The position numbers and the translations under genes are program-made. Below, piece by piece: positions 1 to 64,000 of a stretch of DNA of 64,000 bases (positions are counted from its first letter, which is position 1; each line of letters begins with the position of its first letter). The DNA lies in the NCBI GenBank assembly GCA_022844475.1, contig JALHLR010000014.1, positions 1-64,000 of the forward strand, read 5' to 3'. This DNA comes from Hyphomonadaceae bacterium. GTDB lineage: Bacteria; Pseudomonadota; Alphaproteobacteria; Caulobacterales; Hyphomonadaceae. The notes under the pieces are model-generated. The model saw only the letters and a program-made list of their open reading frames with translations, searched no databases and was not told where the DNA came from.

Positions 1-702
1 GGCGCGGTGCTCACGCGCGAGGGGGTGGCGGAGCTCGACGCATCCATCATGGACGGTCGTGACCGTCGCGCTGGCGCCGTTGCGCAGGTGCGTACGGTGA
101 AAAACCCCATCCGCGCGGCACGCCATGTGATGGACAAGAGCGGCCGCGTCATGTTCGCGGGGCCGGACGTGGATGAGATGGCAAAGGCGGCAGGGCTGGA
201 GATCGTTCCGCCTGAATACTTCATAACCCCGCGCCGGCAGGATGCCTTGCGCCGCGCAATGGCGGGTACGTTTGTCCCGATGGACCGCTTCGGCACGGTG
301 GGCGCTGTCGCGATGGATCGGGCCGGCAACCTTGCGGCCGCAACGTCGACCGGCGGCATGAATGCCAAGCCGCCTGGCCGTGTGGGCGACGCGCCGATCA
401 TCGGCGCGGGCACCTATGCCGACAACGCCTCCTGCGCCGTCTCGGCCACAGGCGATGGCGAATACTTCATCCGCGTCAGTGTCGCCCGCATGATCTGCGC
501 GCGTGTGGCGATGCAGGGCATGTCTGCCGAGGAAGCCGCGAATGCGACGCTCGAGGAGGTGAAGGCGCTGGGCGGCACGGGCGGCGTCATCGTGCTGGAT
601 CGTGACGGTTCAATTGCGCTCAGCATGAACACCGAGGGCATGTTCCGCGGCCATGCCGACGCGAACGGCGCTCGCGAGGTCGCAATCTACGCCGACGAAT
701 GA
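1..702 (+). CDS. iaaA: Isoaspartyl peptidase / L-asparaginase, 3' part
   Basis: Threonine-type Ntn hydrolase that removes isoaspartyl residues from dipeptides and hydrolyses asparagine. The reading frame is open from the first base of the window, so the N-terminus lies outside; a GTG at 7 is internal, because the preceding codons and the text LTREGVAELDASIMDG match the middle of the family. The autocatalytic site is visible as FGTVGAVAMD: cleavage before the Thr encoded at 295-297 would release the beta subunit with that Thr as nucleophile. The following STGGM and GRVGDAPIIGAGTYA segments are typical substrate-pocket motifs, and the C-terminal NTEGM motif is present. The gene ends normally. 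Identification is firm; asparaginase versus dipeptidase preference cannot be judged. Confidence 0.92.
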   Translation, partial: GAVLTREGVAELDASIMDGRDRRAGAVAQVRTVKNPIRAARHVMDKSGRVMFAGPDVDEMAKAAGLEIVPPEYFITPRRQDALRRAMAGTFVPMDRFGTVGAVAMDRAGNLAAATSTGGMNAKPPGRVGDAPIIGAGTYADNASCAVSATGDGEYFIRVSVARMICARVAMQGMSAEEAANATLEEVKALGGTGGVIVLDRDGSIALSMNTEGMFRGHADANGAREVAIYADE

Positions 703-714
703 TGTGATCGGGCC

Positions 715-951
715 ATGAACCAGCCCGTCGCGGATTTCATCTTCCGCAATCCAGACTGGGTGACCCTGCCGATCCGGATCTGGGTCGGCGGCTTGTTCCT
801 GGTCCTGTTTCTGCTTTCGCTCCGCTATGGGCCGCCGGGTGCGGTCGAGATGGTCAAGCGCTTTCGTTGGGTGTTCGGTGCGACGCTGATTGTTGTCGCG
901 GCGTGGGGCATCTATGGCTCCATCGTCCTCAACGGCCCGCCGAGCGGCTGA
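715..951 (+). CDS. Small two-helix membrane protein
   Basis: A 78-residue protein of unknown function starting 12 bases after the isoaspartyl peptidase, on the same strand, so probably cotranscribed. It has two hydrophobic stretches, about residues 21-38 (WVGGLFLVLFLLSL) and 52-73 (WVFGATLIVVAAWGIYGSIV), joined by a short basic loop (MVKRFRW). No catalytic motif is visible. Base composition at third codon positions resembles the neighbours, which supports a real gene. I do not recognise the family. Confidence 0.6.
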   Translation: MNQPVADFIFRNPDWVTLPIRIWVGGLFLVLFLLSLRYGPPGAVEMVKRFRWVFGATLIVVAAWGIYGSIVLNGPPSG

Positions 952-1009
952 ACAGCGCTTGTGAGCACAGCCTCGCCATCGCAGGATGTTATCCCATCCG
1001 GAGACTCCC

Positions 1010-1945
1010 ATGCACAAACGGAAGCTTGGAAATTCAGGCCTCGAGATTGCGCCGCTCGTCCTTGGCGGCAACGTCTTCGGCTGGACCGCGGACAAGGATG
1101 CATCCTTCGCCATACTCGACGCCTTCGTCGGCGCGGGCTTCAACGCCATCGACACCGCTGACGTCTATTCGCGCTGGGCGCCTGGGCATCAGGGTGGCGA
1201 ATCTGAAACCGTCATCGGCGAGTGGATGAAGGCGCGAGGCAATCGCGACAAGGTCGTGCTGATCACCAAGGTCGGCAGCGAGATGCCCGCCGGCAAGGGG
1301 CTCAAGGCGGCCTATATCCAGAGCGCCTGCGAGGCGTCGCTGAAGCGTCTGCAAACCGACCACATCGATCTCTATTTCTCGCACTTTCCCGACAAGGACA
1401 CGCCCATCGCAGAAACGCTGGAGGCGCACGAGCGCCTGATCGAGCAGGGAAAGGTCCGCGCGATCGGCGGTTCGAATTACGATGCCGACGGGCTGATAGA
1501 GGCCATGGAAGCGGGCGATGGCCGGATCCACGGACGCTACACCGTGCTCCAGCCGCACTACAATCTGCTGGTACGCGACCAGTATGAGGGCGCTCTGGAA
1601 GACATCTGCGTCAGTGAGAACCTCGGCGTCATTCCTTACTTCGCCCTGGCCAGCGGATTCCTGACCGGCAAGTACCGCACCGAGGCCGATCTGAAGAAGT
1701 CTGCCCGCGGCGGCCGCATGAAGGATCTCCTTCAGGGGCGCGGTCCAGCGCTGCTTGCCGCGATGGATGTCGTCGCTGCCCGGCACAACGCGACTCTGGC
1801 GCAGGTCGCGCTCGCCTGGCTGATGGCGCGGCCGAGCATCGCGGCGCCCATCGTCTCGGCCACGAGCGTGGCGCAGTTGAACGAGCTGACGCCGGCCGTG
1901 AACATCAAGCTGTCGGCAGACGATATCGAAGAACTGGTCCTGTGA
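1010..1945 (+). CDS. Aldo/keto reductase
   Basis: NADPH-dependent oxidoreductase of the aldo/keto reductase TIM-barrel superfamily, 311 residues. The catalytic tetrad can be placed: Asp48 and Tyr53 in DTADVY, Lys87 in ITKVG and His125 in YFSHFPD. The closing SATS motif near the C-terminus is in the position used for cofactor phosphate binding. I chose ATG 1010 (MHKRKLGNSG) because GGAGA lies five bases upstream at 1000-1004 and the family begins with this strand; an in-frame ATG at 986 would add eight residues. It stands alone, converging on the gene at 2064. Substrate is not predictable; sugar or small aldehydes are usual for this subgroup. Confidence 0.9.
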   Translation: MHKRKLGNSGLEIAPLVLGGNVFGWTADKDASFAILDAFVGAGFNAIDTADVYSRWAPGHQGGESETVIGEWMKARGNRDKVVLITKVGSEMPAGKGLKAAYIQSACEASLKRLQTDHIDLYFSHFPDKDTPIAETLEAHERLIEQGKVRAIGGSNYDADGLIEAMEAGDGRIHGRYTVLQPHYNLLVRDQYEGALEDICVSENLGVIPYFALASGFLTGKYRTEADLKKSARGGRMKDLLQGRGPALLAAMDVVAARHNATLAQVALAWLMARPSIAAPIVSATSVAQLNELTPAVNIKLSADDIEELVL

Positions 1946-2063
1946 TCCTGATCTTCGTGCGCGTCCTGCTGGTGACGCATGGCGCGGGCTCCCCGCCGCC
2001 GGACCGCCTTCTGCTGTGCGATAGAACTGTGCGGTCCGCTGACAGGGGAGTTTGCTGCCAGCC

Positions 2064-2681
2064 TTAGTCGCGTGCGGAGATATCCAGCCTGGCACCCTGC
2101 ACGGCGACTCTGGGTTCCTCGATCGGTCTGTGCCCAACCGCATGGACCAGGGCATTGAACAGCAGATAGCGGGTTTCAGGTTCTTTCGCGGCCAGCGCGC
2201 TTGCCGGACCGCGATAGATGATCTTCCATCCGGCAGGATCGATGATGATGGCCTCGCCCGTCTGCGTGAATCCGAGGTCGCGACCAACCACCTGCGACTC
2301 ATCGTCGAGAATGGGTATCGTGCTGCCCAACGCTTTTGCCTCCTCCTGTATTGCCGCGCGGGTGTCCACGGAGCTGGAGTTCAGCAGGAAATACTCTGCG
2401 GTGCGGAAGATCGACTTGACGGATTCAAGTGACCGGACGGCGTCCCGGGAAACCGGGTCTCCGTTCACCTGGGCCACGATCACGATGGCTGGCGCGTCGA
2501 TAAGGCTGCGGAGCTCATGCGGCGTCCCGGCCTGGTCGCTGAGGGTGAAGTTCTCGACCGCTGCAGAAGGGCCCGATACGCCCGGCGCCGGCGGTTCAGC
2601 CAGTGCGGTCTGGCACACGACCGCCATGCTGGCAGCGGCCAGGGCGATTGCGGCGACTGTCCGTTTCATTGCTGTTCTCAT
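2064..2681 (-). CDS. Secreted redoxin-like protein lacking active-site cysteines
   Basis: A 205-residue protein with a clear Sec signal peptide (MRTAMKRTVAAIALAAASMA, predicted cleavage after ALA at about residue 28) followed by a thioredoxin-fold domain resembling AhpC/TSA redoxins: AVENFTLSDQAGTPHELRSL, a beta strand PAIVIVAQ, and IIIDPAGWKIIYRGP near the end. The position where redoxins carry a CxxC or CP cysteine reads NGDPVSRDA, and the mature part has no cysteine, so it cannot do thiol chemistry. ATG 2681 is chosen because AGGAGGA precedes it on the minus strand; a longer frame reaches 2762. It is divergent from the DUF2855 gene, with an FNR/FixK-like site between. Confidence 0.7.
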   Translation of the reverse strand: MRTAMKRTVAAIALAAASMAVVCQTALAEPPAPGVSGPSAAVENFTLSDQAGTPHELRSLIDAPAIVIVAQVNGDPVSRDAVRSLESVKSIFRTAEYFLLNSSSVDTRAAIQEEAKALGSTIPILDDESQVVGRDLGFTQTGEAIIIDPAGWKIIYRGPASALAAKEPETRYLLFNALVHAVGHRPIEEPRVAVQGARLDISARD

Positions 2682-2777
2682 CACGAGCGTCCTCCTGTCT
2701 CGGGTCAGGGGTGGCTCGGGCCGGCTGCGGCGCACCCCTCGGGAGCCGCAGTCCGCCCGCAACGGCCCTGCAAGGCG

Positions 2778-2791
2778 TTGATCCAGATCAA
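2778..2791. promoter_or_regulatory. FNR/FixK-type (CRP-family) binding site
   Basis: TTGATCCAGATCAA matches TTGAT-N4-ATCAA, the consensus of the Fnr/FnrL/FixK regulators, in all ten specified positions. It lies in the 191-base divergent intergenic region, 96 bases from the minus-strand start at 2681 and 81 bases from the plus-strand start at 2873. This suggests oxygen-responsive control of one or both genes. No regulator gene is in the window. Confidence 0.65.
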
Positions 2792-2872
2792 GGGGCGGGC
2801 GCTGATCTTGTCTGGCGGCGTGCCGGGAGGACGATCACATGCTATGCGGGGCGCAGCCGAGGAGGGATCGTG

Positions 2873-3943
2873 ATGGACCTGCTGATCAGAAAGAGCGCGT
2901 TGGCGGAATCGAAACTTGCAGACAAACCGCTCGTGCCGCTGGCCGAGGGCGAGGCGCGCATGCGCGTGGACCTGTTCTCGCTTACCGCCAACAACGTCAC
3001 TTACGGCGCGATGGGCGACTTCCTCAAATACTGGAGCTTCTTCCCGACCGATGAGGATGGCTGGGGGCGTGTTCCCGTCTGGGGCTTTGCGACGGCGATC
3101 GAAAGCCGCTCGCCATCGGTTGCCGTCGGCGAGCGCGTCTATGGCTACCTGCCGATGTCTGACACGTTCACGCTGGCGCCCGGCGAGCGCAAGCACGGCG
3201 GCTTTGCCGAGACCGCGACGCATCGCACTGGCCTCGCACCGGTCTACAACAGCTATGTGCTCAACGCGGGCGACCCGCTCTACGCAGCGGACACCGAGGC
3301 ACTGCAGGTCCTGTTCCGCCCGCTGTTCACCACATCCTTCCTGATCGATGATTTCATCGCCGACGCCGGATACTTCGGCGCGAAGCAGGTGATCTTTTCC
3401 AGCGCCTCGGCCAAGACGGCCTATGCCGCCGCCCAGCTGATGAAGGCGCGCGGCGACGTGAGGGTGATCGGCCTCACCTCGCCATCGAACGTCGCCTACA
3501 CGAAGGAGCTCGGCTTCTATGACGAGGTCATCGCGTATGACGGCGTTGCGCAGATGGACGGCGGCCTGCCGTCCGTCTTCATCGACATCGCCGGGAATGC
3601 GAGCGTGCAGGCGGCAGTGCATGCCAGGTTCGCGGACAAGCTGACCTACAGCTGCTCGGTCGGCGCAACGCACTGGGACGCGTTGCGGCCGGGCCAGCCA
3701 CTCGCAGGCCCCGCGCCCAAGATGTTCTTCGCGCCGGATGTGGTACGCAAGCGCATCACTGACTGGGGCCCCGCCGGCTTCCAGCAGAAGCTGTCCGAAG
3801 CGTGGCGCGCTTTCCTGCCGACAGCGGCGCGTACCACTCAGGTGGTGGAGGGGAAGGGCCTCAATGCCGCCGCCAGCGTGTTCGCCGATCTCGCCAGCGG
3901 CAGGGCAGATCCACGCGATGGGCATGTGGTGCGGTTGGCGTAA
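2873..3943 (+). CDS. DUF2855 family, medium-chain dehydrogenase-like
   Basis: A 356-residue protein with the layout of the DUF2855 branch of the medium-chain dehydrogenase/reductase superfamily. It has an N-terminal GroES-like half (RVDLFSLTANNVTYGAMGD, then VPVWGFATAIES) and a C-terminal nucleotide-binding half (KQVIFSSASAKTAYAAA, DVRVIGLTSPSN). No zinc-binding cysteine set is visible, as expected for this family. ATG 2873 is preceded by GAGGAGGG at 2859-2866; an upstream in-frame extension to 2603 overlaps the divergent regulatory region and is not likely coding. The reaction is unknown. The adjacent FNR/FixK-like site suggests expression at low oxygen. Confidence 0.85.
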   Translation: MDLLIRKSALAESKLADKPLVPLAEGEARMRVDLFSLTANNVTYGAMGDFLKYWSFFPTDEDGWGRVPVWGFATAIESRSPSVAVGERVYGYLPMSDTFTLAPGERKHGGFAETATHRTGLAPVYNSYVLNAGDPLYAADTEALQVLFRPLFTTSFLIDDFIADAGYFGAKQVIFSSASAKTAYAAAQLMKARGDVRVIGLTSPSNVAYTKELGFYDEVIAYDGVAQMDGGLPSVFIDIAGNASVQAAVHARFADKLTYSCSVGATHWDALRPGQPLAGPAPKMFFAPDVVRKRITDWGPAGFQQKLSEAWRAFLPTAARTTQVVEGKGLNAAASVFADLASGRADPRDGHVVRLA

Positions 3944-4033
3944 CCGGCGCTCATCGGGCCTAAAAGGGTTGTGGCAACGATCTTCGGCGTCAGCCCACCC
4001 AATCCGTTAGCCTTTGCCGGCCTATCCTGCCCG

Positions 4034-4255
4034 ATGACCACCCGCATCGAAGCTGTGATCGATCGCCTGCGCGAACTGCCGGAAGCCGAACAAGAGATGC
4101 TGGCGGGTGAGATCGAGGCGCTGCTGATGGAGCCGGCGTCCCTGCTGGATGCAGCGCAATGGCGCGAGGTCGAGGACGAGATCGACACGGATGACGGCGT
4201 ACGCCTGTCACATGCCGATGTGATGGGCCGCATGCGCGCGAGGTTCGGCCGATAA
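4034..4255 (+). CDS. Antitoxin of a ParDE-like module
   Basis: A 73-residue acidic protein. The N-terminal helix (RIEAVIDRLRELPEAEQEML) resembles the addiction-module antitoxin component family, and the C-terminal part (LLDAAQWREVEDEIDTDDG) would be the flexible toxin-binding tail. It is followed after one base by a RelE/ParE toxin, the standard antitoxin-toxin order. ATG 4034 (MTTRIEAV) is preferred over the frame's first start at 3971. Autoregulation through the 90-base upstream gap is expected from the family but no operator palindrome was identified. Confidence 0.7.
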   Translation: MTTRIEAVIDRLRELPEAEQEMLAGEIEALLMEPASLLDAAQWREVEDEIDTDDGVRLSHADVMGRMRARFGR

Positions 4256-4256
4256 C

Positions 4257-4547
4257 ATGCTGACGATGAAAATCTCCTGGCGTCCTCGCGCGGCCGACGA
4301 TTTCGAGGCGCTGATCACCCAGTCCGCGGCAGGCCATGTCGCCCATGCCTCCCGTGACAAGTCGCTGGTCGAAACCCGCATCCAGCAGCTGGTCCGCTTC
4401 GATCAGCTTGGCCGGAAAACCCGCCGCCAGGGCGTCCGCGAACTGCCCATCGAAGGCACGCCCTATGTCGTGGTCAGCAAGCGCTACGAAGGTGAAATCC
4501 TGATTCTGCGGATGTTCTCCAACGGGTCTGCCGTCCAGAGCCGATAG
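4257..4547 (+). CDS. RelE/ParE-family toxin
   Basis: A 96-residue basic protein with the ParE/RelE fold signature: N-terminal WRPRAADDFEAL helix, the central loop LGRKTRRQGVRELPIEGTPY, and the last strand ILRMFSNGS. The GxRELxxxGTPYxVxxxxxxxxIxILR pattern is characteristic of ParE-type gyrase inhibitors, though RelE-type ribosome-dependent nucleases share the fold. The start may be 4257 or the in-frame ATG at 4266 (MKISWRP). It lies immediately downstream of its predicted antitoxin. Confidence 0.8.
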   Translation: MLTMKISWRPRAADDFEALITQSAAGHVAHASRDKSLVETRIQQLVRFDQLGRKTRRQGVRELPIEGTPYVVVSKRYEGEILILRMFSNGSAVQSR

Positions 4548-4584
4548 AAAACCTATTGCGCCGAACAAGCGCTTGTCACTTGCG

Positions 4585-4605
4585 AAAAGCCCGTTTTTGG
4601 CTTTT
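4585..4605 (+). terminator. Hairpin with U-run after the toxin gene
   Basis: AAAAGCC pairs with GGCTTTT across a seven-base loop (CGTTTTT) and is followed by another T. It lies 37 bases after the toxin stop and 11 bases before ilvD, so it most likely ends the toxin-antitoxin transcript. Because it is so close to the ilvD start it could also act as a leader structure for ilvD. Confidence 0.6.
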
Positions 4606-4616
4606 TAGCTAGGCGC

Positions 4617-6485
4617 ATGCCCGCTTACCGTTCACGCACCACTACTTTTGGCCGCAATCAGGCTGGCGCCCGCGCCCTCTGGCGCGCGACCGGCATGAAG
4701 GACGGCGACTTCTCCAAGCCGATCATCGCGGTCGTGAACTCGTTCACGCAGTTCGTGCCCGGTCACGTCCACCTCAAGGACATGGGCCAGCTGGTCGCGC
4801 GAGAGATCGAGGCGGCGGGCGGCGTCGCGAAGGAGTTCAACACCATCGCCGTCGATGACGGCATCGCGATGGGCCATGGCGGCATGCTCTACAGCTTGCC
4901 CAGCCGCGACCTGATCGCGGACTCGGTCGAGTACATGGTCAATGCGCACTGCGCGGACGCGATGGTCTGCATCTCCAATTGCGACAAGATCACGCCCGGC
5001 ATGCTCAACGCAGCGATGCGTCTCAACATTCCCGCCGTGTTCGTCTCGGGCGGCCCGATGGAAGCGGGCAAGGTCGTGTGGAAGGACGCGAAGACGGGCG
5101 TCTCCAAGGAGCACAAGCTAGACCTGATCGACGCGATGATGCAGGCTGGCGATGATCGCATTTCGGATGAGCAGGTTGCAGCCGTCGAAGCCGAAGCCTG
5201 CCCGACATGTGGCTCATGCTCGGGCATGTTCACTGCCAACTCCATGAACTGTCTCACCGAAGCGCTCGGTCTCTCGCTGCCGGGCAATGGCACCGTCGTA
5301 GCGACCCACAAGGACCGCGAGCGCCTGTTCAAGCGCGCGGGCCGCCTGATCGTCGACATTTCGAAACGCCATTACGAGAAGGACGACGCCAGCGTCCTGC
5401 CGCGCAACGTCGCGAGCAAGAAGGCCTTCGAGAACGCCATGGCGCTCGACGTCGCCATGGGCGGCTCCACCAACACCGTCCTGCACGTCCTCGCAGCGGC
5501 GCAGGAAGGCGGCATCGATTTCACGATGGACGATATCGACCGCATTTCGCGCGTCACGCCGTGCGTCTGCAAGGTCGCGCCGGCGGTGTCGAATGTCCAC
5601 ATCGAGGATGTGCACCGCGCCGGCGGCATCATGAGCATCCTCGGCGAACTCGCACGCGGCGGCCTGCTCAACACCGAGACCAGCACTGTGCATTCGCCGA
5701 CCCTCGGCCACGCCATCGCCTACTGGGACATCTGCCAATCGAACGACGGAGAGGTCGAGACCTTTTTCAAGGCCGCGCCCGGCGGCGTCCGCACGACGAT
5801 CGCCTTCAGCCAGGAAAAGCGCTGGCCCGAGCTCGACCGCGATCGCGCCAAGGGCGTCATCCGCTCTACGGAGAACGCCTTCACCAAGGACGGCGGTCTC
5901 GCTGTGCTCTACGGCAACATCGCCGAGAAGGGCTGCATCGTGAAGACGGCCGGCGTCGATGAAGATATCTGGAAGTTCAACGGCATCGCCCGCGTCTTCG
6001 AAAGCCAGGACGAGGCAGCTGCTGCGATCCTCAACAACAAGATCGTCGCCGGCGACGTTGTGGTCATTCGCTATGAAGGGCCCAAGGGCGGGCCAGGCAT
6101 GCAGGAAATGCTCTACCCGACCACCTACCTGAAATCGCGTGGCCTCGGAAAAGTGTGCGCGCTGCTGACGGACGGCCGTTTCTCCGGCGGCACGTCGGGC
6201 CTCTCCATCGGCCACGCCTCGCCTGAAGCCGCTGCTGGCGGCCTGATCGCGCTTGTGCAAGAGGGCGACCCGATCGAGATCGACATCCCCAACCGCTCCA
6301 TCCGCCTCGCTGTTCCGGACGATGTGATCGGCCAGCGCCGCCGGGCAGAAGAAGCCCGCGGCAAGGACGCCTACACACCGCACAACCGCAAACGCGTCGT
6401 TTCCGCCGCGCTGCAGGCCTATGCGGCGCTGGTCACGTCCGCCGACACCGGCGCCGTGCGCGATCTCGGGCAGATCCGGAAGTAG
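4617..6485 (+). CDS. ilvD: Dihydroxy-acid dehydratase
   Basis: Iron-sulphur enzyme that dehydrates 2,3-dihydroxy-isovalerate and 2,3-dihydroxy-3-methylvalerate to the keto acids that precede valine, leucine and isoleucine. At 622 residues it is the usual length for the long IlvD type. Cluster ligands expected from the family are present: Cys122 in [10 protein letters not shown] and Cys195 in [12 protein letters not shown], with Asp81-Asp82 for the metal and the C-terminal [11 protein letters not shown] motif. ATG 4617 fits the conserved N-terminus ([14 protein letters not shown]). No other branched-chain gene is adjacent. A terminator-like hairpin sits just upstream. Confidence 0.97.
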
Positions 6486-6558
6486 GCTGCGGCCCTAAGC
6501 CGGCTTTCGCCTGTTGCCCGACTCGGTCACGCTTCCCAGTGAGGTCAGGGCCACGTCC

Positions 6559-6882
6559 ATGCAACCGGCTGAACGCATCGTCATCAAGGGCGACCAGGTC
6601 GGCGTCGAGCGGAAGCGCAAGCCGCTCTGGCGCTGCGCCCTGTCAGAAATCGTTCGCATCGACGCCTACAAGCGCGATCAGGGCGCTGTCGATCTGATCT
6701 GCTTCGATATCTGGTACGAGACCGACGGAGAGTGGATGGTCACCGCCCACGAAGACCTCGAGGGCTGGGAAGAACTCACTGCATGCCTGCGTGACCTGCC
6801 GGGTTTCGACGGCGACTGGTTCGCCAAGGTCTCCCAGCCGCCATTCGCCGAATGCCGGACCCTCGTGTATGTAAGGCGCTGA
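6559..6882 (+). CDS. Hypothetical protein, small soluble
   Basis: A 107-residue protein without signal peptide or membrane segment. It has alternating strands with RKRKPLWRCALSEIVRIDAYKR and DLICFDIWYETDGEWMVTAHE, followed by a helix (LEGWEELTACL) and a short tail. The pattern resembles small beta-rich cytoplasmic proteins of the PH-like or immunity-protein kind, but I cannot assign a family. The start is ATG 6559; a TTG at 6514 would add 15 residues. It lies 21 bases upstream of the DUF3137 gene and is probably cotranscribed with it. Confidence 0.6.
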   Translation: MQPAERIVIKGDQVGVERKRKPLWRCALSEIVRIDAYKRDQGAVDLICFDIWYETDGEWMVTAHEDLEGWEELTACLRDLPGFDGDWFAKVSQPPFAECRTLVYVRR

Positions 6883-6903
6883 GGGAAACGACTCGGGGCG
6901 CAC

Positions 6904-7929
6904 ATGGCTGACAAACGCGAAATCCTGTCGCTCAGCGAGGCCATGGAAGGCCTGCCGGAGGACTTCGCCTTCTTCGCCGACCGTTTCACCGGCACAATCC
7001 AGCCGGCCCTCGCTGGCCGTGAAGCCGAACGCGTGAAGGCGGTCCAGCGGCAATGGAACTTCATCGTCATCGGCGTGGTGCTGGGCGTGGCCATCTTCGC
7101 GGGCTTCACCTTCCTGATGCCGGAAGACGGGATGATGTTCGGTGGCTTCATCGGCGTCGGCGCCGCGCTCGCCATGGGCGCCTGGGGATCGATGGCGCTC
7201 GACAAGCTGGGCAAGGAAACCAAGCTCATGCTGGTCGAGCCGGTCGCGCAGGAATTCAACATCGCCTACCAGGTAGCGCCCGGCCGCCCCGAAGATATCA
7301 TGCAGTTCCGCTCGCTTGACCTTGTGCCCGGCTGGGACCGCGAGAAATTCGAGGACAGGCTTACCGGCGCGCGCAACGACACGCCGTTCGAATTCTTCGA
7401 AGCCCACCTTGAAGAGAAGCGCACGACGACGGACGGCAAGGGCCGCACCCGCACCACATGGGTGACCGTGTTCAAGGGCCAGTGCCTCGTTGCCAACTTC
7501 CACAAGCAGTTCAACGGCGTCACCAAGGTCTATCGCGACGCAGGCGCGCTGAACTTCTTCAAGAAGCTCGGCCAGATGGGCAAGGGCCAGCGCGTGAAGC
7601 TCGAAGACCCCGTCTTCGAGAAGGCCTTCGAAGTCTATTCGACGGACCAGATCGAAGCGCGTTTCATCCTGACGCCCGATTTCATGGAACGCCTGATTGG
7701 CCTCGAGCGCACCTTCAAGGGCAGGCAGGTGCGCTGCGCCTTCTCCGGCGGCTGCATGTTCCTCGCCTGCGAGGGCAAGAACCTGCTCGAGCCCGGCTCG
7801 ATGCACCGCAAGATGGACGATCTCGGCCGCGTGCGCGAAATCCTGCAGGATTTCGCCGCGATCTTTCTGCTGATCGACGCCATGAGCCAGCGCCTCACAC
7901 CGGATGCGTTGCGGGATACGCAGCCCTAG
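6904..7929 (+). CDS. DUF3137 domain membrane protein
   Basis: A 341-residue protein with a soluble N-terminus, two closely spaced membrane helices at about residues 51-69 (FIVIGVVLGVAIFAGFTFLM) and 74-95, then a large cytoplasmic DUF3137 domain (FEFFEAHLEEKRTTTDGKGR, TVFKGQCLVANF, FILTPDFMERLIGL). The family is described only as a membrane-associated protein of unknown function. The neighbours on the same strand are also uncharacterised, including the UPF0114 membrane protein 83 bases downstream. Confidence 0.85.
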   Translation: MADKREILSLSEAMEGLPEDFAFFADRFTGTIQPALAGREAERVKAVQRQWNFIVIGVVLGVAIFAGFTFLMPEDGMMFGGFIGVGAALAMGAWGSMALDKLGKETKLMLVEPVAQEFNIAYQVAPGRPEDIMQFRSLDLVPGWDREKFEDRLTGARNDTPFEFFEAHLEEKRTTTDGKGRTRTTWVTVFKGQCLVANFHKQFNGVTKVYRDAGALNFFKKLGQMGKGQRVKLEDPVFEKAFEVYSTDQIEARFILTPDFMERLIGLERTFKGRQVRCAFSGGCMFLACEGKNLLEPGSMHRKMDDLGRVREILQDFAAIFLLIDAMSQRLTPDALRDTQP

Positions 7930-7944
7930 GTTCGCTCCTCACGT

Positions 7945-7973
7945 GATTCCCCGCGCCACAGACGGCGGGAATC
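7945..7973. other. Imperfect hairpin between DUF3137 and UPF0114 genes
   Basis: GATTCCCCGC can pair with GCGGGAATC, nine pairs with one bulged C, across a ten-base loop. There is no T-run, so termination is doubtful. It may only stabilise RNA ends or be incidental in GC-rich DNA. Confidence 0.3.
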
Positions 7974-8012
7974 GCGATAACCCCTGCGGACAACGGAATC
8001 GACGGAACCGAA

Positions 8013-8576
8013 ATGGCCAAGAAATCCTTCTTCGAAGGCGCGCTTGAAGGCGGACTGTTCGCCTCCCGCTGGCTCATGGCGCCCTTCTATGTGGGTCTGA
8101 TCGCAGCGCTGCTCGCGCTGATGGTCGTGTTCTTTCAGGAACTCATCCACCAGATCCCGATGCTGTGGACGTTCGACCCGGTCACTCACGTCTACGCAAT
8201 GACCGCCAATGACGCGATCATGCTGGCCCTGTCGCTGATCGACCTGTCGCTGGCGGCCAACCTTGTCCTGATCGTGATGTTTTCGGGCTACGAAAATTTC
8301 GTGTCCAAGTTCGATGTGGGTGACCACGAGGACCGCCCGGACTGGATGGGCACGGTCGATTTCTCTGGTCTGAAGCTCAAGCTCGTTGCGTCAATCGTCG
8401 CGATTTCCGGCATTGCCCTGCTCAAGAGCTTTCTCGACCTTGGCACCGAAGGCAAGGAACTCACCGCTGCCGACGAGCGGTCGCTGATGTGGCAGGTGAT
8501 TGTTCACCTGACCTTCGTGATTTCAGGTGTCCTGCTGGCCTTCATGGACTGGCTGACCGGCCACCAGAAGGGCTGA
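8013..8576 (+). CDS. UPF0114 (YqhA-like) membrane protein
   Basis: A 187-residue integral membrane protein of the UPF0114/TIGR00645 family (YqhA in Escherichia coli). Recognisable segments are the N-terminal ASRWLMAPFYVGLIAALLAL helix, the second helix AIMLALSLIDLSLAANLVLI followed by MFSGYENFVSK, the DWMGTVDFSGLKLKLVASIV stretch and a final helix VIVHLTFVISGVLLAFMDWL. Four membrane spans are predicted. The function of the family is not established. The gene is followed by a convergent terminator shared with the minus-strand TIR gene. Confidence 0.9.
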   Translation: MAKKSFFEGALEGGLFASRWLMAPFYVGLIAALLALMVVFFQELIHQIPMLWTFDPVTHVYAMTANDAIMLALSLIDLSLAANLVLIVMFSGYENFVSKFDVGDHEDRPDWMGTVDFSGLKLKLVASIVAISGIALLKSFLDLGTEGKELTAADERSLMWQVIVHLTFVISGVLLAFMDWLTGHQKG

Positions 8577-8606
8577 GGCAATATCCCTGCGCCGGACAAG
8601 AAAATT

Positions 8607-8629
8607 CCCCGTCGGCTGGGCCGACGGGG
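8607..8629 (-). terminator. Terminator between convergent genes
   Basis: CCCCGTCGGC and GCCGACGGGG form a perfect ten-base-pair stem with a TGG loop. Read on the minus strand it is followed by AATTTTC, a weak U-run, so it suits the minus-strand TIR operon that ends at 8757. On the plus strand it could stop readthrough from the UPF0114 gene. Confidence 0.7.
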
Positions 8630-8756
8630 AGCAAGGGTGATTCTCGGGGGAGAGAATGATCCTGCTTACGCAGCCCAAGGGGCGCTGGATCGTTCAGAAA
8701 GCGGCATTGCGGGGAAATTTTGCGGCGGGAATGCGGCGGAGGAAAAATCCTTGCTG

Positions 8757-9728
8757 CTAGCAGGGCGACCAGACGTCCCGCGTTCCAGCCGTTGTTTCCT
8801 CGACAACGAGATTGAAATTCCTGGGTTCTGCCGTGGCGACATACTCCGGGGTCAGGCGATATTCCTGGCCCGCTGCGTCTTCGGGTTCCAGAACGCGCGT
8901 CCGGATTTCATTGTCGGTTTCGCTCTCGATGCTGTGGACATAGCGGCTGTCGCCAGCCGTAAAGATCAGCTGTCCATCTTCAAGGCTCACAATGGAGCCA
9001 TCGTCACACGCTAGCCCGTCCCAGTGCCACCGGCCGACAACCGCCGCCGAGAATGTCGCGTTGCTGGCGCTCCCTCCCGGCGCTGTCAGCACCCGGGTGG
9101 GATCGAACGCAGGACCAATGGTCGGGCATTCACCCGTCCCACTTATGCGCGGCAGGCCATTGGCGCAGGGCAGGCTGGCCAGCCCCGGCGACACCGGCGA
9201 CGGCTTCGGCGAATAGATCCACTGCGTCAGCCCGGTCGCTGCAGCCACCAGAACGACGCCAACTGCGACGCCCACCCAGTTGATCTTGCGCTGCGGCTGG
9301 ACGCGCGGGGCCTGTATCGCCCCCGGTGTGCGCCGACCCACGCGGCTCTCCACCTCGGCCACAAGCTGCGCCAGGCCAGCACTGTCGGCACTGCGCCAGT
9401 CGGTCATGTTGGTCGCCTGCACGACATAGAGCCCCATCGGCAGGTCTTCCGCCTCGATGGAATCGATCATCGCCGGAAGAAGCTTTTTCGCCTTGCGGGC
9501 CACCAGAGCCTCGTGACGGACATTGTCGCTCTTCACGCTGTCGCGGGACCACAGCACGATGGCGACCTTGCAGTTGGCCAGCTTCTCGCGGATCCACGTG
9601 TCCCAGTCCTGCCCCGGCGGTGTCGCCTGGTCCCAGAACACATCGATGCCGCGCGCCGTCAGCGTTTCCTGCACGCGCTCCGCCGCCGCCCGGTCCCGGC
9701 TCGAATAGGAGAGGAAGACGTCAGCCAT
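8757..9728 (-). CDS. Membrane-anchored TIR-domain protein
   Basis: A 323-residue protein with an N-terminal TIR domain (residues 3-130: FLSYSSRDR at the first strand, BB-loop region FWDQATPPGQDWDTWI, and VAIVLWSRDSVKS). Glu73 in NVRHEAL is in the position of the catalytic glutamate of NAD-cleaving TIR domains. One membrane helix follows at about 151-171 (WVGVAVGVVLVAAATGL), then a 150-residue domain predicted outside the cytoplasm, with four cysteines and no recognised family. The gene starts nine bases after xthA on the minus strand and is probably cotranscribed with it. Signalling, NAD hydrolysis or stress/phage defence are all possible; none is shown. Confidence 0.8.
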   Translation of the reverse strand: MADVFLSYSSRDRAAAERVQETLTARGIDVFWDQATPPGQDWDTWIREKLANCKVAIVLWSRDSVKSDNVRHEALVARKAKKLLPAMIDSIEAEDLPMGLYVVQATNMTDWRSADSAGLAQLVAEVESRVGRRTPGAIQAPRVQPQRKINWVGVAVGVVLVAAATGLTQWIYSPKPSPVSPGLASLPCANGLPRISGTGECPTIGPAFDPTRVLTAPGGSASNATFSAAVVGRWHWDGLACDDGSIVSLEDGQLIFTAGDSRYVHSIESETDNEIRTRVLEPEDAAGQEYRLTPEYVATAEPRNFNLVVEETTAGTRDVWSPC

Positions 9729-9737
9729 CTGTGTCCC

Positions 9738-10517
9738 TCAATCTGCAAACGTCGCCAGCACCGGCACATGGTCGGAAGGCTTGTCCATCGCCCGCGCCAT
9801 GCGGTGGATGGAAATGGACTTCAGCCTGTCCGCGGCCTGTGGCGAACACATCAGGTGATCGATGCGAATGCCCCAGTCCTTCTGCCACGCCCCCGCCTGA
9901 TAGTCCCAGAAGGTGTATTTCTGGATGCGGCCATCGCACGCCATGAAGGCGTCAGTATAGCCCATCCACTGCAGCTGCCGGAAACGGTCGCGCGTTTCGG
10001 GCCAGGCGAGCGCGTCGTCGCCCCAGACCTTCGGGTCCCAGCAATCCTCGTCACGCGGGATGCAGTTGAAATCGCCCGCCAGCACGACAGGCTCTTCCAG
10101 GGCGAGCAACTCCTTCGCCCGCGCATTCAGCCGGTCCATCCAGCGCAGCTTGTAGTCGTATTTCGGACCCGGCCGCGGATTGCCGTTGGGCAGGTAGATC
10201 GTCGCAACGCGCACCGGGCGCGGCGCTTCAACCAGCACCTCAAGATACCGGCTCTGCTCGTCTTCAGCCTCGCCCGGCAGTCCACGCACCGCGTCCGAGA
10301 TCGGATGCTTCGAGAGGATTGCAACGCCGTTGTAAGTCTTCTGCCCGAACACTGCGCAATTGAAGCCCAGTGCCTCGATCTCGGCGCGCGGGAACTTTTC
10401 GTCGACGCACTTGATCTCCTGCAGGCACCAGACATCAGCCGGGCAGGCAGCCAGCACCTCCAGCACGGTCGGCAACCGCGCATTCACCGAGTTGACGTTC
10501 CAGGTTGCGATTCTCAT
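9738..10517 (-). CDS. xthA: Exodeoxyribonuclease III
   Basis: AP endonuclease and 3'-5' exonuclease of base-excision repair, 259 residues. The exonuclease-endonuclease-phosphatase fold is shown by MRIATWNVNSVNAR (Asn7), CLQEIK with Glu34 for the metal, LAGDFN with Asp149 and Asn151, and the terminal SDHVPV histidine. The start at 10517 matches the conserved first strand; an upstream extension to 10574 would overlap the preceding gene and is rejected. It lies four bases after the TonB-C-like gene and nine before the TIR gene, forming a three-gene minus-strand unit. Confidence 0.95.
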   Translation of the reverse strand: MRIATWNVNSVNARLPTVLEVLAACPADVWCLQEIKCVDEKFPRAEIEALGFNCAVFGQKTYNGVAILSKHPISDAVRGLPGEAEDEQSRYLEVLVEAPRPVRVATIYLPNGNPRPGPKYDYKLRWMDRLNARAKELLALEEPVVLAGDFNCIPRDEDCWDPKVWGDDALAWPETRDRFRQLQWMGYTDAFMACDGRIQKYTFWDYQAGAWQKDWGIRIDHLMCSPQAADRLKSISIHRMARAMDKPSDHVPVLATFAD

Positions 10518-10521
10518 TGCG

Positions 10522-10914
10522 TCATTCCACCTTGAACCGCACAGGCAGTCGCACCGCCATGCCCGGTGCGACACCCGGATAATCCTCCCGCACGACGAAA
10601 AGACGCGACACCTGCAGCGCAGCCGAAGAGAAGCCGAATCCTGCCGGCGCCTCCGTCCCCTCGATGCAATCGAGCGCGCGCGTCTCCTTCACAGTGCAAT
10701 TGAGATAGGCGACGCCTTCCACCGCATCGCTCAACGCCCTCACAGGATAGACCCTCATGATGTCCCGCGCCGTAGGCGCGCGTTCAGCCCAAGCCGGCGT
10801 CAGCACCGTGTCGGAGCTTTCCGGCGGTGGCGTCCACGTGATTGCGGGCTCCACCGGAACGGCTGCGCACGCAACCGCCAGCAGCACAGCAATCCCAATC
10901 AGGCTACGACGCAT
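10522..10914 (-). CDS. Exported TonB C-terminal-like protein
   Basis: A 130-residue protein with a signal sequence (MRRSLIGIAVLLAVACAAVP). Cys16 could be a lipid-attachment site, although the box is not ideal. The C-terminal half (MRVYPVRALSDAVEGVAYLN, then CTVKETRALDC, APAGFGFSSAALQVS and FKVE) follows the pattern of the TonB C-terminal domain, in which YP..A...G..G start the fold. There is no membrane anchor and proline-rich spacer as in true TonB. It heads the operon with xthA. A role in envelope protein contacts is an inference. Confidence 0.65.
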   Translation of the reverse strand: MRRSLIGIAVLLAVACAAVPVEPAITWTPPPESSDTVLTPAWAERAPTARDIMRVYPVRALSDAVEGVAYLNCTVKETRALDCIEGTEAPAGFGFSSAALQVSRLFVVREDYPGVAPGMAVRLPVRFKVE

Positions 10915-11058
10915 GCCGGGCGCCCCTCTCCGCTAGCGCCCCTTGATAGCCCGATCCGCGGGAAACGAAAGCGCTTGCCTGTGGGCGCAAAGTGGATTGC
11001 AAATGTAATACGCTCACCGGACGAGGCCGGGCGTCAGACATCAGAACCGGAGGCTGTC

Positions 11059-11472
11059 ATGGCCATGAATGTGGGGGACGCCCGCGAAGGCGAACCTGTG
11101 TCCGAAATCAACACCACGCCATTGATCGATGTGATGCTTGTTCTGCTGATAATGATGATCGTCACGCTGCCGCCGCAGCGACACGCCGTAATGCTCGACA
11201 CGCCCGTTCCATGTCCTGAGTGCATCCCTCGTGATCACCTGCATGAACCGGTCACGATCTCGATCGCGTTCGATGGCGGCATAAGCTGGAACGGCGCATC
11301 GGTTCAGCGTGAGGAGCTCCGTCAACGCCTGGCCGCTGAAGCCCGCAAGCCGACACCGGCTGAAATCCACATCCATCCGAATGGCAGGGCAGCTTATGGC
11401 AATCTCGCGCACGTGATGGCCGCGGCGCAGCGTGAAGGCATCAGGAACCTGGGCGTTGTCGGGGGAGCCTAG
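11059..11472 (+). CDS. ExbD/TolR-family protein, orphan
   Basis: A 137-residue protein with the ExbD/TolR layout: short cytoplasmic start, one membrane helix with the signature INTTPLIDVMLVLLIMMIV whose Asp is the proton-channel residue, and a periplasmic domain. In that domain PAEIHIHPNGRAAYGNLAHV and a final GIRNLGVVG match the conserved fold. ATG 11059 has GGAGG at 11049-11053. No exbB, tolQ or tonB accompanies it, so it must work with a partner encoded elsewhere. The loop with Cys-Pro-Glu-Cys (PVPCPECIPRDH) is unusual for ExbD and could form a disulphide or bind metal. Confidence 0.85.
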   Translation: MAMNVGDAREGEPVSEINTTPLIDVMLVLLIMMIVTLPPQRHAVMLDTPVPCPECIPRDHLHEPVTISIAFDGGISWNGASVQREELRQRLAAEARKPTPAEIHIHPNGRAAYGNLAHVMAAAQREGIRNLGVVGGA

Positions 11473-11581
11473 CGCAGCAACGTAATCCGTATCGCCCGCG
11501 CCACCGGCGATGCGCCATGCTCAAGGTGGCCCGTCACGCCAGCCGAGCCCCGGTTGCGCCAGAAAGCGCGCCGTTTCGGTG

Positions 11582-12262
11582 TCAGAATCCCCGAAACTCC
11601 ACCACCTCATGCTGAGGCGCCCGGTCGGCGTAGAGATCGTTCACCGGATCGTTCGGATCAGGCACACCGATCGCCATGCCGGCATAGACCATGTGATTCT
11701 CGTCCAGCCCGAAATGCGCATGCAGCTCCACGCGCAGGCGCGCCCAGCATTCCTGCATGCACGTGCCCCAGCCGCGCTCCTCGGCGAGCAGGGCGATGGT
11801 CTGCATGTACATGCCCATATGCGCCCACTGTCCGTGGCCCATGCGTCGGTCGATGATCATGAACAGGCCTACCGGTGCGCCGAAGAAGCGATAGTTGTTT
11901 GCAAACCACATCATGCGCCCCGCGCGGTCTTCCTTCGGGATGCCGATCTTCTCGTACATCATTTCGCCCACGCGTTTTCGCCGCTCGTTGTAGACCTGGT
12001 CGATCACGGCGAGGTCAGGGTAGACCGGCCTGTCGCCTGGCACCGGGCCCATCGGGTCTGCGGCCAGCACGCGCTGCGCCATCGCGATGATCTCATCCTT
12101 CGCCGCGCCCGCCACAGCAATCACCTTCCACGGCTGCAGGTTGCCGCCCGAAGGCGAGCGCTGCGCCGTCTGGAGGAGATCTGCGAGCGCATCCTGGGGG
12201 ATCGGATCGTCGAGAAACGCCCGTGTCGAAATGCGTTGGCGAACGGCTTCGGTCACTGTCAT
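11582..12262 (-). CDS. Nitroreductase-family oxidoreductase
   Basis: A 226-residue flavoenzyme of the nitroreductase superfamily. The FMN-binding start RQRISTRAFLDDPIP and SPSGGNLQPWKVIAVAG, and the later AEERGWGTCMQECW segment, are typical. FMN-dependent NAD(P)H reduction of nitro compounds or quinones is the family activity; the physiological substrate is unknown. ATG 12262 (MTVTEAV) is chosen because the signature follows at the normal distance; an in-frame start at 12301 would add 13 residues. It stands alone on the minus strand, convergent with exbD. Confidence 0.9.
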   Translation of the reverse strand: MTVTEAVRQRISTRAFLDDPIPQDALADLLQTAQRSPSGGNLQPWKVIAVAGAAKDEIIAMAQRVLAADPMGPVPGDRPVYPDLAVIDQVYNERRKRVGEMMYEKIGIPKEDRAGRMMWFANNYRFFGAPVGLFMIIDRRMGHGQWAHMGMYMQTIALLAEERGWGTCMQECWARLRVELHAHFGLDENHMVYAGMAIGVPDPNDPVNDLYADRAPQHEVVEFRGF

Positions 12263-12395
12263 GCGTAAACCCCGTTTGTGCAGGCGTGGATCGCGGCGCA
12301 ATCATGGCCGGCAACATGACCATTTGTTCGCTTGACCCCCCTCATGGCAAGCGGTGAGGCTCCCGCTTCAGGTAGCGCAATCGGAAGGGCCAAGA

Positions 12396-12572
12396 ATGAC
12401 CCAGCAGATGGTGGCGGCGCTTATCGCTGTCGGTGTCGTAACGTTAGCCTTGATGGCTGTTCTTCGTCTGATGCGACCTCGCACTGTCACCCTGCCGGAT
12501 CTTCCCGAATTGCCACCTCCGCCAAAGCCGGCCTCGCTCCAGGAAGAGTCGCTGCCACCCCGCCAGAGCTGA
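12396..12572 (+). CDS. Small single-span membrane protein
   Basis: A 58-residue protein with one membrane helix at residues 6-24 (VAALIAVGVVTLALMAVLRL) and a short proline-rich tail (LPDLPELPPPPKPASL). ATG 12396 is the likely start, with GGAAGGG about eight bases upstream; the frame extends to 12354. I recognise no family. It may belong with the low-complexity lipoprotein that follows 75 bases downstream. Confidence 0.5.
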   Translation: MTQQMVAALIAVGVVTLALMAVLRLMRPRTVTLPDLPELPPPPKPASLQEESLPPRQS

Positions 12573-12647
12573 CCTCTCTGCGCGGAAGCGGAACGAAACG
12601 CAGCTGGACAACGGTTCGTTGTGCTGTGTTCAGGTTGCGCAGGCAGA

Positions 12648-13622
12648 ATGACATTCATGAAAATGCGCTTTGCTCTCGTCGCTCTCCCTCTTGCTTTCGC
12701 GGGCCTCGGCGCCTGCTCGACCTACGGGTACGGCTACGACGACTACGGTTACAGCGATTACGGGTACAACACCGGCTACGGGTACGACGACTACGGCTAT
12801 GGCTACGGCCAGGGCGGTTCGTACGGCGGCGGCGTTTGGCACGACGCCTATTACGACAACCACTACGGCGCCGTGCACGGCGGCTACTGGGATCTGGACG
12901 GATTCTTCTGGTATCAGTCCGTCTTGAACGGACCCTACCTCCGCGATCACAATCGCCATTTCCGTCGCGACTACTGGAACGGCGGCAAGCACTATCGCTA
13001 TGTCGATCGCCGCAACCATGGCGGCCGCGACTGGAACGATCGTGACCGTGACCGCAATACCTACCCGCCGCTCTTCGCAGGCCAGCAGGGCGGCAATCGC
13101 GACTGGAACCAGAATCGCAACAACGACCGTAACGGCGGGCGTGGCGGCAATGACGGCCGCGATCGAAACGATGACCGAGGCCGCAACGACGATCGCGCGC
13201 GCAACGAAGGCGGCAATCGCTACAACCCGCCGCCGCTCTTCAGCGGACAGCAATCGCGTGCGACCCCTCCGCCGCCTCCGCAACTCGACGGTGCGCCGCG
13301 CGGCGGTGACAATGACCGCAGCCGCGATCGCGGCAATGACAACGACCGAAGCCGCGGCGACGGTGGCCGACGAAACGATGATCGCGGCCGCAACGACAAT
13401 CGCGGCCTGGGCGGCAGTCCCCCGCTATTCAGCGGTCAGCAGCAACCGCGCGCCGTGCCAGCGCCCCCGCCTCCGCAGCAGCCGCCACAGGCCCAGCCGC
13501 GCCAGCGTAGCGATGACGACGGTGATCGCCCGCAGCGTGGCCAGCGCAACGACGACGACAGCAATGGCGACCGCGGGCGTGGTCGCGGCAAGGACCGTCG
13601 CGGCGAGCGCGACCGGGACTGA
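12648..13622 (+). CDS. Low-complexity lipoprotein with PPLF[AS]GQQ motifs
   Basis: A 324-residue predicted lipoprotein. The signal peptide ends in a lipobox LGAC with Cys23. Residues 24-60 are almost only Gly, Tyr, Asp and Ser (YGYDDYGYSDYGY pattern). A short ordered part follows at about 65-125 (VWHDAYYDNHYGAVHGGYWD, LDGFFWYQSVLNGPYLRD). The remaining 200 residues are disordered blocks rich in Arg, Asn, Asp and Gly, separated by three copies of PPLF[AS]GQQ at 140-147, 195-202 and 258-265, the last two followed by polyproline. No enzyme signature is seen. ATG 12648 is preferred; 12657 and 12663 are alternatives. It is probably envelope-anchored with the tail in the periplasm or outside. Confidence 0.7.
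   Translation: MTFMKMRFALVALPLAFAGLGACSTYGYGYDDYGYSDYGYNTGYGYDDYGYGYGQGGSYGGGVWHDAYYDNHYGAVHGGYWDLDGFFWYQSVLNGPYLRDHNRHFRRDYWNGGKHYRYVDRRNHGGRDWNDRDRDRNTYPPLFAGQQGGNRDWNQNRNNDRNGGRGGNDGRDRNDDRGRNDDRARNEGGNRYNPPPLFSGQQSRATPPPPPQLDGAPRGGDNDRSRDRGNDNDRSRGDGGRRNDDRGRNDNRGLGGSPPLFSGQQQPRAVPAPPPPQQPPQAQPRQRSDDDGDRPQRGQRNDDDSNGDRGRGRGKDRRGERDRD
13065..13442 (+). repeat. Three in-gene copies of a PPLF[AS]GQQ-coding repeat
   Basis: Copies lie at 13065-13088, 13230-13253 and 13419-13442. Copies two and three are more alike: both encode PPLFSGQQ followed by basic residues and a proline run, and they differ mostly at third codon positions. This indicates an old internal duplication kept under protein-level selection. 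Confidence 0.65.
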
Positions 13623-13712
13623 CGGGCAATCCGCTCAAGCGACCGGCGGCCGCTCCTCGCGAGACGTCGAGGCCTGCAACCCAGATCGGGTTTCAGCAGC
13701 TACACGGCGGCC

Positions 13713-14060
13713 TCAAACCGAGAAGCTGGTGCCGCATCCGCAGCCGGACGTCGCGTTCGGATTATGGATGCGGAACGACGCGCCGATTATCTCATCGACG
13801 AAGTCGATCTCCGATCCAGCCAGGAAGGGCAGGCTGGCTTCGTCCACAACGGCCTTGACACCGTCCCGTTCGATCACCCGGTCATCCGCATTGGCCTTGT
13901 CCGCGAAGCCGAACCGGTAGGAAAACCCGGAACACCCGCCGCCGATTACCTCGACGCGCAGCATCGTCCCATCCGGCTGCCCGGCGACAATCTTTGCGAT
14001 GCGCCGCGCCGCTGAAGCGGAGAGGGTGACCTCTGGCGATGTTGTCGCAGTATCTGGCAT
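13713..14060 (-). CDS. erpA: Iron-sulphur cluster insertion protein ErpA/IscA type
   Basis: A-type carrier that passes iron-sulphur clusters to apoproteins, 115 residues. The three cluster cysteines are in the expected motifs, [13 protein letters not shown] and the C-terminal [12 protein letters not shown] 14060 ([17 protein letters not shown]) fits the family; an upstream in-frame extension to 14108 would run into the divergent dgt region. Linkage to dgt, divergently transcribed across 68 bases, is common in Alphaproteobacteria. ErpA and IscA cannot be separated with certainty from sequence alone. Confidence 0.9.
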
Positions 14061-14128
14061 GGCAGCCCTGCTTAGGTGTTTCGGACGATTCAGATATGAA
14101 CTCCGCACTCTATATGGAAGGCGTCGTC

Positions 14129-15325
14129 ATGGCCAAACCATTCTCCCCGCCGCCACGGGCCATCTTCGCCAGCGATCCGGACCGGTCGCGGGGCCGCCTT
14201 CATCACGAGTCGCCGAGCGCCACGCGGACGGATTTCCAGCGCGATCGCGACCGGATCATCCATGCCGACGCCTTCCGCCGGCTGAAGCAGAAGACACAGG
14301 TGTTCGTTGCCCACGAGGGCGATCACTATCGCACACGGCTTACCCATTCGCTGGAAGTTGCCCAGATCGCGCGCACGGCCGCCCGCGTCCTCGGCCTGGA
14401 CGAGGACCTTGCCGAGACCCTTTCGCTCGCCCACGACATCGGCCATCCGCCGTTCGGTCATGCGGGCGAGAGCGCCCTCAATACCGCGATGGCGCCCTAT
14501 GGCGGCTTCGATCACAACGCCCAGGCGCTCCGTGTGCTGACGAAACTCGAACAGCGCTATCCAAAATTCGATGGCCTCAATCTCACATGGGAGACCCTCG
14601 AAGGCGTCATCAAGCACAACGGCCCGCTGGTGACGTCTGAAAGCGGCATCGACAAGCTTCCAACCGCCTTCCGGGACTACGACGCGCTGCAGTCCCTTGG
14701 CCTGCACACATTCGCGGGACCGGAGGCGCAGGTCGCCGCGCTCGCCGACGACATCGCCTACAACAATCACGACGTGCAGGACGGGCTCCGCGCCGGCCTC
14801 TTCACCGTCGAGGAGTTGATGGGCGTGCCGCTCGCCGGTGATGTCTTCCGCGATGTGATGAAGCAATACCCCGACATCGAGCGCGAACGGCTGATCGCGG
14901 AATCCGTGCGCCGCCTGATCGGCGTATGGCTGGGCGATCTTATCGCAGAGTTCCGCCGCCGCGCTGCCGCCGAAGACCCGCGCTCGGTGGAAGAAGTGAG
15001 GGCGCTGTCGCGCCCGCTGGCTGCCTTTTCCGACGATATCGCCGAGCGCCAGAAACCGCTGCGCGCCTTCCTGTTTCAGCGCATGTACCGGCATCACAAG
15101 GTCAACCGCATGATGAGCCAGGCGCGACGCATCGTCAGTGAGCTGTTCACGCTCTTCCTCACCGAGCCCGACACGCTCCCGCCGCCGTGGGGCGACCGCG
15201 CTCGCGCGCCTGGCGCCGACATGACGCGCCGCGCCCGCGTCGTCTGCGACTACATTGCAGGCATGACCGACACCTACGCCATCGACGAGCACCGCCGCCT
15301 GTTCAATCTCGAGCGGTGGGTGTGA
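14129..15325 (+). CDS. dgt: Deoxyguanosinetriphosphate triphosphohydrolase-like HD protein
   Basis: HD-superfamily hydrolase that cleaves dNTPs to deoxynucleoside and tripolyphosphate, 398 residues. The HD motif is complete: His73 in [10 protein letters not shown], His102-Asp103 in [15 protein letters not shown], and the later Asp in [13 protein letters not shown] 14129 is chosen because GGAAGG at 14117-14122 is well spaced; ATGs at 14114 and 14096 are possible. The gene is divergent from erpA. Its 3' end overlaps by 23 bases the end of the small minus-strand ORFs. argS, which follows dgt in many relatives, is not here. Confidence 0.95.
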
Positions 15326-15458
15326 GGCCTCTCGTCCCGAAGATCAGTTCCGCGATCCCCGGCGGCAGGCGCGACGACTGAACGATCTCGTCCCGGCGCG
15401 CCAGCGCATCTGAGAAGGTCGAATAGAGCGGCTCCATCGCCCGGTCTGCCGTGCTCAT
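15303..15458 (-). CDS. Putative 51-residue protein, end of small-ORF cluster
   Basis: A short frame beginning [20 protein letters not shown] and ending in [10 protein letters not shown] plus a basic tail. The codon pattern is strongly GC-rich at third positions, as in neighbouring genes, and the peptide is helix-forming rather than the Arg/Gly/Pro text of shadow frames. Its ATG overlaps the stop of the preceding frame as ATGA at 15455-15458, a usual sign of translational coupling. It could instead be the C-terminal part of one 104-residue frame starting at 15617. The function is unknown. Confidence 0.4.
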
Positions 15459-15617
15459 GCCCATTCGAGCCGCAGTGCGGCGGCCAGCGTGAACCCCGCC
15501 TCGGCGAGCCGTCGGGGTGCCTGCGCGCGTCGCTTCAGGCGCGTCGCGCCAGTTGCCCTTGAGCAGATGACAACAGGCGAGGGGGGCGTGGCGCCCGCGC
15601 AGATGGCCCGGGTTCAT
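15455..15617 (-). pseudogene. Small ORF, apparently frameshifted
   Basis: ATG 15617 has an excellent ribosome-binding site (AAGGAGAT six bases upstream on the minus strand). The first 26 codons (MNPGHLRGRHAPLACCHLLK, then GNWRDA) look coding. After that the original frame turns into Arg/Gly/Thr-rich text, while the +1 frame reads TRLKRRAQAPRRLAEAG and [12 protein letters not shown] with good codon use, and stops at 15455 overlapping the next start. A one-base indel near 15540, real or a sequence error, would explain it. Read without a shift, the frame continues to 15303 as a 104-residue protein. I do not recognise it. Confidence 0.4.
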
Positions 15618-15642
15618 CGTGATCTCCTTCCCGGCAAGTTCC

Positions 15643-15744
15643 CTAGCGCGTGGTGGCGCCGAGGTGCTGACAGGGGCCCGCCGTGACGTCGCCGTGCGGC
15701 GGGCAGTACGGGTCTGTTCCAGCGAACGCCTTGATTTCCTGCAT
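15643..15744 (-). CDS. 33-residue Cys/His microprotein candidate
   Basis: The peptide runs MQEIKAFAGTDPYCPPHGDV then TAGPCQHLGATTR. ATG 15744 has GGAG five bases upstream on the minus strand, and 27 of the 32 codons after the start end in G or C. The C-x2-H and C-x-H spacing could bind a metal. The frame stays open upstream to an ATG at 15801, giving 52 residues, but codon use there is less convincing. It is followed after 25 bases by the start at 15617. No family is recognised. Confidence 0.4.
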   Translation of the reverse strand: MQEIKAFAGTDPYCPPHGDVTAGPCQHLGATTR

Positions 15745-15934
15745 AACCACTCCGGTGGCATGGACGTCCGCGCCATCCTGCCTAAGCCGCTGAGCGCGCA
15801 TGACCTGCCTGGGTCGCTGCTGGCCTCAACGGCCGTGTTTTGACTGGGGCCTTTGCTGTTCCTTAAGCCTCGTCGGTCAGTTTCCAGGGCTTGGCGGGCT
15901 GCACGTCCGCCGGTGGAAGAACCCGGTTCCAGCC

Positions 15935-16981
15935 ATGACACGCTATTCTCGATCGGTGATCCCCGGCCGCCCGGCCGACGCCCCGCAACACGATCCCAAC
16001 CTCGAGCGGCTGGTCTTCGGCGCCAGGCGCGCGCCGCCGGCCGCCGCAAATGACCGCGCCGAACCCGACTTCCTCCCGCCAGTCGATGAGGACGAAGCGG
16101 ACATCCTCTCCAGCCGCGCCAATTCCGACCGCCGCAAGTCCGCCGACCGTCGCGCACAACCCAGTGGCCGACGCGCATCGGAGTATGCGCCTCTTCGTGA
16201 TGGCCCCCGCCCGGCTCGCGCTGATGAAAGCCGGCGTGGCCCGCTACTCCTTGGCGGGGCGCTTCTGATCGTCGCCGTCTTCGGTGTCGTGGTCTGGACC
16301 GCCTACAGCGACGGCCTCGCCACGGACGAGGCCGAGGTTGCGCCCGAACTCAGCACGGCCGGCGCCTTCAAGACGCCGCCGCGCGTGATCGAAGCGGCGC
16401 CCCTCGTCACCGAACCGGTCGAGACGATCGCCGAGTCCGCTGACACGCCGAGCCTCGATGGCGGGACAACCGACTCGCTCGCCGAACAACGGCCCGAACC
16501 GCCAGCACCCGCCGAAGCCGCTGTCGCGCCGCCGCCGTCCAAGGTCATGGCGCCGCCGCCCGCGCCGCTGAAATCGCCAGTTCCAGCGGCCGCCATCGCG
16601 TCCCCTGCAGTGAAGGTGGAGGCGCCGAAAGTCGAACCGCCGAAGCCAGCTCCGGCCAAGCCCGTCGCCGCCGTCCCCGCGCCTGCGCCCGTCGCGCCGA
16701 CGCCCTCAGCCTACCGCCCCGCTTTCACGGCCTATGGCGACCACGTCGTCCAGATCGCCGCCACCTCCAGCACCGCTTCCGCCGGCGCCGAGTTTGCGCG
16801 CATGTCGAAGGCCTGGCCCGACCTGCTTTCGGGCGCGGAAAGGTTCGTCCAGGAGGCAGACGTCAACGGGAAAACCGTCTACCGTCTGCGCGTCGGATCG
16901 TTCGCATCCAAAGCCGACGCCGCTGCCTTCTGCACGGCGTTCAAGGCCAAGGGCGGCAACTGTTATCCGGCCCTGAAATAG
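15935..16981 (+). CDS. SPOR-domain membrane protein
   Basis: A 348-residue bitopic protein: cytoplasmic N-terminus of about 100 residues rich in charged residues, one membrane helix at 103-123 (PLLLGGALLIVAVFGVVVW), a long periplasmic linker rich in Ala, Pro and Lys, and a C-terminal SPOR domain (about 272-348; YGDHVVQIAAT, VYRLRVGSFASKADAAAFC). SPOR domains bind denuded peptidoglycan at the division site, so a role in division or septal wall remodelling is likely. ATG 15935 (MTRYSRSVIPG) is preferred over a start at 15800. nagZ follows 13 bases downstream. Confidence 0.9.
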   Translation: MTRYSRSVIPGRPADAPQHDPNLERLVFGARRAPPAAANDRAEPDFLPPVDEDEADILSSRANSDRRKSADRRAQPSGRRASEYAPLRDGPRPARADESRRGPLLLGGALLIVAVFGVVVWTAYSDGLATDEAEVAPELSTAGAFKTPPRVIEAAPLVTEPVETIAESADTPSLDGGTTDSLAEQRPEPPAPAEAAVAPPPSKVMAPPPAPLKSPVPAAAIASPAVKVEAPKVEPPKPAPAKPVAAVPAPAPVAPTPSAYRPAFTAYGDHVVQIAATSSTASAGAEFARMSKAWPDLLSGAERFVQEADVNGKTVYRLRVGSFASKADAAAFCTAFKAKGGNCYPALK

Positions 16982-16994
16982 CCCGGACCTTTCG

Positions 16995-18065
16995 ATGACT
17001 GCTCCCCGCGCGTGTATCCTGTCCGTCTCCGGTCACACGCTGACGGACGGGGAGAAAGCCCTGCTCGCGCGCGCGAACCCGTGGGGCATTATCCTCATGG
17101 GCCGCAGTTGCGGAAACCCCGCGCAGGTCACAGCCCTCACAGAAGCCATCCACCAGACCACCGGCCGCAACACGCTCATCTTCATTGATCAGGAAGGTGG
17201 CCGCGTCCGCCGCCTCCGCCCGCCCCAATGGCCGGATATCCCCGCACCGCTCACCTGGCTGCCGCTCTACAAGCAGGACACAGACCTCGGCCGCGAAGCC
17301 GTCTGGCTCCACCACCGCCTGATGGCCGCCGAACTCGAACCCATGGGCATCCGCGCTGACTGCGCGCCCGTGATCGATCTTCTCCATCCCCACATGCACA
17401 AGATCGTCGGCGACCGCGCACTCGGTGAAACGGCAGAGCAGGTCGCCGATCTCGCGCAAGTCGCGCTCAAGGGCCTCAGTGATGGCGGTGTCTCCGGCGT
17501 CATCAAGCATATGCCAGGCCATGGCCGCGCAGAAGTCGACAGCCATGAAACCATGCCCGTCGTCCGCGCCTCCCGCGCCGATGTCGAACAGGACATCGCT
17601 CCCTTCCGCGCCGTGCGCCACGCCACCATGGGCATGACCGCCCATCTCGCCTACGCCATCCTCGACGACGAGACCACGCCCGCCACGCACTCGCCGAAAA
17701 TCATCTCGCAAATCATCCGCGGCGAAATCGGCTTCGACGGCCTCCTGATGACCGACGACCTCGGCATGAAGGCCCTCGGCGGCACCCTCGCCAGCCGCGC
17801 CACACGCGCTCTCGACGCCGGCTGCGACGTCATCCTCCACTGCTCCGGCCTCGATGCCTGGGGCAAGGTCCTCCGCGACCCGGAGATGGTCCTGCGCGAG
17901 ATGTCCGAAATCGTCGACGCCTGCCCGGAGCTTTCCGGAGCAGGCCTCCGCCGCGCCAAGTCCGCCGACGCCGCCATCCGCGAGCCAAAGCCGTTCGACA
18001 AGGCCGTGGGCAGGGCGCGGATGGAAGCGTTGCTGGCGATGCTGCCGTCGGGCGCGGTGGCCTGA
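16995..18065 (+). CDS. nagZ: Beta-N-acetylhexosaminidase
   Basis: Cytoplasmic glycoside hydrolase family 3 enzyme of peptidoglycan recycling that removes N-acetylglucosamine from anhydromuropeptides; 356 residues. The family motif GVIKHMPGHG spans residues 168-177, with the acid/base dyad His176 on the mobile loop. The nucleophile is Asp254 in LLMTDDLGM. FIDQEGGRVRRL near residue 63 is also diagnostic. It follows the SPOR gene closely and is probably cotranscribed, which matches their shared peptidoglycan context. Confidence 0.96.
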   Translation: MTAPRACILSVSGHTLTDGEKALLARANPWGIILMGRSCGNPAQVTALTEAIHQTTGRNTLIFIDQEGGRVRRLRPPQWPDIPAPLTWLPLYKQDTDLGREAVWLHHRLMAAELEPMGIRADCAPVIDLLHPHMHKIVGDRALGETAEQVADLAQVALKGLSDGGVSGVIKHMPGHGRAEVDSHETMPVVRASRADVEQDIAPFRAVRHATMGMTAHLAYAILDDETTPATHSPKIISQIIRGEIGFDGLLMTDDLGMKALGGTLASRATRALDAGCDVILHCSGLDAWGKVLRDPEMVLREMSEIVDACPELSGAGLRRAKSADAAIREPKPFDKAVGRARMEALLAMLPSGAVA

Positions 18066-18071
18066 GCCTCC

Positions 18072-18127
18072 ATTCCGGCCATGTGGTTCGAAGGTCGCTC
18101 CCTTCGCCCGCTGCTCACCATGAGGGC
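18072..18127. repeat. REP-like intergenic palindromic element
   Basis: The stretch contains CGAAGG and CCTTCG (18089-18094 and 18101-18106) as a six-pair stem, flanked by ATGTGGTT on one side and CTCACCATGAGG on the other. The flanks resemble the ends of dispersed palindromic repeats common between genes in Alphaproteobacteria (…GGTGAG…TCGAACCA…). A possible shortened relative lies at 22431-22455. Assignment is from memory of the motif, not a search. Confidence 0.35.
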
Positions 18128-18185
18128 TCTCTCAACTGTCGCGGAAGTAGCGAAGGCCCCTAAGGGTGTGCAGCCGTGAAGCGGT

Positions 18186-18205
18186 GCCTCGCCGACCGAC
18201 GAGGC
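18186..18205. other. Short hairpin upstream of scpA
   Basis: GCCTCG and CGAGGC form six pairs around CCGACCGA. It lies between the REP-like element and the scpA promoter, with no T-run. It may be incidental. The rest of 18128-18250 shows nothing else recognisable. Confidence 0.3.
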
Positions 18206-18254
18206 GCTGGGCTTACCGCCCATCCCGGCAGTGCAAGCCTCAGGCGAAACCAAG

Positions 18255-18282
18255 TTGCCCCGCCCGCCCGCCTCGTCTAGTC
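18255..18282 (+). promoter_or_regulatory. Candidate promoter of scpA
   Basis: TTGCCC at 18255-18260 and CTAGTC at 18277-18282 are separated by 16 bases. The -10 element ends only seven bases before the scpA ATG and there is no Shine-Dalgarno sequence, so a transcript starting here would be leaderless or nearly so. Confidence 0.5.
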
Positions 18283-18289
18283 CCATCCC

Positions 18290-19111
18290 ATGAGCGTTAT
18301 TCCCGTTGAAAACGAGGACATGCTGGCCCAGGCCGCCGCCGAGGCTGCCGACGCGAGGGATGCGTTCACCGTCGACCTCGACGGCTATGAAGGCCCGCTC
18401 CACCTGCTGCTTGACCTTGCCCGCCGCCACAAGATCGACCTCGTGAAGGTCTCGATCCTCGCGCTCGCCGACCAGTACCTGAAATGGATCCACGCGGCCC
18501 GCGAGAAGCGGATCGACCTCGCCGCCGACTATCTCCTGATGGCCGCCTGGCTCGCCTTCCTTAAATCGAAACTGCTGCTCCCGTCCGAGCGCAAGGCCGG
18601 CGACGAGACCGACCCTGACGAACTCGCAGGCCGTCTCGCCTTCCGCCTGCGCCGCCTCGACGCCATGCGCCGCGCGGTCAACGATCTCCATGAGGGCAAT
18701 CTCGACGGCCGCGATGTCTTCGCGCGCGGTGATCCGCAGCTCGCCAGGATCATCCGCAAGCCGCTCTGGAACAGCACCCTGCACGACATTCTCAAGGCCT
18801 TCGGCGACATCAACACGCGCAAGGTGAAACTCCGCGCCCACGTCATCGCGCGCCAGCCCGTTGTCCCGCTCGACTCGGCCCGCCGCAAGCTCGAGCAACT
18901 CGTGCCCGATCTCATCGACTGGGCCTCGATTCAGCTGATGCACGCCGAGGACGAAGCTTCAAAGGACGCCCCCCGCCGCTCCGAAGTCGCCAGCTTCTTC
19001 TCCGCTGCTCTGGAACTGACCAAGAACCGGGCCGTCGACATCCGCCAGGACCAGCTCTTCTCCGACGTCTATGTCCGCAAGGCCCACCAGGACCTGAAGG
19101 CGGCCGAATGA
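18290..19111 (+). CDS. scpA: Segregation and condensation protein A
   Basis: Kleisin subunit that bridges the SMC heads and recruits ScpB for chromosome condensation and segregation; 273 residues. The N-terminal SMC-neck-binding part is recognisable (FTVDLDGYEGPLHLLLDLAR, then KIDLVKVSILALADQYLKWI and YLLMAAWLAFLKSKLLLP). The C-terminal winged-helix part is VASFFSAALELTKNRAVDIR then QDQLFSDVYV. No ribosome-binding site precedes ATG 18290 and a -10 element lies directly upstream. scpB overlaps by four bases. Confidence 0.95.
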   Translation: MSVIPVENEDMLAQAAAEAADARDAFTVDLDGYEGPLHLLLDLARRHKIDLVKVSILALADQYLKWIHAAREKRIDLAADYLLMAAWLAFLKSKLLLPSERKAGDETDPDELAGRLAFRLRRLDAMRRAVNDLHEGNLDGRDVFARGDPQLARIIRKPLWNSTLHDILKAFGDINTRKVKLRAHVIARQPVVPLDSARRKLEQLVPDLIDWASIQLMHAEDEASKDAPRRSEVASFFSAALELTKNRAVDIRQDQLFSDVYVRKAHQDLKAAE

Positions 19112-19944
19112 GCGGAGAGGAAAAGCCGGACCTGCAGGCCATGCGCGACGCAGTGGCCAGGCTGGCCAAGCAGCGCAAGCAGAAGTCTGCACCGGCAAGT
19201 CGTCCGCATTCCGAGGATCCGCAAAGCGGCGTCTCGAAGGACGAGGATGGGCTCACCGACGTTCCGTCTCAGTCAACATCGCCAGACCCCGAACGCCTTG
19301 CCGACGCGCTGCGCCGCGCCGAAGCCATCCTCTTCGCCTCCAACGAACCGATCGACGCCACCACGCTGACAGAAGCGCTCCCGCCGGGCGTTGAATCTGG
19401 TGACGTGTTGCTCAAGCTGAAAGCCGCCTACGCCACGCGCGGCGTCCAGCTGGTCGAACTCGCCGGCAAGTGGCGCTTCCAGACCGCGCCCGATCTCGCC
19501 TTCCTGTTCGAGGAAACCCGCGAACAGCCCCGCGCCCTGTCGCGCGCCGCCCTCGAAACCCTCGCCATCGTGGCCTACTGCCAGCCCGTCACCCGTCCCG
19601 AGATCGAGGACGTCCGCGGCGTTGCCGTCTCGACCGGCACGCTCGACATTCTGATGGAGGCCGGCTGGATCCGTCCCCGCGGCCGCCGCCGCACGCCCGG
19701 CCGGCCTGTGACATTTGGAACCACCGACGCCTTCCTTGTCCACTTCGGGCTCGACGCCATCGACAGCCTGCCGGGCAGGGACGACCTCAAGGCTGCCGGC
19801 CTGCTCAGCGCCGATATCCCTCGCGACTTCGAATTTGCAGGCGCCCCGCGCGATCCCGAGACCGGCGAACTTCTGGGCGAGGACCCGCTCGAAGACGCCG
19901 ATTTCCAGCCCGACTTCCTGGAAGGCGCCGAAGACCGCCCCTGA
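19108..19944 (+). CDS. scpB: Segregation and condensation protein B
   Basis: ScpB dimer subunit of the SMC-ScpAB complex, 278 residues. After a charged 50-residue leader, the tandem winged-helix core begins at DALRRAEAILFASNEPIDAT and contains the conserved LETLAIVAYCQPVTRPEIED and RRRTPGRPVTFGTTDAFLVH motifs. The last 60 residues form an acidic tail. It starts within the scpA stop (ATGA), indicating coupled translation of the two partners. Downstream in the same direction are a 37-residue ORF and tatABC. Confidence 0.95.
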   Translation: MSGEEKPDLQAMRDAVARLAKQRKQKSAPASRPHSEDPQSGVSKDEDGLTDVPSQSTSPDPERLADALRRAEAILFASNEPIDATTLTEALPPGVESGDVLLKLKAAYATRGVQLVELAGKWRFQTAPDLAFLFEETREQPRALSRAALETLAIVAYCQPVTRPEIEDVRGVAVSTGTLDILMEAGWIRPRGRRRTPGRPVTFGTTDAFLVHFGLDAIDSLPGRDDLKAAGLLSADIPRDFEFAGAPRDPETGELLGEDPLEDADFQPDFLEGAEDRP

Positions 19945-20033
19945 GGGGGGTCAATCGACTTGCTGTGAGGCCTTGCTAGCCGGGTTTGCGCTTGGGAGGC
20001 TGCGGGGTTACCTTACCAAGAGGAAACGGAACA

Positions 20034-20147
20034 ATGGTTGCAACGCCCGGCCTCGGAATCGGTCTGATTTCCGCCGCCATGATTATCCTGCTGGCTCCCG
20101 GGCCGCTGAAACTTCTGGGCGTGGCGGCCCTCTGGGGCGTTGGCTAG
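20034..20147 (+). CDS. 37-residue hydrophobic microprotein between scpB and tatA
   Basis: ATG 20034 is preceded by AAGAGGAAACGGAAC, a usable ribosome-binding site. The peptide has one membrane span, about residues 8-32 (GIGLISAAMIILLAPGPLKL then LGVAALWGVG), with proline and glycine in the middle. Third codon positions are GC-rich. The ORF sits on the same strand, 89 bases after scpB and 74 before tatA. It resembles no Tat component (TatE has the FGxxKL motif, absent here). It may be a membrane microprotein or a leader peptide. Confidence 0.45.
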   Translation: MVATPGLGIGLISAAMIILLAPGPLKLLGVAALWGVG

Positions 20148-20221
20148 GGCGGGGCGTGGGATAGAGCTGGGCATTCTCGCCCGACGAACATGCCGCGCTG
20201 GCGGCCAACGGAGTAGACACA

Positions 20222-20449
20222 ATGGGACGCATCGGTCCTGTCGAAATCATCATCTTCCTGGTTGTCGTCCTGCTGATCTTCGGCGGCCGCGGCAAGATCT
20301 CGGGAATCATGGGCGACTTCGCGAAAGGCATCAAAAGCTTTCGCAAGGGCATGAAAGAGCCGGACGTCGACACGAGCCAGACCACGTCCGGCGCGCTGGT
20401 CAACGAGCCGATCAACGTCACCCCGGACAAAGAGAAGTCGAAGGTCTGA
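20222..20449 (+). CDS. tatA: Sec-independent protein translocase TatA
   Basis: Pore-forming subunit of the twin-arginine translocase, 75 residues. A membrane helix at residues 5-21 (GPVEIIIFLVVVLLIFG) is followed by the hinge and the amphipathic helix KISGIMGDFAKGIKSFRKGM, then a hydrophilic tail. The hinge reads FGGRGKI, with one more glycine than the usual FGRGKI. tatB and tatC follow. Confidence 0.95.
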   Translation: MGRIGPVEIIIFLVVVLLIFGGRGKISGIMGDFAKGIKSFRKGMKEPDVDTSQTTSGALVNEPINVTPDKEKSKV

Positions 20450-20516
20450 TCGTTCAGGCCCTGGGCGCCGCTATGGCCGCCTCTGACTTCTGTTCTCCGG
20501 AAGGAGCGACATTGCC

Positions 20517-21257
20517 ATGATGCCGGGCGTCGGCTTCGAGGAAATGATCCTGCTGGTTCTCGTGGCGATCGTCGTGATCGGCCCGAAGGACCTGCCGCTC
20601 ATGATGCGCAAGTTCGGCCGCTTTACCGGCAAGATGCGCGCGATGGCGTTCGAGTTCAAACAGGGCTTCGACGAGCTGGGGCGCCAGGCGGAGCTGGATG
20701 AACTCCGCAAGGAAGTCTCCGACCTCAAAAAGAGCACCGGCCTCGAAGACCTCCGCCGCGAGTTCGACGAAGACAGGCGCGCGCTGGAAGCCGACGTGAA
20801 TTCCGCGATCACCGATCCAGCGCCGCCAAAACCTGCCGCGCCCGCATCCCCCGGTGAGCCCGCCGCCGGAACCGAACCAGCCACCCCCGCAACACCGCCC
20901 GCAATTGCAGGCGCTGCGCCCATCGCAGCCGTCGCTGCTGCAGCAGCCACGGCCGACCCCGAATTCGTCCCCGCCATGACAGTCCGCGCGTCAGACAGGT
21001 TTCCCAAGCCGATCAAGCGCACCCCGACGCATCCGGCCGCCGCCTCCGCCATCAATGCGGCCCGCCCGGATCCCGCGCCCTATGCTGGCCTCTCGGCCGA
21101 CCATCCCGGCTATGACACCGGCGAGGATTTCCGCCTGGAAGGCCACCCGCCCGAAACCTTCAGACCCGCCAACGGCGAGGCAGACAGCAACGTCCACATC
21201 GTCCCGGACGATGAAGTCCGCCCGCCCGCGCCCGTTAAGCAGGACACGACTGCCTGA
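20517..21257 (+). CDS. tatB: Sec-independent protein translocase TatB
   Basis: Receptor subunit of the twin-arginine translocase, 246 residues. The N-terminal helix with the conserved glutamate (MPGVGFEEMILLVLVAIVVI) and GPKDLPLMMRKFGRFTGKMR amphipathic helix identify it. A long coiled region (ELGRQAELDELRKEVSDLKK) and an Ala/Pro-rich tail follow; the tail makes it longer than enterobacterial TatB. AAGGAG at 20501-20506 precedes ATG 20517; the second codon is also ATG. Its stop overlaps the tatC start. Confidence 0.94.
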   Translation: MMPGVGFEEMILLVLVAIVVIGPKDLPLMMRKFGRFTGKMRAMAFEFKQGFDELGRQAELDELRKEVSDLKKSTGLEDLRREFDEDRRALEADVNSAITDPAPPKPAAPASPGEPAAGTEPATPATPPAIAGAAPIAAVAAAAATADPEFVPAMTVRASDRFPKPIKRTPTHPAAASAINAARPDPAPYAGLSADHPGYDTGEDFRLEGHPPETFRPANGEADSNVHIVPDDEVRPPAPVKQDTTA

Positions 21258-22207
21258 TGAGCATGCCGTGGAAGAAAGGGAAGAAGGCATCGGGCGCGCC
21301 GCCCGAACCCGCCATTGACGAGGTCGAGGCCAGCCGCGCGCCGCTGATGGACCACCTGCTGGAACTGCGCGACCGCCTGGTGCGCATCCTCTGGGTCATC
21401 GGCATCCTCTTTCTCGCTGGCTGGTATGTCACCGAGCCGGTGCTGGCTTATCTGCTTCAGCCGCTCAGCGACGCCGCGCACCGCGCTGGCCGTCCGCTCG
21501 AAGAGACGATCGAAACGGTCACCACCGCGCCGATGGAGATGATCTTCGTCAAGCTGAAGATGTCCTTCCTGCTTGCCGTCGCCGGAGGTTTCCCCTTCAT
21601 CGCCTACCAGATCTACGCCTTCATCGCGCCGGGCCTCTACAAGAACGAACGCTCCGCCGTGCTGCCCTACCTCTTCCTGATGCCCATGCTGTTCGCGGCC
21701 GGCGGCGCGCTGGTCTACCAGTATGTCCTGCCGACCTTCATGGACCTGTCCTTCAGCCAGGAATTCACCGCCGCGGGCGCCAAGGTCGTCTACCTGCCCA
21801 AGGTCAAGGAATACTACGAGCTCACGATCTCGCTGCTCACCGCTTTCGGCTTTGCGTTCCAGCTGCCGATTGTTATGTCGCTGCTCGCGCGCGCCGGCGT
21901 CGTCAACGCGGGCGGCCTGCGCAAGGGTCGCAAGTTCGCGCTCGTGGTCATCGTCTTCGCCGCGATGTTCATGACCCCGCCCGACCCGTTCAGCTGGGTC
22001 CTGCTCTCGGTTCCGCTCTTCCTGCTCTACGAAAGCGGCATCATCTCCGCGATGCTGATCGGCCGCGCCCGCAAGCGCCGCGAAGCCGCCGACGCCAAAC
22101 GCGAGGAAGAAGAAGCCCGCCGCGAAGCCGCCGAAGAAGAGTCCCGCCGCCGCGCCGCCGCCGCCGCACAGTCCGCCACGCAAGGCGCGCTGCCCGCAGG
22201 CGAATAG
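21257..22207 (+). CDS. tatC: Sec-independent protein translocase TatC
   Basis: Six-span core of the twin-arginine signal receptor, 316 residues. Diagnostic segments are LMDHLLELRDRLVRILWVIG, the FPFIAYQIYAFIAPGLYKNE cytoplasmic loop and helix, and the VIVFAAMFMTPPDPFSWVLL stretch. The C-terminal 50 residues are a charged Arg/Glu/Ala-rich tail that extends beyond the conserved core. A TGATGA overlap couples it to tatB. A hairpin 57 bases downstream may end the transcript. Confidence 0.96.
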   Translation: MSMPWKKGKKASGAPPEPAIDEVEASRAPLMDHLLELRDRLVRILWVIGILFLAGWYVTEPVLAYLLQPLSDAAHRAGRPLEETIETVTTAPMEMIFVKLKMSFLLAVAGGFPFIAYQIYAFIAPGLYKNERSAVLPYLFLMPMLFAAGGALVYQYVLPTFMDLSFSQEFTAAGAKVVYLPKVKEYYELTISLLTAFGFAFQLPIVMSLLARAGVVNAGGLRKGRKFALVVIVFAAMFMTPPDPFSWVLLSVPLFLLYESGIISAMLIGRARKRREAADAKREEEEARREAAEEESRRRAAAAAQSATQGALPAGE

Positions 22208-22263
22208 CCAAGACCACGCCCGCTGACAGTGACCCTCGCCGGGCCGGCCGATTCCGGACACAC

Positions 22264-22289
22264 GGTTTGGGTCTCGATCCCAACCTTTT
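22264..22289 (+). terminator. Weak terminator after tatC
   Basis: GGTTTGGG pairs with CCCAACC (seven pairs, one bulged T) around TCTCGAT and is followed by TTTTC. It would end the scpAB-tatABC transcript. Confidence 0.5.
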
Positions 22290-22484
22290 CAACGCGCTGC
22301 GCTGGCCTATTCGGTCGATTGCCGACACATGCGTCCCCCCGCGTCCGGACCGGTGAGATTCTGCGCTCATCCATTCCGCATGAAGGGCGGCCGTACACCG
22401 TTCAACGGCGCTGGATGGATGCAGGCGAGCGTGAGCAGCCTCTCGAGCCAACGAGACGAAGCGTTTTTCGCGAATTGGTCCTGA

Positions 22485-24600
<2,116 letters not shown>

Positions 24601-24601
<1 letters not shown>

Positions 24602-25131
24602 TGGAGCAGGCAATGGGATTCTCGCTCGCCTGGTTCGCGGCCCAGGGCATTGATCGCGACGACTTCCTCGAACGCCTCGGCTTCACCGACACCGGCGAGG
24701 TCGACGAGTATTTCGATCAGGATCATTCCGGCGGCGAGCTTCCCGGCGGCTGGTGCATCATCCTCACCAGCGATCTTGGCCTCCTCGCACCGGACAAGCT
24801 GGCGCAATGGTCCGCAGGCTGCCGTCTCGTAGCGACGGTGGTTCACGAAGATTCGGCGAATTCGCTCGCCACCGAATGGAAGGACGGCCGCCTGATCTGG
24901 TCCGTCTCACACGACGGCAGCGAAGGCGGCGATCAACTCGCCGTCGAAGGCCAGCTGCCCGATGTCTTCGACGAGCTGAAGCACGAAGCTGACGCCCTGC
25001 AGCTCGCTGACGTCGTCTTCGATATCCCGCTCGACCTCGCTGCCGAACTCACCGGCTTCCGCCATGACGAGATGGGCTTCGACGATGACATCCCGCCCTT
25101 CACCATTCTGGAGCGGACGCACCTGACATGA
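24601..25131 (+). CDS. Acidic hypothetical protein
   Basis: A 176-residue soluble, strongly acidic protein. Its start overlaps the upstream lipoprotein stop (TGATG). Features are an N-terminal helix FSLAWFAAQGIDRDDFLERL, a central ELPGGWCIILTSDLGLLAPD strand region, and a WKDGRLIWSVSHDG hairpin. This architecture of a small acidic alpha/beta protein with aromatic strands resembles immunity or SMI1/KNR4-like proteins, but no motif proves that. An in-frame ATG at 24613 is an alternative start. Confidence 0.6.
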
Positions 25132-25150
25132 TGCGGGTAGGCCAGTGGCG

Positions 25151-25804
25151 ATGAACGACGCGGACCCTCGCTTTCAGGCTGCACGCCTCGTGCTGCAGCT
25201 GCGTCAGGCGGGCGTCACCGATCACAATGTCGCCGAGGCGCTGGAAATGACGCCGCGCGATCAGTTCACGCCGCGCCCCTTCGAGGCCGATGCATGGGAG
25301 AATGTCGAACTCCCGATCGACTGCGGGCAGAGCATGACGCGCCCGGTGACGGTGGGCGTGATGGTGCAGGCGCTCGGCGCGGAGAAGGGCCACACCGTTC
25401 TCGAGATCGGCTGCGGCACCGGCTATGTCGCCGCCGTGCTCAGCCGTCTTGCCCGCCGCGTCTACAGCATGGACCGCTACCGCACGCTCCTGGAAAAGGC
25501 CCGCGCCCTGATCGAACGCCTCGACATGGCGGCCCGGATCGAGCTGCGCCACGGCGATGGCATCGCTGGCTGGCCGGAGGCCGCGCCGTTCGATCGCATC
25601 CTGATCATGGGCGCCGTGCCGGAATTGCCGCCGGAACTTGCCCGCCAGCTTGCTCCCGGCGGCATAGCCGTCATGCCGGCCGAACGCGCCGGCCGCGTGG
25701 TCATCGTGCGCATGATGAAGCAGCCGGACGGCTCCTTTGCCGAAGCCGTTATCGCCCCGGCCAGTTTCGCCCCGCTAGAGCCCGGAATTGCAAGGGAACT
25801 CTGA
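25151..25804 (+). CDS. pcm: Protein-L-isoaspartate O-methyltransferase
   Basis: Repair methyltransferase that uses S-adenosylmethionine to methylate isoaspartyl residues in aged proteins; 217 residues. The family signature is present: QSMTRPVTVGVMVQALGA before motif I, TVLEIGCGTGYVAAVLSRLA for AdoMet binding, and FDRILIMGAVPELPPELARQ. A GTG at 25145 would add two residues. surE, the usual upstream neighbour in relatives, is absent and the two unknown genes above occupy its place. The isoaspartyl peptidase at the window start acts on the same kind of damage. Confidence 0.94.
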   Translation: MNDADPRFQAARLVLQLRQAGVTDHNVAEALEMTPRDQFTPRPFEADAWENVELPIDCGQSMTRPVTVGVMVQALGAEKGHTVLEIGCGTGYVAAVLSRLARRVYSMDRYRTLLEKARALIERLDMAARIELRHGDGIAGWPEAAPFDRILIMGAVPELPPELARQLAPGGIAVMPAERAGRVVIVRMMKQPDGSFAEAVIAPASFAPLEPGIAREL

Positions 25805-25871
25805 CCGCAGTCCGCTTCAGCTTCCGGTAAGCATGATCGGTGCAGTCTCGGCCTGATTTCCCGGAGGACCG

Positions 25872-27260
25872 ATGGCGATCCCGTTCGCCCTGCGCGCCTG
25901 TCTGCTTGCCTCCGCTGCCGCGGGGATGACCGCGTGCGCCACGAATCCGCCCCTGCAGGCCGCCGCCATCGACTATCGCGGCGACGATCCAGCCCGGTCG
26001 TTAACTCGCGAAGCGCCACGCCCGACCGTGCTCGCCGATAAATCGCGGCCGTCCGCTGCCGCCGCGTCGACTGCTCCGCCCGCACGCCTCGCCCCGAGGC
26101 CGATGCCAGGCATGCCCAGCGACCTCGAGCCATTCCAGCGCGTCGCCGACCTCGGCGCCTCCCCCGGCACCTCCGCTGTCGCCGAGGCCCGCAGCCTTGC
26201 GCCGGAGACGGGCAATCGCCCCGGCGGCACGCGCAAGCTGCCCGATGACAACCCCTCCGCCCGCGCCGTGGAGATCCAGCCTTCGGACACGCTGTACGAC
26301 ATCTCGCGCCGCTACTCGGTCAACATGCGCGCCCTCATCGAGACCAATGCGCTCGAACCTCCCTATGCGCTGGACGTCGGCGGCACGATCTACCTGCCGC
26401 CGCCCAACATCCACGTGGTCGAAGCCGGTGAGACGCTCTACGCCGTCTCCCGCCGCTATAATGTTGATACCCGCTCGCTTGCCCTGCTGAATGGTATCGC
26501 GCGTCCCTTCACCGTCTGGCCGGGTGACGAACTTCTGCTGCCGCCACTCGCCCGGGACCAGGCGCGCGAGCCTGCAAGGTCAGCCCTGGCGCCACCGCCT
26601 CCCGCGTCGCTTGTGGTGGCGGAAGCCAAGCCCCTCCAGCAGCAGGCCTCCGCACCCGCTGCGGTCAAACCGCCAGCCCCAAGGCCGCCCGTCACGAATC
26701 TCCCTGCCAGAGCGCTACCATCTCAGGATGGGCCAATCTCGCTGACTGGAACGGTCGCCACGACCGCCGCTGTCGCGCCAAAGCCTCTGCCGAAAGCGCC
26801 CGCCATTGTCGCGCCGTCGCCTCCGCCGCCGCCCCTTCCGGCGCAGCAAGCGAAGTCCACGCCGTCGACCGCGTCTGGCGAATTCATCTGGCCTGTCTCA
26901 GGCCGGGTCCTGAAGGGCTACGGCCCAGGCTCCGACGGCAGCCGCAATGACGGGATCAACATTGCAGCTGCAAAGGGGGCTGACCTGCGCGCCTCTGCCG
27001 GCGGGGAAGTCGTCTATGCGGGCAACGAGCTGGCCGGCTTCGGTAACCTGATCCTGATCCGCCACCCGGGTGGCTGGGTTACGGCCTATGCCCATTGCGA
27101 CACCATGGCTGTTAGCGAAGGTGACCTTGTCCGGCAGGGCCAGGTCATCGCGACGGCGGGGTCCACGGGCAATGCGGGCGCGCCGCAGGTGCATTTCGAG
27201 CTTCGCAAGGGCAAGGAACCAGTCGATCCGACCCTTCACCTGCCTCCGCTGCAGGGCTGA
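25872..27260 (+). CDS. NlpD-like LysM/M23 lipoprotein, catalytically degenerate
   Basis: A 462-residue outer-membrane-type lipoprotein (lipobox MTAC, Cys22). Two LysM peptidoglycan-binding domains lie at about 133-177 and 180-225, then a proline-rich linker and a C-terminal LytM/M23 domain (about 345-460). The zinc ligands are missing: the first motif reads NDGINIAA where active enzymes have His, and the last reads PQVHFELRKG where active enzymes have HxH. This matches the NlpD/EnvC type that activates amidases rather than cutting peptidoglycan itself. Linkage to pcm is typical for nlpD genes. Confidence 0.9.
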   Translation: MAIPFALRACLLASAAAGMTACATNPPLQAAAIDYRGDDPARSLTREAPRPTVLADKSRPSAAAASTAPPARLAPRPMPGMPSDLEPFQRVADLGASPGTSAVAEARSLAPETGNRPGGTRKLPDDNPSARAVEIQPSDTLYDISRRYSVNMRALIETNALEPPYALDVGGTIYLPPPNIHVVEAGETLYAVSRRYNVDTRSLALLNGIARPFTVWPGDELLLPPLARDQAREPARSALAPPPPASLVVAEAKPLQQQASAPAAVKPPAPRPPVTNLPARALPSQDGPISLTGTVATTAAVAPKPLPKAPAIVAPSPPPPPLPAQQAKSTPSTASGEFIWPVSGRVLKGYGPGSDGSRNDGINIAAAKGADLRASAGGEVVYAGNELAGFGNLILIRHPGGWVTAYAHCDTMAVSEGDLVRQGQVIATAGSTGNAGAPQVHFELRKGKEPVDPTLHLPPLQG

Positions 27261-27290
27261 TCAGCCCGAGGCCTGCAAAAACAGCGCACA

Positions 27291-27318
27291 TTGCCAAGGG
27301 TACGCCTCCCGATATAGT
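27291..27318 (+). promoter_or_regulatory. Promoter of yajC-secD
   Basis: TTGCCA at 27291-27296 and TATAGT at 27313-27318 are separated by 16 bases. They lie 60 bases upstream of yajC, just after the nlpD-like gene. Confidence 0.65.
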
Positions 27319-27377
27319 CCGCCCGCTTCAGCCTCCCCATATCCGCGGGAGCGCGCAGAGATTCCCACGGAGACACG

Positions 27378-27734
27378 ATGCTGCCGATCCCGATGTTCTT
27401 CCAGCAAGCCGCGCCGGCCGCCGCCGCCCCCGGCGGCGGCGATATGCTGATGAGCCTCATGCTGCCGATCGGCATGATCGTGATCTTCTACTTCCTGCTC
27501 ATCCGCCCGCAGAACCAGCGCATGAAGAAGCACCGCGCCATGATCGCGGCGGTCAAGAAGGGCGATACCGTGATCACCCAGGGCGGCATCATCGGCCGCA
27601 TTTTCAAGCTGGGCGACGATGAAGTCACGATCGATACCGGCGAGGGCGGCAAGCTCCGCATCGTGCGTTCAATGATCGTCGATGTGAAGAACAAGCCCGA
27701 CCAGGCCCCGGCCAACGACGTCAAGGAAGGCTGA
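27378..27734 (+). CDS. yajC: Preprotein translocase subunit YajC
   Basis: Small single-span accessory protein of the SecDF complex, 118 residues. A short N-terminus with FFQQAAPAAAA leads to a membrane helix (MSLMLPIGMIVIFYFLLIRP) and the conserved cytoplasmic text PQNQRMKKHRAMIAAVKKGD, DTVITQGGIIGRI. secD starts seven bases after its stop. Confidence 0.95.
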   Translation: MLPIPMFFQQAAPAAAAPGGGDMLMSLMLPIGMIVIFYFLLIRPQNQRMKKHRAMIAAVKKGDTVITQGGIIGRIFKLGDDEVTIDTGEGGKLRIVRSMIVDVKNKPDQAPANDVKEG

Positions 27735-27741
27735 TCCTTCC

Positions 27742-29325
27742 ATGCTGCTGCGCTTTCCGCCCTGGAAGGTGGCTCTCGTCCTCGCGACGCTGATCCTCGG
27801 CCTTCTGCTGACACTGCCGAACGTGCTGACCGAAAAGCAGCGCGAGGACTATTTCAGCTGGTGGCCGACGCAGCCGCTCAAGCTTGGTCTCGACCTGAAG
27901 GGCGGGGCTTCAATTTCCCTTGAGATCCCCGAGGAGGACCTGCGCACCAACGAGTTGCGTCAGGTCAACCGCATGGTGGGTGAGAAGCTGCGCGAAACGC
28001 CGCTTATTCCCGTCCGCGAGCGCACGCCACAGGGCGATTCCGTCCTCGTGCGCGTCACCAACTCAGCTGACACGCAGCGCGCAATTGACCGGCTCAGGAC
28101 GTTGGGCGGGACGGATGTCTACACCATTGGCCAGCGCGCCGACGGCGCCATCGAGGTCAAGTTCACCGAGGCGCGGTTCGACCAGCTGATGGAGAGCGCC
28201 ATTCAGGCGTCCCGCCAGGCGATCCAGCGCCGCGCGGACGGCTCGGGCCTGGTCGAACCAAATATCGTTCAGCAGGGCGAAAACCGTGTTTTGATTGAGG
28301 TTCCGGGCCTGACACCGGAGCGCGTCAACGAACTTGTCGACCTGCTGACGCAGGCGGGCGTGCTGACCTTCAACATGGTCGACACCCAGGCGGACCCGAG
28401 CCAGTACCAGATCGGCGTGCCGCGCAACAACCGCATCGCCTTGCCGAACGAAAGCATGGGCGGTGCGCCGCAGGTGATCATGCTCGACCCGATCATTACG
28501 GGCAATGATCTTTCGAACGCCTTCCAGGCCTACGATGAAAGGAATCAGCCCAGCATTTCCTTCAGCCTTCACGCTCAGGGGGCCCAGAAATTCGGGCGTG
28601 CGACGACCACCAATGTCGGTCGTCCATTCGCCATCGTGCTCGACAACAAGATCATTTCCGCCCCCACCATCGAGACCCCGATCATGGGCGGAACCGGGCG
28701 CATTACCGGTTCATTCACGATGCAGGAGGCCAACGACCTCGCCGTGGTGCTGAAGTCCGGCCAGCTCCCGGCGAAGCTTGTCGTCGTCGAGCGCCGGGTC
28801 GTCGATCCCAGCCTCGGAGCGGATTCGATCCAGGCCGGCGTCACGGCGTCGATTGTCGGCGTGATCCTGGTGGCGATCTTCATGATCGGCACCTACGGCC
28901 TGCTCGGAATTTTCGCCGTTATCGCCCTCATCTGCAACATGTGGATGATGATCGGCGTGCTGTCAGGTTTCGGCGCGACACTCACCTTGCCAGGCATCGC
29001 CGGCATCCTGCTCACCATGGGCATGGCGGTCGACTACAACGTGCTGATCTTCGAGCGGATTCGCGAGGAGAAACGGGCGGGGCGTTCGCCCATCACCTCG
29101 GTCGAGGCCGGTTATGAAATGGCCATGGCGACCATTGTCGACGCCAACGTGACCCACCTGGTCGCGGCGCTGGTGATGTTCAATCTGGGCGAGGGTCCGG
29201 TGCGCGGTTTCGCCTTGACGCTTGCGATCGGCGTCCTCACCTCGATCTTCACGGCGGTCATCGTGGCCCGCTGGGTCATGTCGATCTGGCTGCGCACCGC
29301 CCGGCCGAAATGGATACCTATCTAG
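27742..29325 (+). CDS. secD: Protein translocase subunit SecD
   Basis: RND-type membrane subunit that uses the proton motive force to complete Sec-dependent export; 527 residues. It has the N-terminal helix, the SecD-specific motif LKLGLDLKGGASISLEI in the first periplasmic region, the P1 domain with SGLVEPNIVQQGENRVLIEV, and five C-terminal membrane helices ending in MGMAVDYNVLIFERIREEKR. The length is normal for SecD alone, so secF is not fused to it. secF, which nearly always follows, is absent: secE comes next after 84 bases. Confidence 0.96.
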   Translation: MLLRFPPWKVALVLATLILGLLLTLPNVLTEKQREDYFSWWPTQPLKLGLDLKGGASISLEIPEEDLRTNELRQVNRMVGEKLRETPLIPVRERTPQGDSVLVRVTNSADTQRAIDRLRTLGGTDVYTIGQRADGAIEVKFTEARFDQLMESAIQASRQAIQRRADGSGLVEPNIVQQGENRVLIEVPGLTPERVNELVDLLTQAGVLTFNMVDTQADPSQYQIGVPRNNRIALPNESMGGAPQVIMLDPIITGNDLSNAFQAYDERNQPSISFSLHAQGAQKFGRATTTNVGRPFAIVLDNKIISAPTIETPIMGGTGRITGSFTMQEANDLAVVLKSGQLPAKLVVVERRVVDPSLGADSIQAGVTASIVGVILVAIFMIGTYGLLGIFAVIALICNMWMMIGVLSGFGATLTLPGIAGILLTMGMAVDYNVLIFERIREEKRAGRSPITSVEAGYEMAMATIVDANVTHLVAALVMFNLGEGPVRGFALTLAIGVLTSIFTAVIVARWVMSIWLRTARPKWIPI

Positions 29326-29409
29326 CAGGCGCGGCCCGAAGCGCACTTTTCCCCATGGACGGGCCGACGCCTTTGTCTTAGACGGTCGCCTTCAACCCCC
29401 CGGAATATC

Positions 29410-29664
29410 ATGAAATCGCCTACCGGAACGTCCGAAGCCAATGCACCTGCCCCGAAGAAGCGGGTCGGACCGCTGACCTTCATCAGCCAGGTCAGGGCTG
29501 AAGCGCGCAAGGTCACCTGGACGAGCCGCAAGGAAACGATCGCGGCATCGATCATGGTGGCGATCATGGTGGTCATGGCCGCGATCTTCTTCTACGCGAC
29601 GGATTCCCTCGTGAAACTGCTGGTCTGGCTTGTTACGGGCATCTCAACAGGGACGCCGAACTGA
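29410..29664 (+). CDS. secE: Preprotein translocase subunit SecE
   Basis: Essential clamp subunit of the SecYEG channel, 84 residues, single-span type. The conserved amphipathic segment FISQVRAEARKVTWTSRKET precedes the membrane helix (IMVAIMVVMAAIFFYATDSL). nusG starts on its last base, the usual pairing. No tRNA-Trp gene is upstream, unlike in many bacteria. Confidence 0.95.
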   Translation: MKSPTGTSEANAPAPKKRVGPLTFISQVRAEARKVTWTSRKETIAASIMVAIMVVMAAIFFYATDSLVKLLVWLVTGISTGTPN

Positions 29665-30206
29665 TGGCTGATGCGCGCTGGTATATCGTTCACGCCTACT
29701 CGAACTTCGAGAAGAAGGTCGCCTCGACCATTCGCGAGCAGGCCGACATGCAGGGCCTGACGGACCTTATCGAAGAGATCGAGGTTCCGACCGAAGAAGT
29801 CGTCGAGGTCGTCCGCGGTCGCAAGCGCACCATCGAGAAGCGCCACATGCCCGGCTATGTGCTCGTGAAGATGCGCATGACGGACGAGGCCTACCACCTC
29901 ATCAAGAACACCCCGAAAGTCACCGGCTTCCTGGGCGCCGAGGGCGGCAAGAAGCCGCTCCCGGTCCCGCAGCGGGAAGTCGACCAGATCCTCGGCAAGG
30001 TCGAAGCGGGCACGATCGAGCGCGCCCGCCCGAAAATGCAGTTCGAGATCGGCGAGAAGGTCAAGGTCACCGACGGCCCGTTCGCCTCCTTTGAAGGCGC
30101 GGTGGACTCGATCGACGAAGACACCGGCCGCCTCAAGGTCACGGTAACCATCTTCGGCCGCGCGACGCCCGTGGACCTGGAATACGGCCAGGTTACGAAG
30201 GTCTGA
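29664..30206 (+). CDS. nusG: Transcription termination/antitermination protein NusG
   Basis: RNA-polymerase-binding elongation factor, 180 residues. The NGN domain begins WYIVHAYSNFEKKVASTIRE and contains VPTEEVVEVVRGRKRTIEKR plus MPGYVLVKM. The C-terminal KOW domain is FEIGEKVKVTDGPFASFEGA. Its start overlaps the secE stop. Confidence 0.97.
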   Translation: MADARWYIVHAYSNFEKKVASTIREQADMQGLTDLIEEIEVPTEEVVEVVRGRKRTIEKRHMPGYVLVKMRMTDEAYHLIKNTPKVTGFLGAEGGKKPLPVPQREVDQILGKVEAGTIERARPKMQFEIGEKVKVTDGPFASFEGAVDSIDEDTGRLKVTVTIFGRATPVDLEYGQVTKV

Positions 30207-30232
30207 TCGGGCGGCTCAGGCCGCAAAAGCGC

Positions 30233-30261
30233 TTGCAATTCAGCCGGACAGCCCGTATTGC
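30233..30261 (+). promoter_or_regulatory. Promoter of rplK-rplA
   Basis: TTGCAA at 30233-30238, 17-base spacer, TATTGC at 30256-30261. It lies 27 bases after nusG and 120 bases before rplK, leaving a leader that could carry L1-dependent control. Confidence 0.6.
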
Positions 30262-30380
30262 CCCGCCTTCGCGTGGGAGGCCTTAGCCCGCCCCACCACG
30301 CACCCCCCGCCTTTCCGGATGGTCCGGCGAGGCCCGCTTGCCGGTGAAACACCCGTCAGGCTGCCACAAGTGAGGGAAAC

Positions 30381-30812
30381 ATGGCAAAGAAACTGCTGGG
30401 GAGCCTGAAGCTTCAGGTTCCCGCCGGAGCCGCTAACCCGTCTCCGCCAATCGGCCCCGCTCTCGGTCAGCGCGGCATCAACATCATGGAATTCTGCAAG
30501 GCGTTCAACGCCCGTACGGCGCAGGAAACGAAGGGCACGCCCCTTCCCGTGGTCATCACCTATTACCAGGACAAGTCGTTCACCTTCGAGATCAAGACGC
30601 CCCCGGCGTCCTACCTCCTGAAGCAGGCGGCGAAGATCCAGTCCGGCTCGAAGCTGCCGGGCCGCGACAGCGCCGGCACGGTCACGATGGCCCAGTGCCG
30701 CGAGATCGCTCAGAAAAAACTCAAGGACCTGAACACGAACGACGTGGAAGCAGGCGCCAAGATCATCGCCGGCTCCGCCCGCGCGATGGGTCTTCAAGTG
30801 ACGGGAGCGTAG
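30381..30812 (+). CDS. rplK: 50S ribosomal protein L11
   Basis: Stalk-base protein of the GTPase-associated centre, 143 residues. The start [20 protein letters not shown] and [20 protein letters not shown] match the N-terminal domain with the proline-rich hinge; the C-terminal RNA-binding domain contains [20 protein letters not shown]. rplA follows after four bases. Confidence 0.97.
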
Positions 30813-30816
30813 TCCA

Positions 30817-31521
30817 ATGGCACTCGGAAAACGCACCACCGCCGCCCGCAAGACCGTCGACCCGACCAAGGTCTACAAGGTCACGGACGCCGTGAAACTC
30901 GTGAAGGGCAACGCCAAGGCGAAGTTCGACGAGACGATCGAGATCGCCGTCAACCTCGGCATCGACCCGAAACAGGCGGACCAGAACGTCCGCGGCGTCG
31001 TCAACCTGCCGGCCGGAACCGGCCGCACGGTCCGCGTCGCCGTGTTCGCGCGCGACAAGAAAGCCGACGAAGCCCGCGCCGCCGGCGCTGACATCGTTGG
31101 CGCAGAGGACCTGTTCGAGACCGTGAACGGCGGCAAGGTCGATTTCGACCGCGTCATCGCAACGCCGGACATGATGGCCCTCGTCGGCCGTCTCGGTAAG
31201 GTGCTGGGCCCGCGCGGCCTGATGCCGAACCCCAAAGTCGGCACCGTCACCCCGAACGTCACGCAAGCCGTGAAAGACGCCAAGGGCGGCTCGGTCGAGT
31301 TCCGCGCCGAAAAGACCGGCATCATCCACGCCGGCGTCGGCAAGGCCTCGTTCTCTGAAGCTGACCTCGAGAAGAACGTCCGCGCCTTCGTTGGCGCGCT
31401 TGTGAAGGCCCGCCCGTCCGGCGCCAAGGGCACCTACGTCAAGAAGATCGCGATCTCCTCGACCATGGGTCCCGGCGTCTCCGTCGATGTGACCGACCTC
31501 TCGTCGGCTCCGGCGCAGTAA
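30817..31521 (+). CDS. rplA: 50S ribosomal protein L1
   Basis: L1-stalk protein and likely translational repressor of its own operon, 234 residues. The conserved segments [40 protein letters not shown] and [20 protein letters not shown] are present. A strong hairpin terminator lies 24 bases after the stop, separating it from rplJL. Confidence 0.97.
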
Positions 31522-31545
31522 GCCGGACCGGCCAGTTGAATCGGC

Positions 31546-31575
31546 AAAGGCCGGCGGAGCGATCCGCCGGCCTTT
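31546..31575 (+). terminator. Terminator/attenuator after rplA
   Basis: AAAGGCCGGCGGA and TCCGCCGGCCTTT form a perfect 13-pair stem closed by a GCGA tetraloop, ending in a short T-run on the stem side. It separates the L11-L1 transcript from the L10-L12 promoter. Confidence 0.85.
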
Positions 31576-31682
31576 CCATCTGGGTTGATCGTCCCCCATT
31601 CGCCGTCGCTCAGGTCCGATCCTTCGACTTTGCTGCCCTTCCAAGGGCCGGATCAGCATTCTGGAAAAAAGCAAGGCCCCGC

Positions 31683-31711
31683 TTGCAACAAACCGGGGAG
31701 GGGGCTATAGA
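31683..31711 (+). promoter_or_regulatory. Promoter of rplJ-rplL-rpoBC
   Basis: TTGCAA at 31683-31688, exactly 17 bases, TATAGA at 31706-31711. It gives an untranslated leader of about 365 bases before rplJ. Confidence 0.75.
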
Positions 31712-31765
31712 CGCCCCCTGAACGGGAGATTCGTTAACGCGAGCCTCCCGTTTCTCGTCCGAGAT

Positions 31766-31827
31766 TGCAGGTGGAGCAAAGCACAAGACCAGACTAACTA
31801 CCTGGTCTTGCTCCTCAATTTCCTGCA
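31766..31827 (+). promoter_or_regulatory. L10 leader (autoregulatory RNA structure)
   Basis: Three nested helices can form: TGCAGG (31766-31771) with CCTGCA (31822-31827), GGAG (31773-31776) with CTCC (31811-31814), and CAAGACCAG (31784-31792) with CTGGTCTTG (31802-31810). The seven unpaired bases CAAAGCA on one side of the middle helix make the asymmetric bulge expected of the L10-binding kink-turn. Binding of the L10-L12 complex here is known to repress rplJL translation in other bacteria. Confidence 0.7.
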
Positions 31828-31863
31828 TGAGACGGGGTGTGACGTGTCAGGGAGCGGCGTTTG

Positions 31864-31883
31864 CCAATGGAAATTTCCATTGG
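31864..31883. repeat. Perfect 20-bp palindrome in the rplJ leader
   Basis: CCAATGGAAA is followed directly by its exact reverse complement TTTCCATTGG. It is AT-richer than its surroundings and lies 153 bases downstream of the promoter. It could be a protein-binding operator or an RNA hairpin without a loop spacer. Confidence 0.7.
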
Positions 31884-32082
31884 GCGGGCGACGTGGCCCT
31901 GGAGTTCGTTTTGCCCTGGGACGGGGGCGCGCTGGTCAGGTGACCGCGAGCCCTCTCCGTGTAACGGCCGGTAGCCTAACAGGCGTCCGGGCGTGCTGGA
32001 AGGGGCTAAGGCGGGTGCCGCGTCCTGCGTGCGCTTCCTGGGGCGATCGGGATTGTCCGGTCGTCCAACCTGGAGACCGCAT

Positions 32083-32598
32083 ATGGATAAAGCTGGAAAA
32101 GCGGTGGCGCTGGAGGCCTACAAGAAGGTCTTCGCCGACGCCGGCGTGATCGTTGTCACGCAATATTCCGGGTTGACCGTAACGCAGCTCACGGATCTGC
32201 GCGTCAAGCTCAAGGGCGAGGGCGCAAATCTCAAGGTCATCAAGAACCGGCTTGCGAAGATCGCGCTGGACGGAAAAGGCGGGGAAGCCGCGGCCAACAT
32301 GTTCGTTGGTCCTGTGGCGATCGCCTTCTCTCCGGATCCGGTCGCGGCCTCGAAAGTCGTGGCGGAGTTCGCCAAGGGGAACGAAAAGCTCGTTCTCGTC
32401 GGCGCGCTCATGGGCGACACAGTGCTCGACCAGAACGGCGTGAAGCAGCTTGCTTCGCTCCCGTCGCTGGACCAGCTCCGTGGCAAGATCATCGGCCTCA
32501 TCCAGGCTCCGGCGACCAAGATCGCTGGCGTCGTGGCTGCGCCGGCGGCTCAGCTCGCTCGCGTCATTGGCGCTTACGCCAACAAGGACGCCGCCTGA
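32083..32598 (+). CDS. rplJ: 50S ribosomal protein L10
   Basis: Stalk protein that anchors L7/L12 dimers, 171 residues. MDKAGKAVALEAYKKVFADA is the conserved start, followed by LTVTQLTDLRVKLKGEGANL and the central IKNRLAKIAL; the C-terminal helix LARVIGAYANK binds L12. ATG 32083 is chosen over an upstream frame opening at 31993, which has no family match. Confidence 0.96.
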   Translation: MDKAGKAVALEAYKKVFADAGVIVVTQYSGLTVTQLTDLRVKLKGEGANLKVIKNRLAKIALDGKGGEAAANMFVGPVAIAFSPDPVAASKVVAEFAKGNEKLVLVGALMGDTVLDQNGVKQLASLPSLDQLRGKIIGLIQAPATKIAGVVAAPAAQLARVIGAYANKDAA

Positions 32599-32656
32599 GA
32601 CCTTCTGCTCAACGAGACACCCCTAGTCACACACCCGAACTCAAGGAAAACCTCAA

Positions 32657-33034
32657 ATGTCGAAACTTGATAAAATCGTCGAAGACCTGTCCTCGCTGAC
32701 GGTCCTCGAAGCCGCCGACCTCGCCAAGCTTCTCGAAGAGAAGTGGGGCGTCTCGGCCGCTGCTCCGGTCGCTGTCGCTGCCGGCCCGGCCGCTGCTGCT
32801 GCTCCGGCCGCTGAAGCCCAGACCGAGTTCACCGTCATCCTGAAGGATGCCGGCGACAAGAAAATCAACGTCATCAAAGTCGTTCGCGAAGTCGTGCCGA
32901 GCCTCGGCCTGAAAGAAGCGAAAGACCTCGTGGAAGCTGCTCCCAAGGCCGTCAAGGAAGGCGTCACCAAGGAAGAAGCCGACACTATCAAGAAGAAGCT
33001 GGAAGAGTCCGGCGCCAAGGTCGAAATCAAGTAA
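32657..33034 (+). CDS. rplL: 50S ribosomal protein L7/L12
   Basis: Flexible stalk protein that recruits translation factors, 125 residues. The N-terminal dimerisation helix ([20 protein letters not shown]), an Ala-rich hinge ([10 protein letters not shown]) and the globular C-terminal domain with [20 protein letters not shown] are all present. It lies 58 bases after rplJ. Confidence 0.97.
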
Positions 33035-33048
33035 GGCCTTGTTCGCGT

Positions 33049-33073
33049 CGCCGGAGGGCATGTCTCTCCGGCG
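33049..33073 (+). terminator. Attenuator-like hairpin between rplL and rpoB
   Basis: CGCCGGAG and CTCCGGCG form eight pairs around a nine-base loop, 15 bases after rplL, without a T-run. Partial termination here would lower rpoBC relative to rplJL, as known in other bacteria. Confidence 0.55.
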
Positions 33074-33244
33074 GCGCGTACTGCCTTCTTCCCCCAGCGC
33101 AGGAGGGGTTGACGGCGGTGGTAGAGTTCTCCCGGCGGTTCGATTCCGGACCGTCCCTGCGCACCGGATACTAACGGTCCAACGGCGCCGCCCGATCATC
33201 GCGGGCGGAAGCTGCGGCCCAGAAAAAAGCGAGCTAACCAGCAC

Positions 33245-37351
<4,107 letters not shown>

Positions 37352-37434
37352 ACGTCATCGCCGCCTGCCTTTCGCAATGAATATCCGTGGGGCCCGAGGG
37401 CTCCACGGTCACCCCAAGAGGGAGACTACTCAGG

Positions 37435-41586
<4,152 letters not shown>

Positions 41587-41611
41587 GCCAGACCAGACCA
41601 GAACGATCGAG

Positions 41612-41633
41612 GCGGCGGGCGAAAGTCCGCCGC
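41612..41633 (+). terminator. Terminator after rpoC
   Basis: GCGGCGGGC and GTCCGCCGC pair over nine positions (one G-U) around a GAAA tetraloop, followed by TTTCGTTTCT. It ends the rplJL-rpoBC transcript before the M28 peptidase gene. Confidence 0.85.
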
Positions 41634-41714
41634 TTTCGTTTCTGGCGCATCCGTTCGGCTTCCCATCGGCCGTGCCGCCCCTACACTGCGAACCAGCCTC
41701 ACTCCGGAGCCACG

Positions 41715-42677
41715 ATGCGAGCCTTCCTCCTGCTAGCCATCGCCGCGCTCGCCGCCTGTGCGCCTCAGCCTGTCATCTCGCCATCGCAGATGGCCGCCAC
41801 GCCTGCGCCGCTGACGGCTGAGCAGCAATTGCTGGAAGATGTCCGGATACTCTCGGCGGACGACATGGAGGGCAGGCTGGTCGGCAGCCCTGGCGGCGCC
41901 AGGGCGCGGTCCTATATCCTGGACCGGCTCGACGAGATCGGCCTGGCGCCCGCGCTTGGCGCGTCCCTCGAGCACCCGTTCCAGTTCAGGCGGCAGGCTG
42001 ACACGCTGACCGGTGTGAATCTGCTGGCGATGATCCCTGGCACGGGCGGGTCCAACCGGGCGCTTCTGGTCATGGCGCACTACGACCATGTCGGTGTGCA
42101 GAACGGTGAAATCTTCAACGGAGCGGACGACAACGCGTCAGGCGTCGCGGCGCTCCTTCAGATCGCGGCCTCGATGAAATCGCGCGCGCCACTTCATGAC
42201 GTGATCTTCGCCATCGTTGATGCGGAAGAGGGCGGCCTGCGCGGGGCCCGCGCCATGGTGGCCGACCCGGCATTCAAACCGTTGCTCGACCGCACTGTCC
42301 TGGCCGTCAACTTCGACATGATCAGCCGGTCGGACAAGAATGAGCTCTACGCCGCCGGCGCCTACCACTTTCCCTGGCTCAAGCCCCGACTCGACGCCAT
42401 TGCCGCCGACGCAAAGGTTACCCTGAAGCAGGGCCACGATTCGCCGCTGCCCAGGGATCAGGATTGGAGCACCCAGTCCGACCATGGCGCGTTTCATCAG
42501 CTGAAGCGCCCGTGGGTGTATTTCGGGGTCGAAGATCATCCCGATTACCACAAGCCGACTGATGATTTCGCAGCCATACCCCAGGACTTTTTCCTGCGCT
42601 CCGCCGCCACGGTAGAGCTTGCAACAAGGGCGTTTGATCGCGATCTGGAAGCGATCGCGCAGGAGGCGGGACGCTAG
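41715..42677 (+). CDS. M28-family metallopeptidase, lipoprotein
   Basis: A 320-residue predicted lipoprotein (signal MRAFLLLAIAALAAC, Cys15) of the M28 aminopeptidase family. The two-zinc site can be read in order: His in MAHYDHVG, Asp in NGADDNASG, the Glu pair in VDAEEGGL, Asp in VNFDMISR, and His in EDHPDYHKPTDD. It probably trims peptides in the periplasm; M28 members also include glutaminyl cyclases, so peptidase activity is likely but not certain. It sits between the rpoC terminator and the rpsL promoters, unrelated in function to both. Confidence 0.9.
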   Translation: MRAFLLLAIAALAACAPQPVISPSQMAATPAPLTAEQQLLEDVRILSADDMEGRLVGSPGGARARSYILDRLDEIGLAPALGASLEHPFQFRRQADTLTGVNLLAMIPGTGGSNRALLVMAHYDHVGVQNGEIFNGADDNASGVAALLQIAASMKSRAPLHDVIFAIVDAEEGGLRGARAMVADPAFKPLLDRTVLAVNFDMISRSDKNELYAAGAYHFPWLKPRLDAIAADAKVTLKQGHDSPLPRDQDWSTQSDHGAFHQLKRPWVYFGVEDHPDYHKPTDDFAAIPQDFFLRSAATVELATRAFDRDLEAIAQEAGR

Positions 42678-42746
42678 CGCCCGCTTTCGCGTGTCAGGCG
42701 GGAGCGTCCAGGACATCCGGTCGGCAGATTCCGGCTCCGGTCGCAC

Positions 42747-42775
42747 TTGACCCCGGCAGGGCAGGCCAGTATAGC
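42747..42775 (+). promoter_or_regulatory. Distal promoter of the rpsL operon
   Basis: TTGACC at 42747-42752, 17 bases, TATAGC at 42770-42775. This is one of the best sigma-70 matches in the window, 195 bases before rpsL. Confidence 0.75.
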
Positions 42776-42834
42776 CCCGCCTCACATCGACTGACCGGCC
42801 GTGGATTCACGTCCAAACGCGGTTAAGGCGACGT

Positions 42835-42863
42835 GTTTTAAGAGAGCGAAAGCCTCCTATAGA
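42835..42863 (+). promoter_or_regulatory. Possible proximal promoter of the rpsL operon
   Basis: TATAGA at 42858-42863 is preceded at 17 bases by GTTTTA, a poor -35. The sequence around the -10 (CTCCTATAGAGT) resembles that of the rpsM promoter (CTCCTATAAGTA). A second start point here is plausible. Confidence 0.4.
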
Positions 42864-42970
42864 GTTCGGCCGGGGCAGCCTTATGGCTTGTCGCGGCCAA
42901 TGTTTTTGCAGCAAGACACGCCGATTTGGCTGAAAAAAGCCCGGCGAACTGGTGTGACGAGCGAGGGTAG

Positions 42971-43342
42971 ATGCCTACGATCCAGCAGTTGATCCGCAAA
43001 CCGCGGCACGACAAGCCGAAGCGGAACAAGGTTCCGGCTCTGAAGTCGTGCCCGCAGCGCCGCGGCGTCTGCACGCGCGTCTACACGACCACGCCGAAGA
43101 AGCCGAACTCGGCTCTCCGGAAAGTCGCCAAGGTGCGCCTGACCACCCAGTACGAGGCGGTCTGCTACATCCCCGGCGAAGGTCACAACCTTCAGGAACA
43201 CTCGGTCGTGCTGATCCGCGGCGGCCGCGTGAAAGACTTGCCCGGCGTCCGCTACCACATCCTCCGCGGCGTGCTCGACACGCAAGGCGTCAAAGACCGT
43301 AAGCAGCGTCGCTCGCATTACGGCGTGAAACGTCCGAAATAA
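42971..43342 (+). CDS. rpsL: 30S ribosomal protein S12
   Basis: Decoding-centre protein, 123 residues. The conserved [19 protein letters not shown] loop with the lysine linked to streptomycin resistance and [17 protein letters not shown] are unchanged, so the protein should be of the streptomycin-sensitive form. rpsG follows after 12 bases. Confidence 0.98.
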
Positions 43343-43354
43343 CAGGTAACAAGC

Positions 43355-43825
43355 ATGTCCCGTCGTCACCGCGCAGAGAAACGCCAAGTCCTTCCCGACG
43401 CCCAGTATGGCGATCAGGTCATCACCCGCTTCATGAACCAGGTGATGTACCAGGGCAAAAAGTCCGTCGCCGAAAAGATCGTCTACGGGGCCCTCGAAAC
43501 CGTCGCCACGAAGTCCAAGCGCCCGGCGACCGAAATTTTCCACGAAGCCCTCGGCAATGTCGCGCCGTCGGTTGAAGTGCGTTCGCGTCGCGTCGGCGGC
43601 GCCACCTATCAGGTTCCGGTCGAAGTTCGCCCGGAGCGCCGCCAGGCTCTCGCCATCCGCTGGCTGATCGAGTACGCGCGCGCCCGTTCGGAAAACACGA
43701 TGGAAGAGCGTCTCGCCGCCGAGATGCTCGATGCATCGCACGGCCGCGGTTCAGCGGTGAAGAAGCGTGAAGACACGCACCGGATGGCGGAAGCCAACCG
43801 CGCCTTCTCGCACTATCGCTGGTAA
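43355..43825 (+). CDS. rpsG: 30S ribosomal protein S7
   Basis: Primary 16S rRNA binder of the small-subunit head and operon repressor in other bacteria, 156 residues. [40 protein letters not shown] and a normal C-terminal [16 protein letters not shown] are present. fusA begins 39 bases downstream. Confidence 0.97.
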
Positions 43826-43864
43826 TCCAGCGGTCCGCCGCAATACGAATTCAGAGGGCTCCCC

Positions 43865-45943
<2,079 letters not shown>

Positions 45944-45997
45944 TGAAGCCCAACTGGCGGCCAACCCCCGCTGAACGAAGCTACGGAGTAGGATATC

Positions 45998-47188
<1,191 letters not shown>

Positions 47189-47217
47189 TCCTCGACTGAT
47201 CTGCTGAACACGAGAAG

Positions 47218-47241
47218 GGGCGTCAGGGAAACCTGGCGCCC
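47218..47241 (+). terminator. Terminator after tuf
   Basis: GGGCGTCAGG and CCTGGCGCCC pair over ten positions (one U-G) around a GAAA tetraloop, followed by TTTCGCTTT. It ends the rpsL-rpsG-fusA-tuf transcript. Confidence 0.85.
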
Positions 47242-47275
47242 TTTCGCTTTGAGGGCGATGGGGTGCCGGGCTGGA

Positions 47276-47590
47276 CGTTGCATCAGCCTCTGGATCAATC
47301 CGGGGCAGGAGGGCGCGTTTTAGCCCCACGAGCGCGAGGCCGCGCAGACCATGGGTCCCTGTGGCGGCCGCATCGAGCCAGCGATCGGGAATGTGGGGCA
47401 GGTGGGCGATGCGCCATTTGACGTTCACCTGGTCAGCTTCCCGGACCTCGCGAGAGCTGATTCCTGCGCCAGCAATCCAGAAACCCCGAATCTGTCGTCG
47501 CACAGGTCAGAAATCGCTTTCAGCGCTTCGATTCTGGAGGGGCGCCAAGCCGGTCGCTGCCAGGCCGATGTCCCGAAAACACTGGGCTGA
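47276..47590 (-). pseudogene. Decayed gene fragment, unidentified
   Basis: Two protein-like stretches lie in successive minus-strand frames. The first reads RIEALKAISDLCDDRFGVSG then LLAQESALARSGKLTR and stops. The second, in a shifted frame, reads READQVNVKWRIAHLPHIPD, RWLDAAATGTHGLRGLALVG and LKRALLPRIDPEAD. Both look like real helices and strands rather than shadow text, and they would join at about 47450 after one indel. There is no clear start. I could not assign a family. Confidence 0.3.
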
Positions 47591-47644
47591 TTGACCCCTG
47601 ATGCAGATTCTTGCCGCCTGCGGCAGCTCGCCTCAAACTCGCGC

Positions 47645-47673
47645 TTGACGGGACCGGGGAGGGCGCGTAGTAC
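47645..47673 (+). promoter_or_regulatory. Promoter of the S10-spc operon
   Basis: TTGACG at 47645-47650, 17 bases, TAGTAC at 47668-47673. It is followed by a leader of about 145 bases. Confidence 0.7.
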
Positions 47674-47701
47674 CCCGGCTCGTTTCCGACCGGCTTAGCC
47701 G

Positions 47702-47721
47702 TATCCGAGGAATCTCGGATA
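47702..47721 (+). promoter_or_regulatory. Hairpin in the S10 leader
   Basis: TATCCGAG and CTCGGATA form eight pairs closed by a GAAT loop, about 25 bases after the expected transcription start. It could be a leader element for L4-type feedback or an mRNA-stabilising 5' hairpin. Neither is shown. Confidence 0.45.
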
Positions 47722-47822
47722 AACGTAAGCCACGGAAGCAAAAGGAAAAACTCAACGCGTGCGGCGGCCCTCCGGGGGATACTTCCCGGTCAGGCTGCTT
47801 TTGCGCTGTTTCGGTGGTACCG

Positions 47823-48139
<317 letters not shown>

Positions 48140-48140
<1 letters not shown>

Positions 48141-48874
48141 TGCGCACCGGAGTCCTCGCCAAGAAAATCGGGATGACTCGCGTGTTCGCCGCTGACGGCG
48201 CGCACGTGCCCGTAACCGTTCTCTCGCTCGAAGGCTGCCAGGTCGTCGGCGTCAAGAAAGACGAAGTTCGCCAGGCTGACATCGTCAAGAAGGGCGAAAA
48301 AGTCGGGACGCGTCAGGCCAATGATGGCTACACCGCCCTCGTCCTCGGCGCTGGCGTGCGCAAGGCCAAGAACGTCAACAAGTCGCTCCGGGGCGCATTC
48401 GCCAAGGCTGCGGTGGAGCCCAAAGCCGTCCTGCGCGAGTTCCGCGTTCCCGCCGAGATGCTGCTCGAAGTTGGCGCCGAAATCAGCGCTGATCACTTCG
48501 TCGCCGGCCAGAAAGTCGACGTCGTCGGCATCACCAAGGGCAAGGGTTTTGCCGGCGCCATGAAGCGCTGGAACTTCGGCGGCCTCGAAGCCTCACACGG
48601 CGTGTCGGTGTCGCACCGCTCGCACGGCTCCACCGGTCAGCGTCAGGACCCGGGCCGTGTGTTCAAGGGCAAGAAGATGGCCGGCCATCTCGGCATGGAG
48701 CGTGTCACGACCCAGAATCTGGAAATCGTTCGCACGGATGCAGAGCGCGGCCTGATCCTCGTGAAAGGCGCCGTCCCCGGCGCCGATAACAGCTGGGTCG
48801 AGATCCGCGACGCCGTGAAGGCCAAGGACAACAAGGGCGCCCCGTCGCCCGCCGGCCTCGTGAAGAAGGGCTGA
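48140..48874 (+). CDS. rplC: 50S ribosomal protein L3
   Basis: Early-assembly protein near the peptidyl transferase centre, 244 residues. [20 protein letters not shown] starts it; the loop with [20 protein letters not shown] contains the glutamine methylated by PrmB in other bacteria. It is about 30 residues longer than the E. coli protein at the C-terminus ([18 protein letters not shown]). Confidence 0.97.
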
Positions 48875-48879
48875 GCCTC

Positions 48880-49512
48880 ATGAAACTCCCAGTCGTCAAA
48901 CTTGATTCAGCCAAGGCCGGCGAGATCGAACTCTCGGACGCCGTGTTCGGCATCTCCGAGATCCGCTCGGACATTCTCCAGCGTATGGTTCGCTATCAGC
49001 TCTCCAAACGCCAGGCTGGCACGCACTCGACGCAGAACCGGGACGACGTCTCGGTCACCACCAAGAAGCTCTATCGCCAGAAGGGCACGGGCGGCGCGCG
49101 TCACGGTTCGCGCAACGCTCCGATCTTCGTCGGCGGTGGTGTCGCCCACGGTCCGCACCCGCATAGCCATGCGCATGGCCTTCCGAAGAAGGTCCGCGCT
49201 CTGGCCATGAAGCACGCGCTTTCGTCCAAAGTGAAGGATGAAGCCGTTATCGTGCTCGACGCATTCTCCGGCGAGAAGACCAAGGATCTGGTCGCTCAGC
49301 TCAAGAAACTCGGCGTCTCCAATGCCCTTTTCATCGGTGGCTCCGAGGTGGACGCCAAGTTCGCCAAGGCCGCCCGCAACATCCCCAACATCGATGTGCT
49401 CCCGCTCGCCGGCCTGAACGTCTACGACGTCCTGCGCCGCAAGACGCTGGTGCTGTCGCGTGAAGCGGTCGAAGGCGTGAACGCGCGCTTCGCCGAAGCC
49501 GAGAAGGCGTAA
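48880..49512 (+). CDS. rplD: 50S ribosomal protein L4
   Basis: Exit-tunnel protein, 210 residues. [20 protein letters not shown] is the conserved tunnel loop. In gammaproteobacteria L4 also represses its operon; the short leader here gives only weak support for that. Confidence 0.97.
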
Positions 49513-49515
49513 GTC

Positions 49516-49815
49516 ATGGCCGCTCCCAAGGCTCTCCACTACACGCGCCTGACGGCGCCGATCATCACCGAGAAGTCGACCATGCTCTCCGAGCAGAACA
49601 AGGTTGTCTTCCGCGTGCCTCTCGACGCGACAAAGCCGCAGATCAAGGAAGCGGTTGAAGCCCTGTTCAACGTCAACGTGGTTGGCGTGAACACGCTCGT
49701 CGTCAAAGGCAAATCGAAGTTTTTCCGCGGCGTCCCGGGCAAGCGCTCGGACGTCAAGAAAGCGATCGTGACGTTGAAGGACGGACAGTCCATCGACGTG
49801 ACGACCGGGCTCTGA
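49516..49815 (+). CDS. rplW: 50S ribosomal protein L23
   Basis: Tunnel-exit protein that docks signal recognition particle and trigger factor, 99 residues. [20 protein letters not shown] and [20 protein letters not shown] identify it. Confidence 0.96.
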
Positions 49816-49827
49816 GGATAAGGCGTC

Positions 49828-50655
49828 ATGGCACTTAAGACCTTCAACCCGACTTCGCCAGGCCGTCGCCAGCTCGTGCTGGTCGACCGTTCGGGCCTGC
49901 ACAAGGGCGCGCCGGTCAAGGCGCTCACCGAGGGCAAGCACTCATCGGGCGGCCGCAACAACCTGGGTCGCCGTACGTCGCGCTGGCGCGGGGGCGGCGC
50001 CAAGAAGCGCTACCGCATCATCGACTTCAAGCGCCGCAAGTGGGACATGCCCGCGACGGTCGAACGGCTTGAGTACGATCCGAACCGCACGGCGTTCATC
50101 GCGCTGATCAAGTACACCGATGGCGAGCTGGCCTACATCATCGCCCCGCAGCGCGTTGATGTCGGTGACACGGTCATCGCCGGCGAAGGCGTCGACATCA
50201 AGCCGGGCAACGCCCTGCCGCTGAAGTCGATCCCGGTCGGCACGATCATCCACAACATCGAGATGAAGCCGCTTAAGGGTGCGCAGATTGCTCGTTCGGC
50301 TGGCTCCTACGCCCAGCTCGTTGGTCGTGGCGATGGCTACGCGCAGGTCAAGCTGTCGTCCGGCGAAGTCCGGCTGATCCCCGAGCTCTGCATGGCTTCG
50401 ATCGGCGCCGTGTCGAACCCGGACAACATGAACGAAGTGCTCGGCAAGGCCGGCCGCAACGTCAACAAGGGCTGGCGCCCGCATGTTCGCGGCGTCGCCA
50501 TGAACCCGGTCGACCACCCGCACGGTGGTGGTGAAGGCAAGACGTCCGGCGGGCGTCACCCCGTCACGCCGTGGGGCAAGAAGACCCGCGGTCCGAAGAC
50601 CCGCAAGAACAAGTCGACCGATCGCCTGATCGTGCGTCGTCGGCACAAAGCGTAA
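49828..50655 (+). CDS. rplB: 50S ribosomal protein L2
   Basis: Large-subunit core protein needed for subunit association and peptidyl transfer, 275 residues. The [20 protein letters not shown] region and the C-terminal [20 protein letters not shown] loop, whose histidine is functionally critical, are intact. Confidence 0.98.
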
Positions 50656-50669
50656 CGGAGAGAAGCAAG

Positions 50670-50960
50670 ATGTCCCGTTCCGTATGGAAAGGCCCCTTCG
50701 TCGACGGTTACCTGCTCAAGAAGGCAGAGACCGCCCGTGGCGCCGCGCGCTCGACGCCGATCAAGACCTGGTCGCGCCGCTCGACGATCCTGCCCGACTT
50801 CATTGGCCTGACCTTCCAGGTTCACAACGGCAAGAGCTTCGTGCCGGTCAACGTCTCGGAAGAGATGGTGGGCCACAAGTTCGGCGAGTTCGCGCCGACG
50901 CGCACGTTCCATGGCCATGGCGGCGACAAGAAAGTCGCCAGAAAGCCGGCAGGTAAATAA
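50670..50960 (+). CDS. rpsS: 30S ribosomal protein S19
   Basis: Head protein contacting the A-site tRNA, 96 residues. It starts [20 protein letters not shown]; the frame remains open upstream inside rplB, so the start is set by this conserved text and by GGAGAGAAG just before ATG 50670. Confidence 0.97.
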
Positions 50961-50962
50961 TC

Positions 50963-51361
50963 ATGGGTAAGCCAAAAGCCCCCCCGAAGCAGGCCTCCAA
51001 CGAGTCCCGCGCCGTGTTGAAGATGTACCGCATCTCGGACCAGAAGCTGAACCTTCTGGCCCAGCAGATCCGCGGCCTGAAAGTCGACAAGGCGATGGCC
51101 GAGCTCGAGTTCTCGCGCAAGCGCGCCGCCGTTGACGTGCTCAAGCTTCTGAAGTCCGCCGTCGCGAATGCCGACAACAACCACAACCTCGACATCGACA
51201 GCCTGATCGTCGCCGAGGCCCATGTCGGCAAGAACCTCGTGATGAAGCGCATGCATGCCCGCGCACGCGGCCGTGGCGTTCGTGTCGAAAAGCCGTTCTC
51301 GCAACTTACCATCGTGCTCCGCGACACCTCCGCCGTCGCGCAAACCTCCGAGGCCGCATAA
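50963..51361 (+). CDS. rplV: 50S ribosomal protein L22
   Basis: Tunnel protein, 132 residues. [20 protein letters not shown] and the beta-hairpin region [20 protein letters not shown], where macrolide-resistance changes occur in other species, are of normal form. Its stop shares a base with the rpsC start. Confidence 0.96.
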
Positions 51362-52077
51362 TGGGTCAGAAGATCAACCCGATCGGATTTCGTCTCGGCG
51401 TCAACCGCACGGCTGACAGCCGCTGGTATGCCGACAGCGCCGACTTCGGCCGCCTGCTTCACGAAGACATCAAGATCCGCAAGTACATCAAGGAGAAGCT
51501 GAAGCAGGCTGGCGTCTCCAAGGTCATAATCGAGCGTCCGCACCGCAAGTGCCGCATCACCGTTCACACCGCCCGCCCGGGTATGGTGATCGGGAAGAAG
51601 GGCGCGGACATCGAGACGCTGCGCAAGGAAATCAACAAGCTCTGCAAGGACGAGGTGTTCGTGAACCTTGTCGAGATCCGCAAGCCGGAAACGGACTCGA
51701 ACCTGGTTGCCGAAGACGTCGCCCGTCAGCTCGAGCGCCGGGTCTCGTTCCGTCGCGCCATGAAGCGCGCGATGCAGACGACGATGCGGATGGGCGCCCA
51801 GGGCGTTCGTCTCACGGTCGCCGGCCGCCTCGGCGGCGCGGAGATCGCCCGCACGGAATGGTATCGTGAAGGCCGCGTTCCGCTGCACACGCTTCGCGCC
51901 GACATCGACTACGGCACGGCGGAAGCCAAGACCACGTACGGCATCATCGGCATCAAGTGCTGGATCTTCAAAGGCGAGATCATGGAGCACGACCCGATGG
52001 CTCTCGACCGCAAGCAGGAAGCGGTCGGTGACTCGCGTCCGCGTCGCGATCGCGACCGGCAAGACCAGCGCGGCTAG
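51361..52077 (+). CDS. rpsC: 30S ribosomal protein S3
   Basis: KH-domain protein at the mRNA entry channel, 238 residues. [20 protein letters not shown], the KH motif [18 protein letters not shown], and the basic C-terminal tail ([13 protein letters not shown]) are present. Confidence 0.97.
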
Positions 52078-52090
52078 GTGAGATAGGACA

Positions 52091-52504
52091 ATGCTTCAAC
52101 CCAAGCGCACAAAATACCGGAAGGCCTTCAAGGGCCGCATTCACGGTGTCGCCAAGTCCGGCTTCACGCTGAACAACGGCAGCCACGGCCTCAAGGCCCT
52201 GGAGCCTAACCGCGTGACCGCCCGCGAGATCGAAGCCGCCCGCCGCGCGCTGACCCGGGAGATGAAACGTCTCGGCAAGGTCTGGTGCCGCGTGTTCCCG
52301 GACGTGCCAGTCTCGAAGAAGCCGATCGAGGTCCGCATGGGCTCCGGCAAGGGTGCGCCCGAGTTCTGGGTGGTCCGCGTCAAGCCGGGCCGCATTCTGT
52401 TCGAGATCGACGGCGTGCCTGATGCGATCGCGCGTCAGGCCCTCACGCTCGGCGCCGCCAAGCTGTCGGTCAAGACCAAGATCGTCACGCGGATCGGGGA
52501 ATAG
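52091..52504 (+). CDS. rplP: 50S ribosomal protein L16
   Basis: Protein near the A-site of the large subunit, 137 residues. [20 protein letters not shown] and [20 protein letters not shown] are conserved; the latter holds the arginine hydroxylated in E. coli. Confidence 0.97.
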
Positions 52505-52506
52505 CG

Positions 52507-52728
52507 ATGACCAAGCTTTTTGAAATCCGCAAGGACCTCGAAACCTACCGCAAGTCCACCGTGGAGCAGCTGCGCAATGAGCTCAGCGGTCTTCGCAAGG
52601 AACAGTTCAACCTGCGTTTCCAGCGCGCCACCGGGCAGCTGGAAAAGACCTCTCGCGTCGGCGACATCCGCCGCTCGATAGCCCGTATCGAAGCGGTGCT
52701 GTCCGAGAAGTCCAAGCAGTCGGCCTAA
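52507..52728 (+). CDS. rpmC: 50S ribosomal protein L29
   Basis: Small two-helix protein at the tunnel exit, 73 residues. [20 protein letters not shown] is the diagnostic helix-turn-helix. Confidence 0.95.
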
Positions 52729-52738
52729 GGAGAGCACG

Positions 52739-52984
52739 ATGCCCAGACGAGTCATGGAAGGCACGGTTGTCTCCAACAAGATGGACAAGACCGCTGTCGT
52801 GAAAGTCGAGCGGACCTTCCTCCATCCGCTGTTCAAGAAGACCGTGCGGAAGTCGAAGCGTTACCACGCGCACGACGAAGCAAACAAAGCGCAACTCGGC
52901 CAGATCGTTGAGATCCAGGAGTGCCCGCCGCGCTCCAAGCTGAAGCGCTGGGAAATCGTATCCTTCAAAGGGGATGCCGCATGA
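52739..52984 (+). CDS. rpsQ: 30S ribosomal protein S17
   Basis: OB-fold primary 16S binder, 81 residues. [20 protein letters not shown] and the [20 protein letters not shown] loop are typical. The last four bases overlap rplN (ATGA). Confidence 0.96.
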
Positions 52985-53349
52985 TCCAGATGCAGACCAA
53001 CCTCGACGTCGCCGACAATTCGGGCGCCCGTCGTGTCCAGTGCATCAAGGTGCTGGGCGGATCCAAGCGGCGCTATGCGTCGGTTGGCGACGTGATCGTC
53101 GTCTCGATCAAGGAAGCTGCGCCGAAGGGCCGTGTGAAGAAGGGCGAAGTCAAACGCGCCGTCGTCGTTCGCGTGTCGAAAGACCTGCAGCGCCGCGATG
53201 GTTCGGTGATCCGCTTCGACTCGAACGCCGCCGTCCTGGTCAACAACCAGAACGAGCCGATCGGCACCCGCATCTTCGGACCGGTTCCGCGTGAACTCCG
53301 CGCCAAGAACCACATGAAGATCATCTCGCTCGCGCCGGAGGTCCTGTAA
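52981..53349 (+). CDS. rplN: 50S ribosomal protein L14
   Basis: Intersubunit-bridge protein, 122 residues. [20 protein letters not shown] fixes the start at 52981 although the frame is open further upstream inside rps[21 protein letters not shown] is also conserved. Confidence 0.97.
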
Positions 53350-53681
53350 TGGCCGCCAAGATTCGCAAAGGCGACACTGTCATCGTTCTGACCGGCAAGG
53401 ATAAGGGCCGGAAGGGCGAAGTGCTGAAGTCGTTCCCGGAAGAAAACCGCGTGCTCGTGTCCGGCGTCAACATCAAGGCGCGCCACACGAAACCGAGCCA
53501 GGCTGATCCGCAGGGCGGGATCAAGCGCAACGAAGCGCCGATCCATGTCTCCAACGTCGCTCATGTCGATCCGACATCGGGCAAGCCCACGCGCGTCGGC
53601 TTCAAGACGATTGCCGACGGCAAGGGCGAACAGAAGAAGGTCCGCTTCGCGAAGCGGTCCGGGGTGGAAATCGATGGCTGA
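53349..53681 (+). CDS. rplX: 50S ribosomal protein L24
   Basis: Assembly-initiator protein with a KOW motif, 110 residues: [20 protein letters not shown], then [18 protein letters not shown]. It shares one base with rplN and overlaps rplE by eight bases. Confidence 0.96.
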
Positions 53682-54231
53682 AGCTAAGTATACTCCGCGC
53701 CTCAAGTCGCTCTATGACCAGAGCATCCGTGAGAAGCTGACCCAGCAGTTCAGCTACACGAACGGCCTGCAGGTCCCGGCGCTCGACAAGGTCGTGATCA
53801 ACATGGGTGTTGGCGAAGCTGTTGCCGACTCCAAGAAGATCCGCTCGGCTGTCGCCGACCTCGCTGCGATCAGCGGCCAGAAGCCGATCGAGACGAAGTC
53901 GCGCAAGTCGATCGCCTCGTTCAAGCTGCGCGATGGCATGACGATCGGCGCGAAGGTCACCCTCCGCCGCGAGCGCATGTACGAATTCATCGACCGCCTG
54001 ACCACCATCGCGCTCCCGCGCATGAAGGACTTCCGTGGCCTCAACGGCAAGTCGTTCGACGGGCGTGGCAACTTCGCCATGGGTCTCAAGGAGCACACCG
54101 TGTTCCCGGAGATCAGCTACGACAATATCGAGACCGTCTGGGGCATGGACATCATTGTGTGCACCACGGCGCGCAGCAACGAAGAAGCGAAAGCCCTCCT
54201 CACGGAGTTCGGCTTTCCCTTCCGCACTTAA
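53674..54231 (+). CDS. rplE: 50S ribosomal protein L5
   Basis: 5S rRNA-binding protein of the central protuberance, 185 residues. The start [20 protein letters not shown] at 53674 lies inside the end of rpl[21 protein letters not shown] and the closing [20 protein letters not shown] are standard. Confidence 0.97.
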
Positions 54232-54249
54232 GCGCGCTGGAGAAAAACG

Positions 54250-54555
54250 ATGGCTAAGAAAAGCTCGATCGAAAAGAACAACCGGCGCCGCCGCCTGGTC
54301 GATCAGTACGCCAAGAAGCGCGCTGATCTCAAGGCGACTGCTCTCAACGAGAGCCTGCCTCTCGAGGATCGGTTCGAGGCGCGCATGAAGCTGGCAAAGC
54401 TTCCGCGCAACTCGGCGCCGAACCGGATCCGCAACCGCTGCGAGATCTCGGGCCGCCCGCGCGCCTATTATCGGAAGCTCAAGATGTCCCGCATCGCCCT
54501 GCGCGAATACGGCGCCTCGGGAATGATCCCGGGCCTCGTCAAGTCGAGCTGGTAG
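54250..54555 (+). CDS. rpsN: 30S ribosomal protein S14
   Basis: Head protein, 101 residues, the long zinc-independent form without the CxxC pairs. [20 protein letters not shown] and the terminal GLVKSSW are conserved. Confidence 0.97.
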
Positions 54556-54569
54556 GGGAGGTCAGACCA

Positions 54570-54965
54570 ATGCAAATGAATGATCCTGTTGGTGACCTGT
54601 TGACCCGCATCCGCAATGCTCAGCATCGCGGCCGCTCGTCGGTGCAGTCGCCGTCGTCCAAGCTCCGCGTCAACGTGCTCGAGGTTCTCCAGCGCGAAGG
54701 CTACATCCGCGGCTTCACGGAAGTGGAGAAGGATGGTCGCAAGGAGCTCGACATCGAGCTGAAATACTATGATGGCGCGCCGGTGATCTCCGAAATCCGC
54801 CGCATCTCGAAGCCCGGCCGCCGTGTCTATTCGGCAGTCCGTGACCTGCCGCTGGTCCGCAATGGCCTGGGTATCTCGGTCCTGTCCACGCCGAAGGGCG
54901 TGATGTCGGACGCCGAGGCGCGCACCCAGAATGTTGGCGGCGAAATCCTCTGCAGGGTGAGCTGA
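54570..54965 (+). CDS. rpsH: 30S ribosomal protein S8
   Basis: Central-domain assembly protein, 131 residues. [20 protein letters not shown] and the C-terminal [20 protein letters not shown] motif identify it. In E. coli S8 represses the spc operon; no matching mRNA site was looked for in detail. Confidence 0.97.
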
Positions 54966-54966
54966 C

Positions 54967-55503
54967 ATGTCTCGCGTAGGAAAGAAGATCATTCCGCAGG
55001 TCAAAGGCGTCGACATCAAGATCGCCGATGGCCACGTCACCGTGAAAGGCCCCAAGGGCGAGCTCAAGATGGCTCTGTCCGACGAGGTCTCGGTCAAGGT
55101 CGAGAATGGCGAGCTGAACATCCAGCCGCGCAATGCTGACGAGCGCCGCTCGAAGGCGATGTGGGGCACGACCCGCGCCAACATCAGCAACATGGTTACG
55201 GGCGTCACGACGGGCTTCGAGAAGAACCTCGAACTCATCGGCGTCGGCTACCGTGCTGCGATGAAGGGCAAGGATCTCGAACTCTCGCTCGGCTACTCGC
55301 ACCCGGTCGTCTACAAGGCGCCCGCCGGCATCACCTTCGCGTCTGCCAAGCCGACGGAGATCAAGATCTCCGGGGCCGACAAGCAGACGGTTGGCCAGGT
55401 CGCCGCCGAAATCCGTTCGTTCCGTCCGCCCGAGCCTTACAAGGGCAAGGGCGTGCGCAAGGTGGGCGAATACGTCCGCCGCAAGGAAGGCAAGAAGAAG
55501 TAA
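54967..55503 (+). CDS. rplF: 50S ribosomal protein L6
   Basis: Protein near the factor-binding site, 178 residues. [20 protein letters not shown] and the closing [20 protein letters not shown] are the two family signatures. It starts one base after rpsH. Confidence 0.97.
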
Positions 55504-55506
55504 GCC

Positions 55507-55860
55507 ATGGCCTCGCTTCAGCACAGACAGTTCGACCGCCGCGCACAGCGCGTCCGCACCAAGCTTCGCAAGGTTGCAGACGGCAAGCCGCGCCTGTCGG
55601 TCACCCGCTCGTCCAAGCACATTTCGGTGCAGCTCATCGACGACGCCAAGGGCGTCACCGTCGCTGCCGCCTCTTCTCTCGAGAAGGAATTCAAGGGCGG
55701 CACCAAGTCGGAAGACGCAGCCGTCGTTGGCAAGCTCATCGCTGAGCGCGCCAAGAAGGCCGGCGTCAGCGACGTGGTGTTCGACCGCGGCGGCTACATC
55801 TTTCATGGCCGCGTGAAAGCGCTCGCCGATGCCGCCCGTGAGGGCGGCCTGAAATTCTAG
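55507..55860 (+). CDS. rplR: 50S ribosomal protein L18
   Basis: 5S rRNA-binding protein, 117 residues. [20 protein letters not shown] and [20 protein letters not shown] are conserved. Confidence 0.96.
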
Positions 55861-55869
55861 GAGTCGCGA

Positions 55870-56478
55870 ATGGCCCGTGAAGGCGAACGTAGCGAACGTG
55901 GTGGTGAACGCGGTGAACGCGGTCGCGGCCGTCGTCGTGAAGGCGGTGATGATCGCGAACAGTCCGAGATCATCGACAAGCTGGTTGCGATCAACCGCGT
56001 CGCCAAGGTTGTGAAGGGCGGCAAGAACTTCGCGTTCGCGGCCCTCGTGGTCGTCGGCGATCAGAAGGGCCGCATCGGCTTCGGTCACGGCAAGGCCCGC
56101 GAGGTCCCCGAGGCGATCCGCAAGGCGACCGAGGAAGCCAAGAAATCCATGGTCCGCGTGCCGCTGCGCGAAGGCCGCACGCTGCACCACGATACCCACG
56201 GCCGCTGGGGCGCTGGCAAGGTCATCATGCGTTCGGCTCCGGCCGGTACGGGCGTGATTGCCGGCGGTCCGATGCGCGCAGTGTTCGACGTGCTTGGCGT
56301 CCGCGACGTCGTGGCCAAGTCGACGGGTTCGTCGAACCCGTACAACATGGTTCGCGCCACGGTCGACGCGCTCAAGCGCCAGGCTTCGCCCCGTCAGATC
56401 GCGTCCAAGCGCGGCCTGAAGGTTCAGGACATCATCGCCCGCCGCACCGACGGTTCGGGCAACGCTGAAGTGGCGTAA
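55870..56478 (+). CDS. rpsE: 30S ribosomal protein S5 with RG-rich tail
   Basis: Decoding-fidelity protein, 202 residues. The core starts at about residue 35 ([20 protein letters not shown]) and carries the RRAQ-type second domain ([20 protein letters not shown]). The first 34 residues are an added, almost purely Arg/Gly/Glu tail ([20 protein letters not shown]) that E. coli S5 lacks; such tails are seen in alphaproteobacterial S5. Confidence 0.97.
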
Positions 56479-56497
56479 GGTCTAGGAGACGGTCGAG

Positions 56498-56686
56498 ATG
56501 GCTGCCAAGAAAACCCTCCGCGTGAAGCAGGTAAAGAGCCCGCAGCGGCGCGAAGCTTCGCAGCGCGCGACGCTGGTCGGCCTCGGCCTGAACAAGGTCG
56601 CCCGCGAGCGCGAGCTCGAGGACACCCCTTCGGTTCGCGGCATGATCGCGAAAGTCGCGCACCTCGTCGAAGTCGTGACGGACTAA
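56498..56686 (+). CDS. rpmD: 50S ribosomal protein L30
   Basis: Small protein of 62 residues: [20 protein letters not shown], then [20 protein letters not shown]. The [14 protein letters not shown] end is typical. Confidence 0.96.
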
Positions 56687-56732
56687 GGAATTCGCTGGTC
56701 GCCCCCTGGGGCAGGTCAGTCTGGAGCGTAAG

Positions 56733-57215
56733 ATGAAACTGAACGAGATCTCTGACAAACCCGGCGCCCGCAAGAAGCGGATGCGCGTCGGCCTGGGCGT
56801 CGGCTCGGGCAAGGGCAAGACAGCCGGTCGTGGCGTCAAGGGCCAGAAGGCACGCCGCGGCGTCGCCATCAACGGCTTCGAAGGCGGCCAGATGCCGATC
56901 TACATGCGCCTGCCCAAGCGTGGCTTCACCCCGCATCGCGCGGCAAGCTATGCTGAAGTCAACATCGGCCGCATCGAGGACGCTGTGAAAGCCGGTAAAC
57001 TCGACGTCAAGAAGCCGATCGACGCTGATGCGCTCATCGCTGCCGGCGTGGTGCGTCGCAGCAAGGACGGCGTTCGCCTCCTTGCAAAGGGCGAGATCAA
57101 GTCCAAAGTTGAGCTGGTCGTGCACGGCGCTTCCAAGGCGGCGATCGAAGCTGTGGAAAAAGCCGGCGGCAAGGTTACTGTGACGAAGCCGGTTGCCGCT
57201 GAGGCTGCCGAGTAG
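56733..57215 (+). CDS. rplO: 50S ribosomal protein L15
   Basis: Large-subunit assembly protein, 160 residues. [20 protein letters not shown], the Gly/Lys/Arg-rich [20 protein letters not shown] and the C-terminal [16 protein letters not shown] motif are present. secY follows after 86 bases. Confidence 0.97.
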
Positions 57216-57301
57216 GCTATCCTCGTCGGGGATAGTCGCGCGCGTGGCTGAGCCTGCCATTCCGGCAGCGTGACGGGCACGCGATCTGGGAGGCGGGCTT
57301 A

Positions 57302-58684
57302 ATGGTTTCCGCGGCCGAGCAACTGGCTCGCAATATCTCCTTCTCGACCTTCGGCAAGGCGAAGGAACTGCAGGCGCGTATCTGGTTCACGCTGGCAGCG
57401 CTCGTCGTTTACCGCATCGGTGCGCAGATCCCGATTCCCGGGCTCGACATGGTGCAGTACACGCAGGCCTTCGCCGGCATGAAGGAAGGCATCCTGGGAA
57501 TGTGGAACACATTCTCCGGCGGCGCCGTGGAGCGCATGGCGATCTTTGCGTTGAACGTGATGCCGTACATCTCGGCGTCCATCATCGTCCAGATCCTGTC
57601 CACCGCCGTTCCTGCGCTCGAGCGCCTCAAGAAAGAGGGCGAAGCCGGCCGGAAACAGCTGAACCAGTACACCCGCTATCTGACTGTCGTGCTTGCTCTT
57701 GCGCAGGCCTGGGGCGTCGCGCTGGCGCTCAACAACGACACGATGGCGTATTCACCCGGCCCCTACTTCATTGCCTCGACCGTGGTCACGCTGGTCGGCG
57801 GCACGATCTTCCTGATGTGGCTGGGTGAGCAGGTCACCGCGCGCGGCGTCGGCAACGGCATCTCGCTCATCATCTTCGCCGGCATCGTTGCCGAGCTTCC
57901 GAACTACATCGTCCAGACCTGGGGCCAGCTCTACGCCGGCCAGCTCGACTTCATCGTCGTGTTCGCGCTCATCGGCCTGGCGCTCGCCATGGTTCTGTTC
58001 ATCGTCTTCGTGGAACGCTCCCAGCGCCGGCTGCTGATCCAGTATCCCAAGCGACAGCAGGGCAATCGCATGGTTGGCGGGGAATCGTCCTTCCTGCCGC
58101 TCAAGGTGAACGCCGCTGGCGTCATTCCGGCCATCTTCGCCTCGTCGCTGCTGATGCTTCCAAACACGCTCGCGGGATTCAACGGCGCACCTGCGGTCGC
58201 CGCCGGCGCAACGATAGATCAGGCCGCGGCGACCCAGGCTGGCTGGTGGGGCGAAGTGCTGAGCTTCATCCAGGCCTATCTCGGGCCCGGCCAGCCGCTC
58301 TACATCATAGCCTTCGCCGCCCTGATCATTTTCTTCTGCTTCTTCTACACCTCGATCGTCTTCAACCCGGAAGAGACGGCGGAGAATCTGCGGAAGTATG
58401 GCGGGTTTATTCCTGGCTACCGCCCTGGCAAGCGGACAGCGGAGCACCTCGATTATGTGCTCACCCGTCTGACCGTGCTGGGCTCGATCTACATGGCCGC
58501 GATCTGCGTGCTGCCTGAGTTGCTCCGCAACGAGTTCAACGGACGGTTCTATATCGGGGGTACATCGCTGCTGATTGTGGTTTCTGTCACAATGGATACC
58601 GTCGCGCAGATCCAGTCGCATCTGATCGGCCACCAGTATGAAGGCATGATCAAGCGTTCGAGGCTCGGGGGTAAGAAGAAGTGA
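57302..58684 (+). CDS. secY: Preprotein translocase subunit SecY
   Basis: Ten-span channel protein of the Sec translocon, 460 residues. RIWFTLAALVVYRIGAQIPI, the plug-region text GGAVERMAIFALNVMPYISA and the signature GNGISLIIFAGIVAELPNYI are present, as is the C5 loop FNPEETAENLRKYGGFIPGY. adk starts on its stop codon. Confidence 0.98.
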   Translation: MVSAAEQLARNISFSTFGKAKELQARIWFTLAALVVYRIGAQIPIPGLDMVQYTQAFAGMKEGILGMWNTFSGGAVERMAIFALNVMPYISASIIVQILSTAVPALERLKKEGEAGRKQLNQYTRYLTVVLALAQAWGVALALNNDTMAYSPGPYFIASTVVTLVGGTIFLMWLGEQVTARGVGNGISLIIFAGIVAELPNYIVQTWGQLYAGQLDFIVVFALIGLALAMVLFIVFVERSQRRLLIQYPKRQQGNRMVGGESSFLPLKVNAAGVIPAIFASSLLMLPNTLAGFNGAPAVAAGATIDQAAATQAGWWGEVLSFIQAYLGPGQPLYIIAFAALIIFFCFFYTSIVFNPEETAENLRKYGGFIPGYRPGKRTAEHLDYVLTRLTVLGSIYMAAICVLPELLRNEFNGRFYIGGTSLLIVVSVTMDTVAQIQSHLIGHQYEGMIKRSRLGGKKK

Positions 58685-59265
58685 ACCTGATCCTGTTCGG
58701 CCCTCCAGCTGCGGGCAAAGGCACCCAGGCCAAGAAGCTGGTGGGCGAGCGGGGGTTCATCCAGCTCTCGACCGGCGACATGCTGCGCGCCGCCCGGTCT
58801 TCGGGATCTGAGCTCGGCAAGCGTGTCGCCGCGATCATGGATTCAGGATCGCTCGTCTCCGACGAGGTGGTGATCTCGCTGATCGAGGAACAACTCGCGA
58901 AGAACCCGAAGGTGGCCGGTTTCATCTTTGACGGCTTCCCACGCACCATTCCCCAGGCGACAGCCCTCGACGAATCGCTCGCGCGCAGCGGCCAGAAGGT
59001 TGACGTGGTGATCCGGCTCAAGGTTGACGAGCAGGCGCTGATCGACCGGATCACCCGTCGTTTCGAGGCCGAGGGCCGCGCGGACGACAATCCGGAAGCC
59101 TTCAAGAAGCGACTCGTCGCCTACAATTCGCAGACCGCCCCTCTGGTCGAGGTGTATTCCGGACAGGGCAAGCTGCGCGAAATCGACGGGATGGCGGATG
59201 TGGAGACTGTGTCTGCATCGATAGCCCGAATTCTGGATGCAACCCTGGCGCAAAAAGCCAAATAA
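58681..59265 (+). CDS. adk: Adenylate kinase, short form
   Basis: AMP + ATP to two ADP, 194 residues. The P-loop GPPAAGKGT is at 7-15 and the AMP-binding FDGFPRTIPQA follows. The LID is the short type: after DRITRRFEAEGRADDNPEAF there is no zinc-finger-like insert. The start is GTG 58681, overlapping the secY stop (GTGA). Confidence 0.97.
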   Translation: MNLILFGPPAAGKGTQAKKLVGERGFIQLSTGDMLRAARSSGSELGKRVAAIMDSGSLVSDEVVISLIEEQLAKNPKVAGFIFDGFPRTIPQATALDESLARSGQKVDVVIRLKVDEQALIDRITRRFEAEGRADDNPEAFKKRLVAYNSQTAPLVEVYSGQGKLREIDGMADVETVSASIARILDATLAQKAK

Positions 59266-59329
59266 AACTGGGGGAAAAGTCCTGCGTGCCAGGGGGGCGA
59301 AGGGTGTGGTGCAAAAGGGAAATAAGCGG

Positions 59330-59357
59330 TTGACGGGGCGAGTTCGCCTCCTATAAG
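59330..59357 (+). promoter_or_regulatory. Promoter of the alpha operon (rpsM)
   Basis: TTGACG at 59330-59335, 16 bases, TATAAG at 59352-59357. It lies 65 bases after adk and 137 before rpsM, so the alpha operon has its own promoter. The leader shows no structure I could recognise. Confidence 0.75.
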
Positions 59358-59494
59358 TAGCGGCCTTCGCGATGGGCCCTTGTTTCGCCGCGCCGATATG
59401 GCGTTGGGCGAACATTGGCGTTGCGCTGGCATTTCGAAAGAGTTTTTGAGCCCATCCCCCAGGGGGATGCAGGCGGACGTTCAGGAGAGGCAGT

Positions 59495-59863
59495 TTGGCC
59501 CGTATCGCTGGTGTAAACCTTCCGACGGCGAAGCGCGTTGAAATCGCGCTCACCTACATTCATGGCATTGGACCTTCCAAAGCCAAGGAAATCACCGGCA
59601 AGCTCGGCATCGAGCCCGCGCGCCGCGTGAACCAGCTGACCGACGCCGAAGTCCTGAAGATCCGCGAAACAATCGACGCCGATTACATCGTCGAGGGTGA
59701 CCTCCGCCGCGAAGTCGCGATGAACATCAAGCGCCTGATGGACCTGGGCTGCTATCGCGGCCTGCGTCACCGCAAGGGCCTGCCGGTCCGCGGCCAGCGC
59801 ACCCACACCAACGCCCGCACGCGCAAAGGCCCCGCAAAGGCCATCGCCGGCAAGAAGAAGTAG
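59495..59863 (+). CDS. rpsM: 30S ribosomal protein S13
   Basis: Head protein and intersubunit bridge, 122 residues. The start is TTG at 59495, preceded by AGGAGAGG; the text [20 protein letters not shown] is the conserved N-terminus and no ATG or GTG fits. [20 protein letters not shown] closes the tRNA-contacting tail. Confidence 0.97.
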
Positions 59864-59871
59864 GATAGACA

Positions 59872-60276
59872 ATGGCTCGCGAAGCAGCTGGCGCCGACAA
59901 GGGTCGGGTCAAGAAGCGGGAACGCAAGAACATCGCGTCGGGCGTCGCCCACGTGAATGCGTCCTTCAACAACACGATCATCACCATCACCGACGCGCAG
60001 GGAAACACCATCTCCTGGTCGTCCGCCGGCACGATGGGCTTCAAGGGGTCGCGCAAGTCGACGCCTTACGCCGCCCAGGTGGCCGCCGAAGACGCCGGCA
60101 AGAAGGCGATGGAGCACGGGATGCGCACGATCGAAGTGCTCGTGCATGGCCCCGGTTCGGGCCGCGAGTCGGCGCTGCGCGCGCTGCAGGCCGTCGGCTT
60201 CACGGTCACGACGATTCACGACACCACCGCCGTACCCCACAACGGCTGCCGCCCGCCGAAGCGTCGCCGCGTCTAA
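59872..60276 (+). CDS. rpsK: 30S ribosomal protein S11
   Basis: Platform protein lining the E site, 134 residues. [20 protein letters not shown] and the terminal [13 protein letters not shown] are conserved. The isoaspartate-prone Asn-Gly near the C-terminus (HNG) known from E. coli S11 is present. Confidence 0.97.
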
Positions 60277-60321
60277 CGCGCGCCTGTCTTTCGGTCTGGC
60301 AATTCTGAAGAGGTCCAATCC

Positions 60322-61359
60322 ATGGCGATGTCCGCCGGTTCGGTGAACGACAAAAACTGGAAAGACCTGATCCGCCCCAACCGTCCGGTTGTTGAGCACG
60401 ATCGGGACGCCCAGCGCAAAGCCAAGCTCGTGATCGAGCCGCTCGAGCGGGGCTTCGGCACGACGCTGGGCAACGCGCTCCGCCGCGTTCTTCTCTCCTC
60501 GCTGCAGGGCGCTGCGATCACCGGCATCCAGATCGATGGTGTGGTGCACGAGTTCTCATCCATTCCGGGCGTCCGCGAAGATGTCACCGACATCGTGCTG
60601 AACCTGAAGCGCGTCGCGATCCGCATGGTCTCCGACACGCCCAAGCGCATGACGCTGAAGGCCACCGGCGGCGGTCCGATCCGCGCAGGCCAGATCGAGG
60701 TTTCCGGCGACATCGAGATTCTGAACCCCGACCACATCATCTGCCACCTCGACGAAGGCTCGGAGCTCCGGATGGAGTTCACGGTCGCCACTGGAAAGGG
60801 TTACGTACCCGCCGACCGCAACCGCCCGGATGACGCCCCGCTGGGCTTCATCCCGATCGACTCGATCTTCTCGCCGGTTGAGCGCGTCGGCGTGTTCGTC
60901 GAAGACACCCGCGCCGGCCAGGTGCTGGACTATGACAAGCTGACCCTCGACATCCAGACGGATGGTTCGGTCACGCCGGAAAACGCCGTGGCCTATGCCG
61001 CGCGCATCCTGCAGGACCAGCTGCAGCTGCTCATCACCTTCGACGAGCCGGTCGCCGCGTCTTCCTCCGATGACGAGCCGGATCTTGGCTTCAACCCGGT
61101 CCTTCTCAAGAAGGTCGACGAGCTGGAGCTCTCGGTGCGTTCGGCCAACTGCCTGCGCAACGACAACATCGTCTACATTGGCGACCTCATCCAGAAGTCC
61201 GAGGCGGAAATGCTCCGCACCCCGAACTTCGGCCGCAAGTCGCTCAACGAAATCAAGGAAGTGCTCGCCTCGATGGGCCTCCACCTCGGCATGGACGTCC
61301 CGTCCTGGCCGCCGGAGAACATCGAAGAGCTCGCCAAGAAATACGAAGACCACACCTGA
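60322..61359 (+). CDS. rpoA: DNA-directed RNA polymerase subunit alpha
   Basis: Assembly and promoter-recognition subunit, 345 residues. The N-terminal domain has [20 protein letters not shown]; the C-terminal domain has [20 protein letters not shown] and [20 protein letters not shown], which bind UP elements and activators. Confidence 0.98.
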
Positions 61360-61393
61360 TCAGGAGCCGGCCTGCTGAGGGCTGGATTGTCAC

Positions 61394-61813
61394 ATGCGCC
61401 ACGGTTTCGCGCTCCGTAAGTTCAATCGCACCGCCTCGCACCGCAAGGCGATGTTCGCCAACCTGTCGGGCGCGCTGATCCGCCATGAGCAGATCACGAC
61501 GACCCTGCCGAAGGCAAAAGAGCTCAAGGCCGTCGTCGACAAGCTGATCACGCTCGGCAAGAAGGGCGGCCTCTCGAACCGTCGTCTTGCAGCTGCGCAG
61601 CTGAAAGAAGCCGATGTCGTCGTGAAGCTCTTCGACACGCTGGCTGACCGCTACAAGAACCGCGCCGGTGGTTACACCCGTGTCCTGAAAGCCGGCTTCC
61701 GCCATGGCGACAACGCCCCGCTGGCGATCATCGAGCTGGTTGACCGCGACGTCGACGCGAAGGGCGCTGATGATCGCGCCCGCGCCGAAGCTGCTGCTGA
61801 GGCCACGGAATAG
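61394..61813 (+). CDS. rplQ: 50S ribosomal protein L17
   Basis: Tunnel-exit protein, 139 residues. [20 protein letters not shown] and [20 protein letters not shown] identify it. The acidic tail ([14 protein letters not shown]) is an extension over the E. coli protein. It is the last gene before a strong terminator. Confidence 0.97.
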
Positions 61814-61836
61814 GCTTGACGACCTGAAAATTGCGG

Positions 61837-61862
61837 AAAGGCCGCCCATCAGGGCGGCCTTT
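61837..61862 (+). terminator. Terminator after rplQ
   Basis: AAAGGCCGCCC and GGGCGGCCTTT form a perfect 11-pair stem with an ATCA loop, followed by TTTGTTGT. It is the best intrinsic terminator in the window and closes the ribosomal superoperon. Confidence 0.93.
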
Positions 61863-61980
61863 TTTGTTGTCCCGACTTGTCGCGAGGCTGCGTCCGAGCC
61901 TTGTTTGCGCCGGAATCCGCACCTTATTTTCCAGTCTGAATCAAGCGCGGTCCCTCGGGACCAGCGTGCGGAGAAATGGC

Positions 61981-63474
61981 ATGAACCGGCAGAATATCAT
62001 CCTCGCTGCGTCCGCTGGCCTTGCGACCGCGCTTGCCATGCTTGCCGTGCCCGCCCTGGGCCAGCTGGTGAACCAGGTGGCTCCGCCAGCGGCCGTCACA
62101 CCGCTGCAGGCCAGCCCAGAGCCTGCGCCGCAGGAGATCGTCCCCCTGACGCAATCAGGCCTGCAGCAGTCCTTCGCGCCCGTCGTGCGCCGTACGGCGC
62201 CGGCCGTCGTAAACGTCTACTCCTCGGTCAACGTCACCCGGCCGTCCTGCCAGTGGGCGGGAACACCATGGGAGGCGTATTGCCGGAACGCGCCAACCCG
62301 CAGCGAGAAGGTCGAGAACTCGCTTGGGTCGGGCGTGATCGTCGGACCCGATGGCGTCATCGTAACCAACAATCATGTCGTCGAAGGCGGAGATGCCTTC
62401 CGCGTGGTTCTGAACGATCGCCGTGAGTTCGCGGCCGAACTCGTGATGAAGGACCCGCGCACCGATCTGGCCGTGCTGCGCATCGACACCAAGGGCCAGA
62501 CACTCCCGTCGCTGAACTTCGCAGACACGCGCGAACTTGAAGTGGGCGACCTCGTCCTCGCCATCGGCAACCCGTTCGGCGTCGGTCAGACGGTGACCAG
62601 CGGCATCGTCTCAGCGCTTGCGCGCACGGATGTCGGCGTGTCGGACTACTCCTCATTCATCCAGACAGACGCCTCGATCAATCCCGGCAATTCGGGCGGC
62701 GCCCTGGTGGACATGCAGGGCCGGCTGATCGGCGTGAACTCGATGATCTTCTCGCGCGGCGGCGGCTCCAACGGTATCGGTTTCGCCATCCCCGCCGAAA
62801 TGGCCAAGCGGGTGGTGGACGCGGCGGTCAATGGCGGAACGCTGGTGCGCCCATGGCTCGGCGCCAAGGCTGAGGTGATCGACAGCGCAAAGGCTGCGGC
62901 GCTCGGTATGGATCGCCCGCGAGGCGTACTGATCGCTGACCTCTACGCAGGTGGTCCGGCCGAAAGGGGCGGTCTGCGCGAGGGTGATGTGGTGCTCACC
63001 GTCGATGGTCGCGAAGTGTTCGACGATCGCGGCATGAAGTTCATCGCGGCCACAAAGGCGGAAGGTGAAACTGTCAGCCTCTCCATCCTGCGCGGCGGCC
63101 GTCCACAGCAGATCTCGGTCCGCCTCGCGCCGCCTCCCGGCGCGACCCAGCAGGAGTTGGTCCAGGTCCGGGGCGCCAACCCGTTTGCCGGCGCCGTCGT
63201 GGTCGAGCTGACGCCGGCGCTCGGCGAGCAGGTCGGCATGGACGCATTCAGCGGCGGGATGCTGGTCTACAGCGTGCCGCGCCGGACGATTGCCGGAAAT
63301 GTCGGCTTCCAGCCGGGCGACATCATCCGCGAGATCAATGGCGCCGCGATCCGCACGAAGCGCGATTTCGACGCCGCCCTGAAGCGTGCCGAAACCACGC
63401 CGCCAGCCACCTGGCGCCTCGCCACCGAGCGCAATGGCCAGCGCATCGAGTCGGAACTGCGCGGCCGTATCTGA
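61981..63474 (+). CDS. HtrA/DegP-type periplasmic serine protease
   Basis: A 497-residue exported trypsin-like protease and chaperone. A signal sequence (IILAASAGLATALAMLAVPA, cleavage near residue 27) is followed by the protease domain with triad His132 (TNNHVVEGG), Asp162 (RTDLAVLRI) and Ser238 (NPGNSGG). Two PDZ domains follow, at about 295-375 and 405-490 (the second with GFQPGDIIREINGAAI). Cys90 and Cys101 lie in the LA-loop region and could form a disulphide, as in E. coli DegP. ATG 61981 has GGAGA six bases upstream. DegP and DegQ cannot be told apart here. Confidence 0.95.
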   Translation: MNRQNIILAASAGLATALAMLAVPALGQLVNQVAPPAAVTPLQASPEPAPQEIVPLTQSGLQQSFAPVVRRTAPAVVNVYSSVNVTRPSCQWAGTPWEAYCRNAPTRSEKVENSLGSGVIVGPDGVIVTNNHVVEGGDAFRVVLNDRREFAAELVMKDPRTDLAVLRIDTKGQTLPSLNFADTRELEVGDLVLAIGNPFGVGQTVTSGIVSALARTDVGVSDYSSFIQTDASINPGNSGGALVDMQGRLIGVNSMIFSRGGGSNGIGFAIPAEMAKRVVDAAVNGGTLVRPWLGAKAEVIDSAKAAALGMDRPRGVLIADLYAGGPAERGGLREGDVVLTVDGREVFDDRGMKFIAATKAEGETVSLSILRGGRPQQISVRLAPPPGATQQELVQVRGANPFAGAVVVELTPALGEQVGMDAFSGGMLVYSVPRRTIAGNVGFQPGDIIREINGAAIRTKRDFDAALKRAETTPPATWRLATERNGQRIESELRGRI

Positions 63475-63513
63475 AGGGTGGATGCGGACGCCCCGGCGCG
63501 CTAGATCAGCGGT

Positions 63514-64000
63514 GTGAGCGACCTGTTCCAAGCCGCCGGACTGACCGAGGAAGCGCCCCGTCCGCTCGCCGACCGCCTGCGCCCGGAGAGCATCGAGGAC
63601 GTGGTCGGTCAGGATCACCTGCTCGGTCCCGAGGGTCCCATCGGCCGCATGCTGGCGCAGGGGCGGCTCGCCAGCCTGATCCTCTGGGGACCGCCGGGGA
63701 CGGGCAAGACAACCATCGCCCGCCTGCTGGCCAAGCGCGCCAATCTCGATTTCGAACAGCTCTCGGCGATCTTCTCGGGCGTGAAGGACCTTCGCGCCGC
63801 ATTCGAAAAGGCGGAAGGCCGACGCGCAGCGGGCAAGGGCACGCTGCTGTTCGTCGATGAGATCCATCGCTTCAACCGCGCCCAGCAGGACGGCTTCCTG
63901 CCGTTCGTGGAGCGCGGTGTCGTCACGCTGGTTGGCGCGACCACCGAGAACCCCAGCTTCGAACTCAACAGTGCGTTGCTGTCGCGAACACAGGTGATGG
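63514..64000 (+). CDS. rarA: Replication-associated recombination protein A, 5' part
   Basis: AAA+ ATPase of the RarA/MgsA/WRNIP1 family acting at stalled forks and gaps. The visible 162 residues start at GTG 63514 (MSDLFQAAGLTEEAPRPLAD) and contain RLRPESIEDVVGQDHLLGPE, the Walker A LWGPPGTGKTTIA, the Walker B LLFVDEIHRFNRAQQD, and sensor 1 LVGATTENPSFELNSALLSR. The frame is open at the window end, so the C-terminal half is missing. It starts 39 bases after the protease gene, with no terminator between. Confidence 0.95.
   Translation, partial: MSDLFQAAGLTEEAPRPLADRLRPESIEDVVGQDHLLGPEGPIGRMLAQGRLASLILWGPPGTGKTTIARLLAKRANLDFEQLSAIFSGVKDLRAAFEKAEGRRAAGKGTLLFVDEIHRFNRAQQDGFLPFVERGVVTLVGATTENPSFELNSALLSRTQVM

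Follow-up and report, generated by a model that had tools for sequence, protein, structure and literature searches.

The cluster of short reading frames between dgt and a SPOR-domain gene in the window (here, the whole 64,000-nucleotide stretch of a Hyphomonadaceae bacterium genome that we analysed) almost certainly represents the remnants of two decayed neighbouring genes and not new small proteins, judging from sequence comparison with relatives. One remnant is the 3' end of a gene for a TPR-repeat protein and the other is the 3' end of a gene for a single-domain response regulator (REC). The first-pass annotation of this DNA had left two readings side by side, a new microprotein operon or the remains of a larger gene. 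The second proved right, as six same-genus relatives have a long intact gene here, with the amendment that the remains belong to two genes on opposite strands. Going forward, we refer to the window's own genome as G000 and to its closest relative, which likewise has only remnants of the TPR and REC genes, as G005.

The frames that had been described are present: a 52-aa minus-strand ORF (15643-15801) with an internal start at 15744 that gives 33 aa, a minus-strand ATG at 15617 with AAGGAGAT ahead of it, and a 51-aa minus-strand frame (15303-15458). They had been counted as three separate frames; all are indeed open, but the 15617 and 51-aa frames are one open frame (104 aa, 15617-15303), and both are enclosed by a minus-strand ORF at 15303-16178. 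The cluster had also been given an extent of 15303-15801, with no mention of a plus-strand remnant, whereas the two remnants together extend to about 15828-15843 (Table 1).

Table 1. Features in and around the interval between dgt and the SPOR-domain gene, in window positions.
Feature	Position	Strand	Evidence and remarks
dgt	14129..15325	+	Intact neighbouring gene that anchors synteny; TPR remnant convergent with it; ATG at 14129
51-aa frame	15303..15458	-	End of the TPR remnant in its frame, extended through stop loss
15617 frame	15303..15617	-	ATG and the SD-like AAGGAGAT are both made up of TPR codons
Former stop codon of the TPR gene	15330..15332	-	TGA in G005, AGA in the window (alignment, translation)
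TPR-repeat gene, 3' remnant	15333..15650	-	tblastn, profile, frameshift-aware alignment; about 107 last codons, start region missing
52/33-aa Cys/His ORF	15643..15801	-	Antisense to the REC remnant; non-gene
TPR/REC head-to-head junction	15646..15657		11 of 12 bases identical to the G005 junction
REC gene, 3' remnant	15655..15828	+	tblastn, profile; about 58 codons, residues ~68-125 of 125
SPOR-domain gene	15935..16981	+	SPOR domain, E 5e-11; 15935 likely the true start

Homology of the remnants and limits of the locus

In tblastn searches, residues 502-608 of the TPR protein from the intact relative G009 matched window positions 15650-15333 on the minus strand (44%, E 5e-18), and residues 68-125 of the G009 REC protein matched 15655-15828 on the plus strand (43%, E 3e-8). 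Pfam returned no family below E 0.01 for the window fragments (the best match of the 52-aa ORF was DUF3669, E 0.21), and neither the window REC remnant nor that of G005 reached any model, so profiles were made from intact orthologues, seven for TPR and six for REC. Among the 1,604 six-frame pieces of the 64-kb window, the best match of the TPR profile was the TPR remnant (51.8 bits, E 5e-15; next piece 7.2 bits) and the best match of the REC profile was the REC remnant (40.8 bits, E 1e-11; next piece 4.6 bits). Over 500 dinucleotide shuffles of the gap, the maxima were 8.2 bits for TPR and 4.6 bits for REC. In both the window and G005, the remnants match the C-termini of the two proteins, with strands and order as expected, and the homology found by tblastn and by the profiles is to genes that are intact in the same place in relatives. 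No full-length TPR copy was found elsewhere in the window genome; as this genome is 78% complete, the missing part could contain an intact one.

On the far side of the remnants, the SPOR gene likely starts at 15935 and not at the ATG at 15800. With a SPOR query that began at Met 15935, and was thus blind to homology further upstream, the alignment starts at residue 1 in 12 of the 15 matching relatives and at residue 10 or 29 in the other three. DNA similarity between the window and the relatives G002 and G012 picks up again only at about 15923. In G005, the third codon past the 15800 ATG is a stop, and the frame is open again from a later TTG. The extension of the SPOR ORF from 15800 to 15934 first covers the end of the REC remnant, in a different frame, and after that consists of spacer.

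The first-pass annotation had taken this interval as the place usually held by argS, for which our searches gave no support in this group. The argS of the window genome is on contig C26 as a 603-aa open frame. An argS tblastn search (E up to 1e-3) gave no hit in 29 stretches reaching up to 1.5 kb downstream of dgt. The search was equally negative in 19 longer stretches; these include the one of the window, two from G005, and the contig of the relative G010 that carries its TPR gene. On these results, loss of argS from the gap between dgt and the SPOR gene in this group is rejected. Two genes upstream of dgt, a plus-strand ORF of 333 aa (12621-13622) is of low complexity, first rich in Tyr, Gly, and Asp and then in Arg, Asp, and Asn, and it possibly encodes a secreted or surface protein.

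Decay of the remnants and alternative readings

Both genes are truncated at the 5' end, and the TPR remnant is also frameshifted and has lost its stop. By frameshift-aware alignment, the TPR homology in the window leaves its frame near 15516-15499 and returns near 15465-15449, which bears out the frame shift that had been suspected near 15540; the G005 TPR remnant has other frame changes of its own. With the stop codon changed from TGA to AGA, the window frame runs on into dgt. That the minus-strand ORF at 15303-16178 is open counts against decay, and it is open because the frame changes compensate each other and the stop is lost. For the REC remnant, truncation is the sole lesion. The G005 REC remnant, 88 codons long, contains neither a stop nor a frameshift, which also counts against decay; from its sequence, it could be young or still translated.

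The codon-level comparison of G000 with G005 gives no sign of constraint on the remnants. In the TPR remnant, 4 of the 24 differences fall where no frame is assigned; the other 20 are spread over the first, second, and third ancestral codon positions as 9/99, 8/99, and 3/99. The REC remnant (15657-15843) has 5/62, 5/62, and 4/63 at these positions. The remnants thus have no third-position excess, a result that rests on 34 differences in all. The corresponding counts in the intact genes are 6, 2, and 28 of 401 for dgt, 13, 10, and 44 of 357 for nagZ, and 14, 8, and 26 for the SPOR gene. At the third position, the remnants differ from dgt and nagZ combined (Fisher p 6e-7), from these two plus the SPOR gene (p 5e-6), and from the SPOR gene alone (p 0.003). 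Overall divergence is 7.5% in each remnant, compared with 3.0% in dgt, 4.6% in the SPOR gene, and 6.3% in nagZ; being little above nagZ, the remnant figure is less telling and counts against decay. The two dgt genes share 97% DNA identity (36 differences in 1203 bases); of the codons changed over 14123-15325, 25 are synonymous and 7 non-synonymous, counts that take in two codons ahead of the likely start at 14129.

These data bear on the alternative that survives best, a very improbable one, in which the C-terminal part of the TPR protein, or a receiver-like protein in truncated form, is still expressed and keeps a residual role. The G005 REC remnant (residues 38-125) is open and the window TPR fragment lies within an open frame, as this alternative would have it. 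However, a third-position excess is absent between the two genomes, the native starts and the spacer are deleted, and the frame of the window TPR fragment shifts mid-way. For TPR, residues ~502-608 remain, frameshifted, and there is no full-length frame of ~600 aa. The remnant has the same place and orientation as the TPR-repeat gene near dgt in MAGs titled Hyphomonadaceae, Alphaproteobacteria, or bacterium, but unlike that gene, it lacks the N-terminal ~500 residues, is frameshifted, has lost its stop, and does not count as a functional member. Compared with single-domain response regulators (PF00072), what is left in the window is the last ~58 residues with the conserved K-P, and the region of the acidic pocket and the phosphoacceptor Asp is missing. 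We take these to be D16, D17, and D60, which are invariant in six orthologues and are gone or changed here: D16 and D17 are lost in both genomes, and at D60, G005 has E and the window a deletion. Altogether, this points to remnants that are probably not expressed.

By comparison, there is next to no chance that the minus strand encodes a functional operon of new microproteins (the 33/52-aa ORF, the 15617 frame, and the 51-aa frame), the first of the two readings originally offered. It drew on the frames being open, on SD-like sites, and on an ATGA overlap, but two of the frames are pieces of the TPR remnant and the third is antisense to the REC remnant. The region around the 15617 start reads G-K-E-I-T-M where the G009 orthologue reads E-K-A-I-T-I, and the SD-like AAGGAGAT of the window is AAGGCGAT in G005. 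Comparing the frames in close relatives had been proposed as a check, with a long intact homologue named as the finding that would speak against new genes; such a gene was found, and none of the frames is intact in G005. The 52-aa ORF has a stop at codon 28, the 15617 frame is shifted by a 1-bp indel at 15492, and the 51-aa frame is interrupted by a stop. Nor do the peptides carry a sign of purifying selection. Codon changes between the window and G005 are 2 synonymous to 9 non-synonymous in the 52-aa ORF (0 to 7 in its 33-aa part), 1 to 10 in the stretch 15617-15493, and 0 to 7 in the 51-aa frame, where the stop is one of the 7; pooled over the 33-aa, 15617-15493, and 51-aa stretches, 24 of 25 changed codons are non-synonymous. 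Among 29 loci of relatives, only that of G005 matches most of the region; the G009 and G004 loci match about 100 bases (73-74%) at the TPR gene, and the others match short pieces.

The number of micro-ORFs as such is unremarkable. On the minus strand of 15301-15934, two ORFs reach 33 aa or more and have an SD-like site. Of 1000 dinucleotide shuffles, 93 had at least two such ORFs, as did 11 of 200 tiles of equal size taken from both strands of the window. As for the coding-like look of the region, descent from coding sequence would explain such composition. The microprotein operon is rejected on the comparison with G005 together with the TPR and REC homology.

The intact TPR/receiver pair in relatives

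The gene dgt was matched in all 61 genomes searched (the window's own and 60 relatives), and TPR and REC genes follow it in six of the 14 same-genus relatives (G003, G004, G006, G007, G009, and G013). The intact order is dgt, the TPR gene on the minus strand and convergent with dgt, and then the REC gene, divergent from it on the plus strand, with 313-323 bp between the two start codons. The SPOR gene comes next in five of the six; in G006, the end of the contig cuts the REC gene. The TPR-repeat protein has 604-616 residues in these six relatives (608 in G009), and the REC protein is a single-domain response regulator of 125 aa. The TPR gene of G004 lies about 1.1 kb away from dgt. The intervening sequence (L054, ~4050-5170) has a gene for a small hydrophobic protein adjoining dgt, presumably YnfA-like, followed by an opposite-strand frame that to us looks MerR-like. 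In G010, the TPR and receiver genes stand together and divergent on a contig other than that of dgt (L056, C119:20000-26500), and this pair, intact away from dgt, suggests that the two genes travel together.

In the remaining six same-genus relatives (G001, G002, G008, G011, G012, and G014), nothing matched the TPR C-terminus at E 0.001 or the full TPR profile at E 1e-20, and nothing in the stretches beside dgt matched REC. At E 0.001, the TPR C-terminus matches nine of 41 genomes, both remnant genomes counted. At E 1e-20, the full TPR profile matches 14 of 105 family genomes, namely seven of the same genus over the full length and seven from three other genera over part of the length, where the frames have 584-660 aa. 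Nine relatives of the TPR protein were confirmed by pattern scanning of a genome collection. Seven are nearly full-length and come from MAGs titled Hyphomonadaceae (five, UBA7672 among them), Alphaproteobacteria (one), and bacterium (one); the other two are distant and partial (Acidobacteria MAGs). That six same-genus genomes have no TPR gene counts against the decay account; the pair may have been gained once within the genus or lost repeatedly.

Pfam finds TPR repeats in the G009 protein, with no name for its N-terminal region, and PF00072 in both intact regulators tested. An NCBIfam scan of the intact proteins gave TPR and response-regulator matches below the cut-off only, and among the 47 matches listed from solved-structure sequences, only the TPR part was matched. 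A predicted model of the TPR protein, built from 7 sequences, has a mean pLDDT of 63.6; usable confidence lies mainly from about residue 220, where an alpha/beta region is followed by helical repeats. In the low-confidence part of the model, a lone predicted helix at 185-203 might span the membrane. In the window genome, a separate stretch at G000:C40:2865-3230 (L062) shows 30% identity to residues 32-159 of the TPR protein; it lies in a 460-aa open frame, which is probably a different protein with a common N-terminal region.

A literature search on the TPR/receiver gene pair gave no match, which does not in itself establish that the pair is new. Our tentative suggestion, which we hold to be somewhat less probable than its negation, is that the intact genes form a so far undescribed signalling pair, a module that this Hyphomonadaceae clade can do without and that is being lost here. 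Such a pair would consist of a TPR protein with a possible membrane helix, an alpha/beta region, and C-terminal TPR repeats, and of a stand-alone receiver divergent from the TPR gene, with the linkage kept even in G010.

The deletion junction and what the locus means

In G005, the TPR and REC remnants meet head to head, and a few bases belong to both alignments (L060:1653 and 1660). The window and G005 have the TPR-side breakpoint in common along with all but one of the 12 junction bases. Measured against five intact relatives in G009 residue numbering, the missing piece is 1927-1937 bp, made up of ~500 TPR codons, the 313-323 bp spacer, and 37 REC codons. Directly after the 12 junction bases, the window lacks 78 bp that are present in G005, and with this further loss, its REC remnant starts at about residue 68. 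The REC-side breakpoints are thus unequal (residue 38 in G005, ~68 in the window), which counts against a single-deletion account and makes a second loss necessary.

Most likely, one deletion event removed both 5' ends and the spacer; that it was a single event, and its order relative to the other lesions, are our reading of the two remnant sequences. In this reconstruction, dgt and the SPOR gene of the ancestor would have flanked two genes, one for a TPR protein on the minus strand and one for a single-domain response regulator on the plus strand. A single deletion of ~1.93 kb, predating the split of the window lineage and G005, would have taken the first ~500 TPR codons, the spacer with any promoters in it, and the first ~37 REC codons, leaving both 3' ends head to head. 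Later, small indels would have shifted the TPR frame, and the window would have lost the TPR stop and another 78 bp of the REC remnant. The micro-ORFs are pieces of the TPR remnant or an antisense reading of the REC remnant.

A dgt tree of 17 rows places G000 and G005 together with 100/100 support and groups them with the intact genomes G004, G006, and G009. The fork that joins the remnant pair to these intact genomes lies outside the strongly supported set (85/96), which counts against this history. In an earlier dgt tree without G009, G000/G005 were sister to nine genomes, five with the pair intact, three with it absent, and one with it elsewhere. That the window is misassembled or missequenced, with intact genes present in the organism, is hardly conceivable: the genome is 78% complete in 50 contigs, but G005, a separate assembly 7.5% diverged in the remnants, has the same head-to-head remnants and frameshifts of its own, and a junction shared by two different assemblies makes a single-genome assembly error unlikely.

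Comparable loci have been described in other bacteria. One report on Rickettsia describes pseudogenes broken by indels and stops that appear as several adjacent short ORFs, once annotated as different genes (PMC2374718), and another gives ~2,300 of 6,895 candidate pseudogenes in 64 genomes as overlapping annotated hypothetical ORFs (PMC522871). As in such bacterial pseudogene fragments, indels and stops at our locus yield neighbouring short ORFs that resemble small genes and are identified through intact homologues in relatives; unlike them, the locus has the 3' ends of two divergent genes joined by a deletion, on both strands. It is a further instance of pseudogenes read as short ORFs.

One false microprotein candidate is thereby struck off. 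Decayed genes can mimic small genes with ribosome-binding sites and coupled starts, where the motifs are left-over codons. The locus also provides a clean example of an apparent single deletion that disables two divergent genes, with a close relative that retains more of one of them, and it points to an unnamed TPR/receiver gene pair in the intact relatives.
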